A DNA stretch of 64,000 nt, taken from NCBI RefSeq assembly GCF_042453785.1, contig NC_091674.1, forward strand, positions 27,073,001 through 27,137,000. Reading direction: 5' to 3'. Source of the stretch: Malus domestica (Eukaryota; Streptophyta; Magnoliopsida; Rosales; Rosaceae). Shown here piece by piece: positions 1-64,000 of this stretch. A program made the translations under genes and the position numbers. A model generated the notes under the pieces. The model made no database searches and was not told the DNA's origin. It saw nothing but the letters and a program-made list of their open reading frames with translations. The first letter of the stretch is position 1, and each line of letters begins with the position of its first letter.

Positions 1-214
1 AATATCGATGTCATTTCATCTCAAATACGGTAAGTATGAGATGCAATTTGAACTCGGTGTATTTGACCAAAAAAGAAGTTATAACTTGGTAATAGAGTGG
101 GTTTAGTTAGACAATGGTATCAAATTTCTTTTGTTATTTCATTTTATTTGTGTATTCTAATTCCTCTGGTTGCAATTCTCAATCATTATTGAAATGCTCT
201 AATTAGACAGTCTT

Positions 215-563
215 AGACCATCTCCAAATGAGATGTCAAAGTTTAAACACAAAATTTAAATTTGAAGGCTTATGTGGCACATTGATTTTTTTATAAATTT
301 TGTTCTCCAACTTATATGTCAAATTTAAACTATTATTTATTTTTTAGTTGTAATTAGTATTTTGAAACAAAAGATAAGTATAAAAATTATGAAAAGCATT
401 TATTAATTACTAAAAATAGATTATGAAAAGCAACTTTCTCTGTTGCCTTTTCATGTCATGCCACTTAGAAATTGACATTTCGGTTGGAAAATATTAAGGA
501 TGTTTTTTATTATTGTTATTACTGATGTGGACTTTTTGACATATCCTTTGAAGATGCTTTTAC
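215..563. mobile_element. MITE with imperfect terminal inverted repeats
   Basis: The left end reads accatctccaaatgagatg, followed by tcaaagt. The right end, reverse complemented, reads gcatcttcaaaggatatg, followed by tcaaaaagtc. These are imperfect inverted ends about 350 bp apart around an AT-rich core with no reading frame. This is the form of the short non-autonomous DNA transposons common in dicot intergenic DNA. The superfamily and target duplication were not resolved. Confidence 0.5.
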
Positions 564-652
564 TAAATATTTTTTGCAATTACATTCTATTAATATCATT
601 TGATTTCATTTGACTCAACGATGTCTCCACTCATTATAAAAAAAGAAAACTA

Positions 653-798
653 ATGAAAAGGGCTTGAAAACTTTGAGTTTTAACGATAAGGACAAAATAA
701 AGGGTAAAATGAATAGTAATAGGATTGACTTTTTAGTGTAAAAGTATGGTTTTTCGTTAAAGTGAACAGTACCGGGAGCTTTTCGTTAAAGTTCCTTT
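653..798. mobile_element. Short MITE, about 145 bp
   Basis: The segment starts gaaaactttgagttttaacg and ends gcttttcgttaaagttcc, whose reverse complement ggaactttaacgaaaagc matches the start. A decayed relative lies at 33612-33768 in the same orientation, with the shared blocks gttgagttttaa, gactttttag-like and tttcgttaaa. This looks like one abundant MITE family that also reaches promoters and gene ends here. Confidence 0.5.
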
Positions 799-937
799 AT
801 AAAAATGCTCTAGTCATACTCATCAGTCTTACCGAATATCTTCTCCTATTCCACACTAGCTTTACTCTTTATACTAGCATTTCGCCTTTTAGGTGCAAGT
901 AGAATATTGAGCAGTCAGGCTAACCGAACTGAGCCCA

Positions 938-1046
938 CATAAGTTTTACAGTCTCTTAGCCCAACATTCTTACTCGGGCCCTAATATTTGGGCCTAAATT
1001 ATTTGATTTATGAAATATTAAAGCCCATTAAACGAGCCCACATTCA
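938..1046 (+). promoter_or_regulatory. Cluster of site II-type TGGGCC/GCCCA elements
   Basis: Just before the rsmG start lie several TGGGCY or RGCCCA motifs: gagcccaca, agcccaac, cgggccc, tgggccta, agcccatt and gagcccaca. Site II elements of this kind are typical of plant genes for organelle housekeeping and ribosome functions, which fits the gene downstream. No clear TATA box was seen. Regulatory use is inferred. Confidence 0.45.
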
Positions 1047-1105
1047 ATTTGGTTCAGAATAAGAAATGAAAAGCCGTTGAGGCCGAGACAGAGAGCGCGG
1101 GAAAG

Positions 1106-2486
1106 ATGTTAGTTAGCCGTTGCGCAGTTTTGGCGACTTTCTTCAAACACCTTCCGGTATCAAATCCGGCGACGCTCTGTCCGTACAGATTCAGACCCAA
1201 AACCCTAACCGCCGCCGCAATTCGTAGCTCCTCTTACTTTGAGACGCTAGATTCCCGCCAAAAAGAGCAAGTCCATCTCTATGTCAACACTCTTCTCCAA
1301 TGGAACCAGGTTTTTTTCTCTCTCTCTTTACACTAAAGCTCTGTTTGGTTGCTGAGAAAATTGTGGGAAAATCATGAAAAGATTACTAATTGATGAAAAT
1401 TTTGAACTTGCAGAAAATGAATCTTACAGCTGTTAAGGAGGCGGATGAGGTAATGGAGAGGCACATTGAGGACTCGCTCGCAATCATACCGCCTATTAGA
1501 AATTCTTATCTCTCTCACTGTAACCCTTCGTCCAAAAACCTCCGCCTTGTAGATGTGGGGAGCGGTGCGGGTCTTCCGGGTTTGATCTTAGCCATTGCTT
1601 GGCCAGGTAAGTAACTACTTTGCAAAAGTTCCGATTTTTTTTGTTGCAGTTTTTCAGAAATTTGTATAATTTGTTCAGGTTTCGCTGGATAGGTTGGGAA
1701 GTGACACTGATGGAGTCTATGAACAAGAGATGCATTTTCTTGGAACACGTTGTCGGTCACATTGGTTTGTCGAATGTTCACGTTGTAAGAGGAAGAGCAG
1801 AGGTATTGTTTCGTGTTTTTCGTAGATATAACTTTGTTTCTAGAGATGTCAAATTAAGGATATGAAGTTTTGTTATAGGACAGAATTGGGGCAGGCTATT
1901 TGCTTCAGGGAAAAATTTGATGTAGCGGTTGCCAGAGCGGTTGCGGAAATGAGAGTTTTATGTAGGAAAGAAAAATTCCTGTCCATATGTCGTATGTGTA
2001 TTTTGAGTTTCATTGCTATGTGTGAGTTGCTGATTCTTGTTACTTTGGTGGTCAGCTGAATACTGTCTTCCTCTGGTTTGCGTTGGCGGTTTGTTTGTTG
2101 CTGCAAAGGGCCACGATCCTCAGGTATGTAATCGAAAAGTCTTATCACACTAACCATTCATTTCTGAAATCGTATCCAAAATGTCACTAAAAGCTGAACT
2201 GGTTAACAATCTTGGTTGTGGGAATTCTGTCTAGGGAGATTTATGACTTTAATTACTTCAGCAACATGACGAACAGCCCATTTTTTTCTTCTATTGTGCA
2301 GTTAAACTATTAGATATGAACAATTAAGTACTCTGCATATTTGGCACATTTGAACAGGAGGAAGTTAGGAATGCAGAAAAAGCAATTCAGATTTTGGGTG
2401 CTTCCGTATTGAAACAATGCACAGGCATGTCATATCTCTATTTGACAACTTAACAAACCTATCATGTATATTGGGGGGGGGGGGGC

Positions 2487-2526
<40 letters not shown>

Positions 2527-2678
2527 TAAAACATGTTTACTGATGTAACCTCTGTTTGTATCCAGTGGAATCGCACAGCCCATATGGACAAAGAACTGCC
2601 ATCGTGTGTTTGAAAACTTTTCCTACACCATGGAAGTATCCTCGCGATCCAGGTACTCCAGAGAAAATACCATTGTAA
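1106..2678 (+). CDS. rsmG: RsmG/GidB-type 16S rRNA methyltransferase, organellar
   Basis: Predicted SAM-dependent methyltransferase that makes m7G in small-subunit rRNA of an organelle, probably the chloroplast. Exons read by eye: 1106-1309, 1414-1606, 1693-1802, about 1879-1961, 2056-2123, 2358-2424 and 2566-2678. The N-terminus is Ser/Arg-rich like a transit peptide. The core holds NLTAVKE, RHIEDSLAI, the SAM-binding loop DVGSGAGLPGL near residue 116, FREKFDVAVARAVAEMRVL, then GGLFVAAKG. The C-terminus is YPRDPGTPEKIPL. Two oddities: the usual donor after exon 3 (GCAGAG/gtattg) and the acceptor ttatag/GACAG put exon 4 one base out of frame with FREKFDV, and intron 6 appears to start with GC (ACAG/gcatgt). 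The gene may use an unusual junction or be damaged. The family call is firm; function in this individual is uncertain. Confidence 0.8.
2472..2524. repeat. Poly-G tract followed by (GA)n in rsmG intron 6
   Basis: A run of 13 G, then gcgc, then about 18 GA units. It lies between exon 6 and exon 7 of rsmG, not far from the acceptor. The tract is likely length-variable. Confidence 0.9.
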
Positions 2679-3286
2679 AATAATTCAGATGCCCCCAGTT
2701 CAAATGTTATATATAATTGGCTTGGTGTTCCTTCCCCTTTCATCAGTTATTTATGTAACACCTTCTGCTTTGGAAATGAAATGCGACATTCTGCAAGTTT
2801 TTTTTTATTATTTCTTGTCGAGATTGGCGTAGGCGTTTCTTCAAATAATTTCGTGTCTCATAAATCAAGAGAACTTTCATGATTTCCTTTGTGAGCCTTT
2901 TACAGTTCTACATTCACACAGGTTTTATTTCAGTGAAAATTTTCTAGGGGAAAAATAACGGATAACGTTGATCCCATCTACACAGTAACTCGAAAGAAAA
3001 ATTGAGCTCAAGAGCTAGAGAATGAGATCTGAGCTGATGAAAAATAGGAAGTGAACAAATATTTAGGATAATCTCATAAGGTCAGATTTTAGTATGAATT
3101 TTTCAGTGCCATGGTAATTGCTGCTTTTAAACCATTAAATTATTGCTGGCTGAGCCATTAGACACCTCATTTGAAACTAACCTACACATTGGTTGAATTG
3201 TGCTAGAGGTGTTCTCTACCGGCCACTCACATCCGCAAGATCTCATTGCACCCCCACCTTTCTTTCGGTCAATCTGTACTTCATAG

Positions 3287-3321
<35 letters not shown>

Positions 3322-4088
3322 AAGGACATTGGACGTCTATGTCAATTGTAATGGTCCAGAGACGTACTTCAGTGTTTGCTCCACCTTTAGCCAGCACCAC
3401 CCACCCCTTTTGATCTGAAAGTTTGGGGATTGAAGTCACCTTTTGTAGCTTAAGAGAAACTAGAAAATTTTGGGTACTTGAAATCTTTGCTAAGCATGAA
3501 CGTAATCAGGATTAAGCTTAGGTTTTACCTTGTAAAGCATTGTGTGGCGTAGATAACCCGTTTTGCTTTGCCTGTATAGTTGACACCTGCACACAAGATT
3601 ATCCAAATTAGATCATCAGTTCTATTGTTTATCCTTTAATATGATACTTATCTTTGAAAAAAGGAGGTAAATCTCATACCTATCATTCTTCTCGTAGGTC
3701 AACAACGTTATTTAAATGACAGCAATCAGCAAGGATTGGATTTGAGGCAAAAAGAAGAACAAAATGAATTAGGTTAGAATAACGGTGTGCTTTCTGTCCT
3801 GAGATTATAAAATTACTGTGTTACCTAACTTCTCCACTTGTAATATGAAGTTAAGAACTAATGGTAGATCATTAGCATGTTAAACATCCACGTAAACGTT
3901 GTACGAAATTTGTAATCACATATTAAAGTAAGTAGATTTCTAATTAATCAGCTTTGGATAAGTCCTACTTTGGCTACCTGCTCCTGTCAAAGAAGCTCCT
4001 TATTGTAGAAGGTAGATTTAGAAGATAATCTTGCTTTAGCTGCCTAAATTAACCCAACTTAGAGCGAAAGGAAGGTGAGATTAACAAG

Positions 4089-4172
<84 letters not shown>

Positions 4173-4846
4173 AATGCATGTCAATTGCCAAGTTGCCAAC
4201 CAATCCTGCTTTAAGCAGAGGAGTGTATCTCTCTTAGGTGATGTCTTTCACATATGTCATCTGCCACTTTTAAGAAGGTGTTTCCAGTTTTCATTAATTT
4301 ATTTATTTTTAATTTGAGATTTAGCCTCTTGATTTGGGATTTATATCATATTTTGTCATTAGTCAATTATTGGCTCTAATGTATTTGGATTTTCCCATAT
4401 TTTTCTAATTTGTCATTTGTGAGGTGGGTTTCCTATCTGTAACTCTCTGATAGCCAACAACTTAAACATTTGGATTTTTTAATATTTTTGCCAGAGCATA
4501 CTGAAGAATGTGACTCCCACATGCATCTTGTGACAGAGAAAAATTCCACCCAATAATTTAGAGCACACAAAAAAGAAAGCTCAGAAATTGTTTGATCTCT
4601 TTTATTATATTATAGTTTATAGCCTCCAAAGCAAAGTAAGAGAAAGTACAAACACTGTCTCCTCCTCTCATTAACTAAACCAAATCACTAGCAAACACAC
4701 TACTCAATCTAGAATGTCACAGCGACGGTATCTCAATACAATCACATATTTTCTATGTGAAAAGTTCACGATTGTCTTTAAATACCGTCACTGTAATATA
4801 TCATGTGCATATAAGTTTTTCTCGTAGAAAAAAGTAAATTAGGGTC
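2679..4846. other. Intergenic, convergent 3' ends; microsatellites
   Basis: This spacer lies between the end of rsmG and the 3' end of the oppositely oriented WD40 gene. It holds a (TC)n tract at about 3290-3320 and a compound (CT)n(TA)n tract at about 4090-4168. The open frames are low-complexity and no gene or RNA was recognised. Confidence 0.7.
4090..4168. repeat. Compound (CT)n(TA)n microsatellite
   Basis: About 15 CT units pass through ctatctat into about 20 TA units. It is intergenic and likely highly polymorphic. Confidence 0.9.
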
Positions 4847-6061
4847 CTAGAGTTCGCTAGGAATAAAGACCTGCCAGACTTTGATGTCACAGTCCAAACC
4901 ACCACTGTAAATAACACAGGAGGAGTCAGATGAGCTGCAATGGTCATCAATTGTAGCAGTTAAACACTTCACTGGACCTTTATGCCCTTCCAAAACTGCT
5001 AAACATGAGTAACTTCTATTAACCCCTCTCCAAATTCTTATACTTTTATCTGCAGAGCCACTACACACCAAGTCTGCCACCACAGCCAAGCACAATATTG
5101 ACCTGGTATGACCTCTAAGCGCACCCAGAACTTCCATATTCCCACCCGCATCTTTCTTCTCCCAAACCACAATGGACCTGTCGCATGCACCAGAATACAA
5201 CACACACCCATCACTGCTCATAGCTAGTGCATTCACCCCAGAATTGTGCTTTTCAAGTGTAGCAACTAAAAAGTGCTTTTTCTCTCCAAAGTCCTTTTTC
5301 CAAACCTTAATTTTTTTGTCTGCTGATCCAGTGTAAACATGTCCATCATTTGATGATGTTACTGCATTTATAGCATCATCATGTGCATTTGTCACAGACT
5401 CCAAGCATTTGAAGTCTGTTGTGCTCCAAACCTTGAGTGTACGGTCCCACGAAACGGAGTAGAGCAGCAGCTCATCGCTCGACAAGGCCAGTGCAGACAC
5501 TGCGTCCACATGATGCACCCATGTGCACTTCTTGTGCCTTCTTATTTGGACATGGTTCTTCGGCATCAGGAGCTTCGAGGCGCGGTCACCAAGCGTTGGC
5601 AGCGTAGCTAGCCGCGAGCACTTTTGAAAATCAGGCTCCTGGCTGTCGATTTTCCACACTCGGATTTTGTGATCCTGATGAGCACTGAAGAGCTTGTCAC
5701 CTGAAATGGCTAGGGACTTCACTGCACCCTTTCCTGCAGCCACCATGTTGCGATCATGCTGAGTAGGGCTTTCGTTGTTGAATTCCAGTAAAGGGTTGCA
5801 CCTCCACGACCGGATTTCTCTGTCAGACGAGCCGGTGTAGATGAAGTTTCCGGCTAGGGTTAGAGAGGATATGTAGGAGTTGTGGCCCTGCAAGGTGGTG
5901 AGGCAGTGGTGGTAATTGTTTGATGGAAAGCTGTGTTGCCTGTGGGATTGTGAGGTGAGAGAAGGAACTGACTGGAGACTTGGCTCAGAAGAAAGGTAGG
6001 GAAACTCTGATTGGTCATAGAGATCATTGCCTGAGTACTGATAGGATGAGTTGCATTCCAT
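4847..6061 (-). CDS. WD40-repeat protein, JINGUBANG-like
   Basis: Single-exon frame of 404 residues that folds as a seven-blade WD40 propeller. The N-terminal 50 residues are Ser/Gln-rich. Blades then follow with recurring signatures: LQGHNSYISSLTLAG...GSSDREIRSW near residue 58, SAHQDHKIRVWK, VHHVDAVSALALS...SWDRTLKVW, AHDDAINAV...GSADKKIKVW, KHNSGVNALAMS...GACDRSIVVW, LRGHTRSILCLAV...GSADKSIRIW, and LEGHKGPVKCL...GGLDCDIKVW. This layout and the lack of introns match plant JINGUBANG and related WD proteins; JINGUBANG itself acts as a pollen-germination regulator in Arabidopsis. The role here is inferred from the fold family only. Seven near-canonical blades and an intact frame indicate a working gene. 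Confidence 0.88.
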   Translation of the reverse strand: MECNSSYQYSGNDLYDQSEFPYLSSEPSLQSVPSLTSQSHRQHSFPSNNYHHCLTTLQGHNSYISSLTLAGNFIYTGSSDREIRSWRCNPLLEFNNESPTQHDRNMVAAGKGAVKSLAISGDKLFSAHQDHKIRVWKIDSQEPDFQKCSRLATLPTLGDRASKLLMPKNHVQIRRHKKCTWVHHVDAVSALALSSDELLLYSVSWDRTLKVWSTTDFKCLESVTNAHDDAINAVTSSNDGHVYTGSADKKIKVWKKDFGEKKHFLVATLEKHNSGVNALAMSSDGCVLYSGACDRSIVVWEKKDAGGNMEVLGALRGHTRSILCLAVVADLVCSGSADKSIRIWRGVNRSYSCLAVLEGHKGPVKCLTATIDDHCSSSDSSCVIYSGGLDCDIKVWQVFIPSEL

Positions 6062-6106
6062 GACTGATCATGTTACAGAGGGAGAGGGAGAGGGAGAAGA
6101 AGATGA

Positions 6107-6167
6107 GTTATTATATAGGGAAGGAAACAATGTTGGAGCATTATTAGGAGGCCTATATAAAGCTACA
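6107..6167 (-). promoter_or_regulatory. Possible TATA boxes of the WD40 gene
   Basis: Upstream of the minus-strand start codon, the minus strand reads tttatatagg (about 6154-6163) and ctatataataac (about 6108-6119). Either could be the core promoter. The farther one leaves a more usual 5' UTR. This rests on sequence shape alone. Confidence 0.35.
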
Positions 6168-7658
6168 AAATATAAACAAATAGATTCTATGTTGGCAAAA
6201 TGTGATGTAGCAAATATGGGTAATGCTAAGAAGACTAAATTTGCAAACTAAATGATGTGTCACTAATAGGAATGAGCACGTTTATCAACGCTTAAGTAAT
6301 AAATCAATCATCAACTTCTATGTCCTTTAGTTTCCAACATTTAGTTTATAAAATTTAGTCTCTCTAGCATTACTCAGCAAATATTAGTTTATTAGGTGGG
6401 ATGTGGAGCCTAGGAATTACTTGTGCATCTATCATGGTTTTCATCAAATTATGCCATACTTCTCTTACTCCAATGCAAGAGGACTTTTTCGGTGTAGCTG
6501 TCACTCTACCGCATGATATTATTAGTTCCTTCACGTTATGAAAAAATTTATTTGTAACTTTGCATTCTAAACTTTATAATATATCAATTATATTGTTCAC
6601 TTATGTTATAACTTCACGTGGCAGTATAACACATATCACACCCCCGAAATGCTACTATCCAGACCAATAACACGGCACCGCATGTTTTATGTTCTCTCGT
6701 TGTGCTGCATGATTAATTTGGTACACCATCACATTAGCGTTGCTATTTCATGCAGCGAGGGACATAATCAGATGTTTCTGTACATAGTTTGGACCTATGA
6801 AAAAACAGTGCAGGATTCAACTATTTTGGTCCCCATTTCGATTGCTCAGTTTTGTCTTTGTCACTGAGTCTGACCCTCCACCATATTTATATAACAATTT
6901 CTCCCTTTTTTGGTGGAGAAATTAAGCTCCACTCACCCAACCCTTTCCCTCCACCTACGCTAATATGGTTTGTGATTAACCCATGTTTAAGGTCTGATTG
7001 CCACCTAATTAATTATGATGCATGGCCAAAAGATTAATCTAATTTTGAGGGCATTTGCAGGTGAGCAGAGCCATCCGCTTCCCGATCAGCAACAATGGTA
7101 CAAGGTTTTCCATAACTGAGTGAGAAAATGCTTCTCGATTTGATTTTTTTTTCAATATTCTAATCCAATGGTTTTGGGTGTGTGCTTAATTTGACCTCAT
7201 CAGTATGATGGACGAACAATATGGTATGAGGACTTGAACCTCCACTGTACAACCTACATGTCGTTGGGGTGAGGTGAAATGAAGCACATACCCACAACCA
7301 TCGTTCTCATTCTCTTAAGTAGTTCTTGGACTCGAGGACTCAGTCTCTATTGAGCGGTGAATCAATTTGATACTCTGCTTAGTTACAAACTTACAGTGCA
7401 AGGCTCAAACGCTGTGATTCGATTTCTTTTAAGTCGTTTTCCTAAAATATTGTGAAATTACCTGCAGAAGAGAAAAAAGACAGAAAGTTGATAGGTTGGG
7501 TAGCTAGGCAGAGTAGTCACATGTGAGCTCAACATTGCCCTTGGGCATAATTGCTTGATGATCTCTTTCAATTGAAAGTTTGTGTCTCACTGGTTCTTGC
7601 TAGCAATATGGGGTTTTTTTTTTTTTTTTTTTGGCATTCAACTCCCATTTTTTTTTCA

Positions 7659-7858
7659 GTTGAGATGCTCTTCGGATCTCATTGTCTAGAGTCAAAGAAT
7701 CAACAAATTCGAACCACTCAAATTCAATCTGACGGTTCTTATTAACTTAATTTGTTGGTACACCTAACACAAACCAAAGGCCTGAAGATCTCTCTCTTGA
7801 ACGGTTCGAATTACTAACCTTTAGACTTTGGACAGTGAGGTTCGGAGAGGATCTCAAC
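7659..7858. mobile_element. MITE of about 200 bp with long inverted repeats
   Basis: The left end gttgagatgctcttcggatc is mirrored by the reverse complement of the right end, gttgagatcctctccgaacc. Pairing continues through ctca-tgtc-a-agtc, giving inverted repeats of about 35 bp. There is no coding frame inside and a poly-T tract (7616-7632) lies just upstream. It is a non-autonomous DNA transposon; target duplication is unclear. Confidence 0.6.
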
Positions 7859-8618
7859 TCCATTTTTATCCCTGCAGATGGAAAATCAAATGGACAGGTG
7901 GGACCCACCCCACGAATGGAACCTCTGGACCTATCAGAGAGTGATAAGTGTTTGAGCTCCCCTTGTATTAGACCCCATCGTTTTGTAGGTACAATTGTTC
8001 TCTCTTCATCTTTTTAGGCTAACAAATGATGGTCCTTTTTGGCGCATATAAAAACGTACTCTTTGACGGTGACTGGCCTCTGACCTCCAATGGAACTAAT
8101 TAGGAGCACGAGAAGGATGTTTTGTTGGTGCTAAATGTGCATTATGGCAATATGGAAACATTGGCTTATTATTTATGCACCTTTGATGGCAATTAAGTGA
8201 TGCGTTATTTCATATCTACTTTCTAATTGCACTTTAAAGCCTTATTTTGGAGAGAGAGAGAGAAAAAAAAGGTACCGCTAGATTGTTATTGTATTGTCAG
8301 TTGTGTATCAGACTACAGTAATAAAGCAATTCTTTTTTGTTTTCTTGAGTTACAGGAAAGATGAGCGTCGAACTGATGTTACAATTGATTGTTGTTGTAC
8401 TGTAGATGAGATGTGTTTTTTTCCTTTTATAAATTGATTGTTTAAGTGTTTTCCACTAGTATTATTATGGGATGTGTTTTTTTTTCCTTGTATAAATTGA
8501 TTGTTTAAATGTTTTCCACTAGTATTATTAGTTATCAATCAGACTACATTTGGTTGAAGCTCAAGAAACAATGAAGATGAGAGTCGAACTTTTGCGTGAA
8601 TATGGATGCCACTTGTTG

Positions 8619-9596
8619 TGTAACATCCCACATCGCCCAGGGAAGTGATCCTTAAATGTATATTTCCATCCCTACCTAGCACGAGGCATTTTGGGAGCTC
8701 ACTGGCTTCGGGTTCCGTAGGAACTCTGAAGTTAAGCGAGAATGAGGCCAGGTCACTCCCAGGATGGGTGACCCACTGGGAAGTTGCTCGTGAGTTCCCA
8801 AAAACAAAACCGTGAGGGAATGGTAAGCTCAAAGCGGACAATATCGTGCTACGGTGGTAGAGCAGGCCCGAGATGTGGTGGACCCGGGCTGGGATGTGAC
8901 AAATGGTATTAGAGCCAATCCATGGCTAGAAGTGTGCTGACGAGGACGTCGGATCCCTAAGGGGGGTGGATTGTAACATCCCACATCGTCCAGGGGAGTG
9001 ATCCTTAAATGTATATTTTCATCCCTACCTAGCACGAGGTCTTTTGGGAGCTTACCGGCTTCGGGTTCCATAGGAACTCCGAAGTTAAGCGAGAATGGGA
9101 GTGATCCTTAAATGTATATTCATATCCCTACCTAGCACGAGGCTTTTTGGGAGCTCACCGGCTTCGGGTTCCGTAGGAACACCGAAGTTAAGTGAGAATG
9201 AGGCCAGGCACTCTCAGGATGGGTGACCCACTGGGAAGTTACTTGTGATGTATATTTCCATCCCTACCTAGCACGAGGTTTTTTGGGAGCTCACTGGCTT
9301 CGGGTTCCATAGGAACTCCGAAGTTAAGCGAGAATGGGAGTGATCCTTAAATGTATATTCCTATCCCTACCTAGCACGAGGCCTTTTGGGAGCTCACCGG
9401 CTTTGGGTTCCGTAGGAACACCGAAGTTAAGTGAGAATGAGGCCAGAGCACTCTCAGGATGGGTGACCCACTGGGAAGTTACTTGTGAGTTCCCAAAAAC
9501 AAAACCGTGAGGGAATGGTAAGCCCAAAGCAGACAATATCGTGCTACGGTGGTAGAGCGGGCCTGAGATATGGTGGAGCCGGGCTGGGATGTGACA
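8619..9596 (+). mobile_element. Cassandra-type TRIM element with 5S rRNA-like LTRs
   Basis: Small LTR element with no coding capacity. The left LTR is 8619-8901 (TGTAACATCC...GGGATGTGACA). It is followed by a primer-binding site complementary to initiator tRNA-Met (tggtattagagcc, 8904-8916), a core of about 70 bp, a purine tract (aaggggggtgga, about 8959-8970), and the right LTR 8972-9596. The 5-bp target duplication TGTTG is perfect (8614-8618 and 9597-9601). Each LTR carries a 5S rRNA-like block with box A-like gaagttaagcgag and box C-like aggatgggtgacc. The right LTR is more than twice as long as the left because its 5S-like block has been multiplied. The Cassandra TRIM family is known to carry 5S sequences, so the assignment is strong. 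Confidence 0.9.
9010..9487 (+). repeat. Tandem duplication of 5S-like modules in a Cassandra LTR
   Basis: Two near-identical units of about 239 bp (9010-9248 and 9249-9487). Each holds a short 5S-like module that stops after gaagttaagcgagaatggg and a long module that continues through aggatgggtgacc. The right LTR therefore has four 5S-like blocks, the left LTR one. The long modules read ttaagtgag where the short ones read ttaagcgag. Confidence 0.85.
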
Positions 9597-10659
9597 TGTT
9601 GATTCTTGTCTTACGTTGATCAATTTTCTTCAATGCATTAGAAAATTTTATGAATGGTTTGAAAATCGTTCGAAGAGTAGTTGGCATGCCCTTAAATTCA
9701 AATTGTGCCTTTGAAAAGAAAAGAAAAGAACCTATTGGCATTGCTGAGCTAAGAACCACAATGTATGGACATGGTAGTCTTCTCTCATATTTTCGTGTCA
9801 TGTTCTGTTGTATCACTGTGTTGTATCGTATTCCCTTGTGGTCATACAACAATTCATCTTATTAATTTAACGTATTCCCGTATCTTGTCGTGTCATATTC
9901 CCGTTTCCATATCCGTATCCGTATCCATGCATCATAGGCCAAGAATAGTGTCTCTCTCTTGGTAGTGGCTCTTGTTATCCACAATTGGTTGATGATACCT
10001 TCCATTTGGGACACACTTGCTTTTGTTAATCTAGTCATTGGCCAAACGCCAAACAGCTTGTTGGATTAGTGCTTGGGGAATTAGTAGTTAGAGACTCAAT
10101 GCAGACATATTTTGTAAGTGACTTCTAATCCTAACTGCCACATCCTGCGACTTCTGTATATATACGGTCCTAGGCTAGGCATGCCCTAGTCCCACTTTCA
10201 TGTTTTGTGTTCCATGTACGTACTCCTCCCATTTTTAGTTGTTGGATATTAAGAGCCAAAATTAAGAGGCAATCTGCATGAGGTGAAAAATAACGTGCAT
10301 AAATTATTAAAAATAGTGTGCATAAATCATTCTTCTTTAAGTTTTTTTATCAAAAAAAGAAGTAAAAAAATATACGGGGGAAATTGCACTTTCACGACCG
10401 CATATCAACTTTTTGAGAGCGTCAACAATAACTTTTGGGAAGATTATGTATAATGAAGCCTTTTTCTTTTTATCTCAATTCTGAAACCATGTTAAACCCT
10501 CTTAATTCCGTTTCTAATCATTCATTCAAGCACCCCTTTCTCCCACTAGCCTAATTATACCAACCTACAGCTTTTGGTGGGACTGAAAGAGGGGACCTCA
10601 AGGATTGAAATGTATTATTTTACATATATTTGTATATGTACGTAGACGGATCAGTGGCA

Positions 10660-10915
10660 CCGTTTTTTTTATACACTTTTTGACACATATTTTTGTAAGG
10701 CCATTTCATAATGTATTTTTACGATTTGAACCATCTATCTTTTAGGTATTCCTTAAAAAATCATGTCAACCAAAAATCACCGAAATATGAAATCGCATAA
10801 CCGTTGGATTAAGGGTTTAGGGTTCTTTGTAGAATGTACCCGTCCGTTTTCATCATTACAAATGAATATCTTAATGGTTTCAAATTTATTTAATTTTCTA
10901 CAAGAATAATTTATT
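10660..10915 (+). mobile_element. MITE, copy 1 of an inverted pair
   Basis: Starts around acactttttgacacatattt and runs through tttttgtaaggcc, aaccatctatcttttagg, cgttggattaagggtttagg and acaaatgaatatctt. The reverse complement of this interior matches 18590-18790. The two are diverged copies of one non-coding repeat in opposite orientation. Confidence 0.45.
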
Positions 10916-11608
10916 AATGATGTTCTAGAATATAGATGTTCAGATCATTAAAATACATTACAGAGTAAAAGATTGTGTAAAAAAATATGGTGCTACAGAT
11001 CATCCCCATATACCTACACATATATGTGTATAGTGATGAAAGCAACATCAAAGTGGAATATGTATTCATATTCAAATTTAGAAAGAAAAAAAACCTATAT
11101 ACTCTCCTCTTATGGTTTGATCTACTTTCCACTGCATACATCATGTGATTGATGAATAATAATAATTAATGGTAATGGCACTAAAATGTTATGACCAAAG
11201 TCATCTGTCTGTTAGAAATCCAACTAACTACTCTCTCTCTACATCCACATTTGTCTTTTGGTCCCATCTCCCGTGCATTTGCAGATGACGACAATGGCTA
11301 TACCCTCACCAACCATTATTCATCAGTTTCTGCATCAAAATCTGCATTTCTTTTCCTTCCCCTCACCATTCACCATTCACCATTCACATGCTTCGTTCTA
11401 CTTTCTTTTTCTTTTTTGATATCTCAATAATAAGGGAAATGATTTTCACACTCTTATCTTCTTCACTTGCGTTTTTTTTCTCTTTATTTTCATTACTTGA
11501 TTCATTATTGATTTATTCATTTATGTGGATGAATGACTCTTTGATCCAGCTTTTGGGGTGATTCACCCCTTATGTTACTAAAAAAAAACCCTTCTCAAAT
11601 AAAACCCA

Positions 11609-11815
11609 AAAAGTTAACCATCACAGAGTGGCCTAATGGTTGCGAATGAATTTCAGGTCATACTCCACACGCCACATCTTGGGTTCGATTAATGGCGATG
11701 GTGAATCGCACGATGATGGCCCGAAGGAAATTGAATACCTATATGAGTCTTCCCGACTCCTAAAAAGGTAGACTGTTGTGGCGAAGCCACCAACTAGTCC
11801 CCTTTCTAGAATAAT
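11609..11815 (+). mobile_element. tRNA-derived SINE, full length with target duplication
   Basis: The head carries pol III box A-like gtggcctaatggttgcg and box B-like gggttcgatt. The body reads ggcgatggtgaatcgc and gtggcgaagccaccaacta. A perfect 12-bp target duplication, AAATAAAACCCA, flanks it at 11597-11608 and 11816-11827. There is no coding capacity. The clean duplication implies a fairly young insertion. A related reverse copy lies at about 12380-12566. Confidence 0.85.
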
Positions 11816-12377
11816 AAATAAAACCCAATAAGGATAAGACCCTATAAGAGTTGGTTCATGTTTACCTTTCCCTCCTTGGATTAGGACCCATGGAAGTCAA
11901 TGCTAAGTTTAGCCCAAGGAATACATATAAGGGCCCAACAAACCTAATAAGGCCCAAGCCCTTAGATAATCATTTTAGCACCGCAACAATCTAGAGTCGG
12001 AACTCTACCAAAGAAGAGTAACGATTTTCACACTCTCATTTTCTTCTTTTACACTCTTTTACTTATTTATTTTGTATCAATTAATTTTACTTTGAGGTAC
12101 TCAATCCGAAGGCTAGAAGAAAAAATTTGCAGAAAGAAAATAAGAAGTGCAGAAATCATTTTCTATAGAAAAAATATTTTGAAACTCAATTCGACCAATT
12201 CCATTACCCTTTTTGGGAATTTAAAAGGAAAAATAATCATTTAAATTGTTCTTACTTAGAAATGATATATAGGCATGTTTGGGATTGATTTTGAAAAAAC
12301 CAAAAACACTAATAAGTAAAACCACTTTTACATGGACACTTGTAATTAAGTGTTTTTTCCTCTAATTTTTAAGTGAG

Positions 12378-12566
12378 TTTTTTTTAAAGGACCAACTGGA
12401 GGCTTCGCCATAGTCCTTATTCTGAAAATCGAAAAGACTCACAGAGACATTTTAGCCTCCATTTGACCACCATCATGTGGTTCACCAGCACCAGGAGTTA
12501 AACACATGATGTATCATGTGAAATACGAGCCTGAAATTAATCTCCAACTACTGATCACTCTGTAAT
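12378..12566 (-). mobile_element. Related SINE, reverse orientation
   Basis: On the minus strand this reads acagagtgatcagtagttgg, aatttcaggctcg, tggtgaaccacatgatgg, gagtcttttcgattttcag and atggcgaagcctccagttgg, then an A-rich tail. The order and spacing match the SINE at 11609-11815, with heavy divergence. No target duplication was identified. Confidence 0.65.
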
Positions 12567-12925
12567 GATTATTTCTCAATTAATAAGAGAAATTAGTGAG
12601 AAGAGATCCTCCATGAATGTGAGACACTTATAACATTAATCTTGCTTGATTTTATTCTTTTTAATTTTATTACAAAATACAAAATTACCAAACGAGAATC
12701 CTATAAATAAAAAACAAAAGACAGAAGAAAACAAAAACAAAAAAACCTTCCCGCGCCCTCTCACCAACCGGCCCGGCCCGGCCGGCCTTCACTTTTGTCT
12801 CGAAGTCATCGTCATCCTCCAAGATTCTCCACTGCTTCTTCTCCTCCTCCATTAATTAACCGCTAATCACCATTTCCATAAGCTTAATTAACCCGCTACC
12901 TCCTCACTCTCACTCTAATCCTCCA

Positions 12926-15900
12926 ATGGCCTCCAAATTTCCCACCTTTTCTCCGGCCTTCACAATACTCCTTACTATCCTCTTCCTCGACTTGGCTTAC
13001 TCGTCCACCGTCGGAGTCCGACACATTTCGCGCCTTCTCGAAATCCAGGACCGCGAGAAGGCGCCGCCGCACGTTCAAGTCGCTGCCGCTCGTGGAGTCC
13101 TCCGCCGCCTCCTCCCCTCTCACTCTTCCAGCTTCGACTTCCAAATCGTCTCCAAGGTATCTCAAAATTCTCCTTTTTTCTAGTTGTAACTTGAAAAGTT
13201 CTATTTTTTTTTTTCAAATTTAGGAAAGGTACAATCTTTTTGTCAATGAATAAAGTTATATATATATATCGGTAGCTGAAATATTGTTAATTATGCTTCT
13301 AATTCCATTTGGGATGTCACCTGACGGTTTCCGAATCCAATCACACAACTTTCCTGCGTGACAATGCGTCATTGACTTGTGATACCACCAAATTGGACTC
13401 CCATGTGTGGGGAAGTTCTTCCCGGATTTCACTGTCATGAAAAATTGTGGTTTCTTTAATTTGCAGGAGCAATGTGGGGGTGCATCTTGCTTTATGATCA
13501 AGAACAATCCTTCTTTTCGCAGACGCGGGGATCCTCAAATTCTGTATGTTGGCATTGCCTCTCCTTCTCAATAAAATTTAACATTGAATCAAACCCATCG
13601 ACAGATATAATTTAATAGTTGAAGTTGCCGATGTATATTTTCATGTGACTTTTGAAATTCCATGCTTTAACTAGAATTTCTGGGGTCACTGGAGTGGAGA
13701 TTTTGGCTGGTCTGCACTGGTACTTGAAGAATTTGTGTAATTCACATATATCTTGGGATAAAACCGGCGGTGCGCAACTGTTTTCAGTGCCGAAATCAGG
13801 GTTGCTCACCCGGGTACAAGATGCCGGCATTTTGGTCCAGAGACCTGTTCCTTGGAACTACTACCAGAATGCTGTTACTTCCAGCTGTAAGCTTCTACTT
13901 TGACATTGTTTTACGTATTCGCGATTTCAAAGTTCAAACCTTGGTACTTTTCTTTCAATAAATTGGAAGTGATCTTTTCTTTTATCTGATTTCTTGAAGA
14001 TACATTCGCTTGGTGGGATTGGGAAAGATGGGAGAAGGAGATTGACTGGATGGCCCTTCAAGGGATCAATTTGCCACTAGCATTTACAGGGCATGAGGCT
14101 ATTTGGCAGAAAGTTTTCCAGGTGATTTTCTTTCTCGCCTTTGTTTTTCATCCCTGTTTTCGTCTTGTTAAAAATAACGAACAAATCAATGGTTTTTTCA
14201 TTTCTCACCAATGTCTTGTTTATCCTCTAGCAGAAATTTAATATGAGCAAATCAGACCTGGATGATTTTTTTGGGGGCCCCGCTTTCCTTGCTTGGTCTC
14301 GTATGGGAAATTTGCATGGGTGAGCTTTCTTAGACTGCAAAAATTTCCGACTTTGTAACAATGTAGCCTTTTTCCTTGATGATATAAAATGTTTTTTCGC
14401 AGATGGGGCGGACCTCTACCTCAAAGTTGGTTGGATCAACAGCTGATTCTGCAGAAAAAGATTCTGGTCAGAATGTATGAACTTGGAATGACTCCAGGTA
14501 CTAATTATCACAAGACATCTAGCCTCGAATACTTTTTAAATTTAGTACTTTAAGTTCTTTGAAAGGGAAGAAAAAGGACATTAACACGCATGATGTTTTC
14601 ATTCCTGCTTTTAGTCCTTCCAGCCTTTTCCGGAAATGTTCCTGCAGCGCTCAAAACTACATATCCATCAGCGAAGATAACACACTTAGGAAATTGGTAA
14701 GTACTGCTACGTTCCACTTTTATAATCTAACTCTTAAATACCTGACCTGTGTTTTTCAACTTTTGTTTCAGGTTTTCTGTTAAGAGTGATCCTAGATGGA
14801 CCTGCACTTACCTTCTTGATGCAACTGATCCGTTGTTTGTTGAAATTGGGAGAGCATTCATTGAGCAACAAGTAAAAGGTTGGTAATCTGGATCTTGTGC
14901 CTTCCCACTTTATATTTGTGGATATAATATTTGTGTCAAACACTAATTCTGTTCTAATTTCTTCTCATTGGTCAATTACCTATTTGTTCAGAGTACGGCA
15001 GGACTAGTCACATATACAACTGGTATAAGGGTTCCTCCACTTACCTTCTTCAAAAGCTCATTCTTCCTTTATTTTATAATCATTGACATCTGCTAGATAA
15101 CATTTATAAAACTGGTCATTAAATTCTCTCAAATACATGTAACCAGTTTGTTTCGTTCTTTTTGTCTCCCAAATAATTGCCTGAGCTTTAATTAAACTCC
15201 AAAGATTATGTTAACATTGTTTATGATTGAACCTGTGCAGTGATACTTTTGATGAGAATACTCCACCTGACGATGCTCCGGAGTACATATCTTCATTAGG
15301 TGCAGCAATCTTTAGGGGTATGCAAAGTGGAGACAAGGAAGGTGTCTGGTTAATGCAGGTAAAAGGAATTATCTCCAAGCCATATGTTTTATGAGAATAT
15401 GGTTAGTTACGATGCGTCCTCAATGCAATTATGCACAGATCTGCTCACTTTTTGTTTGGTATGCTAATGAGTTTCCAGGGGTGGTTATTTTCATACGATC
15501 CATTCTGGAGGCCTCCACAAATGAAGGTTAGATTTACAATTTATTTTCTCCAACCGTAAGCCATTTTAATTTCGTATCTTTCTTGCTCCCTTTTTTCTTG
15601 GCTTTGGTTGACAGTGAAATGTGCTTATTTCAGGCACTTTTACACTCCGTTCCCACGGGGAAGCTGGTAGTACTTGATCTGTTTGCTGAAGTGAAACCTA
15701 TATGGAGTACTACGGAGCAGTTTTATGGTGTTCCTTATATCTGGAAAGTCATATGTCTAAACCTTGACAATTATGTCCATCTTGAAGTTTAAGCTGCTAT
15801 AAGTCCTTTAGTGTATAATGCAGAGGGACATTTTAAGTTCATCTATGCTCTTTCTTCTTCTCTGAAGATTCTTATTTGATTTGTCGGAGTTCTGTATTAC

Positions 15901-17802
15901 AGGTGTATGCTGCACAATTTTGCAGGAAATGTTGAGATGTACGGAGTTTTGGATGCAATTGCATCTGGACCAATCAATGCTCGTATAAGTGAAAACTCAA
16001 CAATGGTATCCACCCATAAAAAGTTCGCGTAGTCATGATATTATAAGTTGTTTAGTAATCTTTGATTAGGCTTTGCATCAACACATGTTAAACGCCTTCA
16101 TTTAACTACATTGTATCTTCATATGATTAATCTTATCGATTACTTTTTCTGAAGGTTGGTGTCGGAATGTCAATGGAAGGTATAGAACAGAATCCTGTTG
16201 TTTATGATCTCATGTCTGAGATGGCTTTTCAACACAACAAAGTTGATGCTAAGGTAAGCTTAAGTTGTTTCCTAATCCCGTTGAACGTTAGGATACCTGT
16301 GACTTGTAACTGGTGATTAGGATATAAAACCGAAAAATCATTCACTCATTCCGATTTCAGGCCTGGATTGATCAATATTCTGCCAGACGTTATGGCCGTT
16401 CAACTCCTTCAATACAAGATGCCTGGAATATACTATATCATACCATCTATAACTGCACTGATGGTGCCTATGTAAGTTCCCAGCTTAAATTCTTTTAGTA
16501 TCTTCATCTGTAGGATAATTTCTCGCTAGTTATTACCTCGAAAAACATTTTTATCTTTTCAATTTTTGCAAGATTGCATTGGCTCAATCTTGTTCCCACA
16601 CAACTTTTCAATTGGATTCCATGTTAGTTCAAATTTTTGTTAGTGCATTGATGCCATAACTAGTAGTTCCTACTAAAACAGGACAAAAACAGGGATGTGA
16701 TTGTGGCATTTCCCGACGTTGATCCATCCTTAATATCAACACTGTCAGAAGGTCGTCATCAAAATGAGAAACCAGTAGCAGGAAGTGCAGTCCTCAAGGA
16801 AGTAACTGATTCGTTCGATCGACCTCATTTATGGTATTCAACTTCTGAAGTAATACATGCATTAGAACTCTTTATTGCAAGTGGAGATGAGCTCTCAGAA
16901 AGTAGTGCTTACAGGTTAGCCCCTTTGAGTACGAAAAACCTCACGCGCATTAGCTTTTTCCCACTTAAACTTTTTGTATTAGTTCTATTTGACATTTTAA
17001 CTGTACTGCTCAGGTATGATCTTGTTGATCTGACTAGACAAGCCTTATCTAAATATGCAAACCAGCTCTTTCTAAAGGTCATAGAGGCCTATCACTCAAA
17101 TGATGTCCTCGGAGTGGCACGCGACAGCAAGAAGTTTTTAGACCTAGTTGAAGACATGGACGTACTCTTAGCCTGCCACGATGGATTTCTCCTAGGACCC
17201 TGGTTGGAAAGTGCGAAGAAACTCGCACAGGACGAAGAACAGGAAAAACAGGTTCGAATCCCCATTGAATTACATTCCCTAAATAAACTTATGCTAGCAA
17301 GGAAAACAAGATTTTGTCTTTTCATCTGATGTGATCCGAAAATGCAGTTTGAGTGGAATGCTAGAACACAGATAACAATGTGGTTCGACAACACGGAGGA
17401 GGAAGCAAGTCTGCTTCGCGACTATGGTATGACAAGTGATGTAACATTGAACCGTCTGCGATCTGCATCCATATACATTGCTGTAAACATCTGTCTTTTC
17501 GATTTTTTCGTGCAGGAAACAAGTACTGGAGCGGGCTTCTACGCGATTATTATGGCCCTCGAGCAGCTATATATTTCAAGTATTTAACGAAAAGCTTGGA
17601 GGAGGGCGGCGAGTTTGGATTGAAGGATTGGAGGAGGGAGTGGATAAAGCTGACGAATGATTGGCAAAACAGCAGGAAGCCGTTTCCTGTGAAAAGTACT
17701 GGAAACGCTCTCAACACATCCCGGTGGCTTTTTGATAAGTACTTATTAGGAAGTGCTTCTGACATACAACCACTTAATGAAGCTGCTTATCCGAGATTGT
17801 AA
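12926..17802 (+). CDS. NAGLU: Alpha-N-acetylglucosaminidase (GH89)
   Basis: Predicted vacuolar or secreted glycosidase that removes terminal alpha-GlcNAc. Nineteen exons: 12926-13156, 13467-13543, 13675-13886, 14000-14121, 14234-14319, 14403-14497, 14615-14696, 14772-14878, 14992-15022, 15241-15358, 15479-15526, 15634-15743, 15903-16005, 16155-16253, 16361-16471, 16682-16914, 17014-17251, 17348-17426 and 17516-17802. They sum to 2469 nt (822 residues), near the usual plant length. A hydrophobic signal peptide opens the protein. GH89 landmarks include [53 protein letters not shown] (E353), [23 protein letters not shown]-like, [10 protein letters not shown] and [16 protein letters not shown] (E482). 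E353 and E482 align with the two catalytic glutamates of human NAGLU. Intron 12 seems to begin with GA, not GT (ATCTG/gaaagt). Arabidopsis CYL1 is the family member known in plants. Confidence 0.93.
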
Positions 17803-18499
17803 TTATAATGTGTTTGAATAATATGGATATGAAGACTTTGTGTGATGGATTGCCGTTTTCTTCGGTAATTAAACTGATGAGAGTGGCAATGCATCCCATT
17901 TCCGTCCATGCTGTTTCGGGTTCGAAACTTCCTCCTCTCAGGAGCTATAGTAATAGTTTCAAACCATTACCATGCCCTTAATAATCATAATTTTAAAAAA
18001 AATATTGATAAGTTTGGCATACTTCATAGACATTTACAACAAAACCCTATTTTTATGTTTCTTTTTTATTCATTTTTAAAATAAGTTATTTGTTGCTACT
18101 TGGTACTACGGTTTACTGAAAGTACTCTTCGTTTGTTCAAAAACCAGAAGAAAAAAAAGTCATTTGTTTACCACATCATTATGGGTCTTACAAAAAAAAA
18201 ATTAAGATTGAATGACGAATAACGTGTCTGTGTGGCTACACATATAAAATCAAGATGCCTTATATTTATTTATTATTCAAATATATTCATGATCTCACAT
18301 ATAAAACTTTCTTTATCATTTAAGTTTATTATTTTGATGTATACACAAAAATTGTTTGACTCGTGCTTCTATTGGTTGAGTATATATATTTTACACGATA
18401 TGATGCTAGTGGGATCATTTATTTAAATCATACTTTGTGAATAGTATTAGTGACTATCAGTTGGTGGTCATATGCATTTTTTAAATGGCAAATCTATGA

Positions 18500-18800
18500 C
18501 ATCACTTTTTTTTACACAACTTTTGACACACATTTTTGTAAGACTAACTCCATAATTGTATTTAACGATCTGACCCGTCTATAACACCATTCATAGATCA
18601 TTATTGCAAAAACCTAGATAGATAAAACTATTAAGACATTCATTTGTAAGTAAGAAAATAGACGAATATAGTTTTATAAAGAAACCCTAAACTCTTAATC
18701 CATCAGTTACATGATTTTGGATTTTTGTGATTTTTTATAAATATAACCTTTTAAAAAGACCTAAAAGATAAACGTTTAAATATATTATAAAATGATAGAT
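18500..18800 (-). mobile_element. MITE, copy 2 of an inverted pair
   Basis: Contains acttttgacacacatttttg near the left and, further in, agacattcatttgtaa, aaaccctaaactcttaatcc and acctaaaagataaacg. These match the reverse complement of the repeat at 10660-10915. Both ends look alike, so the element has inverted terminal repeats and no coding capacity. Confidence 0.45.
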
Positions 18801-19049
18801 TAAAGAATGAACAACCATCAACAGCAACATTCAATATTTTTTATATTTGAATCTTGACATCCTTATCAAAAGTTAGATCATGTACCGTGTCATTTGATGG
18901 GAACTCTAGCTTTGACTTGGAAATATAATACCACGTAATATATTGAAAAATGGATCGTGATCGGTGAAGTTTTGAGGTTACGAGCTTGACGTTGAAGAAA
19001 GCCGCCAAGAAATTTCGACTCTACTGGGCAGGTCCCAACAGGATTTTTT

Positions 19050-19241
19050 GCGGATCTTTTTTATGAGGATTTTAAAAATTCGTAAATTGTGTTTATTCAT
19101 CGTATATCGTGCGATTAGTTTTTATCAAGTACTATTTGTGTTTAATTTTCAATAAAAATATTTAAAATGATTTCTAACTGCAAAATGTACGATGAACAAA
19201 CTTAATTCATTGATTTTTGAGATCCTCGCAAAAAGGATACG
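19050..19241. mobile_element. GGATCCTC-type MITE, copy 1 of 3
   Basis: The left end ggatcttttttatgaggatt pairs with the reverse complement of the right end, gtatcctttttgcgaggatc. The core includes gtttattcatcgtatatcgtg and acgatgaacaaac. The same family occurs at 21655-21845 and 46844-47004, sharing ctgataaaaa, aaattaaatacaaa and cgatgaac blocks. Confidence 0.6.
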
Positions 19242-20242
19242 ACGAGGATCCGGATTAGAGCAGGTCCTTTTATTATCAGTTTTTATCAGCGTCTGTGGGC
19301 CTGACGGTGTGAGAGTTTATGGGTCAAAAGTCTTTGTTCTGGATTGTTCCAGAAGGCTTTTGAGAAATATACGGTTAAGTTTACTTACAAAATTGCCCTT
19401 ATGGGTTGAATAATCAGTAATTCATAAACCTATAGTTAGGAGGAGCTAGTTGACCAAAAATTCGTCCGGAGAAAATTGTAAATTTCCTAGAAGAAGATGA
19501 ATCACGGTAGCAGTATTGAATAAATCAAATAAAATCAAAAATAACATTAGTCAATTAGCATGTGAAAAATAAAAAGTATGTATTTATCAGATAAAACCAT
19601 TATTTCTTTACTTTACAATAAGCAAGTCAATTAGTACACAACATTCATTTATAAAAAGTGAGTAATGGATTATACTGACGAACGTGAATGCAATGCGCTC
19701 TGCCTTTAGGTTTTGGACTTCTAAGATCTTTTAAATCCAAACTCAAGGATAGTGTGTTAAGCAAAATTGTATGGTAACCTCTTTTTAATGTCCGAGTACC
19801 TTATTCTATACATCAAAGTCCTTCTTTGTCTATAGCTCGGGTCAGTCCCTGTTACAACTGCTTACAATCTTGCAGCCTCCCTTGATGTACAAACTGACTC
19901 TCGCATCGTGATTAATATAGATTCTTCCTCTTTAGATACATGTCCAATATTGACTGAAAATTTCTCATGCACTGCACTTATAATATCATTCGAATAAAAA
20001 AAAACGACTTATCATCAATATTCCATTCACTCTTGAAAGAAATTAAAATTGGAAAAGGAGATAAGGGTATTCTTGTCATGAAAAATGAAAAAGGGTAGAG
20101 TGAAATGTTCAAATACAAATCAGCCATACGTGTCCCAATACATTGTATATATTATTTTTCCATTTAAGTCCCCAGCACGCGTCCGAATTTAATATTTGGT
20201 CCAACTCCTATCGATTTTATATTTCCTAAACTTTGACCAACT

Positions 20243-20252
20243 CCTATAAAAT
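20243..20252 (+). promoter_or_regulatory. TATA box of the small basic protein gene
   Basis: The sequence cctataaaatcatacg lies about 155 bp before the ATG at 20404, leaving a plausible 5' UTR of about 125 bp. It is a good TATA consensus; the start site is inferred. Confidence 0.5.
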
Positions 20253-20403
20253 CATACGTTAAGCCCCTCCTCCCATATCACGTTTCTACTTCTCTCCAGA
20301 AATTTTGAATTGCCCCCAAAATCCCAATCCGATTTTCTCACCGTCCCCAATCGATCGAGTTCTTCCGCCGATTAATTCCAGCTTCAATTCCTCGAGAGCG
20401 ATC

Positions 20404-20655
20404 ATGAACGGAGGCAAAGCGAATCACGAGGGCTCGTGGGCGGATCAGTGGGATTACAACAACTCCTCTTACCCCGTCGAACCCAAGGGCAGCAGCGACG
20501 GCGGGACCGCCGCAAAGTACAAGCAGAAGGTCGGGGAAGGCCTTGTGAAGACCAAGGCGGTGGCTTCGGTCGGCGCTAAGAAGGTCAAGGAAGGCGCCTC
20601 CGCTGGATTCCACTGGATCAAAGAAAAGTGCCAGAAGGTTACCCAGAAGCGTTGA
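20404..20655 (+). CDS. Small basic plant protein, 83 residues
   Basis: The frame begins MNGGKANHEGSWADQWDYNN and ends HWIKEKCQKVTQKR. An upstream in-frame ATG at 20305 lies in a region typical of 5' UTR. I prefer 20404 because the MNGG start and the WADQWD motif match the small plant proteins I recall from this unnamed family. The middle is rich in Lys, Ala and Gly (AKYKQKVGEGLVKTKAV, AKKVKEGASAGF) and could form an amphipathic helix. There is no signal peptide or membrane segment. Some database entries call relatives phosphatidyltransferases, which nothing in this sequence supports. It is intron-free in the coding region, with its own TATA box and 5' UTR. Function unknown. Confidence 0.75.
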   Translation: MNGGKANHEGSWADQWDYNNSSYPVEPKGSSDGGTAAKYKQKVGEGLVKTKAVASVGAKKVKEGASAGFHWIKEKCQKVTQKR

Positions 20656-21654
20656 TTTTGAATTTTCTTGTTAATTTCTTGATACAGAGTTTTAATTGCT
20701 TGGTTTTTGAAATATGATTTGAGCTTCTAGTTTCGTTGTAGGGTGACTTGTTATTGGTAATTCGTTTGTACAAATAAACTTGTATGATATTTTGATGATA
20801 AATGCATGAATCTAGCGTAGAAGGCTACCAGAAATATACATATTTATCCAATTATTATCATTTTTTAATATTATTCCATTTATTTTATTTCTATTGATCC
20901 GGTGAAGCAAATTTCTTGGTTCTACTGTTGACAATTGTTTAGGTGTATTTGGAAGAACTGGACTTGGCTGCTGTTCCTTACACCTAATCCCGATTGGACA
21001 TGTGTTCAAGTTTTGATTTTTTTAATCAAAACTCGAATACGTGTCTAGTCAGAATTATATGTAAACAGCAGCTGCTGCTGAATTCTTAGTAGCGAAGTTA
21101 AATCCTATTTGGAATATTTGGCACGGTGCCTATTGATTTTCATGAAATGGTAAAATTGCTAAACAGTGTTTTCGGGTTCACTGAATTTTTTCTATGATCG
21201 TTACTAATTCACTTATGAATTATAATTTAAGTTTATATTTGAGAGTATTATAATAATTTGGAGCTGAGATTAGAAGATCAGAATCGGGTCCAAGCCAGTT
21301 TTACCGGGTCGGGTCTAACCCGCCAAAATGGAGAAATTCTACCGTTCGAACGATTGAATCATGTGTTCGCTCAGGCATAGAAATTAGCCATTCCTCGCTG
21401 TATGCCACTTGTGTATACATTTTTTTTTAAATTATTATTATTAAGGAAAGGGGAAATAGTTCCCAACACTGTAATCACTGGAATATTGAACTACATGTAA
21501 CACTTGTGAACACATTTTTTCTTGTGATTTTTATTATTTATTTATGCATAAATCTCAAAGTTTGATTAGAACGAATGAATTACTGTTTCCAAAATGTCAT
21601 GTATTTTCAGAATAATCATATAATAGCCACACTTTAGAACTATTGTTCAAATCC

Positions 21655-21845
21655 GGATCCTCTTTGTGAGGATTCGGGAATCTGTGAATCATATTTGTTC
21701 ATCGTGTGGTTAGAAATGATTTTAAATATTTTTATTTAAAATTAAATACAAACAATACCTGATAAAAAATAATCACACAATGTACGATAAACATACATAA
21801 TTTACGAATCTCTATAATCTTCACCAAAAGATCCAGAGAGGATCC
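21655..21845. mobile_element. GGATCCTC-type MITE, copy 2 of 3
   Basis: Begins ggatcctctttgtgaggatt and ends with the reverse complement of ggatcctctctggatctttt. The inner blocks aaattaaatacaaacaatac and atgtacgataaac match the copies at 19050 and 46844. Non-coding. Confidence 0.7.
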
Positions 21846-22602
21846 TGTTGGCTATTGTTTGAATATTTTGTTAACGTATATTCTCATAAATGTCTGAAGC
21901 AAGATATGAATAATGAATGTTGGTCATATTCATTGCACGCGATGAAATTAATGAAAGATTATATCATAATTGACTCATGGACAAGGATGATCTCCATTTT
22001 TTTTTCTCTGCTTTTCTTCCTTTTTGTTTGAACGCTTAGGATTTCATCTTGTAGTAAGATGAAAAGAAAAAAGTAAAGAGAATCTCATCCATTAACGAAT
22101 GAGGGAATATAGGTACAGAGTACAAGTTCAGATTGCAAGTCTTTATTTTTTTGGTAAATAAGTTGAGGTAACAAATTGCTAATGTTCCTAATTTGGTTTC
22201 TTGTAGCAACCCACCAACCTTTTTCAGATTAATTACGCTTTTGGTTCTGACTGCGGTTTAATCTCATAATTAATATCCGCATGAAAATTTGGTCCTTAAG
22301 ATTATTTTTTCCAAAAGATTGTCTTTAAACTCTTAAAAGTTGCAAATTTCATTCCTATTATTAGATTTGAAGGTATTTTATACATTTTTTTATTAATTCA
22401 AGTCACGTGACTTGTATGTGATACACGTTTGTGTATAGATTGGTAGTTTGTAATGAGTTTAAGTACTTATTTATTCAGAAAAAAATGTATAAAGTTAACT
22501 TTAGAAAGTAAATTTGTAATTATATTCATGATTTATATCTAACATTAAGGGCTTATCGGTGAGAAAAAAGAAGATAAGATAGCATTACCTTTAAAGTGGT
22601 TG

Positions 22603-22897
22603 TGTAACATCCCACATCGTCCAGGGGAGTGATCCTTAAATGTATATTCTCATCCCTACCTAGCACGAGGCCTTTTGGGAGCTCACTGGCTTCGGGTTCC
22701 GTAGGAATTCCGAAGTTACGCGAGAATGAGGCCAAAGCACTCTCAGGATGGGTGACCCACTGGGAAGTTGCTCGTGAATTCCCAGAAACAAAATCGTGAG
22801 GGCGTGGTCGGGGCCCAAAGCGGACAATATCGTACTACGATGGTGGAGCGGGCCCGGAAAGTGGTCCCCACCCCCCCCCCCGAGCGGGGATGTGACA
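22603..22897 (+). mobile_element. Cassandra solo LTR
   Basis: A single LTR of 295 bp, TGTAACATCCCACATCG...GGGATGTGACA, with the perfect 5-bp target duplication GGTTG (22598-22602 and 22898-22902). It has one 5S-like block (gaagttacgcgag, aggatgggtgacc) and a C-rich tract near its end. The duplication shows it arose by recombination between the two LTRs of a complete insertion. Confidence 0.9.
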
Positions 22898-23162
22898 GGT
22901 TGTGTTCATCACGTGACTTAAATTGACGGAAAGTTTAAATAGAATAGTTTCAAACTTAATGATAGGGATGAAATTGCCAAATTTTAAGAGTTTACGAACT
23001 TAATTTTCTGAAAATGAAATTCAGGAACTCCATCTTCACTCACGTGATAAATTAGGGACTAAATCAATAATTCACCCGATAATATTATATATTGTAGTTG
23101 TTGAATCCAAAAGTGAACATGGAAATCCAAAGAGAGAAGGGAGAAAGTAGAGAGAGTAGCAA

Positions 23163-23165
<3 letters not shown>

Positions 23166-23199
<34 letters not shown>
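23166..23199. repeat. (GA)n microsatellite
   Basis: About 17 GA units within a longer purine-rich stretch (23115-23295). Confidence 0.9.
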
Positions 23200-23201
<2 letters not shown>

Positions 23202-23836
23202 GGTTGAGAGGGGGAGAAAGACGAGAGAGGATCGGATGAGAGAGAGAGGTAGAAAGAGGTGAAGGAGAAAGATGAGAGAGAGTGTCAGGGGAGAGAGAAG
23301 TACATAAAATATTTCGAGAAAAAAACATTGAGTATAATTTTAAAAACTCTAAAAACTCTTTTTTAATGTGTTCAACAAGTAGACAAATTTTTAAGTTGAT
23401 TTTAGTATAGTGTTTAAAATTGTCCTACCAAACAAGTACTCAAAGCATAAACTTTGAAAACTGTTTTTGAGTTTAAAAAATTGGATCACAGTAGAATACA
23501 AACAAGTCCTAATCAATCGCGGCTAATTCTAAACTAATAAACTAATAAACAAATTAATTAATCAAATGAAAAAAGCCAACGACCCTCGTTCCTCCCGCGA
23601 AAATTCAAGAGAGCTCTCTTTTAGTGAAGCATCGTAGGCACCGGAAATACCGTCTCTTCTTTGTTCGAGTTTTCAGCTGTTGAAATCCTCTTCACGCGAT
23701 CCGCACTTTCAGATTTCATACTACTAATATTAGAATTTTCAATCCGAAATCCGATCCAATTCGAATCACCTCGTTCACTCACTAGCCTAACAATTAATTT
23801 GTTACAGTTTGGAAGAGCATCAGAGCTGGCTGAAAA

Positions 23837-26800
23837 ATGGCGGTAGAAATTCCGAGCCGGCAGTTATTCATCGACGGCGAGTGGAAAGAACCGGTCCTCA
23901 AGAAACGCATTCCGATCATCAACCCTGCCACTGAGGAAACCATTGGTCTCTCTCTCTTCCTCGACTCTCTATGCTTTTTTATTTTGATTGTGGAAGTACT
24001 GATTTGTGGTTTGTAACTTGTTTTCCAAGTTAGGGCTCGTTTGAGAAAATGTTTCTCTAGAAAGCAATTGTGCTCACAAGCGCTTTTACTAGAAGTGTTT
24101 CAATCCAGAAACACGTTTAACTTTTTGAAACTTTTTTCAGACAACAACTGTTAGAAGTGCTTTGGATTATATGAAAACGCTATTAGCCATCCCAAAAGCA
24201 CTTCTGGATAGGGGTTTCGATGAAATGATATGTGAATTAGTGGTTGATTTGTGGGAATGTGTGATGCAGGGGATATTCCCAGAGCTACTGCTGGTGATGT
24301 GAAGATTGCTGTGGAGGCTGCTCGCAGAGCCCTTGCCAGGAACAACGGGAAAGATTGGTCCTCTGCGCCAGGGGCTTCTCGTGCCAAGTATTTGCGCGCT
24401 ATTGCTTCTAAGGTACATTGTCTCTGAAATGATCAATCTGGTTATCATCAGTTGCATGTTAAAACAGTATTACTGCTGATCGTGTTTCGATCTTCTAATC
24501 TTTCAAATAGTTTTGAATAACTCTCACTGTAATGAAATTGTTAGAGATGTCTTAAGCTTTTAGTACTTTTGATGCAGATAAACGAGAGAAAAACCGAGCT
24601 AGCCAAACTCGAAGCAATGGATAGCGGAAAACCACTGGATGAAACTGTTTCTGACATAGTATGCTAGTGACAAATATTGAAATTATTGCTTACGGCATGA
24701 TGCATAAGGTCTTATGTCATGTCATGGCACCTAATTAACTCAAATTCGATACAGGGGGAAGTCGTAAGCTGTTTCGAGTACTACGCAGGCCTTGCCGAAG
24801 GATTGGATGCAAAGCAAAAAACTCCGGTTTCTCTTTCCACGGAGAAGTTCAAAACTCATGTTCTTAAGGAACCGGTCGGGGTTGTTGGGTTGATCACAGC
24901 ATGGTATGTTGCAGCATCTTTATTTCAAAAGAAGCCTGAAGCATCTTAATAATGATTTATATGTTAAGGAACCAAAAGTGCTCAACCAAAAGTGCTTATC
25001 TATTATGTTAAGGAACTACCCTTTGTTAATGGCTGCGTGGAAAGTAGCTCCTGCCTTGGCTGCTGGCTGTACTGCTATACTGAAACCGTCTGAGTTGGCA
25101 TCTGTGTATGTCCTGGTTGGTTTATACTTTATACATACGTAGTACTCAATTGGTATCTTGATTTTTCACATATATGCGTACCATTTGTGTTATCCATCGA
25201 TTCTAGAACTTGTTTGGAGCTAGCTGAGGTGTGTATAAATGTTGGTCTTCCTCCCGGTGTCCTCAACATTCTGACTGGACTAGGCAATGAAGCCGGCGCT
25301 CCTTTATCAACTCATCCAGATGTTGATAAGGTTCAGCTTTTTCTCTTTACTAATTATGTTATTTGAATTTCTGCATACTCGATGATTGTAAGATGTTCTG
25401 AATTGTTAGCCACCAGGCTGTAATTGCTATGTGATTAATATTCAACAGATCTCATTTACCGGAAGTACTCTCACCGGGACCAAGATTATGGCAGCTGCAG
25501 CTCAATCGGTCAAGGTAGGTTGAAAAACTTAAAATCTTTCTAATGTGATAACTGATCCATTTTGTTTTCGGGGTTCATTCTCTTCGTTAAATCTTCGCAT
25601 ACTTTCTCCTATGCGGTTTCTTTGTAGCCTGTTGCATTGGAGCTTGGAGGGAAAAGCCCCATTGTTGTTTTTGATGATGCTGATATGGAAAAGGGTTAGT
25701 ACCTCTTGGGCAAATAAATTGCTTCCGTTAGAAACTAGTTGCGCACGGATAGGACATGCACGCGCATCTGATTGAAACATGTTAGAAAAACAATAAACAT
25801 ATAGATATAGTACTGCTGCCGGATGATGGTACTGTTATGTTAACTCTCTATCACTCTATGATTCAATTGAACAGCTGTGGAATGGACCTGCTTCGGTATA
25901 TGTTCGTCAGGTGGTCAGACTTGCAGCTCAACCTCCCGTCTCATAGTGCAGGTAAGTATAATAGCGTGATCGATGCTACATTACTTTCTGTTAGTCCCTT
26001 CTAAGTTACATAGATATTTATTAGAGTACTAATTAATCCCTCACATTTCGACTTTAGGAAAGCATTGCTATGGAGTTTGTGAACAGGCTTGAGGACTGGA
26101 CCAAACTCATCAAGATTTCCGATCCTCTGGAAGAAGGTTGCAGGCTTGGCCCTGTTGTTAGTAAAGGGCAGGTAAATCGACTGTCAACAATCTCTGCATT
26201 TTATGTGAGATTCTCCGTGTGCGAGCGAGTGAACGCGTTTGTGTTTGTCTTTTGAGACAACGAAAAGCTTTAAATTTCGTTCTGAAGTTTACGATCCAAG
26301 TGAGTGTTATCTAATCTTCACTGCATTTGGTTCAGTATGAGAAAATATTTAAGTACCTCGAAGGGGCTAGAAGTGCAAAAGCAAAAGTTCTGTACGGCGG
26401 GAATCGTCCTGAGGTATAAACTAACCTATACATGTTACATGACTTTATTCTGTATCAAAAACTTGAGACTGCTAAAAAAAAGGATGGCAATGGCAGCATC
26501 TGAAGAAGGGATTCTTCATCGAACCGACTGTCGTAACTGAAGTAACATGCGCCATGAAAATATGGAGAGAGGAATTTCTCGGGCCGGTTCTTTGTGTCAA
26601 AACATTCAATACAGAAGAGGAAGCCCTTGACTTAGCAAATGACAGCCCGTGAGTTGAATCTCCTCTTCTTTTTAGCCCCGTTTCCTTCTTTCGGTCAATT
26701 TCTTCCTCTTATAGTCTCCTTACTACCCACATTTGTTTGATCTTCCTTTGACGTTTGTTTGATCTTCCTTTGACAGTTATGGCTTAGGTGCTGCTGTCAT

Positions 26801-27560
26801 GTCAAAAGATTTAGAAAAGTGTGAGCGCTTTGCTACGGTAAGACTGATAAGATATTATAAGTTAGTGTTCTAACAATCGCTCTAGGCGGCGTATAAGCAC
26901 TGGCGTAATGCCACTGCCATGATTAAGGCCGAATCGTTAGAAAAATTGGCAGGGAACTAGGCAGGCAACGCGTGGGTTGGGTGGGCTGCAGATCGGCAGA
27001 AATCTCTAAATGGAAGTTGTTAAAAAATCTGCATAATCACTCGCCTAAGCCCTGTCTAGGGCCTTGGGCGCTACGGCCTTCTCCACCGTTTGACTACAGC
27101 CTAGTGGTTTTTAGAACATTGCATATAATTGGTTGTATATTCCTTTTTAGTATCTCTTCCATCACGTTATATACATGACGTGAGGAATATTAATGGCATA
27201 ATTTTGATAATTTGGTTACGAATTGTGTGTCATTTTGTTGGTGTGATGCTTTGCAGGGCGTTCAAGCAGGAGTTGTATGGATCAATTGCTCACAACCATC
27301 CTTCATTCAGGCTCCATGGGGAGGCTACAAACGAAGCGGTTTCAGCCGCGAATTAGGAGAATGGTACAGTTTCTTAATCTTATGTTAATTTAATTTTAAT
27401 ATTGTGTTATGATTTTGATTAGGGGAAGGGTAATGATGGTATTTCCGTTTTTCTGTTGTGCAACAGGGGACTTGAGCTTTACTTGAACATCAAGCAAGTT
27501 ACTGAATATGTATCAGATCAACCTTATGGTTGGTTTGAGCCACCTCCTCCAAGTCCCTGA
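23837..27560 (+). CDS. ALDH10: ALDH10 aminoaldehyde/betaine aldehyde dehydrogenase, divergent copy
   Basis: NAD-dependent aldehyde dehydrogenase of the plant ALDH10 family, which oxidises aminoaldehydes and, in some members, betaine aldehyde. Fifteen exons: 23837-23945, 24270-24412, 24578-24658, 24755-24903, 25013-25105, 25207-25330, 25449-25514, 25628-25694, 25875-25951, 26058-26171, 26336-26413, 26497-26648, 26777-26837, 27257-27363 and 27467-27560 (1515 nt, 504 residues). The nucleophile Cys ([11 protein letters not shown]), the general base Glu (ALELGGKSP) and the aromatic residues of [11 protein letters not shown] are kept. Unlike its neighbour it has Ser in place of the Trp six residues before the nucleophile (SoBADH W285), Ser in SQPSF where Cys450 is usual, Val at the position of residue 441, TAWNY for TPWNY, GFSREL for GFGREL, and ends PPPPSP without a peroxisome signal. 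The frame is open throughout, so the product may have altered substrate range and a cytosolic location. Confidence 0.93.
26870..27125. repeat. Probable repeat insertion in ALDH10 copy-1 intron 13
   Basis: Intron 13 is about 420 bp here against 100 bp in the tandem copy. The extra DNA is GC-richer than its surroundings (tctaggcggcgtataagcac; cctaagccctgtctagggcc; gccttgggcgctacggcctt) and resembles the GCCTAGGCGC-type repeats of plant genomes. Class and ends were not determined. Confidence 0.4.
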
Positions 27561-28091
27561 ACAGAAGAATTTGAAAAAAATGAAAAATTAGAAAATAATT
27601 CAACTATGTTGAATAAAATAAAAAGGTTAATATATATTTCAGTGTGTCTGAAACACAGAGTGCTACACCACTTGTGTCACTATATAAATGGTGAGATACT
27701 TGTGTTAAAAAATTAACAAATGAAAAAATAAAACATCATTCCACTTGTATAGTAACACGTGGTGTACCACTCGTGTTCCGGGTACAATAAATATGTAATG
27801 AACTGGACTTTAGAGAAATAACTATTTGAGTATATATTCATGTTGCTATGTTGTATTCGTTCTTAAGAAACAAGTTACGTGATTATTTCGTGAAAAATAA
27901 TATTTTGGACGGCTTTTAATTTAAGTAATTGGAACGTTTTTCCCTATCTCAAAACTAAGCGTTTAATTTTCTTATTTTAAATATAACAGTATCTCAATTT
28001 TAAAATGTAACAGTATCTCAAACTAATATTCACGGTCAAATAAAAATTTCAAATGCATGATATTTTGTTATTTGTTCTGATCCTAGTTATC

Positions 28092-28128
<37 letters not shown>

Positions 28129-28314
28129 TCACAGGCTACTATCGGTAGCTTGCACGTCTAGATTATGCATTATTGGGATTTGCTATTTTTCAACAATTTC
28201 AGCGATTCCAGAAAATCCCACCAAAGAACGTCACATCACGTTGCTGCTTAGCCCGGCCTCTGCTTATCACTCTATCACTGCGCAGAGAGAGAGAGAGAGA
28301 GAGAGAGCTGAAAA
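27561..28314. other. Spacer between the tandem ALDH10 genes
   Basis: A 754-bp spacer with a poly-A tract (about 28094-28126) and a (GA)n tract at 28284-28306 just before the second start codon. The GA tract probably lies in the 5' UTR of the second gene. No other feature was seen. Confidence 0.7.
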
Positions 28315-31300
28315 ATGGCGATCCAAATACCGAGTCGGCAGCTGTTCATCGACGGCGAGTGGAGAGAACCGGTCCTCAAGAAACGCATCCCAATCATCAA
28401 TCCTGCTACTGAACAAATCATCGGTCTTTTTCTCACCCTGAGCATTTTTGTCAATTAAATTAATTTCTGGGTTGTTTTTCTAAATTTAATTTACTGTTTA
28501 ATCATGGCATTTGATCGTTTGATGTATTTAGTAGCTGAAGAGTTTGAGCATAAATTTAATGTAAATTGGCTTTATTTACTGACCCAGAACTTGTTTTCGT
28601 AAAACATTTTATTAGATTCGTAAAATAGAGTGCTGGGTATTCGATTCGCGCTTGATCTTCTAATGGGAGATCCAAAGATCGTCTCTTTTTTTTTTCTTTC
28701 AAATTTCTATGCTATCTGTGTTTATACATAAACGATGGAAAGAAGTGATGGGTTTTGTAATCTTAATTAAATCCGATACGTGAACTGGTTGTGGAATGTG
28801 TGGATGCAGGGGATATACCTGCAGCTACTGCTGAAGATGTGGAGATTGCGGTGGAGGCTGCTCGGAAAGCCCTTGCCAGGAACAAGGGGAGAGACTGGGC
28901 CTTGGCGCCTGGGGCTGTTCGTGCCAAGTATTTGCGCGCTATTGCTGCTAAGGTATTGGCTCTGTTGTCAATTAAATTAATCGGGTCTTGAATTGGATGT
29001 TGAAAGCGTATGGGGAAACCGATAGTTGTAGTTGTTATGCTATATACTTGTCTCGATTCATATGTTTGGAGGTTGATATTTTAACATTCAAGAAGAAATG
29101 GGTCTGAACGGAACAATTTTGATTAACTGCCTCGTGTTTCTTTCAAGTCTCTTTCTTGGACAATTGTTGATTTTCTAACTTCCATAATGATCTTTCAAAG
29201 ATTTGGTCGTGTTCAGATGTCTTAAGATTTTCTTGTTTTTGTTTGCGTGCAGATAGCAGAGAGAAAATCTGAAATAGCCAAGCTCGAAGCAATTGATTGT
29301 GGAAAACCATTGGATGAAGCTGCATGGGACATAGTATGCTTGTGATTCTCTGACAATTTGAATTGTTATTTATCATGCATAAAGTCTTATGTTCTGGCAC
29401 ATGCAACGCAGGATGATGTTTCTGGTTGTTTTGAGTACTATGCAGACCTTGCTGAAGGTTTGGATGCACAGCAAAAGACTCCTATTTCTCTTCCTATGGA
29501 GCAATTTAAGAGCCATGTCCTTAAGGAGCCCATTGGCGTTGTTGGGTTAATTACACCATGGTATTTGCTGCTTCTTTATATTAAATGAGTATGCATTCAA
29601 TTTTAGTAAGATTTTCTTCCTTGGTGGTTGCACTAACCTGTTTGTAAAGTAAATTTTCATGTGTAAACCTTAAATTTTGGATTGTGAATTGTCCCAGTGG
29701 TCCCGCTAGCAACGACAATCTTTAGATATTGTAGGTTTATCTTGTAAATAGCCTTCCAGTGTTATTAAGAAGCATCTTTATTATTTATATGGTGATGAAG
29801 TGCTTATGTTTTTATGTTTAAGGAACTACCCTTTGTTAATGGCTACATGGAAAGTCGCTCCTGCCTTAGCTGCTGGGTGTGCTGCAATATTGAAACCATC
29901 TGAGTTGGCATCTGTGTATGTCCCTTTTTGGTTTATAACTTTATATATACTTTCTTCAGCTCTTATGTTGCTTTTGTACATTGTATGCCTATCATCATGT
30001 TATCAATCAATTTTAGGACTTGTTTGGAGCTAGCTGATGTGTGTAGAGAGGTCGGTCTTCCTCCTGGTGTCCTCAATATCCTGACTGGGCTGGGCCATGA
30101 AGCTGGTGCTCCTTTGGCATCTCATCCCCATGTTGATAAGGTTCGGGTTTTTCCTTGCTAATCTGTAGTTGGAAATTCTACGAATACATCTTCTTGTAAT
30201 CCTGTAAATTTGTTAGTTGTGACATCTTGGGTTGTTTTAGCTGTGCGGCGGTAATAGCAATAAACTTATATTCAACAGATTGCGTTTACCGGAAGTACTA
30301 TGACTGGGAGCAAGATTATGACAGCTGCAGCCCAATTGGTGAAGGTACAGTCAAGGCTTTGTAATCTGATAATTGTTCATTTATATTTGTGACATTTGTT
30401 CTCTTCATTTGAACTTCATATACCATCTCCGATGGTGTTTGGCAGCCTGTTTCACTGGAGCTTGGTGGGAAAAGCCCAATTGTTGTTTTTGATGATGTTG
30501 ATATCGACAAGGGTTAGTTCCTCATGAAGGCTACTTTTTAGACTTACTTGTTTTTTTATAACTATATACTTCCATCAGGATCTAGTTGTATAGGGAGAAA
30601 ATCTATGAATCTAAAGTGAATTGAAAAAAGATACTATTCCTGGTACTATAATGGTAATTGTTTACTCTATGACTCAAACAGCTGCTGAATGGACTGCCTT
30701 CGGTATCTTTTGGACAAATGGTCAGATTTGCAGTGCAACATCTCGTCTTATAATACATGTAAGTATGATAGCAAGATGATACATCACTTTTTGTCAGTTC
30801 CTTCTCTGTTGCACGGATGATGGTTTATCTTTTTAAACTAAGTGGATATTACACGTAAATTCAAACAATTCTAGACCGCGCGGTTCATGCATGATAATTA
30901 ACTTTTGTGCTACAACATCATCAATTGTGCCACTTTCCCGTGGGTAGTTGAATGTGGTTTCCCTAGAAGCTTATTCATGGTGCCATCTTAAGCAAGCTTA
31001 TACTACTGTATTAATTTCCTTGCACCTTGTTTCAGGAAAACATTGCAGCAAAGTTTTTGGATAGGCTTGTGCAATGGTGCAAAAACATCAAGATTGCAGA
31101 TCCTCTTGAAGAAGGGTGCAGGCTTGGCCCTGTTGTTAGTGGAGGGCAGGTGAGTATACCATTAACAATATTTGCTTTTTGTTTCTGTTTTTAATTCTCT
31201 ATTTCTTGAATTGGGGGATAGTGTGTTGAAGAAACAGGTCCACCAAAGTTCCAACTGGTTATCTTTTTCTCGTTTTAAGTCTGTAAATATAAGATTTGGA

Positions 31301-32823
31301 CTTATGATACTCAAGTTGTCACTCTTGTAAAACATGTAAAACAAGGGCTGTCTAAATCAGCAAGTGTGAGCTGTTCATCCTTCCAATATTTTGAACATGT
31401 CTAGGTAGTTGTTTGGACGTTGATAACTATGTTATATTCGAGCTTATCTTGTGTGTGGGCCTGGGTTCTAATTTCAAATCTTAACCAGTAATGAACCATT
31501 TTTATAGTGTCTGGAAAGTGTTTTTTTAAATCTAAAATTGCCATGTTTATGCTAAAACAACTCCCCAGCTATTTATGTTGCAGCCTTGCTGGACAGTCTG
31601 TTGAAAAGTTTCTTCTTTGGATGAATTTAGGCTGATAAATTGTATTTTATGTTTGTTATAAAGATGAGTCCCTACGGTTTGACATGCATCAGGGCATATA
31701 GGTCACTTTCTCTGGGTGATAATTATACGTGTGTTCTTCAGATACAAAAATATGCAAAAGTCAAACAGTTAGTAACATCAAGTAGTTCAAATCTTTAATT
31801 TCACTGTCCAGTTTATAATTGAAGTACTAGAATATTACCTGATTTTCACTGGATCTGTTTCAGTACGAGAAAATATTGAAGTTCATCGCAACAGCTAAGA
31901 GTGAAGGCGCAAGAGTTTTGAGTGGTGGGGCTCGTCCTGAGGTATAAACCTATGTTTCCATCAAGCCCATTCTGCTGCTTTATTTGTCACAAACTCAATA
32001 TGTGAGTTATATTATTGGTGGATGGCAGCATCTAAAGAAAGGATTCTTCATTGAACCAACAATCATAACTGATGTAACAACCTCCATGCAAATCTGGAGA
32101 GAAGAAGTTTTCGGACCTGTTCTTTGTGTCAAAACATTTAGTTCAGAAGACGAAGCTCTTGAACTAGCAAACGACAGCCAGTGAGTTGACTCTTATTTCT
32201 GTCGTGTCCATAGTGAGAGATTTGTTTGACTGCCTTTTTTGTCCCATTTTGACTGATGAAGTTTATTGAACTTTGACAGTTATGGCTTAGGCGCTGCAGT
32301 CATATCGAAAGATTTAGAAAGGTGTGAGCGTGTCTCTAAGGTGAGACTTCTTTATACTTCTTTTGTGAATGGATCATCCCTGCCCCAGCATTCGTAAAAA
32401 CAGCATCTGATTATGAGTTGTGTTTCTTGTTCTTCTGCAGGCCCTTCAAGCGGGAATTGTATGGATAAACTGCTCGCAACCATGCTTCTGTCAGGCTCCA
32501 TGGGGAGGCAACAAACGAAGTGGTTTTGGGCGTGAATTAGGGAAATGGTATGGCTTTCTCGGCATTGTGTTATAATGTTCCGTTGATATTGCATATATTT
32601 TGGGCCTAATATAATCACACTACATATCCGAACTAAGCATAAAAGAACAACGAACATTGCATTACAGTTTCTTCTGCAAATTAAGATCGATGAACTGCGG
32701 ATGGTAATAATAGTTTCTTCTCTTTTGAACAGGGGGCTTGATAATTACTTGACCGTGAAGCAGGTTACTGAATATGTATCTGATGATCCATGGGGTTGGT
32801 ACAAGTCGCCTTCAAAGCTGTGA
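28315..32823 (+). CDS. ALDH10: ALDH10 aminoaldehyde dehydrogenase, peroxisomal-type copy
   Basis: Second ALDH10 gene. Fifteen exons: 28315-28423, 28810-28952, 29253-29333, 29412-29560, 29823-29915, 30017-30140, 30279-30344, 30446-30512, 30682-30758, 31036-31149, 31864-31941, 32029-32180, 32280-32340, 32441-32547 and 32733-32823 (1512 nt, 503 residues). Every exon but the last equals its counterpart in the upstream gene, which proves tandem duplication. Family residues are intact: [37 protein letters not shown] with the nucleophile Cys and the substrate-box Trp, and [12 protein letters not shown]. The residue matching SoBADH 441 is Ile (AGIVWINC), a state linked with aminoaldehyde dehydrogenases that use betaine aldehyde poorly. 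The C-terminus SPSKL is a canonical PTS1, so a peroxisomal location is expected. Its position next to KJC matches ALDH10A8 of Arabidopsis. Confidence 0.95.
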
Positions 32824-34278
32824 AAGTTTACCCGCGAAATAGTATGGTGAAAACTGCAGATGTACTGATAACGCACAGGAATAAAGAGGGTGAAAATATG
32901 TACTGAGCTAGAAGACTGGATGTCTATTTTAACCATTTGACTGGGAATAAGATACGGTTGAATTCAGAGGTACTTTGTTGAGGAGGAGGAAGTCATGGTT
33001 AAAATCTTGGGTGCAACCAGTGTTATATCCTCTTGTGCACGTGACGAGCAGGCGTAAGAGGATATACACTTAGTTATACTTAAGCATTTTTTTATAGTCA
33101 TGATATATTACAGTCGCGCACAAAGTCATAATTAACCTTTCCATTTCTCAATAGTCTTATAGATCTCATAAAATTGCTACCCATGATGCAGTGCGTACTA
33201 TTGGCAAGGGTTCCAATTGTTTTAGGGGATCATAAATTCCACTACAAAAAAAGAATCGAACTTGAATGCAAGAAGGTGGTCATACTATTCTTTTGTGCGA
33301 AAACTCGATGTATGTTGGGGCCATGGCAACCCTACATTCTGGTACTGCTGTGGCTGCCAACATTCCGGTCATCATATTGTTGATCTAAAATGTGATGGCT
33401 TTTCGGTGGTGGCTTGTTCCACAAGGAATTGGCCACTAAGTTTGGGAGTTAATGTCACAAGGTATGAAGGCAAGCTTCAATCTTTCTCAAAGTTTAAACA
33501 TGTAAGTGAAGTTTCACCTTTTCCCCTTCTTAGTCTTGAAGCCAACTTCTTTCAAATTAAATGGCAATCTTTACTCTCTTTGGTGGTAAATCTTAATAAA
33601 ATTCAACGAAAAATAATGAAAATGGCTTGTAAATGTTGAGTTTTAATCAAAAGAAATAAAAGTGTTGTAATAAATGAATAATATCATGAATAACTTTTTA
33701 GAGTAGAAATATCATTTAAGTTAAAAATGAACCGCACCAGAAATATTTCGTTAAAATTTCTTAAAATTAAATGTAACGAGTTAGTGAGGTGTTCGTGTCC
33801 ACGACAACTAGGCTGAGAGATTCCCAAACAGTCAGCCTCACTGGGATGCCCAGTTACCCGGGTCCCACCCACCTCCCTCAGGACCCCCTCCATATGGAAT
33901 AAGTAATGGGAAAAAAACAGAGGGAACCTTCCTCTGCGCTGTCTCTCTCTCTGCATTTATCTTCCAAACTTCGGATTGGATATACTCACATCCTCATACA
34001 CTGCATTATTATTATAATACACGTTCTGGATTCCACCGACCCTTTTTAATCTCTCTCTCTCTCTCTCTGAGCTGTGAGAAACCTCAGATTTTGTCCGTTG
34101 CTGTAGCTTCCTTCTTCCCTGGTGAACCTCCAACTACAGATTTTGGCTTTCCATATAAATTATGCATTTGGGCTCCTTTGTTACTGCCACTCCATTCCTT
34201 TTATTCAAGTTTCTGGGTTTCTAGCGGAACCACCGCTGCCTCCGTCGGCTTTTGGGATCTGGGTTTTCTGCATAAGGC
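32824..34278. other. Spacer between ALDH10 and KJC
   Basis: Contains the ALDH10 3' UTR, a stretch with no recognisable content (33000-33600), a decayed MITE copy at 33612-33768, and the KJC promoter and 5' UTR. The last has a (CT)n tract at about 34051-34068. Confidence 0.6.
33612..33768. mobile_element. Decayed MITE copy
   Basis: Shares blocks with 653-798: tgttgagttttaat near the left, actttttagagtagaaat in the middle and atttcgttaaaatttct at the right. It is strongly diverged, hence old. Confidence 0.4.
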
Positions 34279-37200
34279 ATGGGGAGCTCGGACGACAAGG
34301 TGGTTGCTGTGATCATGGTGGGTGGGCCCACTAAAGGTAAATATAATGTTACTGTCATCATCTTTGGATCGAATAATGAGACCCCATTTCTCAATTTCTC
34401 TCAGTTTTGGTGATGCTTGTTTGAATTTTCATTGGAAAGTTCGATGCTTTGTGCATTTTTGAGAGATTTAACTTTGAGGGTAAATTTCAATTGTTGAATC
34501 ATGAATTGGGAATCATGGCATTTCTCTTACAATCTTTGAGAAAGCACTTCTTGATATATTGGAGTTTCAATTCTACAGGAACTAGATTCCGGCCATTGTC
34601 ACTGAATATACCGAAGCCGCTTTTTCCATTAGCAGGACAACCAATGGTTCATCATCCGATTTCCGCTTGTAAAAGGGTATATTCTTGTAGATAAATCTGT
34701 CATTTCTGGCTTCATAGTGTGCATACTAGTTGAATTCACTGTCTTTTGGATTACAGATTCCGAACCTCACACAAATTTTCCTCATTGGTTTCTACGAGGA
34801 GCGTGAATTCGCGTTATATGTGTCCTCAATCTCTAATGAGCTTAAAGTCCCTGTTAGGTGTGAGATCCTGCTTTTGTTTTCCAGTTAGTAGTTACTGATT
34901 AGATCTTGAAAATATTGAACTGGATTTGATGTTTAATCTGTTGGTTGTACATTGCGTTGGTGTGGCGATTAGATATTTGAGGGAAGACATGCCACATGGA
35001 TCAGCTGGTGGACTTTATAATTTCAGAGATCTGATCATGGAAGACAACCCGGTTAGTCTTTTACCAACTCCTTTTTAATCAATTGATAAGTTTTTATCTG
35101 GTTTTTTTTGTTTGTTTGTTTAGGTCTTTCCTCTTAAATAAGTTGTGTCGATGCATACATGTTCTAATTCTCAGGCAAAAGGCTGATTGTGGTTCTTATA
35201 TTTGTTTGCAGTCGCACATTGTCTTGTTGAATTGTGATGTTTGCTGCACTTTTCCGCTTCCAGAAATGCTTGGTAATTGTTTCATGAGTTGCTGGGAGTA
35301 TCGTATGATTGTTTCCAGGTTATTCATTGTGGATTTATAAGGGGATTCCAGAAAGCTTAATCTCCACTTTTTGCCGTGTTTATTTGCAGAGGCTCACAAA
35401 AAATATGGTGCTATGGGAACAATCCTTGTGATCAAGGTTGGTCAAAAAATGTGCAAAGTTATTTAATAATAATATTGATTATTATATTATCTATTGTTCT
35501 CCATATCTAAGTTTTCTTCTTTCTATGTATAGGTTTCTGCTGAATCAGCCAGTCAGTTTGGGGAACTGGTAGCTGATCCGGTCACCAATGAACTGTTGCA
35601 TTACACCGAGAAGCCTGAGACTTTTGTACGTTTGAGATTGGAATTTCAAGCTTTTGGTGCATCAATGGAGAATTTTTTGCTCTCCTTTATCTTTCTTTCT
35701 ATAATTCTTATTTTATTCAGGTCAGCGACAGGATAAATTGTGGTGTCTACATATTTACACCAGACATTTTTAACACCATCAAAGGTGTTTCCACTCAGTG
35801 GAAGGACAGAGGTAGTGATACATTCTCCATGAATAGGTTGCCTGTGCTATTAGTGTGCTTTAATTTTGGTAACATGAAAGTTTAGTTCAACAAGCACACG
35901 GTATCTTTTTCATTTCTTTGTCAGTAGGAAATTCTTTGATACATAGATTGCTTCGACTAACATGTATTTTCACTTATTGATAGCATTGGTATTCACCATG
36001 CTGAAATCTGGACCGTTTTCTGGTATTTGCAGCTGATTTAAGACGTCTGTCCAGCTTCGAATCCCTTCATTCAGCAACAAGGTTTCTCTTCATATAGTAT
36101 AAAAAGTTAAAAACTACGTTGTTTAGTGAATTAAAAACACCGCTTTACTATAGTGCCATCCAACATATTGAATTGACTAGAATAGAAAGGTAATGCTGAT
36201 AGAGAGTTCCTTTATCAGGAATGCTCCCACGCATTTTGTAAGGCTAGATCAAGATATCCTATCGCCTCTTGCGGGGAAAAAGCAGTTATACACATATGAA
36301 ACCTTGGACTTCTGGGAACAGATCAAAACTCCTGGGTAAGATTTGCGTCCAAGGTGTTGTCTTGCTATAACCTTGTCCTCATCAGTCTGGGCCATCTTGT
36401 AAATATTTTGTGTTGATACTTGCAGAATGTCATTAAGGTGTTCTGGTTTGTATCTTGCACAATTTCGATTCACCAATCCACATCTCTTGGTGAGTGGAGA
36501 TGGTACAAAGAGTGCCAGTATTACCGGTGATGTTTATGTTCATCCATCAGCAAAAGTACATCCAAGTGCTAAGGTACGTTTTCTCTCATACTGGCTTTAC
36601 TAAATGTGCACATTCAACGAATGGCCTTGCAAAAATCTCATTCGAACCAGTTTAGGAATCCTATGACTAGGTTGTTGTAACTGTGATTTATATAGTGAAA
36701 CAGATTAGTATTGTCGCTTTCCAGATCATTTAGCATTCCCTTAGTAATGCATCTATTAAATCTCCTGTTATCTGCTCGTACAGATTGGTCCCAATGTCTC
36801 AATATCTGCAAATGCTCGCATAGGAGCTGGTGTGAGGCTCATAAGTTGTATCATCCTTGACAATGTCGAAATAAAGGTACATAACAAAAGCATAGGTTAT
36901 GGAGTGCATCCTCGACATCGCCTCATGTTGACATATGTACGATGCTTTGTTTCAGGAAAACGCAGTTGTTATTCATGCAATTGTTGGATGGAAATCTTCA
37001 ATCGGGAGATGGTCTCGTGTCCAGGCACGTTCAAAAACTTTCTACCAACCCATGCTTAATAACATAACTCCAACGTTCTTTCGTTATTTAAAGCTTTGTT
37101 GCAATTGACTTCTAAGTTTGGCACTATGATTTCAGGCTACTGGGGATTACAATTCAAAGCTCGGGATCACGATCCTTGGTACATAAATCCTTTCGTTTTC

Positions 37201-37383
37201 ACTCAATCCTCTTGTTCTGATAAAATTATATATCGATTTTGCCTTATGCGCCATCTGAATGCCGGTTTTATTGATAATTCAGGTGAAGCAGTGACAGTTG
37301 AAGATGAAGTGGTGGTTATAAACAGCATTGTCCTGCCCCATAAGACTCTCAACGTCAGCGTTCAGGAAGAAATCATTCTTTGA
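34279..37383 (+). CDS. KJC1: GDP-mannose pyrophosphorylase-like protein, KONJAC type
   Basis: Homologue of Arabidopsis KONJAC1/2, nucleotidyltransferase-like proteins that raise the activity of the true GDP-mannose pyrophosphorylase VTC1 and so support glucomannan and glycan synthesis. Fifteen exons: 34279-34336, 34579-34676, 34757-34857, 34973-35051, 35212-35272, 35390-35436, 35533-35625, 35721-35811, 36033-36081, 36219-36335, 36426-36573, 36784-36876, 36956-37024, 37136-37178 and 37283-37383 (1248 nt, 415 residues, the length I recall for KJC1). The N-terminal transferase domain starts with [14 protein letters not shown], which has an insert relative to the catalytic GGxGTRLRPLT motif, then [16 protein letters not shown]. 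The C-terminal half is a hexapeptide-repeat left-handed helix (about residues 285-400: [20 protein letters not shown]). Intron 13 begins with GC (CCAG/gcacgt). Confidence 0.94.
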
Positions 37384-37589
37384 TTGCTGCTTTTCTGAGT
37401 CATTGCTGTTATTCAAATTTCTCTTTTGTAAATTAACATCTTGCTATTTGCTAATAAATAAATAAATATATATGTATAATAAAAAGAAGTATATTTTTTT
37501 TAGGTGGTTGTTGGATAAAGGAGGATGGGGAGGGGAAGGGCGGGCGTCAGGTAGTCAACAGACGGTACTCCTAGGTTCTGTCGAATCTT

Positions 37590-37697
37590 TATGATAATGA
37601 ATCCTCAACGAAATTGCGCTACACAGAACCGAGTGCAATGGTGTTCTAGGATTTATATAGCTGACCCCACTTAGTGGGAAAAAACTTTGTTGTTGTT
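37590..37697 (+). mobile_element. SINE 3' part, Au-like, with TTG tail
   Basis: Reads cgagtgcaatggtgttctag, atagctgaccccacttagtg and ggaaaaaactttgttgttgttgg. The cccacttagtggga block followed by a TTG-repeat tail is typical of Au-type plant SINEs. The head is truncated or too diverged to place. Confidence 0.6.
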
Positions 37698-38372
37698 GGA
37701 TAAGATGTTTTGCTTCTTCATAGATGATAGAGAGGACAACTCAAAACGGTCCACTCGAAACCCAAAGGTTTTCAATCATCGGGAGATAAAATGTGTTAAG
37801 AATTTCAAATTCTAGAAGAAAAACAGTGTTACTGCCAAACACGGAAGGAAAAATATTGATAGACGAGTCGAGATTTTTTCCGGATATCTGTGTTCGGAAC
37901 CGTAAGATCTAGAGATCCAGGCCGTTGAAGAGATAGAAAGAGAGATTCGGATCCTTGATTTGTGTGAGGTGGGCCAGTGGAATGGACTAACGAGAACCGC
38001 ATAATTTAAAATGAGTAGTCCGGATCTCCAGATACGTCAGCTTAGAGATCTCTCCAATCTTCGATGCAGTCGTCCAACAAGGATGCTCGCAGTGTTAAAG
38101 AGGAGAAAAAAAAATTACAGTATGCATAAAAATTGCAAGTTTTTAAGAGCCCTTCAGTTTCAGAGAATATATAAACTACAACTAGAGTGATCCCATCAAA
38201 GATAATGTATGCAGTATGGTGTGCCTTGTATTTCGCCAGCTGAATCTACGGACAAGCCAGCGGTTGCCGCTGAGGGAAAATCCCCACCCGGGATGGGGAA
38301 CATCGGACACATAACGCGCATATCCAACAAAATCATTCAACTGGGAAAGAACAAAAGAAAGATTCATAGCGT

Positions 38373-39027
38373 GTTTACTAACCCATAATCGGAATGAGAA
38401 TAAGGAATCCGATTTTGATTACAAATTATACATGTGTTTACTAAAATTGGAAGGAATCAAAAGTGCATGGAGCCCACACAAAAAATAGAATCCAATTCCA
38501 AGATTTGGCTTATTTGGATTCCCAACATATTGGATTCGGGAGTGCCCAAGCGATCGGAATGATAATTTTTTCCCTTTATGCCCTCACTTACTTTCATTAT
38601 TTTCAAGATTATCCTTAACCCTAGACTCACATTATGCATAACTCCATACATATGCCGAAGAGAAGAAACTACAACTTGATTGAGAAAATTTAGATATTAA
38701 AGTAAATACTTAAATTTAAAAAAAATAATAAACAAAATCATTTTAGTGTGTATGAAATAAAAAAGCTATTTAATTTTTTCTCACTATTATATATTGAATC
38801 AAATTTTATTAAAAAAATATAAAATATTTGATTTGGCACAAGGGCATTTTAGTAATCATACTGATTTATATTCTTATTCTGCTGAATTAGTAAACAGCTT
38901 TATGAAATTTTATTCCAATTCCAGATTGTTTTAATAAACAACTTCAACAATAATCTGATTCTAATTTTGGCTCATTTTATTTCCTCCTCAATCTAATTTC
39001 TCTCAATTTGATTACGGATTAGTAAAC
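38373..39027. mobile_element. Non-autonomous TIR transposon, about 655 bp
   Basis: The left end gtttactaacccataatcgg (then aatgag) is mirrored by the reverse complement of the right end, gtttactaatccgtaatc, then aaattgag. The interior is AT-rich with no transposase. A similar end, cactaatccggaatcggaat, occurs at 63628-63650 near the window edge. No clear target duplication was found. Confidence 0.65.
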
Positions 39028-41090
39028 TCGTCCTCGGGAATGTCTGCAGCGGACCAGGGAGTTCTCGGATTGGTGTACGAATGTTCTACCAAGGCGTAAC
39101 TATGTGGAGAATGTCTATCTGTGGATGTGTGGGCACGCGAAATTCCTCATTACAAAATAACATGAAACACGATGTTAATTAGGAGATCCGGAACCAGAGA
39201 TCAGAAGAGAAGATATGTGGAGTTTTTTTCTGAGTTTATGCATTTGTTCATCAAATATTTTGTATGACTTGCATATATAGTTGCAAGTTTTACTGTAATT
39301 TACACAAAATATATGCACATCTCTAACTAGCCACCGATTCAAACGGAAACAAATAAAAAAATTCTGTGAGAATGTCGAAAATAATCCTTCTCTGCCGGGT
39401 TAACGAGAGTTGAATTGAAGTGATTTCCTTGAGTCAATTGGCGCATGTCAAAACAGAGAAGCATCAAGAAATTTGGATTGGATTGGAAAAATCCTCTCCA
39501 CCAAAGGCACAAGGATTTTTCCAGACTCCATGTCAAATTTGTGGAAAATTTGGACATCTAGCTGTTACTTGCTGGTTTCGAAATACTGAGAACTCTATTC
39601 CAGAAGGCTGTCAAATCTGTGGAAAAAGGAATCACAGTGCTCCTTTCTATCATTTTCGAAATGCCAACCTACAAACTCAGCAAGTGTCAACTATGCATGT
39701 TGCTGCTCCATCCTTTGTTCCCAATGCTCCTCCTCAACAGATTTGGCTCACAGATTTTGAGGCTACATCTCACATGACTGCTAACCTTAATCAGTTGCCA
39801 TTGGCCTCTCCATTTCCTTCCAATGAGACAATTCAAAATGCGGGTGGTGGTGCAGGTTTATCAATCTCCCACATTGGTTCATCAATTCTACATACACCTT
39901 TCAAACCACTGCATCTTAATTCAGTTCTATATGTGCCTAAACTAACTCAGAATTTGTTATCCATGCATAAATTGTGTCTGGATAATAATTGCTGGTTAAT
40001 ATATGATGCTTTCTGTTTTTGGATCCAGGACAAAGCCACAGGGAGGACACTCTTCAAGGGACATTGCAGTAATGGATTATACCCTATTCCCTACCAGTTT
40101 CATATCATTCTTCTTTACCAAGAGTGCAAGTTGCTTTCCTTGGACAATTTGTAACTTCGAATCTATGGCATAGTAGATTAGGCCATCCATCCATCCAATT
40201 ATATAGTATCTGCAATTTTAAGAAAATGCAATGTATCTAATATACCTGATCATAAGTCTAAGATGTGTCACTCTTGTCTAGAAGGGAAATTTTGTAAATT
40301 ACCATTTGTTGACTATGTCTCCAAGTCCATGCATCCTTTTGATATTGTTCATAGTGATGTATGGGTTCCTTCCCCTTGTAATTTTGTGGAGGGTTTTAGA
40401 TACTATGTGACATTCATTGATGAATGCACTAGACATTGTTGGCTCTTTCCTCTCATCAATAAAAGTGATGTTTGTTCCACTTTCATTGCCTTTTACAATT
40501 TTGTCTTAAATCACTCTGATGTTTCTGTTAAAACCTTACAAAGTGATGGGGAAGGTGAATATATTAGCAAGTCTTTTCAACAATTTCTTGTGACCAAGGG
40601 TATTAAACATCAACTTTCATGTCCATACACCCCTGAACAAAATGGCCTAGCTGAAAGGAAGCATAGGCATATTGTTGAAACAGCTATAACCCTTTTGCAA
40701 ACTGCCTCATTGCCTCCAAAATTCTGGTCCTTTGCCTGCCAAGTTGCTGTCTACCTTATTAACAGAATGCCAACACCTGTTTTACACAACAAATCTCCAT
40801 TTGAGTTGTTGTTTAAAGATGTACAAGCTATCAATCATCTTCGGATATTTGGTTGTTCTTGTTTCCCACTGTTAAAACCTTACAATAACACCAAGTTGCA
40901 ACCTAAAACAACAAAATGTGTCTTTTTAGTCTATGCTTCTAGATACAAAGGCTACCTATGCTATGAAATGAGTCAACAAAAGATGTATATATCTAGGCAT
41001 TTTTTATGAGAGTGAATTTCCTTATGCCATGTTGTCTTCCAAAACCCCAAATTCCTCATCTTCTACTCCTATTTTGTCATCCTCTATTTC

Positions 41091-41765
41091 TAGGGCTGGA
41101 AAAAAATTCCAAAAATCCCAAACCAAACCGAAAAATTCCCGAAACCAAACCGAAAAAATCCCAAACCGAAATTCCCGAAAATTTCGGTACCCAATACCGA
41201 ACCGATCCGGAAATTTCGGTACGGGAATCGGTCTCAAGTTTTTGGGATTTTGGTATTCCCAAACCGAACCGAAAAAATATATATATATATTATTTAATTT
41301 TTAAATATATATTTAGATCGATAGAGTCCATAGAAAATGAAGGCTTCAATAGTTGCACATATTTCTGTATGAATGATTTAAATCGACAGAGTCTTGCAAT
41401 TGTAGCATCTACATTTGAATCCAAATTGGCAGAGTCTTGCAATTGTAGTATCTACATTTAAATTGACATAGTCTTGCAATTGACACATATTGCAACGAGC
41501 TTCTTAGCAGATTGCAACCCAAAAGTGTTAAAAGATTCAATTTTAGCCCAAAAACATAATATTTTAGTCCAAAAGCCCAAAAACCCAAAATTATTTTGGG
41601 ATTCCCGATTTGTCCCGAAATCCCGAAACTATTTCGGGATTCCCGAAAATTGGGATTCCCGAAAATTTGGTTTGGGATCGGTATTGAAATTGGGATTCCC
41701 GAAATTTTTGGTTTGGGAATCAGGACAAGGGTTTCGGTATGGGATCCCATACCGAACCACCCCTA
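41091..41765. mobile_element. hAT-like non-autonomous element nested in the copia element
   Basis: 675-bp insertion with ends TAGGGCTGG and CCACCCCTA and a perfect 8-bp target duplication TCTATTTC (41083-41090 and 41766-41773). Eight-base duplications and TAGGG-type ends indicate the hAT superfamily. The interior has many copies of the palindromic block ttcgggattcccgaa and related cccaaaccgaa words, typical of subterminal transposase-binding repeats. No transposase is present. Confidence 0.88.
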
Positions 41766-43657
41766 TCTATTTCAATGCTTTATGTCACACATGATAATCA
41801 GGTTGTCTCCATCTCATCTGCCTCTACCTTACCTACACTTGAGTCTCTTCCTAACCCACCATACCCTGAATCCATTACTGCAACATCAACACAGTCTATT
41901 CTACCTTATTCCCCTGTGGCTGCAGAATTGTCCTCTGGATCTAATCATCATGATCACACTGAGTTTTCTTCCGAGTTCCAACCTGAGAGTTTGCAAGTGG
42001 TTCCTTCTCTCCAACCTATGAATACACATGCAGACAAGATCCAAAAATGGCATCTTCAAGCCTAAAGTTTTTCTCTCAACCATTGGAGAGGACAATCCAC
42101 TTGATTTAACTCAGGTGGAACCATCAACATACAAGTCCGCTCTTAAATCTTCAGTATGGAGTGCAGCAATGCAAGAAGAGCTCTTAGCTTTGCATTCTCA
42201 AGGAACTTGGTCCTTAGTTCCTCTTCCTGCAAACAAGAATTTGGTAGGGTGTAAGTGGGTCTTCAAGATTAAAAGAGGTGTAGATGGGAACATTTCTAGA
42301 GATAAGGCAAGACTTGTTGCCAAAGGTTTCAATCAAGAAGAAGGTATTGACTATGGAGAGACTTTTAGTCCAGTTGTTAAACCTACAAATGTGAGGTTAG
42401 TTTTGGCTTTAGCTGCACAGTTTGGTTGGTCTTTAAGGCAACTTGATGTGAAGAATGCATTTCTTCATGGCATTTTACAAGAAGAGGTTTATATGTCTCA
42501 ACCTCCAGGTTTTGTTAACTCTTAACAGCCCTCTCATGTTTGTAAGTTACATAAATCCCTATATGGCCTGAAACAAGCCACAAAGGCTTGGAATGAGAGG
42601 TGTACCAATTTTTTGCCTTCTCTGGGTTTTCTTACAACATATTCAGACTCCTCTTTATTTGTGAAACATGTTGGCAATTCTGTGGTCATTCTCTTGCTCT
42701 ATGTGGATGATATAATCATCACAGGCAGTGCTATTGCAGCTATTACTGATGTTATACAGGCTTTAGCTCAAGAATTTGATATTAAAGATTTGGGACCACT
42801 CCATTACTTCTTAGGGATCCAAATTACTCATCATTCTACTAGATTATTTCTTTCAAAGTCAGTATGTTACAGATTTGCTTCACAAGACTGATATGGCTCT
42901 CTCAAAACCGTGTAATACCCCTTGTCTGCCTTATACCAGGTTACTTAAAGATGATGGAAAACCCTTTCATGATCCAGCATTGTATCGAAGTGTGGTGGGT
43001 GCTTTGCAATATCTTACATTTACAAGACCCGACATTGCTTTCTCTGTGCATCAAGTGTGTCAGTTTATGCATTGTCCCATGGAATCTCATTTTCTAGCTA
43101 TGAAGAGAATCCTCCAATATCTGAAAGGCACAATGGATTATGGTGTTCAACTAAGCAAAGGGGATTTATGTTTAACGGCATTCAATGATGCTGACTGGGC
43201 TGGGGATCCAAATGACAGACGGTCTACTACAGGTTTGGTGGTTTATTTAGGGTCTAGTCCCATCTCTTGGTTATCCAAGAAACAAAATACCGTTTCTAAG
43301 TCCTCAACTGAAGCTGAGTACCGAGCACTTTCATCCACAGCTGCAGAGATTGACTAGATCACTCAACTTCTGAAGTTTATTCAGATTGATATCTCATGTC
43401 CAGTCACTCTTTTCTATGATAATCTTTCTGCTATAGCCTTGGCTTATAATCCAGTTATGCACCAAAGGACAAAGCACATTGAGGTTGATATTCATTTTGT
43501 TCGAGAAAGGGTTGCCAAAAAGTTACTTCAACTTCAGTTTGTGTCTTCCAATGAACAATTTGCCGACATTCTTACCAAGGGATTGTCTACTCCGTTATTT
43601 CGAACACATTGTTACAATCTCAGGTTGAGCAAATCTCCTCCTGTGATTGACGAGGGA

Positions 43658-43929
43658 TGATAACAATAGACAAAGCAATCTTAACAGCTTGTAATCGTGT
43701 GGTTGTAATAGTGACAAGTGTAGTTAGTCATCCTGTAATCTTTGTAATAGCTTAGAAAGTAAGCAATCTAGTTAGATATGTACTCTACATAACCATCATT
43801 GTAAGATATGAAAAAATAGTCAAGAAATAAACATATCTTCTCTATCTAAAATTCTCTTTCTCTCTCTTCGAATACCTATTTCTTCTTCTGCAAGAATACA
43901 TCTTCTCCGTATCTGTTGGTATCTTTACA
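43658..43929 (+). repeat. 3' LTR of the copia element
   Basis: Starts TGATAACAATAGACAAAGC right after the purine-rich cgaggga and ends TTTACA. The end is set by the abrupt switch to DEL exon sequence at 43930. It contains a T-rich 3' half with tctctttctctctc. Confidence 0.7.
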
Positions 43930-46475
43930 CGGAGTACCATGTCTTCCATGCTTCCATATAATGAGAAAACAGGTCCTTCAAAGCTTCAACATGAAGCAAG
44001 ACACATGATTTAGTAAATTTTCATCCGATAGTAATGGCGACAGTAATAATCATGTAAAGCGTGCTTGATTTTGATTTCGATTTCTGCTATAAGACGTTTT
44101 CCTATTGCTAGTATGATTGTCCTCTTGGCTTTGTTTCAACACGGGGTTTGGATATCCAGTTCTGTTCTTCCCACACCTAGTCAGTCTCCGGTCATGTTTC
44201 TTTCTCTATCCACCTCCCTTCTCGTTCTCCCACTATTGTCAGCTGGTCCTACAGACAAGTTCACCAAGGCTGATGATAGTCATGGATCATTAAAAAAAAA
44301 GTGTCCATCAATCATCTGTGGGTATAAAAACTAATGAAGTTTCTTATCCCTTAGTTGGCTTCCTGATGTGAATTCAAACCTATAGAAATGGATCGCTAAT
44401 GCTAATGGTAAATGATAAGAGCAGCTATATTTACTGTTCAAAATCAATTTCTTTCAATCTAATGCATGATGAATCATAAGATGATACCTTGGTTTTGATA
44501 CTGAGGACGATAAGTAGACGTCAATTTCTCCCAGTCATGAACGTTCCTCGTGTTGCCAGTCCCAGCTCTGGCAATAGTGACAGGAGCAAAAGGACCAAAC
44601 TGATAGCTCTTTGAACCATCTTTTGAGTCTTCCAAATTGCTCCTATCAGCCTCACCTACTAGGCCCTTCTGTTTTTGCCCATCCAACTTCCCACCAATAA
44701 AAGAGTCTACCTTTCCCCTCTTAGAACTGACGTTCGTTATATCTGTGCCAAAAGCTCTCTTCTTAGTCTCCTGAGGAACCTCCTCTTTTCCTCTTAATCC
44801 CAACCACTTAAATGCAGGCTTCCTCGTATCTGATGTGTGGGTCTGCACATTTTTGCATAAGAAGAAAAACATTTATCTTGACTAAATAACGTGTATATGA
44901 TTCTAAATTCGGAAGTTTCATTTCTTTCTTCTATTGAGGATTCAAATTAGTGTTTTTACCTTCTCAATGAGGTTCATGGATGACAAAACATTCGCAATAT
45001 CATAAATCCGCCTTACCTTTGCTGCTTCATCAAGTTTCGAACAAAAGTTAGTCAAGAGTTTCTGCTCCATTATAACATATGATCAGGAATAAAGAAAACC
45101 AAGTACAAATTTACTACTTCTCATCACTGATGCTTTGTGTGCATCTCCAAGCAGTGATTTGGCAGCTTCATCAAGGGAAATCGTTTCAACCTACAAGTTC
45201 ACGCAGTAAAATCAATAATGGCCCAAAATTACGCAAAACCCAAATCACAGTTCTATAAAATAAGCAAGTTGTTATCCATTATTTCACTCACAGTTGAGCA
45301 CACAAAGAGCTTCACAAAATTCTGCGTAAGAAGCGCCAGCGACTTTTCCCTTCTATTATCTGCTTAACAGCAAATAAAAAGTAAGAGTCTTTAGGATATC
45401 ACCAAACTTACCATTCATAGTAATTGAATATCCCCCCTATAACTTAGCCCAAAGCACCGAACAAGATTGAAAACACCGAAAACAAGGCTTACCTGATTTT
45501 GGGTTCATAGGTTTAACATTGAGAGTAGGGTTGGAGTTTTCATTCTGCTGACTCCCACATCTTTCTGCATCATCCTCGTCGTCTGAAATTTGATAACCCT
45601 GCGAGAAAAAAAGAAAATTTTAGAATTTTGAATTCAAAAACCTTGTTTTGAAGAGATGAACAGCTCAATATTGAAAACACCCCAAAGACTTACCTTTGGA
45701 TCTTCGTTGCCGTCAAAGTTACAAATATTCTCTCTCAGGCCCTCTTCCTATTACACAATAAAATCACCAAATCAGTACTAAATTCAAACAGATTCAAGAA
45801 ACGAACACCAAAATTAAAGAGAACATTGGATCAATCTGAATCTTAATGATGAATTGTGAGAGATAAATACCCTTAGCTCTTGCAGGGCATTAGGGATCGC
45901 CTTAAATCCTTTCCAAGAATACTGGTTCTTCGCCTTTCGAGCAAGAACCTGGAAATTAAAATCAACCTAATGAATAAATTGATATTAAAAAAGCCGAAAC
46001 AAATTGAAACAAAAGTACCAAGAAAGGAAAGAGAGAAACTGACCCCAACGCTCTCCAGGACGTTGACAATATCGTAGATCCTCCGCCTCTCAACACCTGC
46101 AAGTCGAGAAACCATTAGATCCGATGAATCGAATACAATGAGGTGCGAAGGGATCGCAGATTGGGGAAAGATGGAGACCAAGTCGTGAAGCGGCGTCGTC
46201 AAGGCCGATTGAAGTCACGCCGTCGCGGTTGTAGAGGACGAGGAAACTACACGATTTGAAAGAAAGGAAGAATTAGAGAGAGAGAAAATCAAAGAATCAA
46301 GAAAATTGCAGACAGAGAGAGAGGGAGAGGAGAGTGAGGGGAGAAAGTACTTGGAGCACAAGAGGCCTAGAGACTTCTGCTTTCTGCTGTAGCCGTGGTT
46401 TCTGGCGGAAGGCCCTGTTGAAGCTGGGTCCGGTTGTTGCTCTGTGGCTGGAGGTGGGGATGGAGGAGCAGTCAT
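43925..46475 (-). CDS. E2FE: Atypical E2F (DEL/E2F-like) repressor, C-terminus cut by an LTR
   Basis: DP-E2F-like protein. It binds E2F sites alone through two DNA-binding domains and represses cell-cycle and endocycle genes. Eleven exons on the minus strand: 46351-46475, 46179-46246, 46044-46096, 45871-45948, 45694-45747, 45493-45598, 45292-45359, 45118-45190, 44960-45021, 44488-44842 and 43925-43983 (1101 nt, 366 residues). Domain 1 spans about residues 30-100 (KQKSLGLLCSNF, GVERRRIYDIVNVLESVGVL). Domain 2 spans about 165-245 (REKSLALLTQNFVKLF, KVRRIYDIANVLSSMNLIEK, KPAFKWLG). The last exon reads ALKDLFSHYMEAWKTWYS and then enters the copia LTR at 43929, where the frame ends as V-stop. Relatives continue past WYSE, so a short C-terminal tail is replaced. 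Both DNA-binding domains are intact, so a working protein is still possible. Confidence 0.9.
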
Positions 46476-48014
46476 GGTTGAGAGAGAAAATGGAGGGAAG
46501 CGAAGGTGCTGAGAGAGATAGAGGACCGTTAAAAAAGAAGGGGGAAAGGGGGGTTGAGGAGTAAAAGGCGGGGGGTTTACAAATTTCAAATCTTTGCGAG
46601 CGTTTGTTTGGGTTTTGGATGGGAAGGGCGGCTGCGCAAGTGAGCGCCGACGTGGTGGAGCGTAGCAGTCTGCGAAAGAAATAGTATGAGGGTAGAGGGC
46701 GGGGAGAGATGGCGAATTTTTTCAAATGTTTGATGAATAAGCGCGAAATCTTAGGGTTTAGGGCTTTTTGTCTTTTCGTAGATGGGGCCAAATTTACGGC
46801 CTTTTGCAAATCCAGATGCTTGTCGGATTTTTTTTTTTTTTTCAGGATTCTTGCGATTCGTGAATCATATTCATTCATCGAACATTTATTTTTGTTTAAA
46901 ATTAAATACAAATAGTACCTGATAAAAACTGATCGCACTACGTACGATGAACGAACACGATTTATGAATTCTTATGATACTCACCAAAAAATTCCGTAGA
47001 GGATTATGTTGGGGCTTTTGCCTCCATTTTTTTTTGTCATCACGATATTTGGGCTGGTGTTGCTAATTTGCCGAGCTTGCCCAATTTCCCCCCATGTAAA
47101 ACATTAAAATTGCTCTTTTGGGAAATACGAAATTTTCCTTTTAGCACGTTGAATGAAATTTATTTTAGAGTGTTTTTTGAAAAGAACGAATAAAAAAAAT
47201 TCTTTACCCTAAATGCAAGAGGAGATTCGATCTTAGGGCTTCATTCAACAACGGAAAAAGTGGTTTTGAAATAAACTCGTTGTCTACTTATATCTCACAG
47301 TAGTTTTATACCAAAACGCAACAAGCAACTTGAGGAAACCAGCTCTAGTGTAAACTTACTTGACACAAACTTCTGGAAATCTGAATTGAACTTATTGATT
47401 CACAAAGTCGAGAAACCAGCTTCTTCGAAGCTGCAGCGATACAATTTGAGCAGAATGGCAAGGAAAATACAATGGTTTCAACTTGACTAACGTATGGAAC
47501 TACAAATTTGACAACAGAAGATATGTGCTGAAGTTTACAAGATTTCTTCACTTTATACAGTTTACACGATCACAAGCTAGAACGAAGCAATTGAAGCTTG
47601 AAACTCGTGAAACCACTGACAATCATGGCCTTTATTTCTCGTTCTTCTTTTCTTGGTAAGCGAATGATTGCCATGTTCACAGTCTGTTGTTCTTATTTAA
47701 GTTTCTCTCGCCGTGATATTTCATTTCAACCAAAATGCTGAGATGGTCCTTATTGAGCCAGTCCTGTTTTTTTACTGCTCGCTGTGACAGCCTCAAGTCG
47801 GGTGCCAAAAAAAATCTCTCTTTCGATCATAGTGCACCAGAATGCCCACCTGATCCTCCAAACAGTAGATCTTCAACACATGGCGATAAGAGAACATCAA
47901 GTGTTGAAACTTCAACAGGAACAGAAACCCCTTTGGAGCAGTAGTAGCTGGGGTTAAGATTTGAATGTAGTCAAATCTACATGGTTCATGAGCCAATCTG
48001 AATTCCAACATGAT
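46476..48014. other. DEL promoter side and OTP43 3' flank
   Basis: Apart from the MITE at 46844-47004, this stretch holds DEL 5' sequence with GA-rich tracts and, from about 47300, unique-looking DNA that probably includes the OTP43 3' UTR. No further gene was recognised. Confidence 0.55.
46844..47004. mobile_element. GGATCCTC-type MITE, copy 3 of 3
   Basis: Starts aggattcttgcgattcgtg and ends tcaccaaaaaattccgtaga, followed by ggat. It shares aaattaaatacaaatagtac, ctgataaaaactgatcgcac and gtacgatgaacgaac with the copies at 19050 and 21655. It lies about 370 bp upstream of the DEL start codon. Confidence 0.65.
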
Positions 48015-49478
48015 TCACAATTTTACTTGACGGGGAAGACGACCACATTTGCTCTGCAATCTCAAAATCTCTTTTGCAAAACCTTGATTACCTGTTAATA
48101 AAAGCCCATCCAGAACGCGATTGAAGGTGAATCTTCGCGGCAAAAATCCTCGATCAACCATCTCAATCAACAACTTCCCTGCCACTAAAAGGTCTTCAGG
48201 TTTCTTCCTCACAAACATGGCACTAATCAAAACATTGTACGTGTCCAAATTAGGCAAGCAATCACCACAACCCATCTTCTCAAACACATTCAACGCCTTC
48301 TCAATCTCTCCGGCATCACAAAAGTACCGAATCACAACATTATATGTCTGAACATTTGGCTCACACTCATCCCCCTTCATTCTGTCCATAAACTCCAGCG
48401 CCCTATCCATGTTTCCCGAGTGACACAACCCTCGAATCAATACATTATAAGTCGTCACATTAGGCACATAACCCTTGCTCACCATCTCTTCAAAAACCAC
48501 AACAGCATTTTCCACACAATCTTTCTTACACAAAACCTGAATCAAAGCATTGTAAGTTGCCACCGAAGGAAGCACCCCTTCCCCAACCATCTCATCGAAA
48601 ACCTTTCGAGCTTTCTTAATCTCCCCGACAACACCAAACCCATGAACCAAAGTAGTGTAGGTAACAACATCAATCTCACACTTCCTCTTCTTCATTTGCA
48701 AAAAGAACTCCCAAGCTTCCTTAATCTGACCAGCTCTAAAATATCCTTTAAGCATTATGTTAAACGTCGTTAAACTCGGGTCCAATCCCCTCTCCACCAT
48801 CTCCCCCAAAAGCTCCAAAGCTTTCGGGGTTCGCTTAATCAAACACCACCCGTTCGCAATTATATTGTAACTAACACAATCGGCCTTAAACCTGCCCCTA
48901 AACACCTTAAACAAATTATACGCCTTTTCGACACGCTTAGCTTTACAAAGCACATCAAGAATTGTATTAAACGAATTCAAATCCTGAGGACAACCATGTT
49001 CATGCATTGACAGGAACACCTTAACGGCTCTATCAGGCTTACCAGCAGCCACATACCTCTCCGTGATGATAGCGAAAGTCCTCGGCCCAGGGCCGAGCCT
49101 GCGGGCCCTCATTCGGGCCACGAGGGTCCAGAGGGACTTGTAGTCGCGCAGGCGGCCGGCAATATCGACGGCGTGGTCGAAGGAGGAGCAAGAGTGTGTG
49201 TAGTTCGGATGGTGGTCGAGTATTCTGAAGAACTGGAGGGCTTTGGGTCCATGATTCCAGAGCCTCTTCAGGGTTTTGTCGACCAAATCGGAAGTCCAAT
49301 CGATTTGGGGGCTGTGAAGAATCTGGGTTAGGGTTTGCGGGTAGGATTTGAGAATCAGGTTCGCCAAGTGAGAGTCTTGAGAGGGATGAGAAGGTGAGGT
49401 GGTGAAGCTCCGACACGGAATTAGAAAACTGGGTTTTGGGTTTTTCGGTGCGGCAGTTTTGAGTTGCTGAGCGAGCAT
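48015..49478 (-). CDS. OTP43: Mitochondrial PPR protein, OTP43-like
   Basis: Single-exon P-class pentatricopeptide repeat protein of 487 residues. The first 40 residues are Ala/Lys/Ser-rich with few acidic residues, as in mitochondrial transit peptides (FLIPCRSFTTSPSH). From about residue 110 to 470 there are roughly ten 35-residue repeats with typical cores such as NSFNTILDVLCKAKRVEKAY, VTYTTLVHGFGVVGEIKKA, ATYNALIQVLCKKDCVENA and TTYNVLIRGLCHSGNMDRAL. No E or DYW extension is present. In Arabidopsis OTP43 is needed for trans-splicing of nad1 intron 1 and sits beside KJC1; here KJC lies about 11 kb away with the copia element and DEL between. Position and length both support orthology. Confidence 0.9.
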   Translation of the reverse strand: MLAQQLKTAAPKNPKPSFLIPCRSFTTSPSHPSQDSHLANLILKSYPQTLTQILHSPQIDWTSDLVDKTLKRLWNHGPKALQFFRILDHHPNYTHSCSSFDHAVDIAGRLRDYKSLWTLVARMRARRLGPGPRTFAIITERYVAAGKPDRAVKVFLSMHEHGCPQDLNSFNTILDVLCKAKRVEKAYNLFKVFRGRFKADCVSYNIIANGWCLIKRTPKALELLGEMVERGLDPSLTTFNIMLKGYFRAGQIKEAWEFFLQMKKRKCEIDVVTYTTLVHGFGVVGEIKKARKVFDEMVGEGVLPSVATYNALIQVLCKKDCVENAVVVFEEMVSKGYVPNVTTYNVLIRGLCHSGNMDRALEFMDRMKGDECEPNVQTYNVVIRYFCDAGEIEKALNVFEKMGCGDCLPNLDTYNVLISAMFVRKKPEDLLVAGKLLIEMVDRGFLPRRFTFNRVLDGLLLTGNQGFAKEILRLQSKCGRLPRQVKL

Positions 49479-51383
49479 TCTGCTGCGGTTCCTTACTTAA
49501 TTGGTATTGGCAATTGGTGACAATGTGACATTATGTCATTAGCTCTTGTTACATTGTCTACAACTTGACGAGGTTGCACATGAGCTGCACCACTTTCTCC
49601 AATTTAGGGAAAAAATCTACCTACAACGGGGGTAATTATACTCATTAATGTATGAATCGATGATCAACAGGGTATTAATGTTATTGGTTCTTATTACGTG
49701 GTCAATTTGGCGTTACACTTTGATTAACAACACACACAGCGGGTGAACTTTTCGAGATCCTAATAGATATTGCTTGTTATCCCTATCACGTGGTCAGTGT
49801 TACGTTACACACTGGTTAACAGCACATACATCAGGCGAAATTCTCGGGGTCCTAATAGGAATTATCTGTCAATGGTGTCTATCAATGACGACGTGGCCTC
49901 ATGACATTGTTTATTGTTGGCAATTAATACGACGTGTCATCATGTCATTCGTCATTGTTACGTGGTTATTTAACGTGGCATAGTATATAAAAAAAGTAGT
50001 TGAGGCACGCTTTTCTCGAGGTTTCAAGAGATACTTATCTGTAACAAAAAAACGTGTCAAGTGAAGACACAGATAATCACGCAAAAGAGCGAGCACTCTA
50101 GTAAATTGATTTCCGGGTATTATTTAAACACAAGAGACTTTTACATCACTGATCACTCTCGTCTCAGGAGGTGGTTGGTGAACTGTTGGAGTCCATTTCG
50201 TAACAAAAATCAGGCCTGCTGAGCTCCTCCAACATCTTCTTCATCATCTCATTCGGCTTCAGGTATTTTTATTATTTTTTATTTGTTCTTTAATATGTTA
50301 TGTGTTTTGTTTGTTGCATGAGTTCATGGCATTGTGTAGTTGTTTGTGTTGAAGTAAAAAATTTATACATTTTTTGAATGGATTTTGATGAAATTTTGAT
50401 GGATTTTTTAGGGATTTTATGGAATTTTTGTTCTTTTGATATATGAATTGGGGTATTACAGAAGTTTATGAAGCATGCAGAGTTTCTGTGGGTTTACATT
50501 CAGATTTCCTACACAAGTTTACAGCTTTTCTTTCTAGGTGTGTCAAATTGTGTGATTTATGATGTGCATTTTACCAGAGATTGTACGCGTAACCGGGTTG
50601 TAAACACTCCTCGTTTTATCTCTGTCATCACGTGCCATAGAGATGGGGTGGATGGAGCACATGTACCCTGCGGTGGCATGTGTGCCCTCCCACATTTTTT
50701 GTCTTCGAGAAATGTTGATATAATCTTTGTTAAAATGGTTGCAAAATTTCTCAGAGTTCTTACGTTTCCTTCCTCATTTTTTGTTAGCTTTTTATCAAAA
50801 ATAGTTCCTGAGATTAACCTAACTCTTCATTTTGGTCCCTCAGATAAAGTCGATAGAAGTAGTCCTGAGATTGTCCACCATCAATCATCTTGGTCATTCT
50901 GTGAGAAATCTTTGTCAAACTAAGAATATTTTTGTCAAATCAACTCCTCCCCTTGAATTAGTGTTTTCTTCAATTTAAATGAGATTTTTCACAGACAGAC
51001 CAAAATGATTGACAAAAGACAATTTTAGGTACCACTTCTATTAATTTTAAATCTCAAAGATCAAAGTAAAGAGTTATAACAATCTTAGAGATCATTTTAG
51101 CTAAAAAGCCTTTTTTGTTTTATCATTCACTCTCATGTACAACCCTATTAAGTTGCATATATTTTGTTAATACGGATTAGCATTGATACCACAAAAAAGA
51201 AGCTTTGAATTTTATAAGGTGCATCTCTTAATTAAATTTTTGGCTTAGCCTCTGTCTATAGAGAGAGGGATGTACATAGTTACACTCAAGATTTTGCCGG
51301 GCTTTAGGGGTACTTATGTGCAAGTCTGCATATGTGTCTGGTCAGGTTTCCGGCTTTGTCAAGGGAGAGGATTGCTGTCGAAG
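49479..51383. other. OTP43 to SGS3 spacer with a possible leader exon
   Basis: Divergent spacer. At about 50150-50261 there is a UTR-like segment ending cattcggcttcag/gtattt, a good donor. A good acceptor, ctggtcag/GTTTCCGG, lies at about 51347. The SGS3-like gene may therefore have a non-coding first exon and a leader intron. This is inferred from splice signals only. Confidence 0.4.
49690..49865. repeat. Diverged direct duplication, about 100-bp unit
   Basis: The segment acgtggtcaatttggcgttac...cgagatcctaatagatatt is repeated shortly after as cacgtggtcagtgttacgttac...cggggtcctaatagga. The two units are adjacent and share about three quarters of their bases by eye. Origin unknown. Confidence 0.5.
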
Positions 51384-52883
51384 ATGAGTTCAAGAAGAGG
51401 TGACGCGAATCCGAAAGGAAAGCAGTTGAGTCAGGGTGTAGCAAGCCTAGACTCGGCACAGGACGATGGAGAATGGGAGGTAATTGGCAAGAAATCCAAG
51501 AACAGAAGTGGTGGCAGATTTGGTCCTCAAAGTTCTAGTTATAAGGCTTGGGGACCGCCTCCCCAAGGGGTTCCGAAAACTGTCACGCACAGTGGTGCTG
51601 GTGGTGCACAAGCTGCTCATTCTCAAAAACCAGCTGGGGGACGAAATGCAAGGCATCCGTATAACAACACAGGTGGTTTTGGAGACAACTTTATGGCCCC
51701 AAAAAATGTGATTCCCCCTCCGCTGGATCAAGGATGGAATTGGCAATCTAGAGCTGGCAAGAAAGAGAAGAATGTGGTTCCTCCTGCTGCTGTTGCTGAA
51801 GATTATGATGACGAGGACAACTCTGATCCTCTGAGCGATCTTGACGACTCGGATGATGATCTCTTCAGCGACGAGTTTGACTCTGACTCTAGTGAAAAGA
51901 GTCATGGAACTCAAAAGAAGAGCAAATGGTTCAAACAATTCTTCAACGAGTTTGATCGTTTAAGTGTGGATGAGGTTATTGATCCTGCCAGGCGGTGGCA
52001 CTGCCCTGCGTGCAAAAATGGTCCTGGAGCAATTGACTGGTACGATGGCGTGCAGCCCCTGAAAAGGCATGCAGAAACTAAAGCGGCCAAGCGGGTGAAG
52101 CTCCATCGAGAGCTTGCGAAACTTATAGATGCGGAGTTGCAGCTCAAGGGAGCCACTGTCACACCTGTGGGCCAAGTATTCGGCAGATGGGCGGCTTTGA
52201 AAGATGAAGAAAAGAATCACAAAGTTATCTGGCCTCCGATGGTGCTGATCATGAACACAAAACTCGAACTGCAGGATGAATACGACAAGTGGATTGGCAT
52301 GGGAACCGAGGAGCTTCTTGATTTGTTTGATGATTACCATGCTAGTAAGGCTCGACACTCATATGGTCCGCAGGGACATTGTGGGATGAGCATGTTGATT
52401 TTTGAGGCCTCAGCGATGGGACACTTTGAGGCGGAGCGGCTGCACAGGCATTTTGCAGAACAAGGATTTGGTAGGGATGCGTGGGAGCGCAATCCTGTCT
52501 TGTTTCGTCCAGGTCTTATCCGACAGCTCTATGGTTTCTTGCCAACCAAGCGAGACTTGGATACTTTCAACCAGCACTGCGATGATAAGGCGGGGCTGAA
52601 ATTCGATATAAAATCTTACCAGGAGATGGTATTGAAGCCGACAAGGCAGATGAGTCTGGACAGCGAAGAGGTTATTCGGCTGAAGGACAAGCTCCCGAAA
52701 GAAATGAGGCTCAGGAAAGATGCTGAGGAAACTAATGCCATACTTCGTGACAAGATCGAAAAGCTGCAAGACGAAAATCGTCTTTTGAAGCAGAGGATCA
52801 AAACTCAGCTGGAAGAGAACAAGGAAGAGATGATTCTGCAGGAAGAATTCTACAAAGATGTTATATCTCGTCCTCGAGATTAG
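51384..52883 (+). CDS. SGS3: SGS3-like RNA-silencing protein, short and intron-free
   Basis: SGS3 binds double-stranded RNA with 5' overhangs and works with RDR6 in trans-acting siRNA production and antiviral silencing. The start at 51384 is chosen because MSSRRGDANPKGKQLSQGV matches the family N-terminus; the frame stays open upstream to 51270 but that part has no family resemblance. Domains: Gly/Ser-rich N-terminus (SAQDDGEWEV, PPPLDQGWNWQSR), acidic stretch, zinc-finger XS domain near residues 205-250 (WHCPACKNGPGAIDWYDG), XS domain near 280-400 (KVIWPPMVLIMNT, ARHSYGPQGHCGMS), then a coiled coil to the end. At 499 residues it is shorter than the roughly 625 of Arabidopsis SGS3, lacking part of the N-terminus and of the C-terminal coiled coil. 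All domains lie in one exon, so it could be a retrocopy or a family member without coding introns. Confidence 0.88.
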   Translation: MSSRRGDANPKGKQLSQGVASLDSAQDDGEWEVIGKKSKNRSGGRFGPQSSSYKAWGPPPQGVPKTVTHSGAGGAQAAHSQKPAGGRNARHPYNNTGGFGDNFMAPKNVIPPPLDQGWNWQSRAGKKEKNVVPPAAVAEDYDDEDNSDPLSDLDDSDDDLFSDEFDSDSSEKSHGTQKKSKWFKQFFNEFDRLSVDEVIDPARRWHCPACKNGPGAIDWYDGVQPLKRHAETKAAKRVKLHRELAKLIDAELQLKGATVTPVGQVFGRWAALKDEEKNHKVIWPPMVLIMNTKLELQDEYDKWIGMGTEELLDLFDDYHASKARHSYGPQGHCGMSMLIFEASAMGHFEAERLHRHFAEQGFGRDAWERNPVLFRPGLIRQLYGFLPTKRDLDTFNQHCDDKAGLKFDIKSYQEMVLKPTRQMSLDSEEVIRLKDKLPKEMRLRKDAEETNAILRDKIEKLQDENRLLKQRIKTQLEENKEEMILQEEFYKDVISRPRD

Positions 52884-53648
52884 AAGTTCGACTCAAGACT
52901 TTCAAGTATTTTACATTTCGTTTCAGTTTTTTCTTGTTGGGATTTTCGTTTTATTTGGTAAGAACTTAATCCTGTGCAATTTTAGTATTTGAACTTAAAT
53001 GTTTGTTTGGTGTTTTTTTTATATGGATCAGCTTTAGATTTTTACATTGGTTGATTAAGCATTTTAGGAATCCTACCAAACTTTAATGGCCTTTTTTATT
53101 TGTATTTTTCTCTCCAATTATAAGGAAGAGAACCTGCATGAACGAGTTCATCAACTGTGGCATATATATAAGTTTATCTTTATATTACGTTATGTTATTG
53201 GATCAGAAGGTCACATGATGAACTTGTTCTATGCAAGTTGCTCTCTCACATGGTGAGAGTCCATTCAATCCACTCCACCGCCTGGTCTATAAGCCTTGAC
53301 TGACCAAACCCCAAATACAAGACCTGCCAATTCTTATCGTTTTGGTTCGTATGTAGTACCCTCCCCTAGAACCATGAAAGTGACCACAATACAATGTCAT
53401 TGCATAAGAAACACATGTAGTATGTAGGTTAATAAGCTCGTTCAAATTTATTGACCATAACTTTTATTACACATATTTACAACGGCACCATCTGCACATA
53501 TACAATGGATGACAAAATTTTCACATTAATAATATGATTCACACGCCTATCTTTATCTTATAAATTAACTTACCACTTGTCCCTTGATACTAGAGAGCGA
53601 AATTGGGTACACAAGAAGGACGAAGTACTTTACTTCCTGTTCTTTCAA
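52884..53648. other. Spacer 3' of SGS3
   Basis: Likely SGS3 3' UTR followed by AT-rich DNA. No feature was recognised. Confidence 0.6.
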
Positions 53649-54215
53649 CTACACCGTGAGGACAAGAAGGAGGCAGTCGATAATGGTCTTCACAGCGAGC
53701 AGTTTTGGGAGCAGAAATGCCTTCGGGCCGGTGAGCTGTGGCACCACGTCCCAAGTTTCCACAAATGCGATCAGTCCGCCCATGAACAAGGATGCCTCCT
53801 TCAATTTGTTGAGAATGTGGGAGGCGGCGGAAATTCCACGTTGGGCGGGTTCCGGCTCCTCCTGAATGTTGACTGCCACAGCTCCTGCGAACTCAAGCTG
53901 AGCGGACTCGAGGTGCATCTCCTCCGGCGATTCTTGGGTAATCTCGGGCTGCATCTCCTTCGGCAATTCTTGGGTAGTCTCGGGCTGACGGTGCATCTCC
54001 TCCGGCGATTCTTGGGTAATCTCGGGCTACATCTCCTCCGGCGATTCTTGGGTAATCTGAGCTGGCTGCATCTCCTCCGGCGATTCTTGGGTAATCTCGG
54101 GCTGACGGTGCATCTCCTCCGGCGATTCTTGGGTAATCTAAGAGATGCAGCCCGAGATTAGCCAACAATTGCAGGAGAAGATGCAACGTCAGCCCGAGAT
54201 TACCCAAGAATCGCT
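53649..54215 (-). pseudogene. Broken minisatellite-bearing gene, product unknown
   Basis: On the minus strand a frame ending at 53649 reads a repeat of M-H/Q-R-Q-P-E-I-T-Q-E-S-P-E-E, followed by a unique C-terminal part with a hydrophobic segment (LFMGGLIAFVETWDV; LLAVKTIIDCLLLVLTV). The DNA repeat units lie at 53909-54147 and are 36, 39 or 42 bp long, always multiples of three, as expected for a coding minisatellite. One unit carries an in-frame TAG (at about 54027-54029, plus-strand cta), and beyond 54147 two further units appear in inverted orientation. The family was not recognised. The unique part could be the last exon of a small membrane protein gene that was rearranged here. Confidence 0.45.
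53909..54215. repeat. 36-42 bp minisatellite with an inverted arm
   Basis: Six direct units of catctcctccggcgattctt + gggtaatctcgggctgacgg-type sequence are followed, after 54147, by two inverted units (cagcccgagattagccaaca; cagcccgagattacccaaga). The arms can fold into a long hairpin. Confidence 0.85.
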
Positions 54216-54367
54216 CGGCAGAGCATGGCTCGGAGCGCCATTAAGAAGATTTTCAAACCAACAACCAGTCGCCGTCTCAACGGACTCCAAAAGGGAGGAG
54301 TCCATGGCAGCAAGCTTAATTTTTATTTTTGGGAAAAGCGTAATTATGTTTCTGAGTCATAAATTTT

Positions 54368-54985
54368 GAGTGCTAGTAAACCCACACTATTGTCTTATTT
54401 TCTCACCCACATGATAATTTCACCCACCATAAAAAATTAAAAAAGTAAAATGTAATTTTTCCACCCACCATTATTTCCAAAATAACCCTAATATATATAT
54501 TTTTTATATAACTCTAATATATCTTTAAATAAGATTATAAATAAATAAATAAAAATAGAAAAAAATGAAAGAAAATGCAAGACCTAAGACCTCGACATTC
54601 ATCATCTCCTTCACACCTATCTTCGCCTTGCAGAGACCTCGGATCCCCAAACCACTCTTTTTCCTCCTTTTTTGTCAAAGCCGCATATCTCACACCCAAG
54701 TCTCTTTTTCCTCCATTTAAGTTTCTCGCCTTCATCTAGCACACACTCATTCCTTCCTCCAACCTTTCCGTCGATTCTAACTCAAATCTTTCCCAACCTC
54801 TTTCCACCAAAGATATCACACCTCACCCACCATTATTTATTTATTATTTTTTGTTTTTTCAAAATTTGTGTACTTAATTAAATAGAGGTTTAAGAGTCTT
54901 CTTTTAAAAGGATAAATATGTTATTAACATTTTCATTAAGTGGTGGGTGGGGAAATAAGACACCGGGGTGGGAATATCAGCACTC
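54368..54985. mobile_element. TIR transposon, 618 bp, non-autonomous
   Basis: The left end gagtgctagtaaacccacac pairs with the reverse complement of the right end, gagtgctgatattcccaccc. Pairing continues to about 45 bp through tgtcttatttYcYcacccac. The 8-bp target duplication TAAATTTT is perfect (54360-54367 and 54986-54993). The interior is pyrimidine-rich with no transposase. Eight-base duplications suit hAT; Mutator-like is the alternative because of the long inverted ends. Confidence 0.85.
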
Positions 54986-55011
54986 TAAATTTTTTGGGGC
55001 CACTAACTTTA

Positions 55012-55219
55012 TCTTCTTTTATATAGAAAGCCAGAGGTCGGTTTTGGTGTCACCGGCTTCGAAATAATTGGACATAAATGCCCCTCGGCCAAAAAAAATT
55101 CCAAGCAGCAAAAAAGAATGCATAAAATTATTCTAGGGTAATTTTGTCATAATCTTAATGGCCCACATCACAAACGTTTCGAAATAATCCCGCAGCAACG
55201 CGCGGGCAGCGTTTTCTAG
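55012..55219 (+). mobile_element. Small Helitron, or a Helitron 3' end
   Basis: The 3' end is a GC-rich hairpin, cccgcagcaacgcgcggg (about 55189-55206), followed 10 bp later by CTAG and a T, the Helitron terminus. A possible 5' end is TCTTCTTTTATATAGAAAGC preceded by A at 55011. No target duplication is expected for this class. The 3' end is convincing; the 5' end is a guess. Confidence 0.6.
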
Positions 55220-56217
55220 TATTTGCTACTGTCATCACGTGGACCTCTGCATGGGTCCTGAGAATATAAAATAACAAAAAAAAAAAAAAAAAACCCCAAA
55301 ATAAGAGCCAAAACAGTAATTGTGTTGTGTACAGTGACAAATTAGAAGAATTACTAGATTGTTGGCTCTTAAACAATAAAATATGAGACCGTTTTGTTAT
55401 TGAACTGTATAAAAATAAATTGTTAGACACGTTAAAATCATTACGAATTGCTTATCAACTTGCTACATTTGATTGACTAAAGAACCTTGTTTTTTAACTG
55501 AATTTGTAAATATGAATACAATATAGTGATTTATAATATTAAAGATAAAAAAATATAAAAAAAAACAAACAAAAACAAACATTCCTCCGTAATATTTTAT
55601 TAAACTATTCTAATTATGTAGAGAATTCAAAGGAGTGCATTTTTTGCTCACAACCCTCAAACGGTGATAATGTTCACTATCTTATTTATCACAGTTACAT
55701 GAGCTAAATTTTAAAATTTATGTCTAACCACTGTAAACCGAGTGTGAGCATCACCATAGTGAACAAAAATATTGTAAGTGGCAGGTTCGAATTGGGCACG
55801 TAAACTCATCAATTGGCAATCATGTTGAGTCGCTCGGAGAAAAAAGTAATTGGGCCTTGAAAAGTAATTGGACCTTGAACCCAATGGACTAAAAACTGAA
55901 CCCAGAGTTGAAAGCAATGGACTAAAAACTGAGCCCAGGCTTGAAACCAATGCAAAAATTTGGCGCATCATTTTCTGGGAAAATTCGAGTGGTTGACGGA
56001 GATATAAGCCATGAACATAATTAAGAGAAGCAAAGAAACTATCCCTAAAACAACAACTTATGATCAATCCAGAGAAAGAGCATGCACGCCAAACAAATCA
56101 GAATCGTTTGGGAGAATATATCTCTATTTATTCTAATGCCAAAATAAACAAAACAATCTGATTGTAGTGCTGAGGACAATGCATTGCTCATTTCATTTAC
56201 TTGGAACATTCATTTAC
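55220..56217. other. AT-rich spacer
   Basis: Contains a poly-A tract (about 55276-55294) and no recognisable gene. A short direct repeat, aaagtaattgg-ccttga, occurs at 55844-55875. Confidence 0.55.
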
Positions 56218-56590
56218 TTGTATTTGGCCCTATGTGCGAACTTTACTGGCGGAGCCAAAGAGAGACAAGAATAGGCCCGGGCCTATCCAACATCCTTCAG
56301 ATTCCTTTTTAATAAAAATGGATTAAAAAGAAAGAGAAAATGGGAGTGTGAAAATTACTACCAGTCTACCCTAAACATCGTATATGATTTTATCACTAAG
56401 TCACCAGTAAGGCTAATATGGTAGGAAAAATTTCCAGCTTTCTGGTAACAAATAGCAATAAAAACCACATCCCACAAAAGAAGAATTTTTATTGAATTAG
56501 GATAATAGGATTTGACGAATCGTTTGGATCTAGTTTAGCTTAATAAATAAATAATATGTAATCCCCGATTAGTTGTTTCCAATTTGTATT
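56218..56590 (+). repeat. Left copy of the F-box locus: promoter-side segment
   Basis: Aligns with 61532-61905 upstream of the F-box gene: tgaactttactggcggagcc, caacatccttcagattc, agctttctggtaacaaa and gattagttgtttccaatttg are shared. By eye the copies are about 90-95% identical. Identity stops at 56590, where copia LTR sequence begins. Confidence 0.85.
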
Positions 56591-56597
56591 TTTATTA

Positions 56598-57597
56598 TGA
56601 ACTAGTCGAATATTAAAAACCTTAGTGCTTCCAGAAGAGAATGCTCTTTTGGAATAATTGTGTGTTCTATTCATCTCTCAAGGAGGAGTTTATAAGATGT
56701 TACAATCCTATCAATAAGGAAAGAAATTTACATAAAATTATATTAAACTAAAAATCCCAAGGTTACAGGAATATACACAAAAAGTCAACACTTTCCCTCA
56801 AGTTATGTCACACATGCCCACTTGTGTAAGAAACTTGAAAACTTATGATTTGAAACAACCTTTGTAATGATATATGCCAACTAATTTCCATTCTTATTGT
56901 CGGTACCTCGATTATCTTCCCTTCCAATTTTCCTTTGATGAAGAACCAGTCAAATTTAACATGCTTTGTTCTATCGTGTTGTACCAGATTATGTGCAATG
57001 TCACGGGCAACTTTATTATCACAAGACAATTTCATAGGCTGATCATGTTTTATATCCAAATTCCTTAGCAGAAGTTTAAGCCACAAAATTTCACAAATTC
57101 CTAAGGCCATACGTATGTATTCAGTTTTTGCACTAGAACGGGCAACCACATTTTGTTTCTTACTCCTCCATGTAACCAAGTTACCCCCAACGAATGTAAA
57201 GTAACTTGATGTTGAGCTCCTGCCGTCCACTGATCCTGCCCAATCTGCATCAGTATAACCTTCAACTATAAGATGATTATTCTTTTTAAACAAAATTCCT
57301 TTGCCTGGGCTTCACTTCAAGTATCGCAAAATCCTCATCATTGCATTCATATGTTGTTCTCCAGGATTATGCATGTATTGACTCACAACACTCAAGGCAT
57401 ATGCAAGGTCCGGTCTTGTGTGTGCCAAGTACATTAAACGGCTTATCTCTCTTTGTAAACACTAAGCTTCAATCCTTCCTCTAATGGAGTAGCTAGTGGC
57501 TGACAAGTTGACATGCCGGTTTCATGTAGAAAATCAATAATATACTTCCTCTAAGACAAATAAATTTCAGAACTGCTTCTCGACACCTCAATCCCTA
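56598..57597 (-). mobile_element. Ty1/copia fragment sitting where F-box coding DNA would be
   Basis: Minus-strand copia remnant: LTR at about 56598-56790 (TGTTGACTTTTTGTG...), a purine tract (cttgagggaaag) beside it, then RNase H (GYTDADWAGSVDGRSS, DRTKHVKFDW) and the C-terminal part of reverse transcriptase up to about 57597. It is broken, with several breaks, and lacks everything upstream of late reverse transcriptase. The right end abuts sequence homologous to the 3' end of the F-box gene. Confidence 0.82.
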
Positions 57598-57870
57598 GAG
57601 ACGCAATGGCCAAGCCATAAATTATTCGGTTGGTGTGCTAAGTTAAAATTATTACTACGAAATCAAATGCTCAAATTTTTTTTGTTGCATGCGTAAAGCT
57701 ATGTAATTTGAGTAATAATTTGAAGTAAGAATTTTATAGCCTGCTTTTATGTTCTAGCCTTCAAACTTTCAAATGAATATACTATTGTATAGAAGTTTTA
57801 ATTTATTAAATTTTAGTGTTGGTTAAAGTGATGAGTTTATTTATCATTTATTAACTCTTATTTTCCCTAA
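57598..57870 (+). repeat. Left copy of the F-box locus: 3' segment
   Basis: Aligns with 63369-63613, the last codons and 3' flank of the F-box gene. Shared blocks include gagacgcaa, aagttaaaattattactacg, gttctagccttcaaac and gtgttggttaaagtgatgag. Orientation is the same as in the right copy. The coding region that should precede it is absent. Confidence 0.85.
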
Positions 57871-58515
57871 AAACACTTCTACGATTCAGACTTTTCATTT
57901 TCTAGGTGGGCTACGACAATTAAAAAACTCATAAAATAAGTCAAACATGTTGATGCACAAAACCGGAGGTCTTGGTACAATGTAAATCCGACCGTGAATT
58001 TGCAAGTAATGTAAATAACACAAGATGTATCGTGGTTCACCCCAAGGTTTGGGCTACGTCCACACTGATATGTATTTATCTGAGGGGGAGATAGCTCTGA
58101 GAGTGAGAGATTTGAGAGGGGTGAGAGGGCCTAGGAATTGGCCTCCTCCAATTGTAAGGGTGAAGGGTCCTTTTATAGAATAAGGACTCCTCACTTATTA
58201 CATATTTGCCCCTTCCTTTATCACATAATTACATTTAAGTCCCCCGAGTATTTGTATGAGATCTAAATACGAGGCCCTAAATATGGTATAAACAGTAGTC
58301 CCTTAAGTCTTCAGTCAAGAGAGTCTTTTGGCTGGAGACTTGAAATTCAGTCCATGTGTGGGCCGAAGTAACTAGATGTTGTCTTGAACTTGATGCTCGA
58401 TATGAGGCCATGCTCAATCTGAAATAATGCTTAACTAGAAGTAGCACATGCTGCAAGGCTACTCGGCTCGTGGCTTATGTTGTTTTGGTTGGCTCGACAT
58501 GTGGCTTTGAAGGTG

Positions 58516-58860
58516 AGGGAGTCCCTTTTATAGAATAAGGGCTCGCTCCTCAATACATAAATATGGGCTAGAGTTGATGCTCGCGGTGAGGCGGTTGCTC
58601 AGTAGGCGGCGATGCTCTCTAATGATGGTGAGGGAGTCCCTTTTATAGAATAAGGGCTCGCTCCTCAATACATGAATGATGGGCTATAGTCGATGCTCTC
58701 TAGTGGTGGTGAGGGAGTCCCTTTTATATAACAAGGGCTCGCTCCTCAATACATGAATGATGGGCTAGAGTCGATGCTCTCTAATAGTGGTAAGGGAGTC
58801 CCTTTTATAGAACAAGGGCTCGCTCTTCAATACATGAATGATGGGCTAGAGTCCCCTGAG
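58516..58860. repeat. Tandem repeat of about 82 bp inside the LTR element
   Basis: Four units starting tgagggagtcccttttatag with aagggctcgctcctcaatac, at about 58516, 58627, 58708 and 58790. The first unit is longer. The core ccttttatagaataagg also occurs in the element's LTR (near 58170 and 61338), so the array probably grew from LTR sequence. Confidence 0.85.
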
Positions 58861-59059
58861 TTTTTTTTTTCATAAGGCCCAATATATGGTACATAATGTA
58901 GTCCCCCAAATCTTCGATCAATAGAGTCTGTTGGCTGGACACTTCAAATTGAATCCATGTATGGGCCGAAGTGACGGTTGTTCGGAGGCGGTATTTGTAT
59001 ATCCTGCACTGAAGCTTTGCAAGTGAAGCTTTGAAGCTAGAGCTCTGTAAATGAAGCTT

Positions 59060-59540
59060 TTGAAGCTGATTGACATGAGTGATGCTCATGAATGTTTGAT
59101 TGACATGAGTGATGCTCATGGATGTTGACATGAGCGGTGCTCATGAATGTTGACATGAGTGATGCTCATGAATGTTTATGTATGATTGATATGAGTGATG
59201 CTCATGAATGTTTATGTATGATTGATATGAGTAATGCTAATGTATACTATGAAGTATTAGGCGTACTTTTGATCACCTGGTTGGTGGCATGAATGAGAGT
59301 ACGGGTTGTACATTTCATCACCTGGTTGGTGGCATGAATGGCTAGTTGCCAAATGATATTAGAGTACGGGTTGTACATTTTATCACCTGGTTGGTAGTAA
59401 TAGCGGCAGGTTGCCGAATAATTTTGGAGTACTGGGCGTACTTTTGATCACCTGGTTGGTGGTAATAGCGGCGGCTTACCGAATAATTGTAGAGTACTGG
59501 ACGTACTTTCGATTACCTGGTTAGTGATAATAGAGGGCCT
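59060..59540. repeat. Two further tandem arrays inside the LTR element
   Basis: Array one (59066-59240) repeats tgagtgatgctcatgaatgt about six times with variable spacing. Array two (about 59265-59540) repeats the block tgatcacctggttggtggca with pieces of agagtacgggttgtac at about 65-80 bp spacing. Confidence 0.8.
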
Positions 59541-60344
59541 GGCTTTTTTGGGCATATGGGCATTCGCACTCCACATAACATTGCAGCCCATTTATTTTGG
59601 GCTTGGCAGTTTTTTTTTTATAGTATTATTACCCTCTGATGGGGTTTATACAGATGTCTCCGACAAATAAGAAATTACATCATACAAAAACCATAAAAGC
59701 AAATCACATCATTCTTTGCTTTTGCTTTCTGCTTTTTCTTTTACTCTTTTCTTTTCTTGAAATATTCTCTCGACAACATCATAATTCAGCCCATGTTTAG
59801 TCCATCTTCTGGTAAAAAGCATGCCTTCACTTGAAGGACCCATGTGCAAGACCCACGTTTAGCCCATCCTTTAGCCAAAAGTGAAGACGATATGCAGAGC
59901 ATCTTCCACAGAATTGGAGCAAGCAACACATGTCATGCCAGAGACTCTGACTTGAAAACTCTTTTTGATAAAGTCTTCACTGATTTGACAATATCATGAG
60001 CAACTTCACCTTTTTCTTGATCTCCTTTGCCTTCTCCTTCATACCACTGCACATGGGACCCGCTTGATAATACTACACTTGTAACCTCTAGACCTACACA
60101 TTCTTGGACAGCAGCTTCACTGCTCCTAAATGGACCAATCTAACCTTCACTCGTTTCGGGGTCGATAGGTAGGTCAAGCAAGAGAGATTTTCTTCCATGA
60201 TCGTCAGATCTTTTTCGTAGCCGTGGACTTCAGCAGCTGGAGAAAAAGCCCTTCTTTCTCGGCTATCAGGATCTTCGCTTCCGCGTTTCCCGTTGATGAA
60301 GCTGGGGTGAACGCATGGTGGGTCTCAAACTCCAAAAGTTGGGC

Positions 60345-60845
60345 TGATCGTCGAGCTCCTGCTACTGCTCCACCGACGTTGAAATTGAGTTTGTTGTTTG
60401 AAACGTTGAAGTTGGTCAGACTGGGAGCCTGAATGTTTGGCAGCTTGCCTGAGGAACCATCATTTTCAAGAAAGAGTACGGCCAGGTGGGTTAGGCTGCT
60501 GACGGCAAATGGAATCGGTCCAAAAGTTGGGCTGATCTGCAAACTAAGATCAATTGAAGGCCCGATAACATCTGCAAATCCACAAATTAAAGATGAAAAC
60601 GGTGTAGGTAGCAGCACAAGGCGACCGCGAACTCCTCATACCGTCGAGCTCATACTACTGCTCCACCGACGTTGAAATTGAGTTTGTTGTTTGAAATGTT
60701 GAAGTTGGTCAGACTGGGTGCCTGGATGTTTGGCAGCTTGCCTAAGGAACCATCATTTTCAAGAAAGAGTACGGTCATGTGGGTTAGGCTGTTGACGGCA
60801 AATGGAATCGGTCCGGTGAAGTTGTTAGATGTCTGACTCGTCACA
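60345..60845 (-). pseudogene. Captured, duplicated LRR receptor-like kinase fragment
   Basis: On the minus strand the segment reads [20 protein letters not shown], then [20 protein letters not shown] (about 60660-60840), and a second time with small changes ([33 protein letters not shown]; about 60355-60530). This is the last leucine-rich repeat of plant receptor-like kinases of the RKL1/RLK902 or inactive-kinase type (FTGPIPF-type core, SLTNFNVSNN). No kinase domain is present. It lies inside the LTR element and is a transduplicated host fragment. Confidence 0.75.
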
Positions 60846-61531
60846 GGGGGGACGAAGGCAGTTTGGAAGGGGAATCATTTTGGGCCTGTTTGGATGCAGA
60901 AATTGGGAAGGATTGGGGCACTAGAGGTCATTGAACATCTGCTTCTTAAATACGAACCTAAAACCCAAAAAAGCAACGACCTTTATCTTCCCTGTGGGCT
61001 TGTGATGAGTGTTTTAGATTTGGATCTGTTTCTGGGTTTTTGTGATTTTGCAGATTCACAGTGGATATGAAAAAAATGAAAGAGAACCGACACAACTTTT
61101 CGTATCGATTCCCACATACGGCGCCAAATGTTGATGCACAAAACCAGAGGTCTTGGTACAACGTGAATCTGCAAGTAATGTAAATAACACAAGATGTATC
61201 GTGGTTTACCTCAAGGTTTGAGCTACATCCAGACTGATATGTATTTATCTGAGGGAGAGAGAGCTCTGAGAGTGAGAGCTTTGAGAGGGGTGAGAGGGCC
61301 TAGGAATTGGCCTTCCCCAATTGTGAGGGTGAGGGGTCCTTTTATAGAATAAGGACTCCTCATTTATTACATATTTGCCCATTCCTTTATCACATAATTA
61401 TATTTAAGTCCCTCGAGTATTTGTACGAGATCTAAATACGAGACCCTAAATATGGTATAAACAAAACAATTAGTATTTTTTAGCTTAATGAACTAAAACT
61501 ATCCCTCTGTTATTAACATAGCCTTGTACTT

Positions 61532-61960
61532 GGCTCTATGTGTGAACTTTACTGGCGGAGCCAAAGAGAGACAAGAATAGGTCCAGGCCTGTCCAACATC
61601 CTTCAGATTCTTTTTTAATAAAAAAGGATTAAAAAGAAAGAGAAAACAGGAGCATGAAAATTACTACTAGTCTACCCTAAACATCATATATGATATATCA
61701 CTTAGTCACTAGTAAGGCTAATATGGGAGGAAAATTTTCCAGCTTTCTGGTAACAAACAGCAATAAAAACCACATCCCACAAAAGAAGAATTTTTATTGA
61801 ATTAGGATAATAGGATTTGACGAATCGTTTGGATTTTTTTAGCCTAATAAATAAATAATATGTAATCCTCGATTAGTTGTTTCCAATTTGTATTCTAATT
61901 TGATTGTTCTTCATAATCCTCTTTCATAACGGATATCTTTCCAAAGATGACCAGGATTAA
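61532..61960 (+). promoter_or_regulatory. F-box gene upstream region, right copy of the duplication
   Basis: Homologous to 56218-56590 up to about 61905. A TATA-like box, actatatatt, lies at about 61964-61973, some 70 bp before the start codon. The left end contains ctggcggagccaaagagag, a word seen at many transposon ends, so part of this region may itself be an older repeat. Confidence 0.5.
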
Positions 61961-62043
61961 CGCACTATATATTAGTAAGTGCCATTAGCAATCAATCAAA
62001 CAATCTGCACAATCACAACTACATCGATCAAACAACAAAGATC

Positions 62044-63477
62044 ATGTTGTATATTGATGATCTCCCTGATTTTGTATTGGTGGAAATCCTTTGTCGACTT
62101 CCCCGCGAATCCGCAGTTCAATGCAGGTGTGTTTCCAAGCGTTGGTTCAGTCTCCTCTCTGATGATTACTTTCGTTTATGCTTTTTGTGTGTCCAAGATA
62201 AAAAGCGGACGCCGGAGCCAACTACTCTGATCTTCACGAATCCAAAGGATGCGAGGGATTTCTTTACCATGTCGGAGCAGCCTCTGGTGGCCGAAAACCA
62301 AGGCCGCCCCCGCAGCTTCTCTTTGAGTTTCCTCCCTTGTTTTCAAAGGCCTGTCGACACACCAGACAAGGAACCAATTGTAGTAGCGGCATGTCGGGAC
62401 TTAGTATTATGCTGCGCAGCCAAGACTAGTTCGGACTACTACGTCTGCAATCCATCCACCAAGCAATGGGACGCCATTCCTTCCCTTTCTCATCAATGCT
62501 GCCACGAGGAAGCGTGGGTCGGATTTATCTGCGAACCCTACTACTATAAGAAGGAATGCAGGGAAGATGGCAACGATAGCCGAAAGGAAAAAAGTAATAC
62601 ATTCCAACTTAACGTTGAGAGTAGGTACAGGATCGTGCGATTTACTCATTCATCCTTGCCGCAGCCCTCGAAAATAAAGCTCGAGATTTTCACTTCCGAG
62701 ACTGGTAAATGGACAGAACATATTGCATCAGGATTTTCACTTGGTGGTTTGAATCGCACAGCGGTTGCTTACAAAGGAAATCTGTATTGGTGGAACTTTA
62801 ACGCTGGCTGGGCGATCGGTTTGGATATTGAACATCTTAAATTGCGTTGCATTCGTGGGCCTCAAGATGATCAGTTCATCACTCCCATCCATTCATATTT
62901 TGAAATCCTAGAATCCATTAAAGCAAGATCTCGAAAAGGATATTGTATGCGAACGTGCCAGTTCTCTCAAAATCAAAACCGTCCAATTTTTCTGAGTGTT
63001 TGGGAGTACTTGGAAGATGAAGAGGCCAATAACGCTGGCAAATATTGGTATTTAGTAGGCAGAGTTTCCCTGGACTGGATGAAATCGCAAAATCCATTGG
63101 CCATGGAATCGAAGGAGAAAAAGGTAAGGACGCTCGGTTTTGACCCAAATAATGAGGATATCTTATATGTACAAGTACGTGGATACGTTGTTATTTATAA
63201 CATTGGCGCAAAAACGGTAGAAGTGGTTTGGAAAACTGAGCCCACTTATGATCATGTTGTGTACCGACGAGTTGTCTTTCCATATATGCACCCATGGTGG
63301 CCGACGACACTTCCTAAACGCAAACAACTACGGGAGACCTCTAGAAGACCAAGCAGCAACAGGGATGATGAGACGCAACGGCGGAGCCAGGAATTATTAG
63401 GTTGGTGGCCTAAGTTAAAATTATTACTACGAAATCAAATGCTCAATTTTTTTCGTTGCCTAAGTAAAGCTATGTAA
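62044..63477 (+). CDS. F-box protein, 477 residues
   Basis: Single-exon F-box protein, likely a substrate adaptor of an SCF ubiquitin ligase. The N-terminal F-box (about residues 5-45) reads DDLPDFVLVEILCRLP, then CRCVSKRWFSLLSDDYF. It is followed by an F-box-associated beta-propeller-like region: DLVLCCAAKTSSDYYVCNPSTKQW near residue 120, RIVRF, IFTSETGKWTEH, GNLYWWNF, and RTLGFDPNNEDILYVQV near 360. The start lies close behind a TATA-like box. The last 36 codons (from about 63369) fall in the segment shared with the left copy and are Arg/Lys-rich (RRSQELLGWWPKLKLLLR), not typical of the family. They may be recruited from a repeat. The target is unknown. Confidence 0.87.
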   Translation: MLYIDDLPDFVLVEILCRLPRESAVQCRCVSKRWFSLLSDDYFRLCFLCVQDKKRTPEPTTLIFTNPKDARDFFTMSEQPLVAENQGRPRSFSLSFLPCFQRPVDTPDKEPIVVAACRDLVLCCAAKTSSDYYVCNPSTKQWDAIPSLSHQCCHEEAWVGFICEPYYYKKECREDGNDSRKEKSNTFQLNVESRYRIVRFTHSSLPQPSKIKLEIFTSETGKWTEHIASGFSLGGLNRTAVAYKGNLYWWNFNAGWAIGLDIEHLKLRCIRGPQDDQFITPIHSYFEILESIKARSRKGYCMRTCQFSQNQNRPIFLSVWEYLEDEEANNAGKYWYLVGRVSLDWMKSQNPLAMESKEKKVRTLGFDPNNEDILYVQVRGYVVIYNIGAKTVEVVWKTEPTYDHVVYRRVVFPYMHPWWPTTLPKRKQLRETSRRPSSNRDDETQRRSQELLGWWPKLKLLLRNQMLNFFRCLSKAM

Positions 63478-63627
63478 TTTCAGTAAGAACTTTATAGTCT
63501 GCTTTTAGGTTCTAGCCTTCAAACGTTCAAATGAATATACTATTGTATTGAAGTTTTAATTTATTAAATTTTAGTGTTGGTTAAAGTGATGAGTTTATTT
63601 ATCATTTATTAAATTTTAGTGTTGGTT

Positions 63628-63720
63628 CACTAATCCGGAATCGGAATGAGGGGAGTTGAATTGAGGAGAAGTTCGATTGAGGACAATCATAATTGGATTT
63701 ATATTACTAAATTGTCTAGA
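63628..63720. repeat. Partial TIR-element end
   Basis: The sequence cactaatccggaatcggaat, then gagg, resembles the terminal repeat of the element at 38373-39027. The other end was not found within the window. Confidence 0.4.
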
Positions 63721-63770
63721 ATCAGAACCCTAGGGCTGTACTTCTATTTATGCGAGCAAAACGGGAGAGG

Positions 63771-63850
63771 GGAGAATTGAACTTAGGACCTCGAATGCAA
63801 ATGCGCAAGAGTGAATACTCTTAACCAAATGAGATACAAATCTCTTGCAA
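63771..63850 (-). repeat. tRNA-like relic, possible SINE head
   Basis: The minus strand reads tatctcatttggttaagagt (box A-like) and aggtcctaagttcaattct (box B-like) with tRNA-like spacing. The acceptor ends do not pair, so it is not a functional tRNA. It is probably the head of a tRNA-derived SINE. Confidence 0.45.
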
Positions 63851-64000
63851 GCCCGGTAAAGTTCAGTCTATCAAAAGAAATAACGTTAGTTACAATTTGG
63901 TGGTTTTAGGCATTTATACACAACTGATGCAGGTTGCTTGTAACTAAAAAAAAAAAAGTTCCCTGTGCAAACAGGGACGAAGCTAGAAATTTGTAAGAAT

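Follow-up and report, generated by a model that had tools for sequence, protein, structure and literature searches.

The window, a stretch of 64,000 nucleotides of the Malus domestica genome, is part of contig C14 of an assembly that was searched over 651 Mb and 19 contigs. It carries on its minus strand a DEL (atypical E2F) gene of 11 exons, the host part of which occupies positions 43930–46475 with the ATG at 46475. Exons 1 to 4 lie at 46475–46351, 46246–46179, 46096–46044 and 45948–45871, and exons 5 to 8 at 45747–45694, 45598–45493, 45359–45292 and 45190–45118. Exons 9 to 11 follow at 45021–44960, 44842–44488 and 43983–43930, the last interval being the host part only of exon 11. In this gene model, which was checked exon by exon against a duplicate on contig C6, all ten introns have GT-AG ends, and the frame runs through the 11 exons with neither an internal stop nor a frameshift. 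The predicted protein is 366 residues long and its C-terminus reads KTWYS followed by a valine and the stop. Two stretches of E2F_TDP (PF02319) were detected in it by Pfam, with an E-value of 1.4e-44, and the first of them covers residues 32–96. The best match among solved structures is Transcription factor E2F8 (4yo2, residues 30–236). The protein has the two E2F/DP winged-helix DNA-binding domains that characterize DEL or atypical E2F (E2F7/8-like) proteins. Such proteins are also defined by the lack of a dimerisation, RB-binding or transactivation domain, and at the level of Pfam families E2F_TDP is the only one above its curated cut-off; the matches to TrmB and Cdc6_C, both of which overlap the first DNA-binding domain, are below theirs.

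Read downwards from 43983 on the minus strand, exon 11 is ALKDLFSHYMEAWKTWYS, then GTG TAA (valine and stop). It opens with CTTTGAAG and closes with TGGTACTCC plus a single G, and the next bases are those of an LTR end. The valine codon is a hybrid, with G from the host and TG from the LTR, and together with the stop codon it occupies 43925–43930 on the minus strand; the TAA itself, at 43927–43925, lies inside the LTR. This 3′ LTR of a Copia element extends over 43658–43929 on the plus strand (272 bp, TGATAACA...TTTACA), antisense to DEL. When the family LTR loci were aligned to the window, five of the seven ended exactly at 43929. The other two, L003 and L002, ended at 43930 and 43932, and so small an excess, of one and three bases, could match by chance. 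LTR copies that match the window up to the boundary are found on C10, C11, C12 and C13, and the relatives that have two LTRs show the same LTR ends, with TGGTATCATT directly past the 5′ LTR.

A protein search of the genome found DEL exons in two sets, one on C14 and the other on C6; a strongly diverged third DEL could escape such a search, and "two DEL genes" means those found. Five further matches (on C3, C11, C12 and C8, and at 3.52 Mb of C14) are confined to a short stretch near residues 62–98 with 49–55% identity and are presumably typical E2Fs. The C6 locus (L009) is collinear with the window from a neighbour gene at 34019–37473 across the entire DEL gene. In the C6 copy, exon 11 is uninterrupted and has its own stop (KTWYS-EVAGKNPIRIS-stop), for a protein of 376 residues. 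The host part of exon 11 in the window is 96% identical to this duplicate over 53 bases and is joined in frame. Homology to C6 begins in the window at 43930, position 43930 onwards corresponding to 4921 onwards of the C6 locus, and the LTR edge and the C6 homology edge abut base to base at 43929/43930. From the alignments, we judge this base-exact meeting of the two edges not to be fortuitous, and we take the C6 copy to represent the pre-insertion state. The original prediction, that a Copia LTR ends exactly at 43929 inside the last DEL exon, is borne out by the agreement of the LTR family and C6 edges, and the closing of exon 11 by valine and a stop is read at the boundary as GTG TAA. It had also stated that relatives continue as "WYSE plus a short tail", and the C6 copy indeed reads WYS-EVAGKNPIRIS-stop. 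Likewise, the G left over after TCC had been taken as the start of a Glu codon, and C6 carries GAA (Glu) at the position where the window host sequence ends on G.

The internal part of the Copia element, at 39493–43657 on the plus strand, is degraded: integrase is followed by reverse transcriptase, there are several stops, and the 5′ end is missing. The rve domain lies within 40182–41006 and RVT_2 within 42022–42888, SH3_retrovirus is present too, and these matches fall in separate open pieces. The order is that of Copia elements, integrase before RVT_2. Both internal segments contain stops in all three forward frames. On the 5′ side the family match begins only at 39493, and no direct repeat of 60 bp or more links 43658–43929 to any other place within 30000–60000. 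The window copy has its 3′ LTR alone, in place of the two LTRs (TG...CA) of its relatives on C5, C10, C11, C12 and C13; judged by its sequence, it is a degraded derivative of a two-LTR Copia retrotransposon and not an intact member. Exact 5-bp target duplications flank four of the five two-LTR relatives (CTTTT on C13, AAACT on C11, TCAAG on C10 and TAGGG on C5), and the flanks of the C12 relative, AAATG/AAATA, differ by one mismatch. In the window, CGGAG abuts the LTR at 43930–43934, and its expected partner is absent along with the 5′ end. L029 (C9:4169200–4171080), probably a solo LTR belonging to this Copia family, is flanked on both sides by GACGC.

A second element of 675 bp is nested in the first at 41091–41765, with the ends TAGGG...CCCTA. 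It is bounded by an 8-bp target duplication, TCTATTTC, at 41083–41090 and 41766–41773, and this duplication together with the short inverted ends makes it hAT-like, the superfamily name being presumed from features typical of hAT elements. The genome holds at least 46 matches to this element, with 40 of 1272 candidates scored, and several copies elsewhere are full length, 94–97% identical and have the same ends.

At the other side of the Copia element, window positions 39386–39484 match 4807–4906 of the C6 locus, and the C6 match resumes at 43930 (4921). The 14 host bases of C6 in between (L009:4907–4920) are absent from the window, where an 8-bp filler, GGAAAAAT, occupies 39485–39492 at the presumed 5′ deletion scar. 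The element also lacks about 1.15 kb of internal sequence. The 5′ LTR was apparently lost by a deletion that also removed the 14 host bases, and one target duplication presumably disappeared with the 5′ end of the element. Next to the scar, at 39464–39484 on the minus strand, a remnant of the ancestral last codons reads NPIQIS-stop (reverse complement by eye), where C6 has NPIRIS-stop. The presumed ancestral 3′ UTR or downstream flank follows at 39178–39463, also on the minus strand, and three patches between 39178 and 39484 are conserved with C6 at 83–92% identity. It had been proposed that the gene was parted from its original 3′ end, and this holds: the old 3′ flank no longer adjoins the gene and is now stranded 4.4 kb away. 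Since host bases have been deleted and the old codons stranded, loss of the element alone would not restore the old end of the protein.

The two DEL copies were compared along their coding sequences. The values of dN (0.030–0.031) and dS (0.21–0.25) correspond to a dN/dS ratio of about 0.12–0.15 by two methods, a pairwise ratio that averages both lineages since the duplication and from which the period after the insertion cannot be isolated. The residues differ at 22 of 365 positions, nine of which fall in residues 2–19. V45G is the sole difference within the first DNA-binding stretch (32–96), and those at 187, 196 and 203 probably fall in the second. The E2F_TDP score is 150.1 bits for the window protein and 148.6 bits for the duplicate. 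Intron 10 (43984–44487, minus strand) is 504 bp long, 167 bp longer than the 337 bp of C6, and its acceptor is AAG in the window and CAG in C6; these differences are unpolarised between the copies and are not countable as changes in the window copy. AAG is a weaker type of splice acceptor, and it may reduce splicing to the trimmed exon 11. At intron 5, with its donor at 45693, the ends are GT-AG in the window copy and GC-AG in the C6 copy.

Direct dating from the distance between LTRs is impossible with one LTR; the age was estimated from two-LTR relatives and from branch lengths, and is rough. In a tree of eight copies built on about 1.7 kb or less of the 3′ part, the branch of the window copy is 0.035 substitutions per site; L029 spans the LTR part alone and its long branch is uninformative. 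For the five two-LTR relatives, the LTR distances are 0.023–0.035 and the branches 0.021–0.034. By proportion the insertion is placed at about 0.014–0.025 per site, compared to a dS/2 of 0.10–0.12 for the DEL copies. Roughly, the insertion would be between one tenth and one quarter as old as the duplication; the mutation rate of transposons is probably higher than that of genes. The estimate argues for an insertion much older than cultivars and possibly shared throughout Malus. A recent polymorphism at the level of cultivars is made less likely by the decay of the element, which has lost its 5′ end, carries a nested hAT-like element and has stops in its reading frames.

Signals for 3′ processing were sought on the DEL strand. 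Eight poly-A-type hexamers were searched for, and the minus strand of the LTR contains not one of them; past the stop of the window gene, AATAAA first appears at 43381, sites in 39600–41700 lying outside those listed. The C6 gene, used as a control, also lacks AATAAA within 900 nt downstream of its stop; therefore the motif scan does not predict the site used.

We consider it probable that the window contains a trimmed but still coding DEL duplicate with a transposon-derived or more distal 3′ end. A Copia retrotransposon in antisense orientation would have landed in codon 366 of one of the two duplicated DEL genes, and one valine would have replaced the 11 C-terminal residues of the protein (EVAGKNPIRIS in the duplicate), both DNA-binding domains being kept. 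Afterwards the 5′ LTR and a further 1.15 kb or so of the element would have disappeared together with the 14 host bases, and the nested hAT-like element would have arrived. We infer this order of events; the anatomy of the locus, its open frame, the uninterrupted duplicate and the decay of the element are directly visible in the assembly. As for RNA and phenotype, a nearly full-length protein would still be made from the window gene. Cryptic sites within the antisense LTR or the rest of the element would serve for cleavage and polyadenylation of the transcript, or the transcript would read through to the stranded flank, and mRNA output would probably be lower or chromatin-dependent. The intact C6 copy would buffer the loss, and this copy, together with the 11 otherwise undamaged exons, argues against a drastic effect.

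The state of the frame bears on whether the window gene is still of use. Had it evolved neutrally since the insertion, 0.9–2.0 indels would be expected in it, and in neutral simulations a stop appeared in 0.32 of cases with 8 changes and in 0.57 with 18 changes. When combined as independent, these values give a chance of about 0.06–0.27 of finding neither a stop nor an indel, and the intact frame is therefore weak evidence; retention of function is favoured by the sequence, not proven. It is possible, but in our view unlikely, that the window copy is turning into a pseudogene: cut from its 3′ processing region, it would have seen its output collapse through a long 3′ UTR, through nonsense-mediated decay or through the spread of silencing from the element, and the C6 copy would do the work. 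Such a fate would agree with the finding of two DEL genes of which one is uninterrupted, with the AAG in place of CAG at the last acceptor and with the distance of 4.4 kb to the old 3′ flank. However, outside the insertion there is no stop, no frameshift and no lost splice dinucleotide, and the DNA-binding domain scores as high as in the duplicate, although this counter-evidence is limited by the time since insertion, which may be too short for visible damage.

The AAG acceptor of exon 11 could also indicate that the gene ends elsewhere, by reading from exon 10 into intron 10, where an in-frame stop soon follows (QNQGIIL-stop), or by splicing to another last exon. The LTR boundary would then be irrelevant. 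We regard this as improbable, since exon 11 joins in frame and shares 96% identity with the duplicate across 53 bases, and the stop of the duplicate sits in its own exon 11. A further and decidedly improbable variant of the trimmed but coding gene is that the copy with the LTR has been kept and is fixed as a subgenome-specific DEL of Malus. Through its 3′ end, and perhaps through LTR-driven antisense RNA running into exons 11 to 10, its dose would depend on the chromatin state of the element. Apple would then restrain endoreduplication by two brakes, a constitutive one on C6 and a transposon-gated one on C14. Finally, a single assembly lies behind the sequence, but an assembly error at the LTR junction is extremely unlikely, as a misjoin would hardly fall exactly at an LTR terminus with both flanks collinear with the duplicate, nor would it be expected to contain a nested element bounded by a separate target duplication.

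A trimmed, still coding gene of this sort belongs to a known kind of event, with clear precedents in Arabidopsis (PMC10241880). As described there, the exonic insertion of ATCOPIA4 in RPP4 truncates the protein, and the locus is still transcribed, with some transcripts spanning the element (PMC10241880). RPP4 is a resistance gene, and only some of its isoforms retain the original 3′ exons, which carry a putative C-JID domain (PMC10241880), whereas the window DEL loses 11 residues only, to an element without its 5′ end. In the case of GER5 and ATCOPIA78/ONSEN, transcripts end inside the antisense element or span it, epigenetic mutants switch between termination and spanning, and the LTR promotes antisense RNA (PMC10241880). 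GER5 shares with the window DEL a Copia element antisense at the 3′ end of the gene, but its insertion is in the 3′ UTR and that of the window DEL in the coding region.

Arabidopsis DEL1 represses CCS52A2, which results in less endoreduplication (PMC7994507), and apple MdDEL1 is an atypical E2F whose expression tracks cell production in fruit (PMC3408378). The latter paper cites one GenBank entry, CV631574, which could be either DEL copy (PMC3408378). Because MdDEL1 expression is linked to fruit cell production there, the two copies lend themselves to a direct comparison of RNA stability and function. PMC11277112, considered as a possible MdDEL paper, was set aside, as it deals with DELLA genes. 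The locus is not reported in the titles and abstract openings examined of the open-licence apple and Rosaceae E2F/DEL literature, and no LTR-supplied poly-A sites in apple were found in the open-licence literature. The locus is of note for the base-exact trimming by a retrotransposon of one duplicated cell-cycle repressor gene, with the old 3′ end stranded, and the uninterrupted duplicate in the same genome provides an internal control. The phenomenon itself is ordinary, and the interest lies in the comparison of the two copies.

Beyond the stranded flank, the neighbour gene at 34019–37473, collinear with C6, is apparently on the plus strand and convergent on DEL. It is presumably a sugar-nucleotide pyrophosphorylase-type (GMPPA-like) gene, which it resembles. 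The convergent intergenic region (37474–39177) measures about 1.7 kb, compared to 0.33 kb in C6. The ends of a stretch at about 38370–39030 resemble inverted repeats by eye, and this stretch is perhaps a small transposon.
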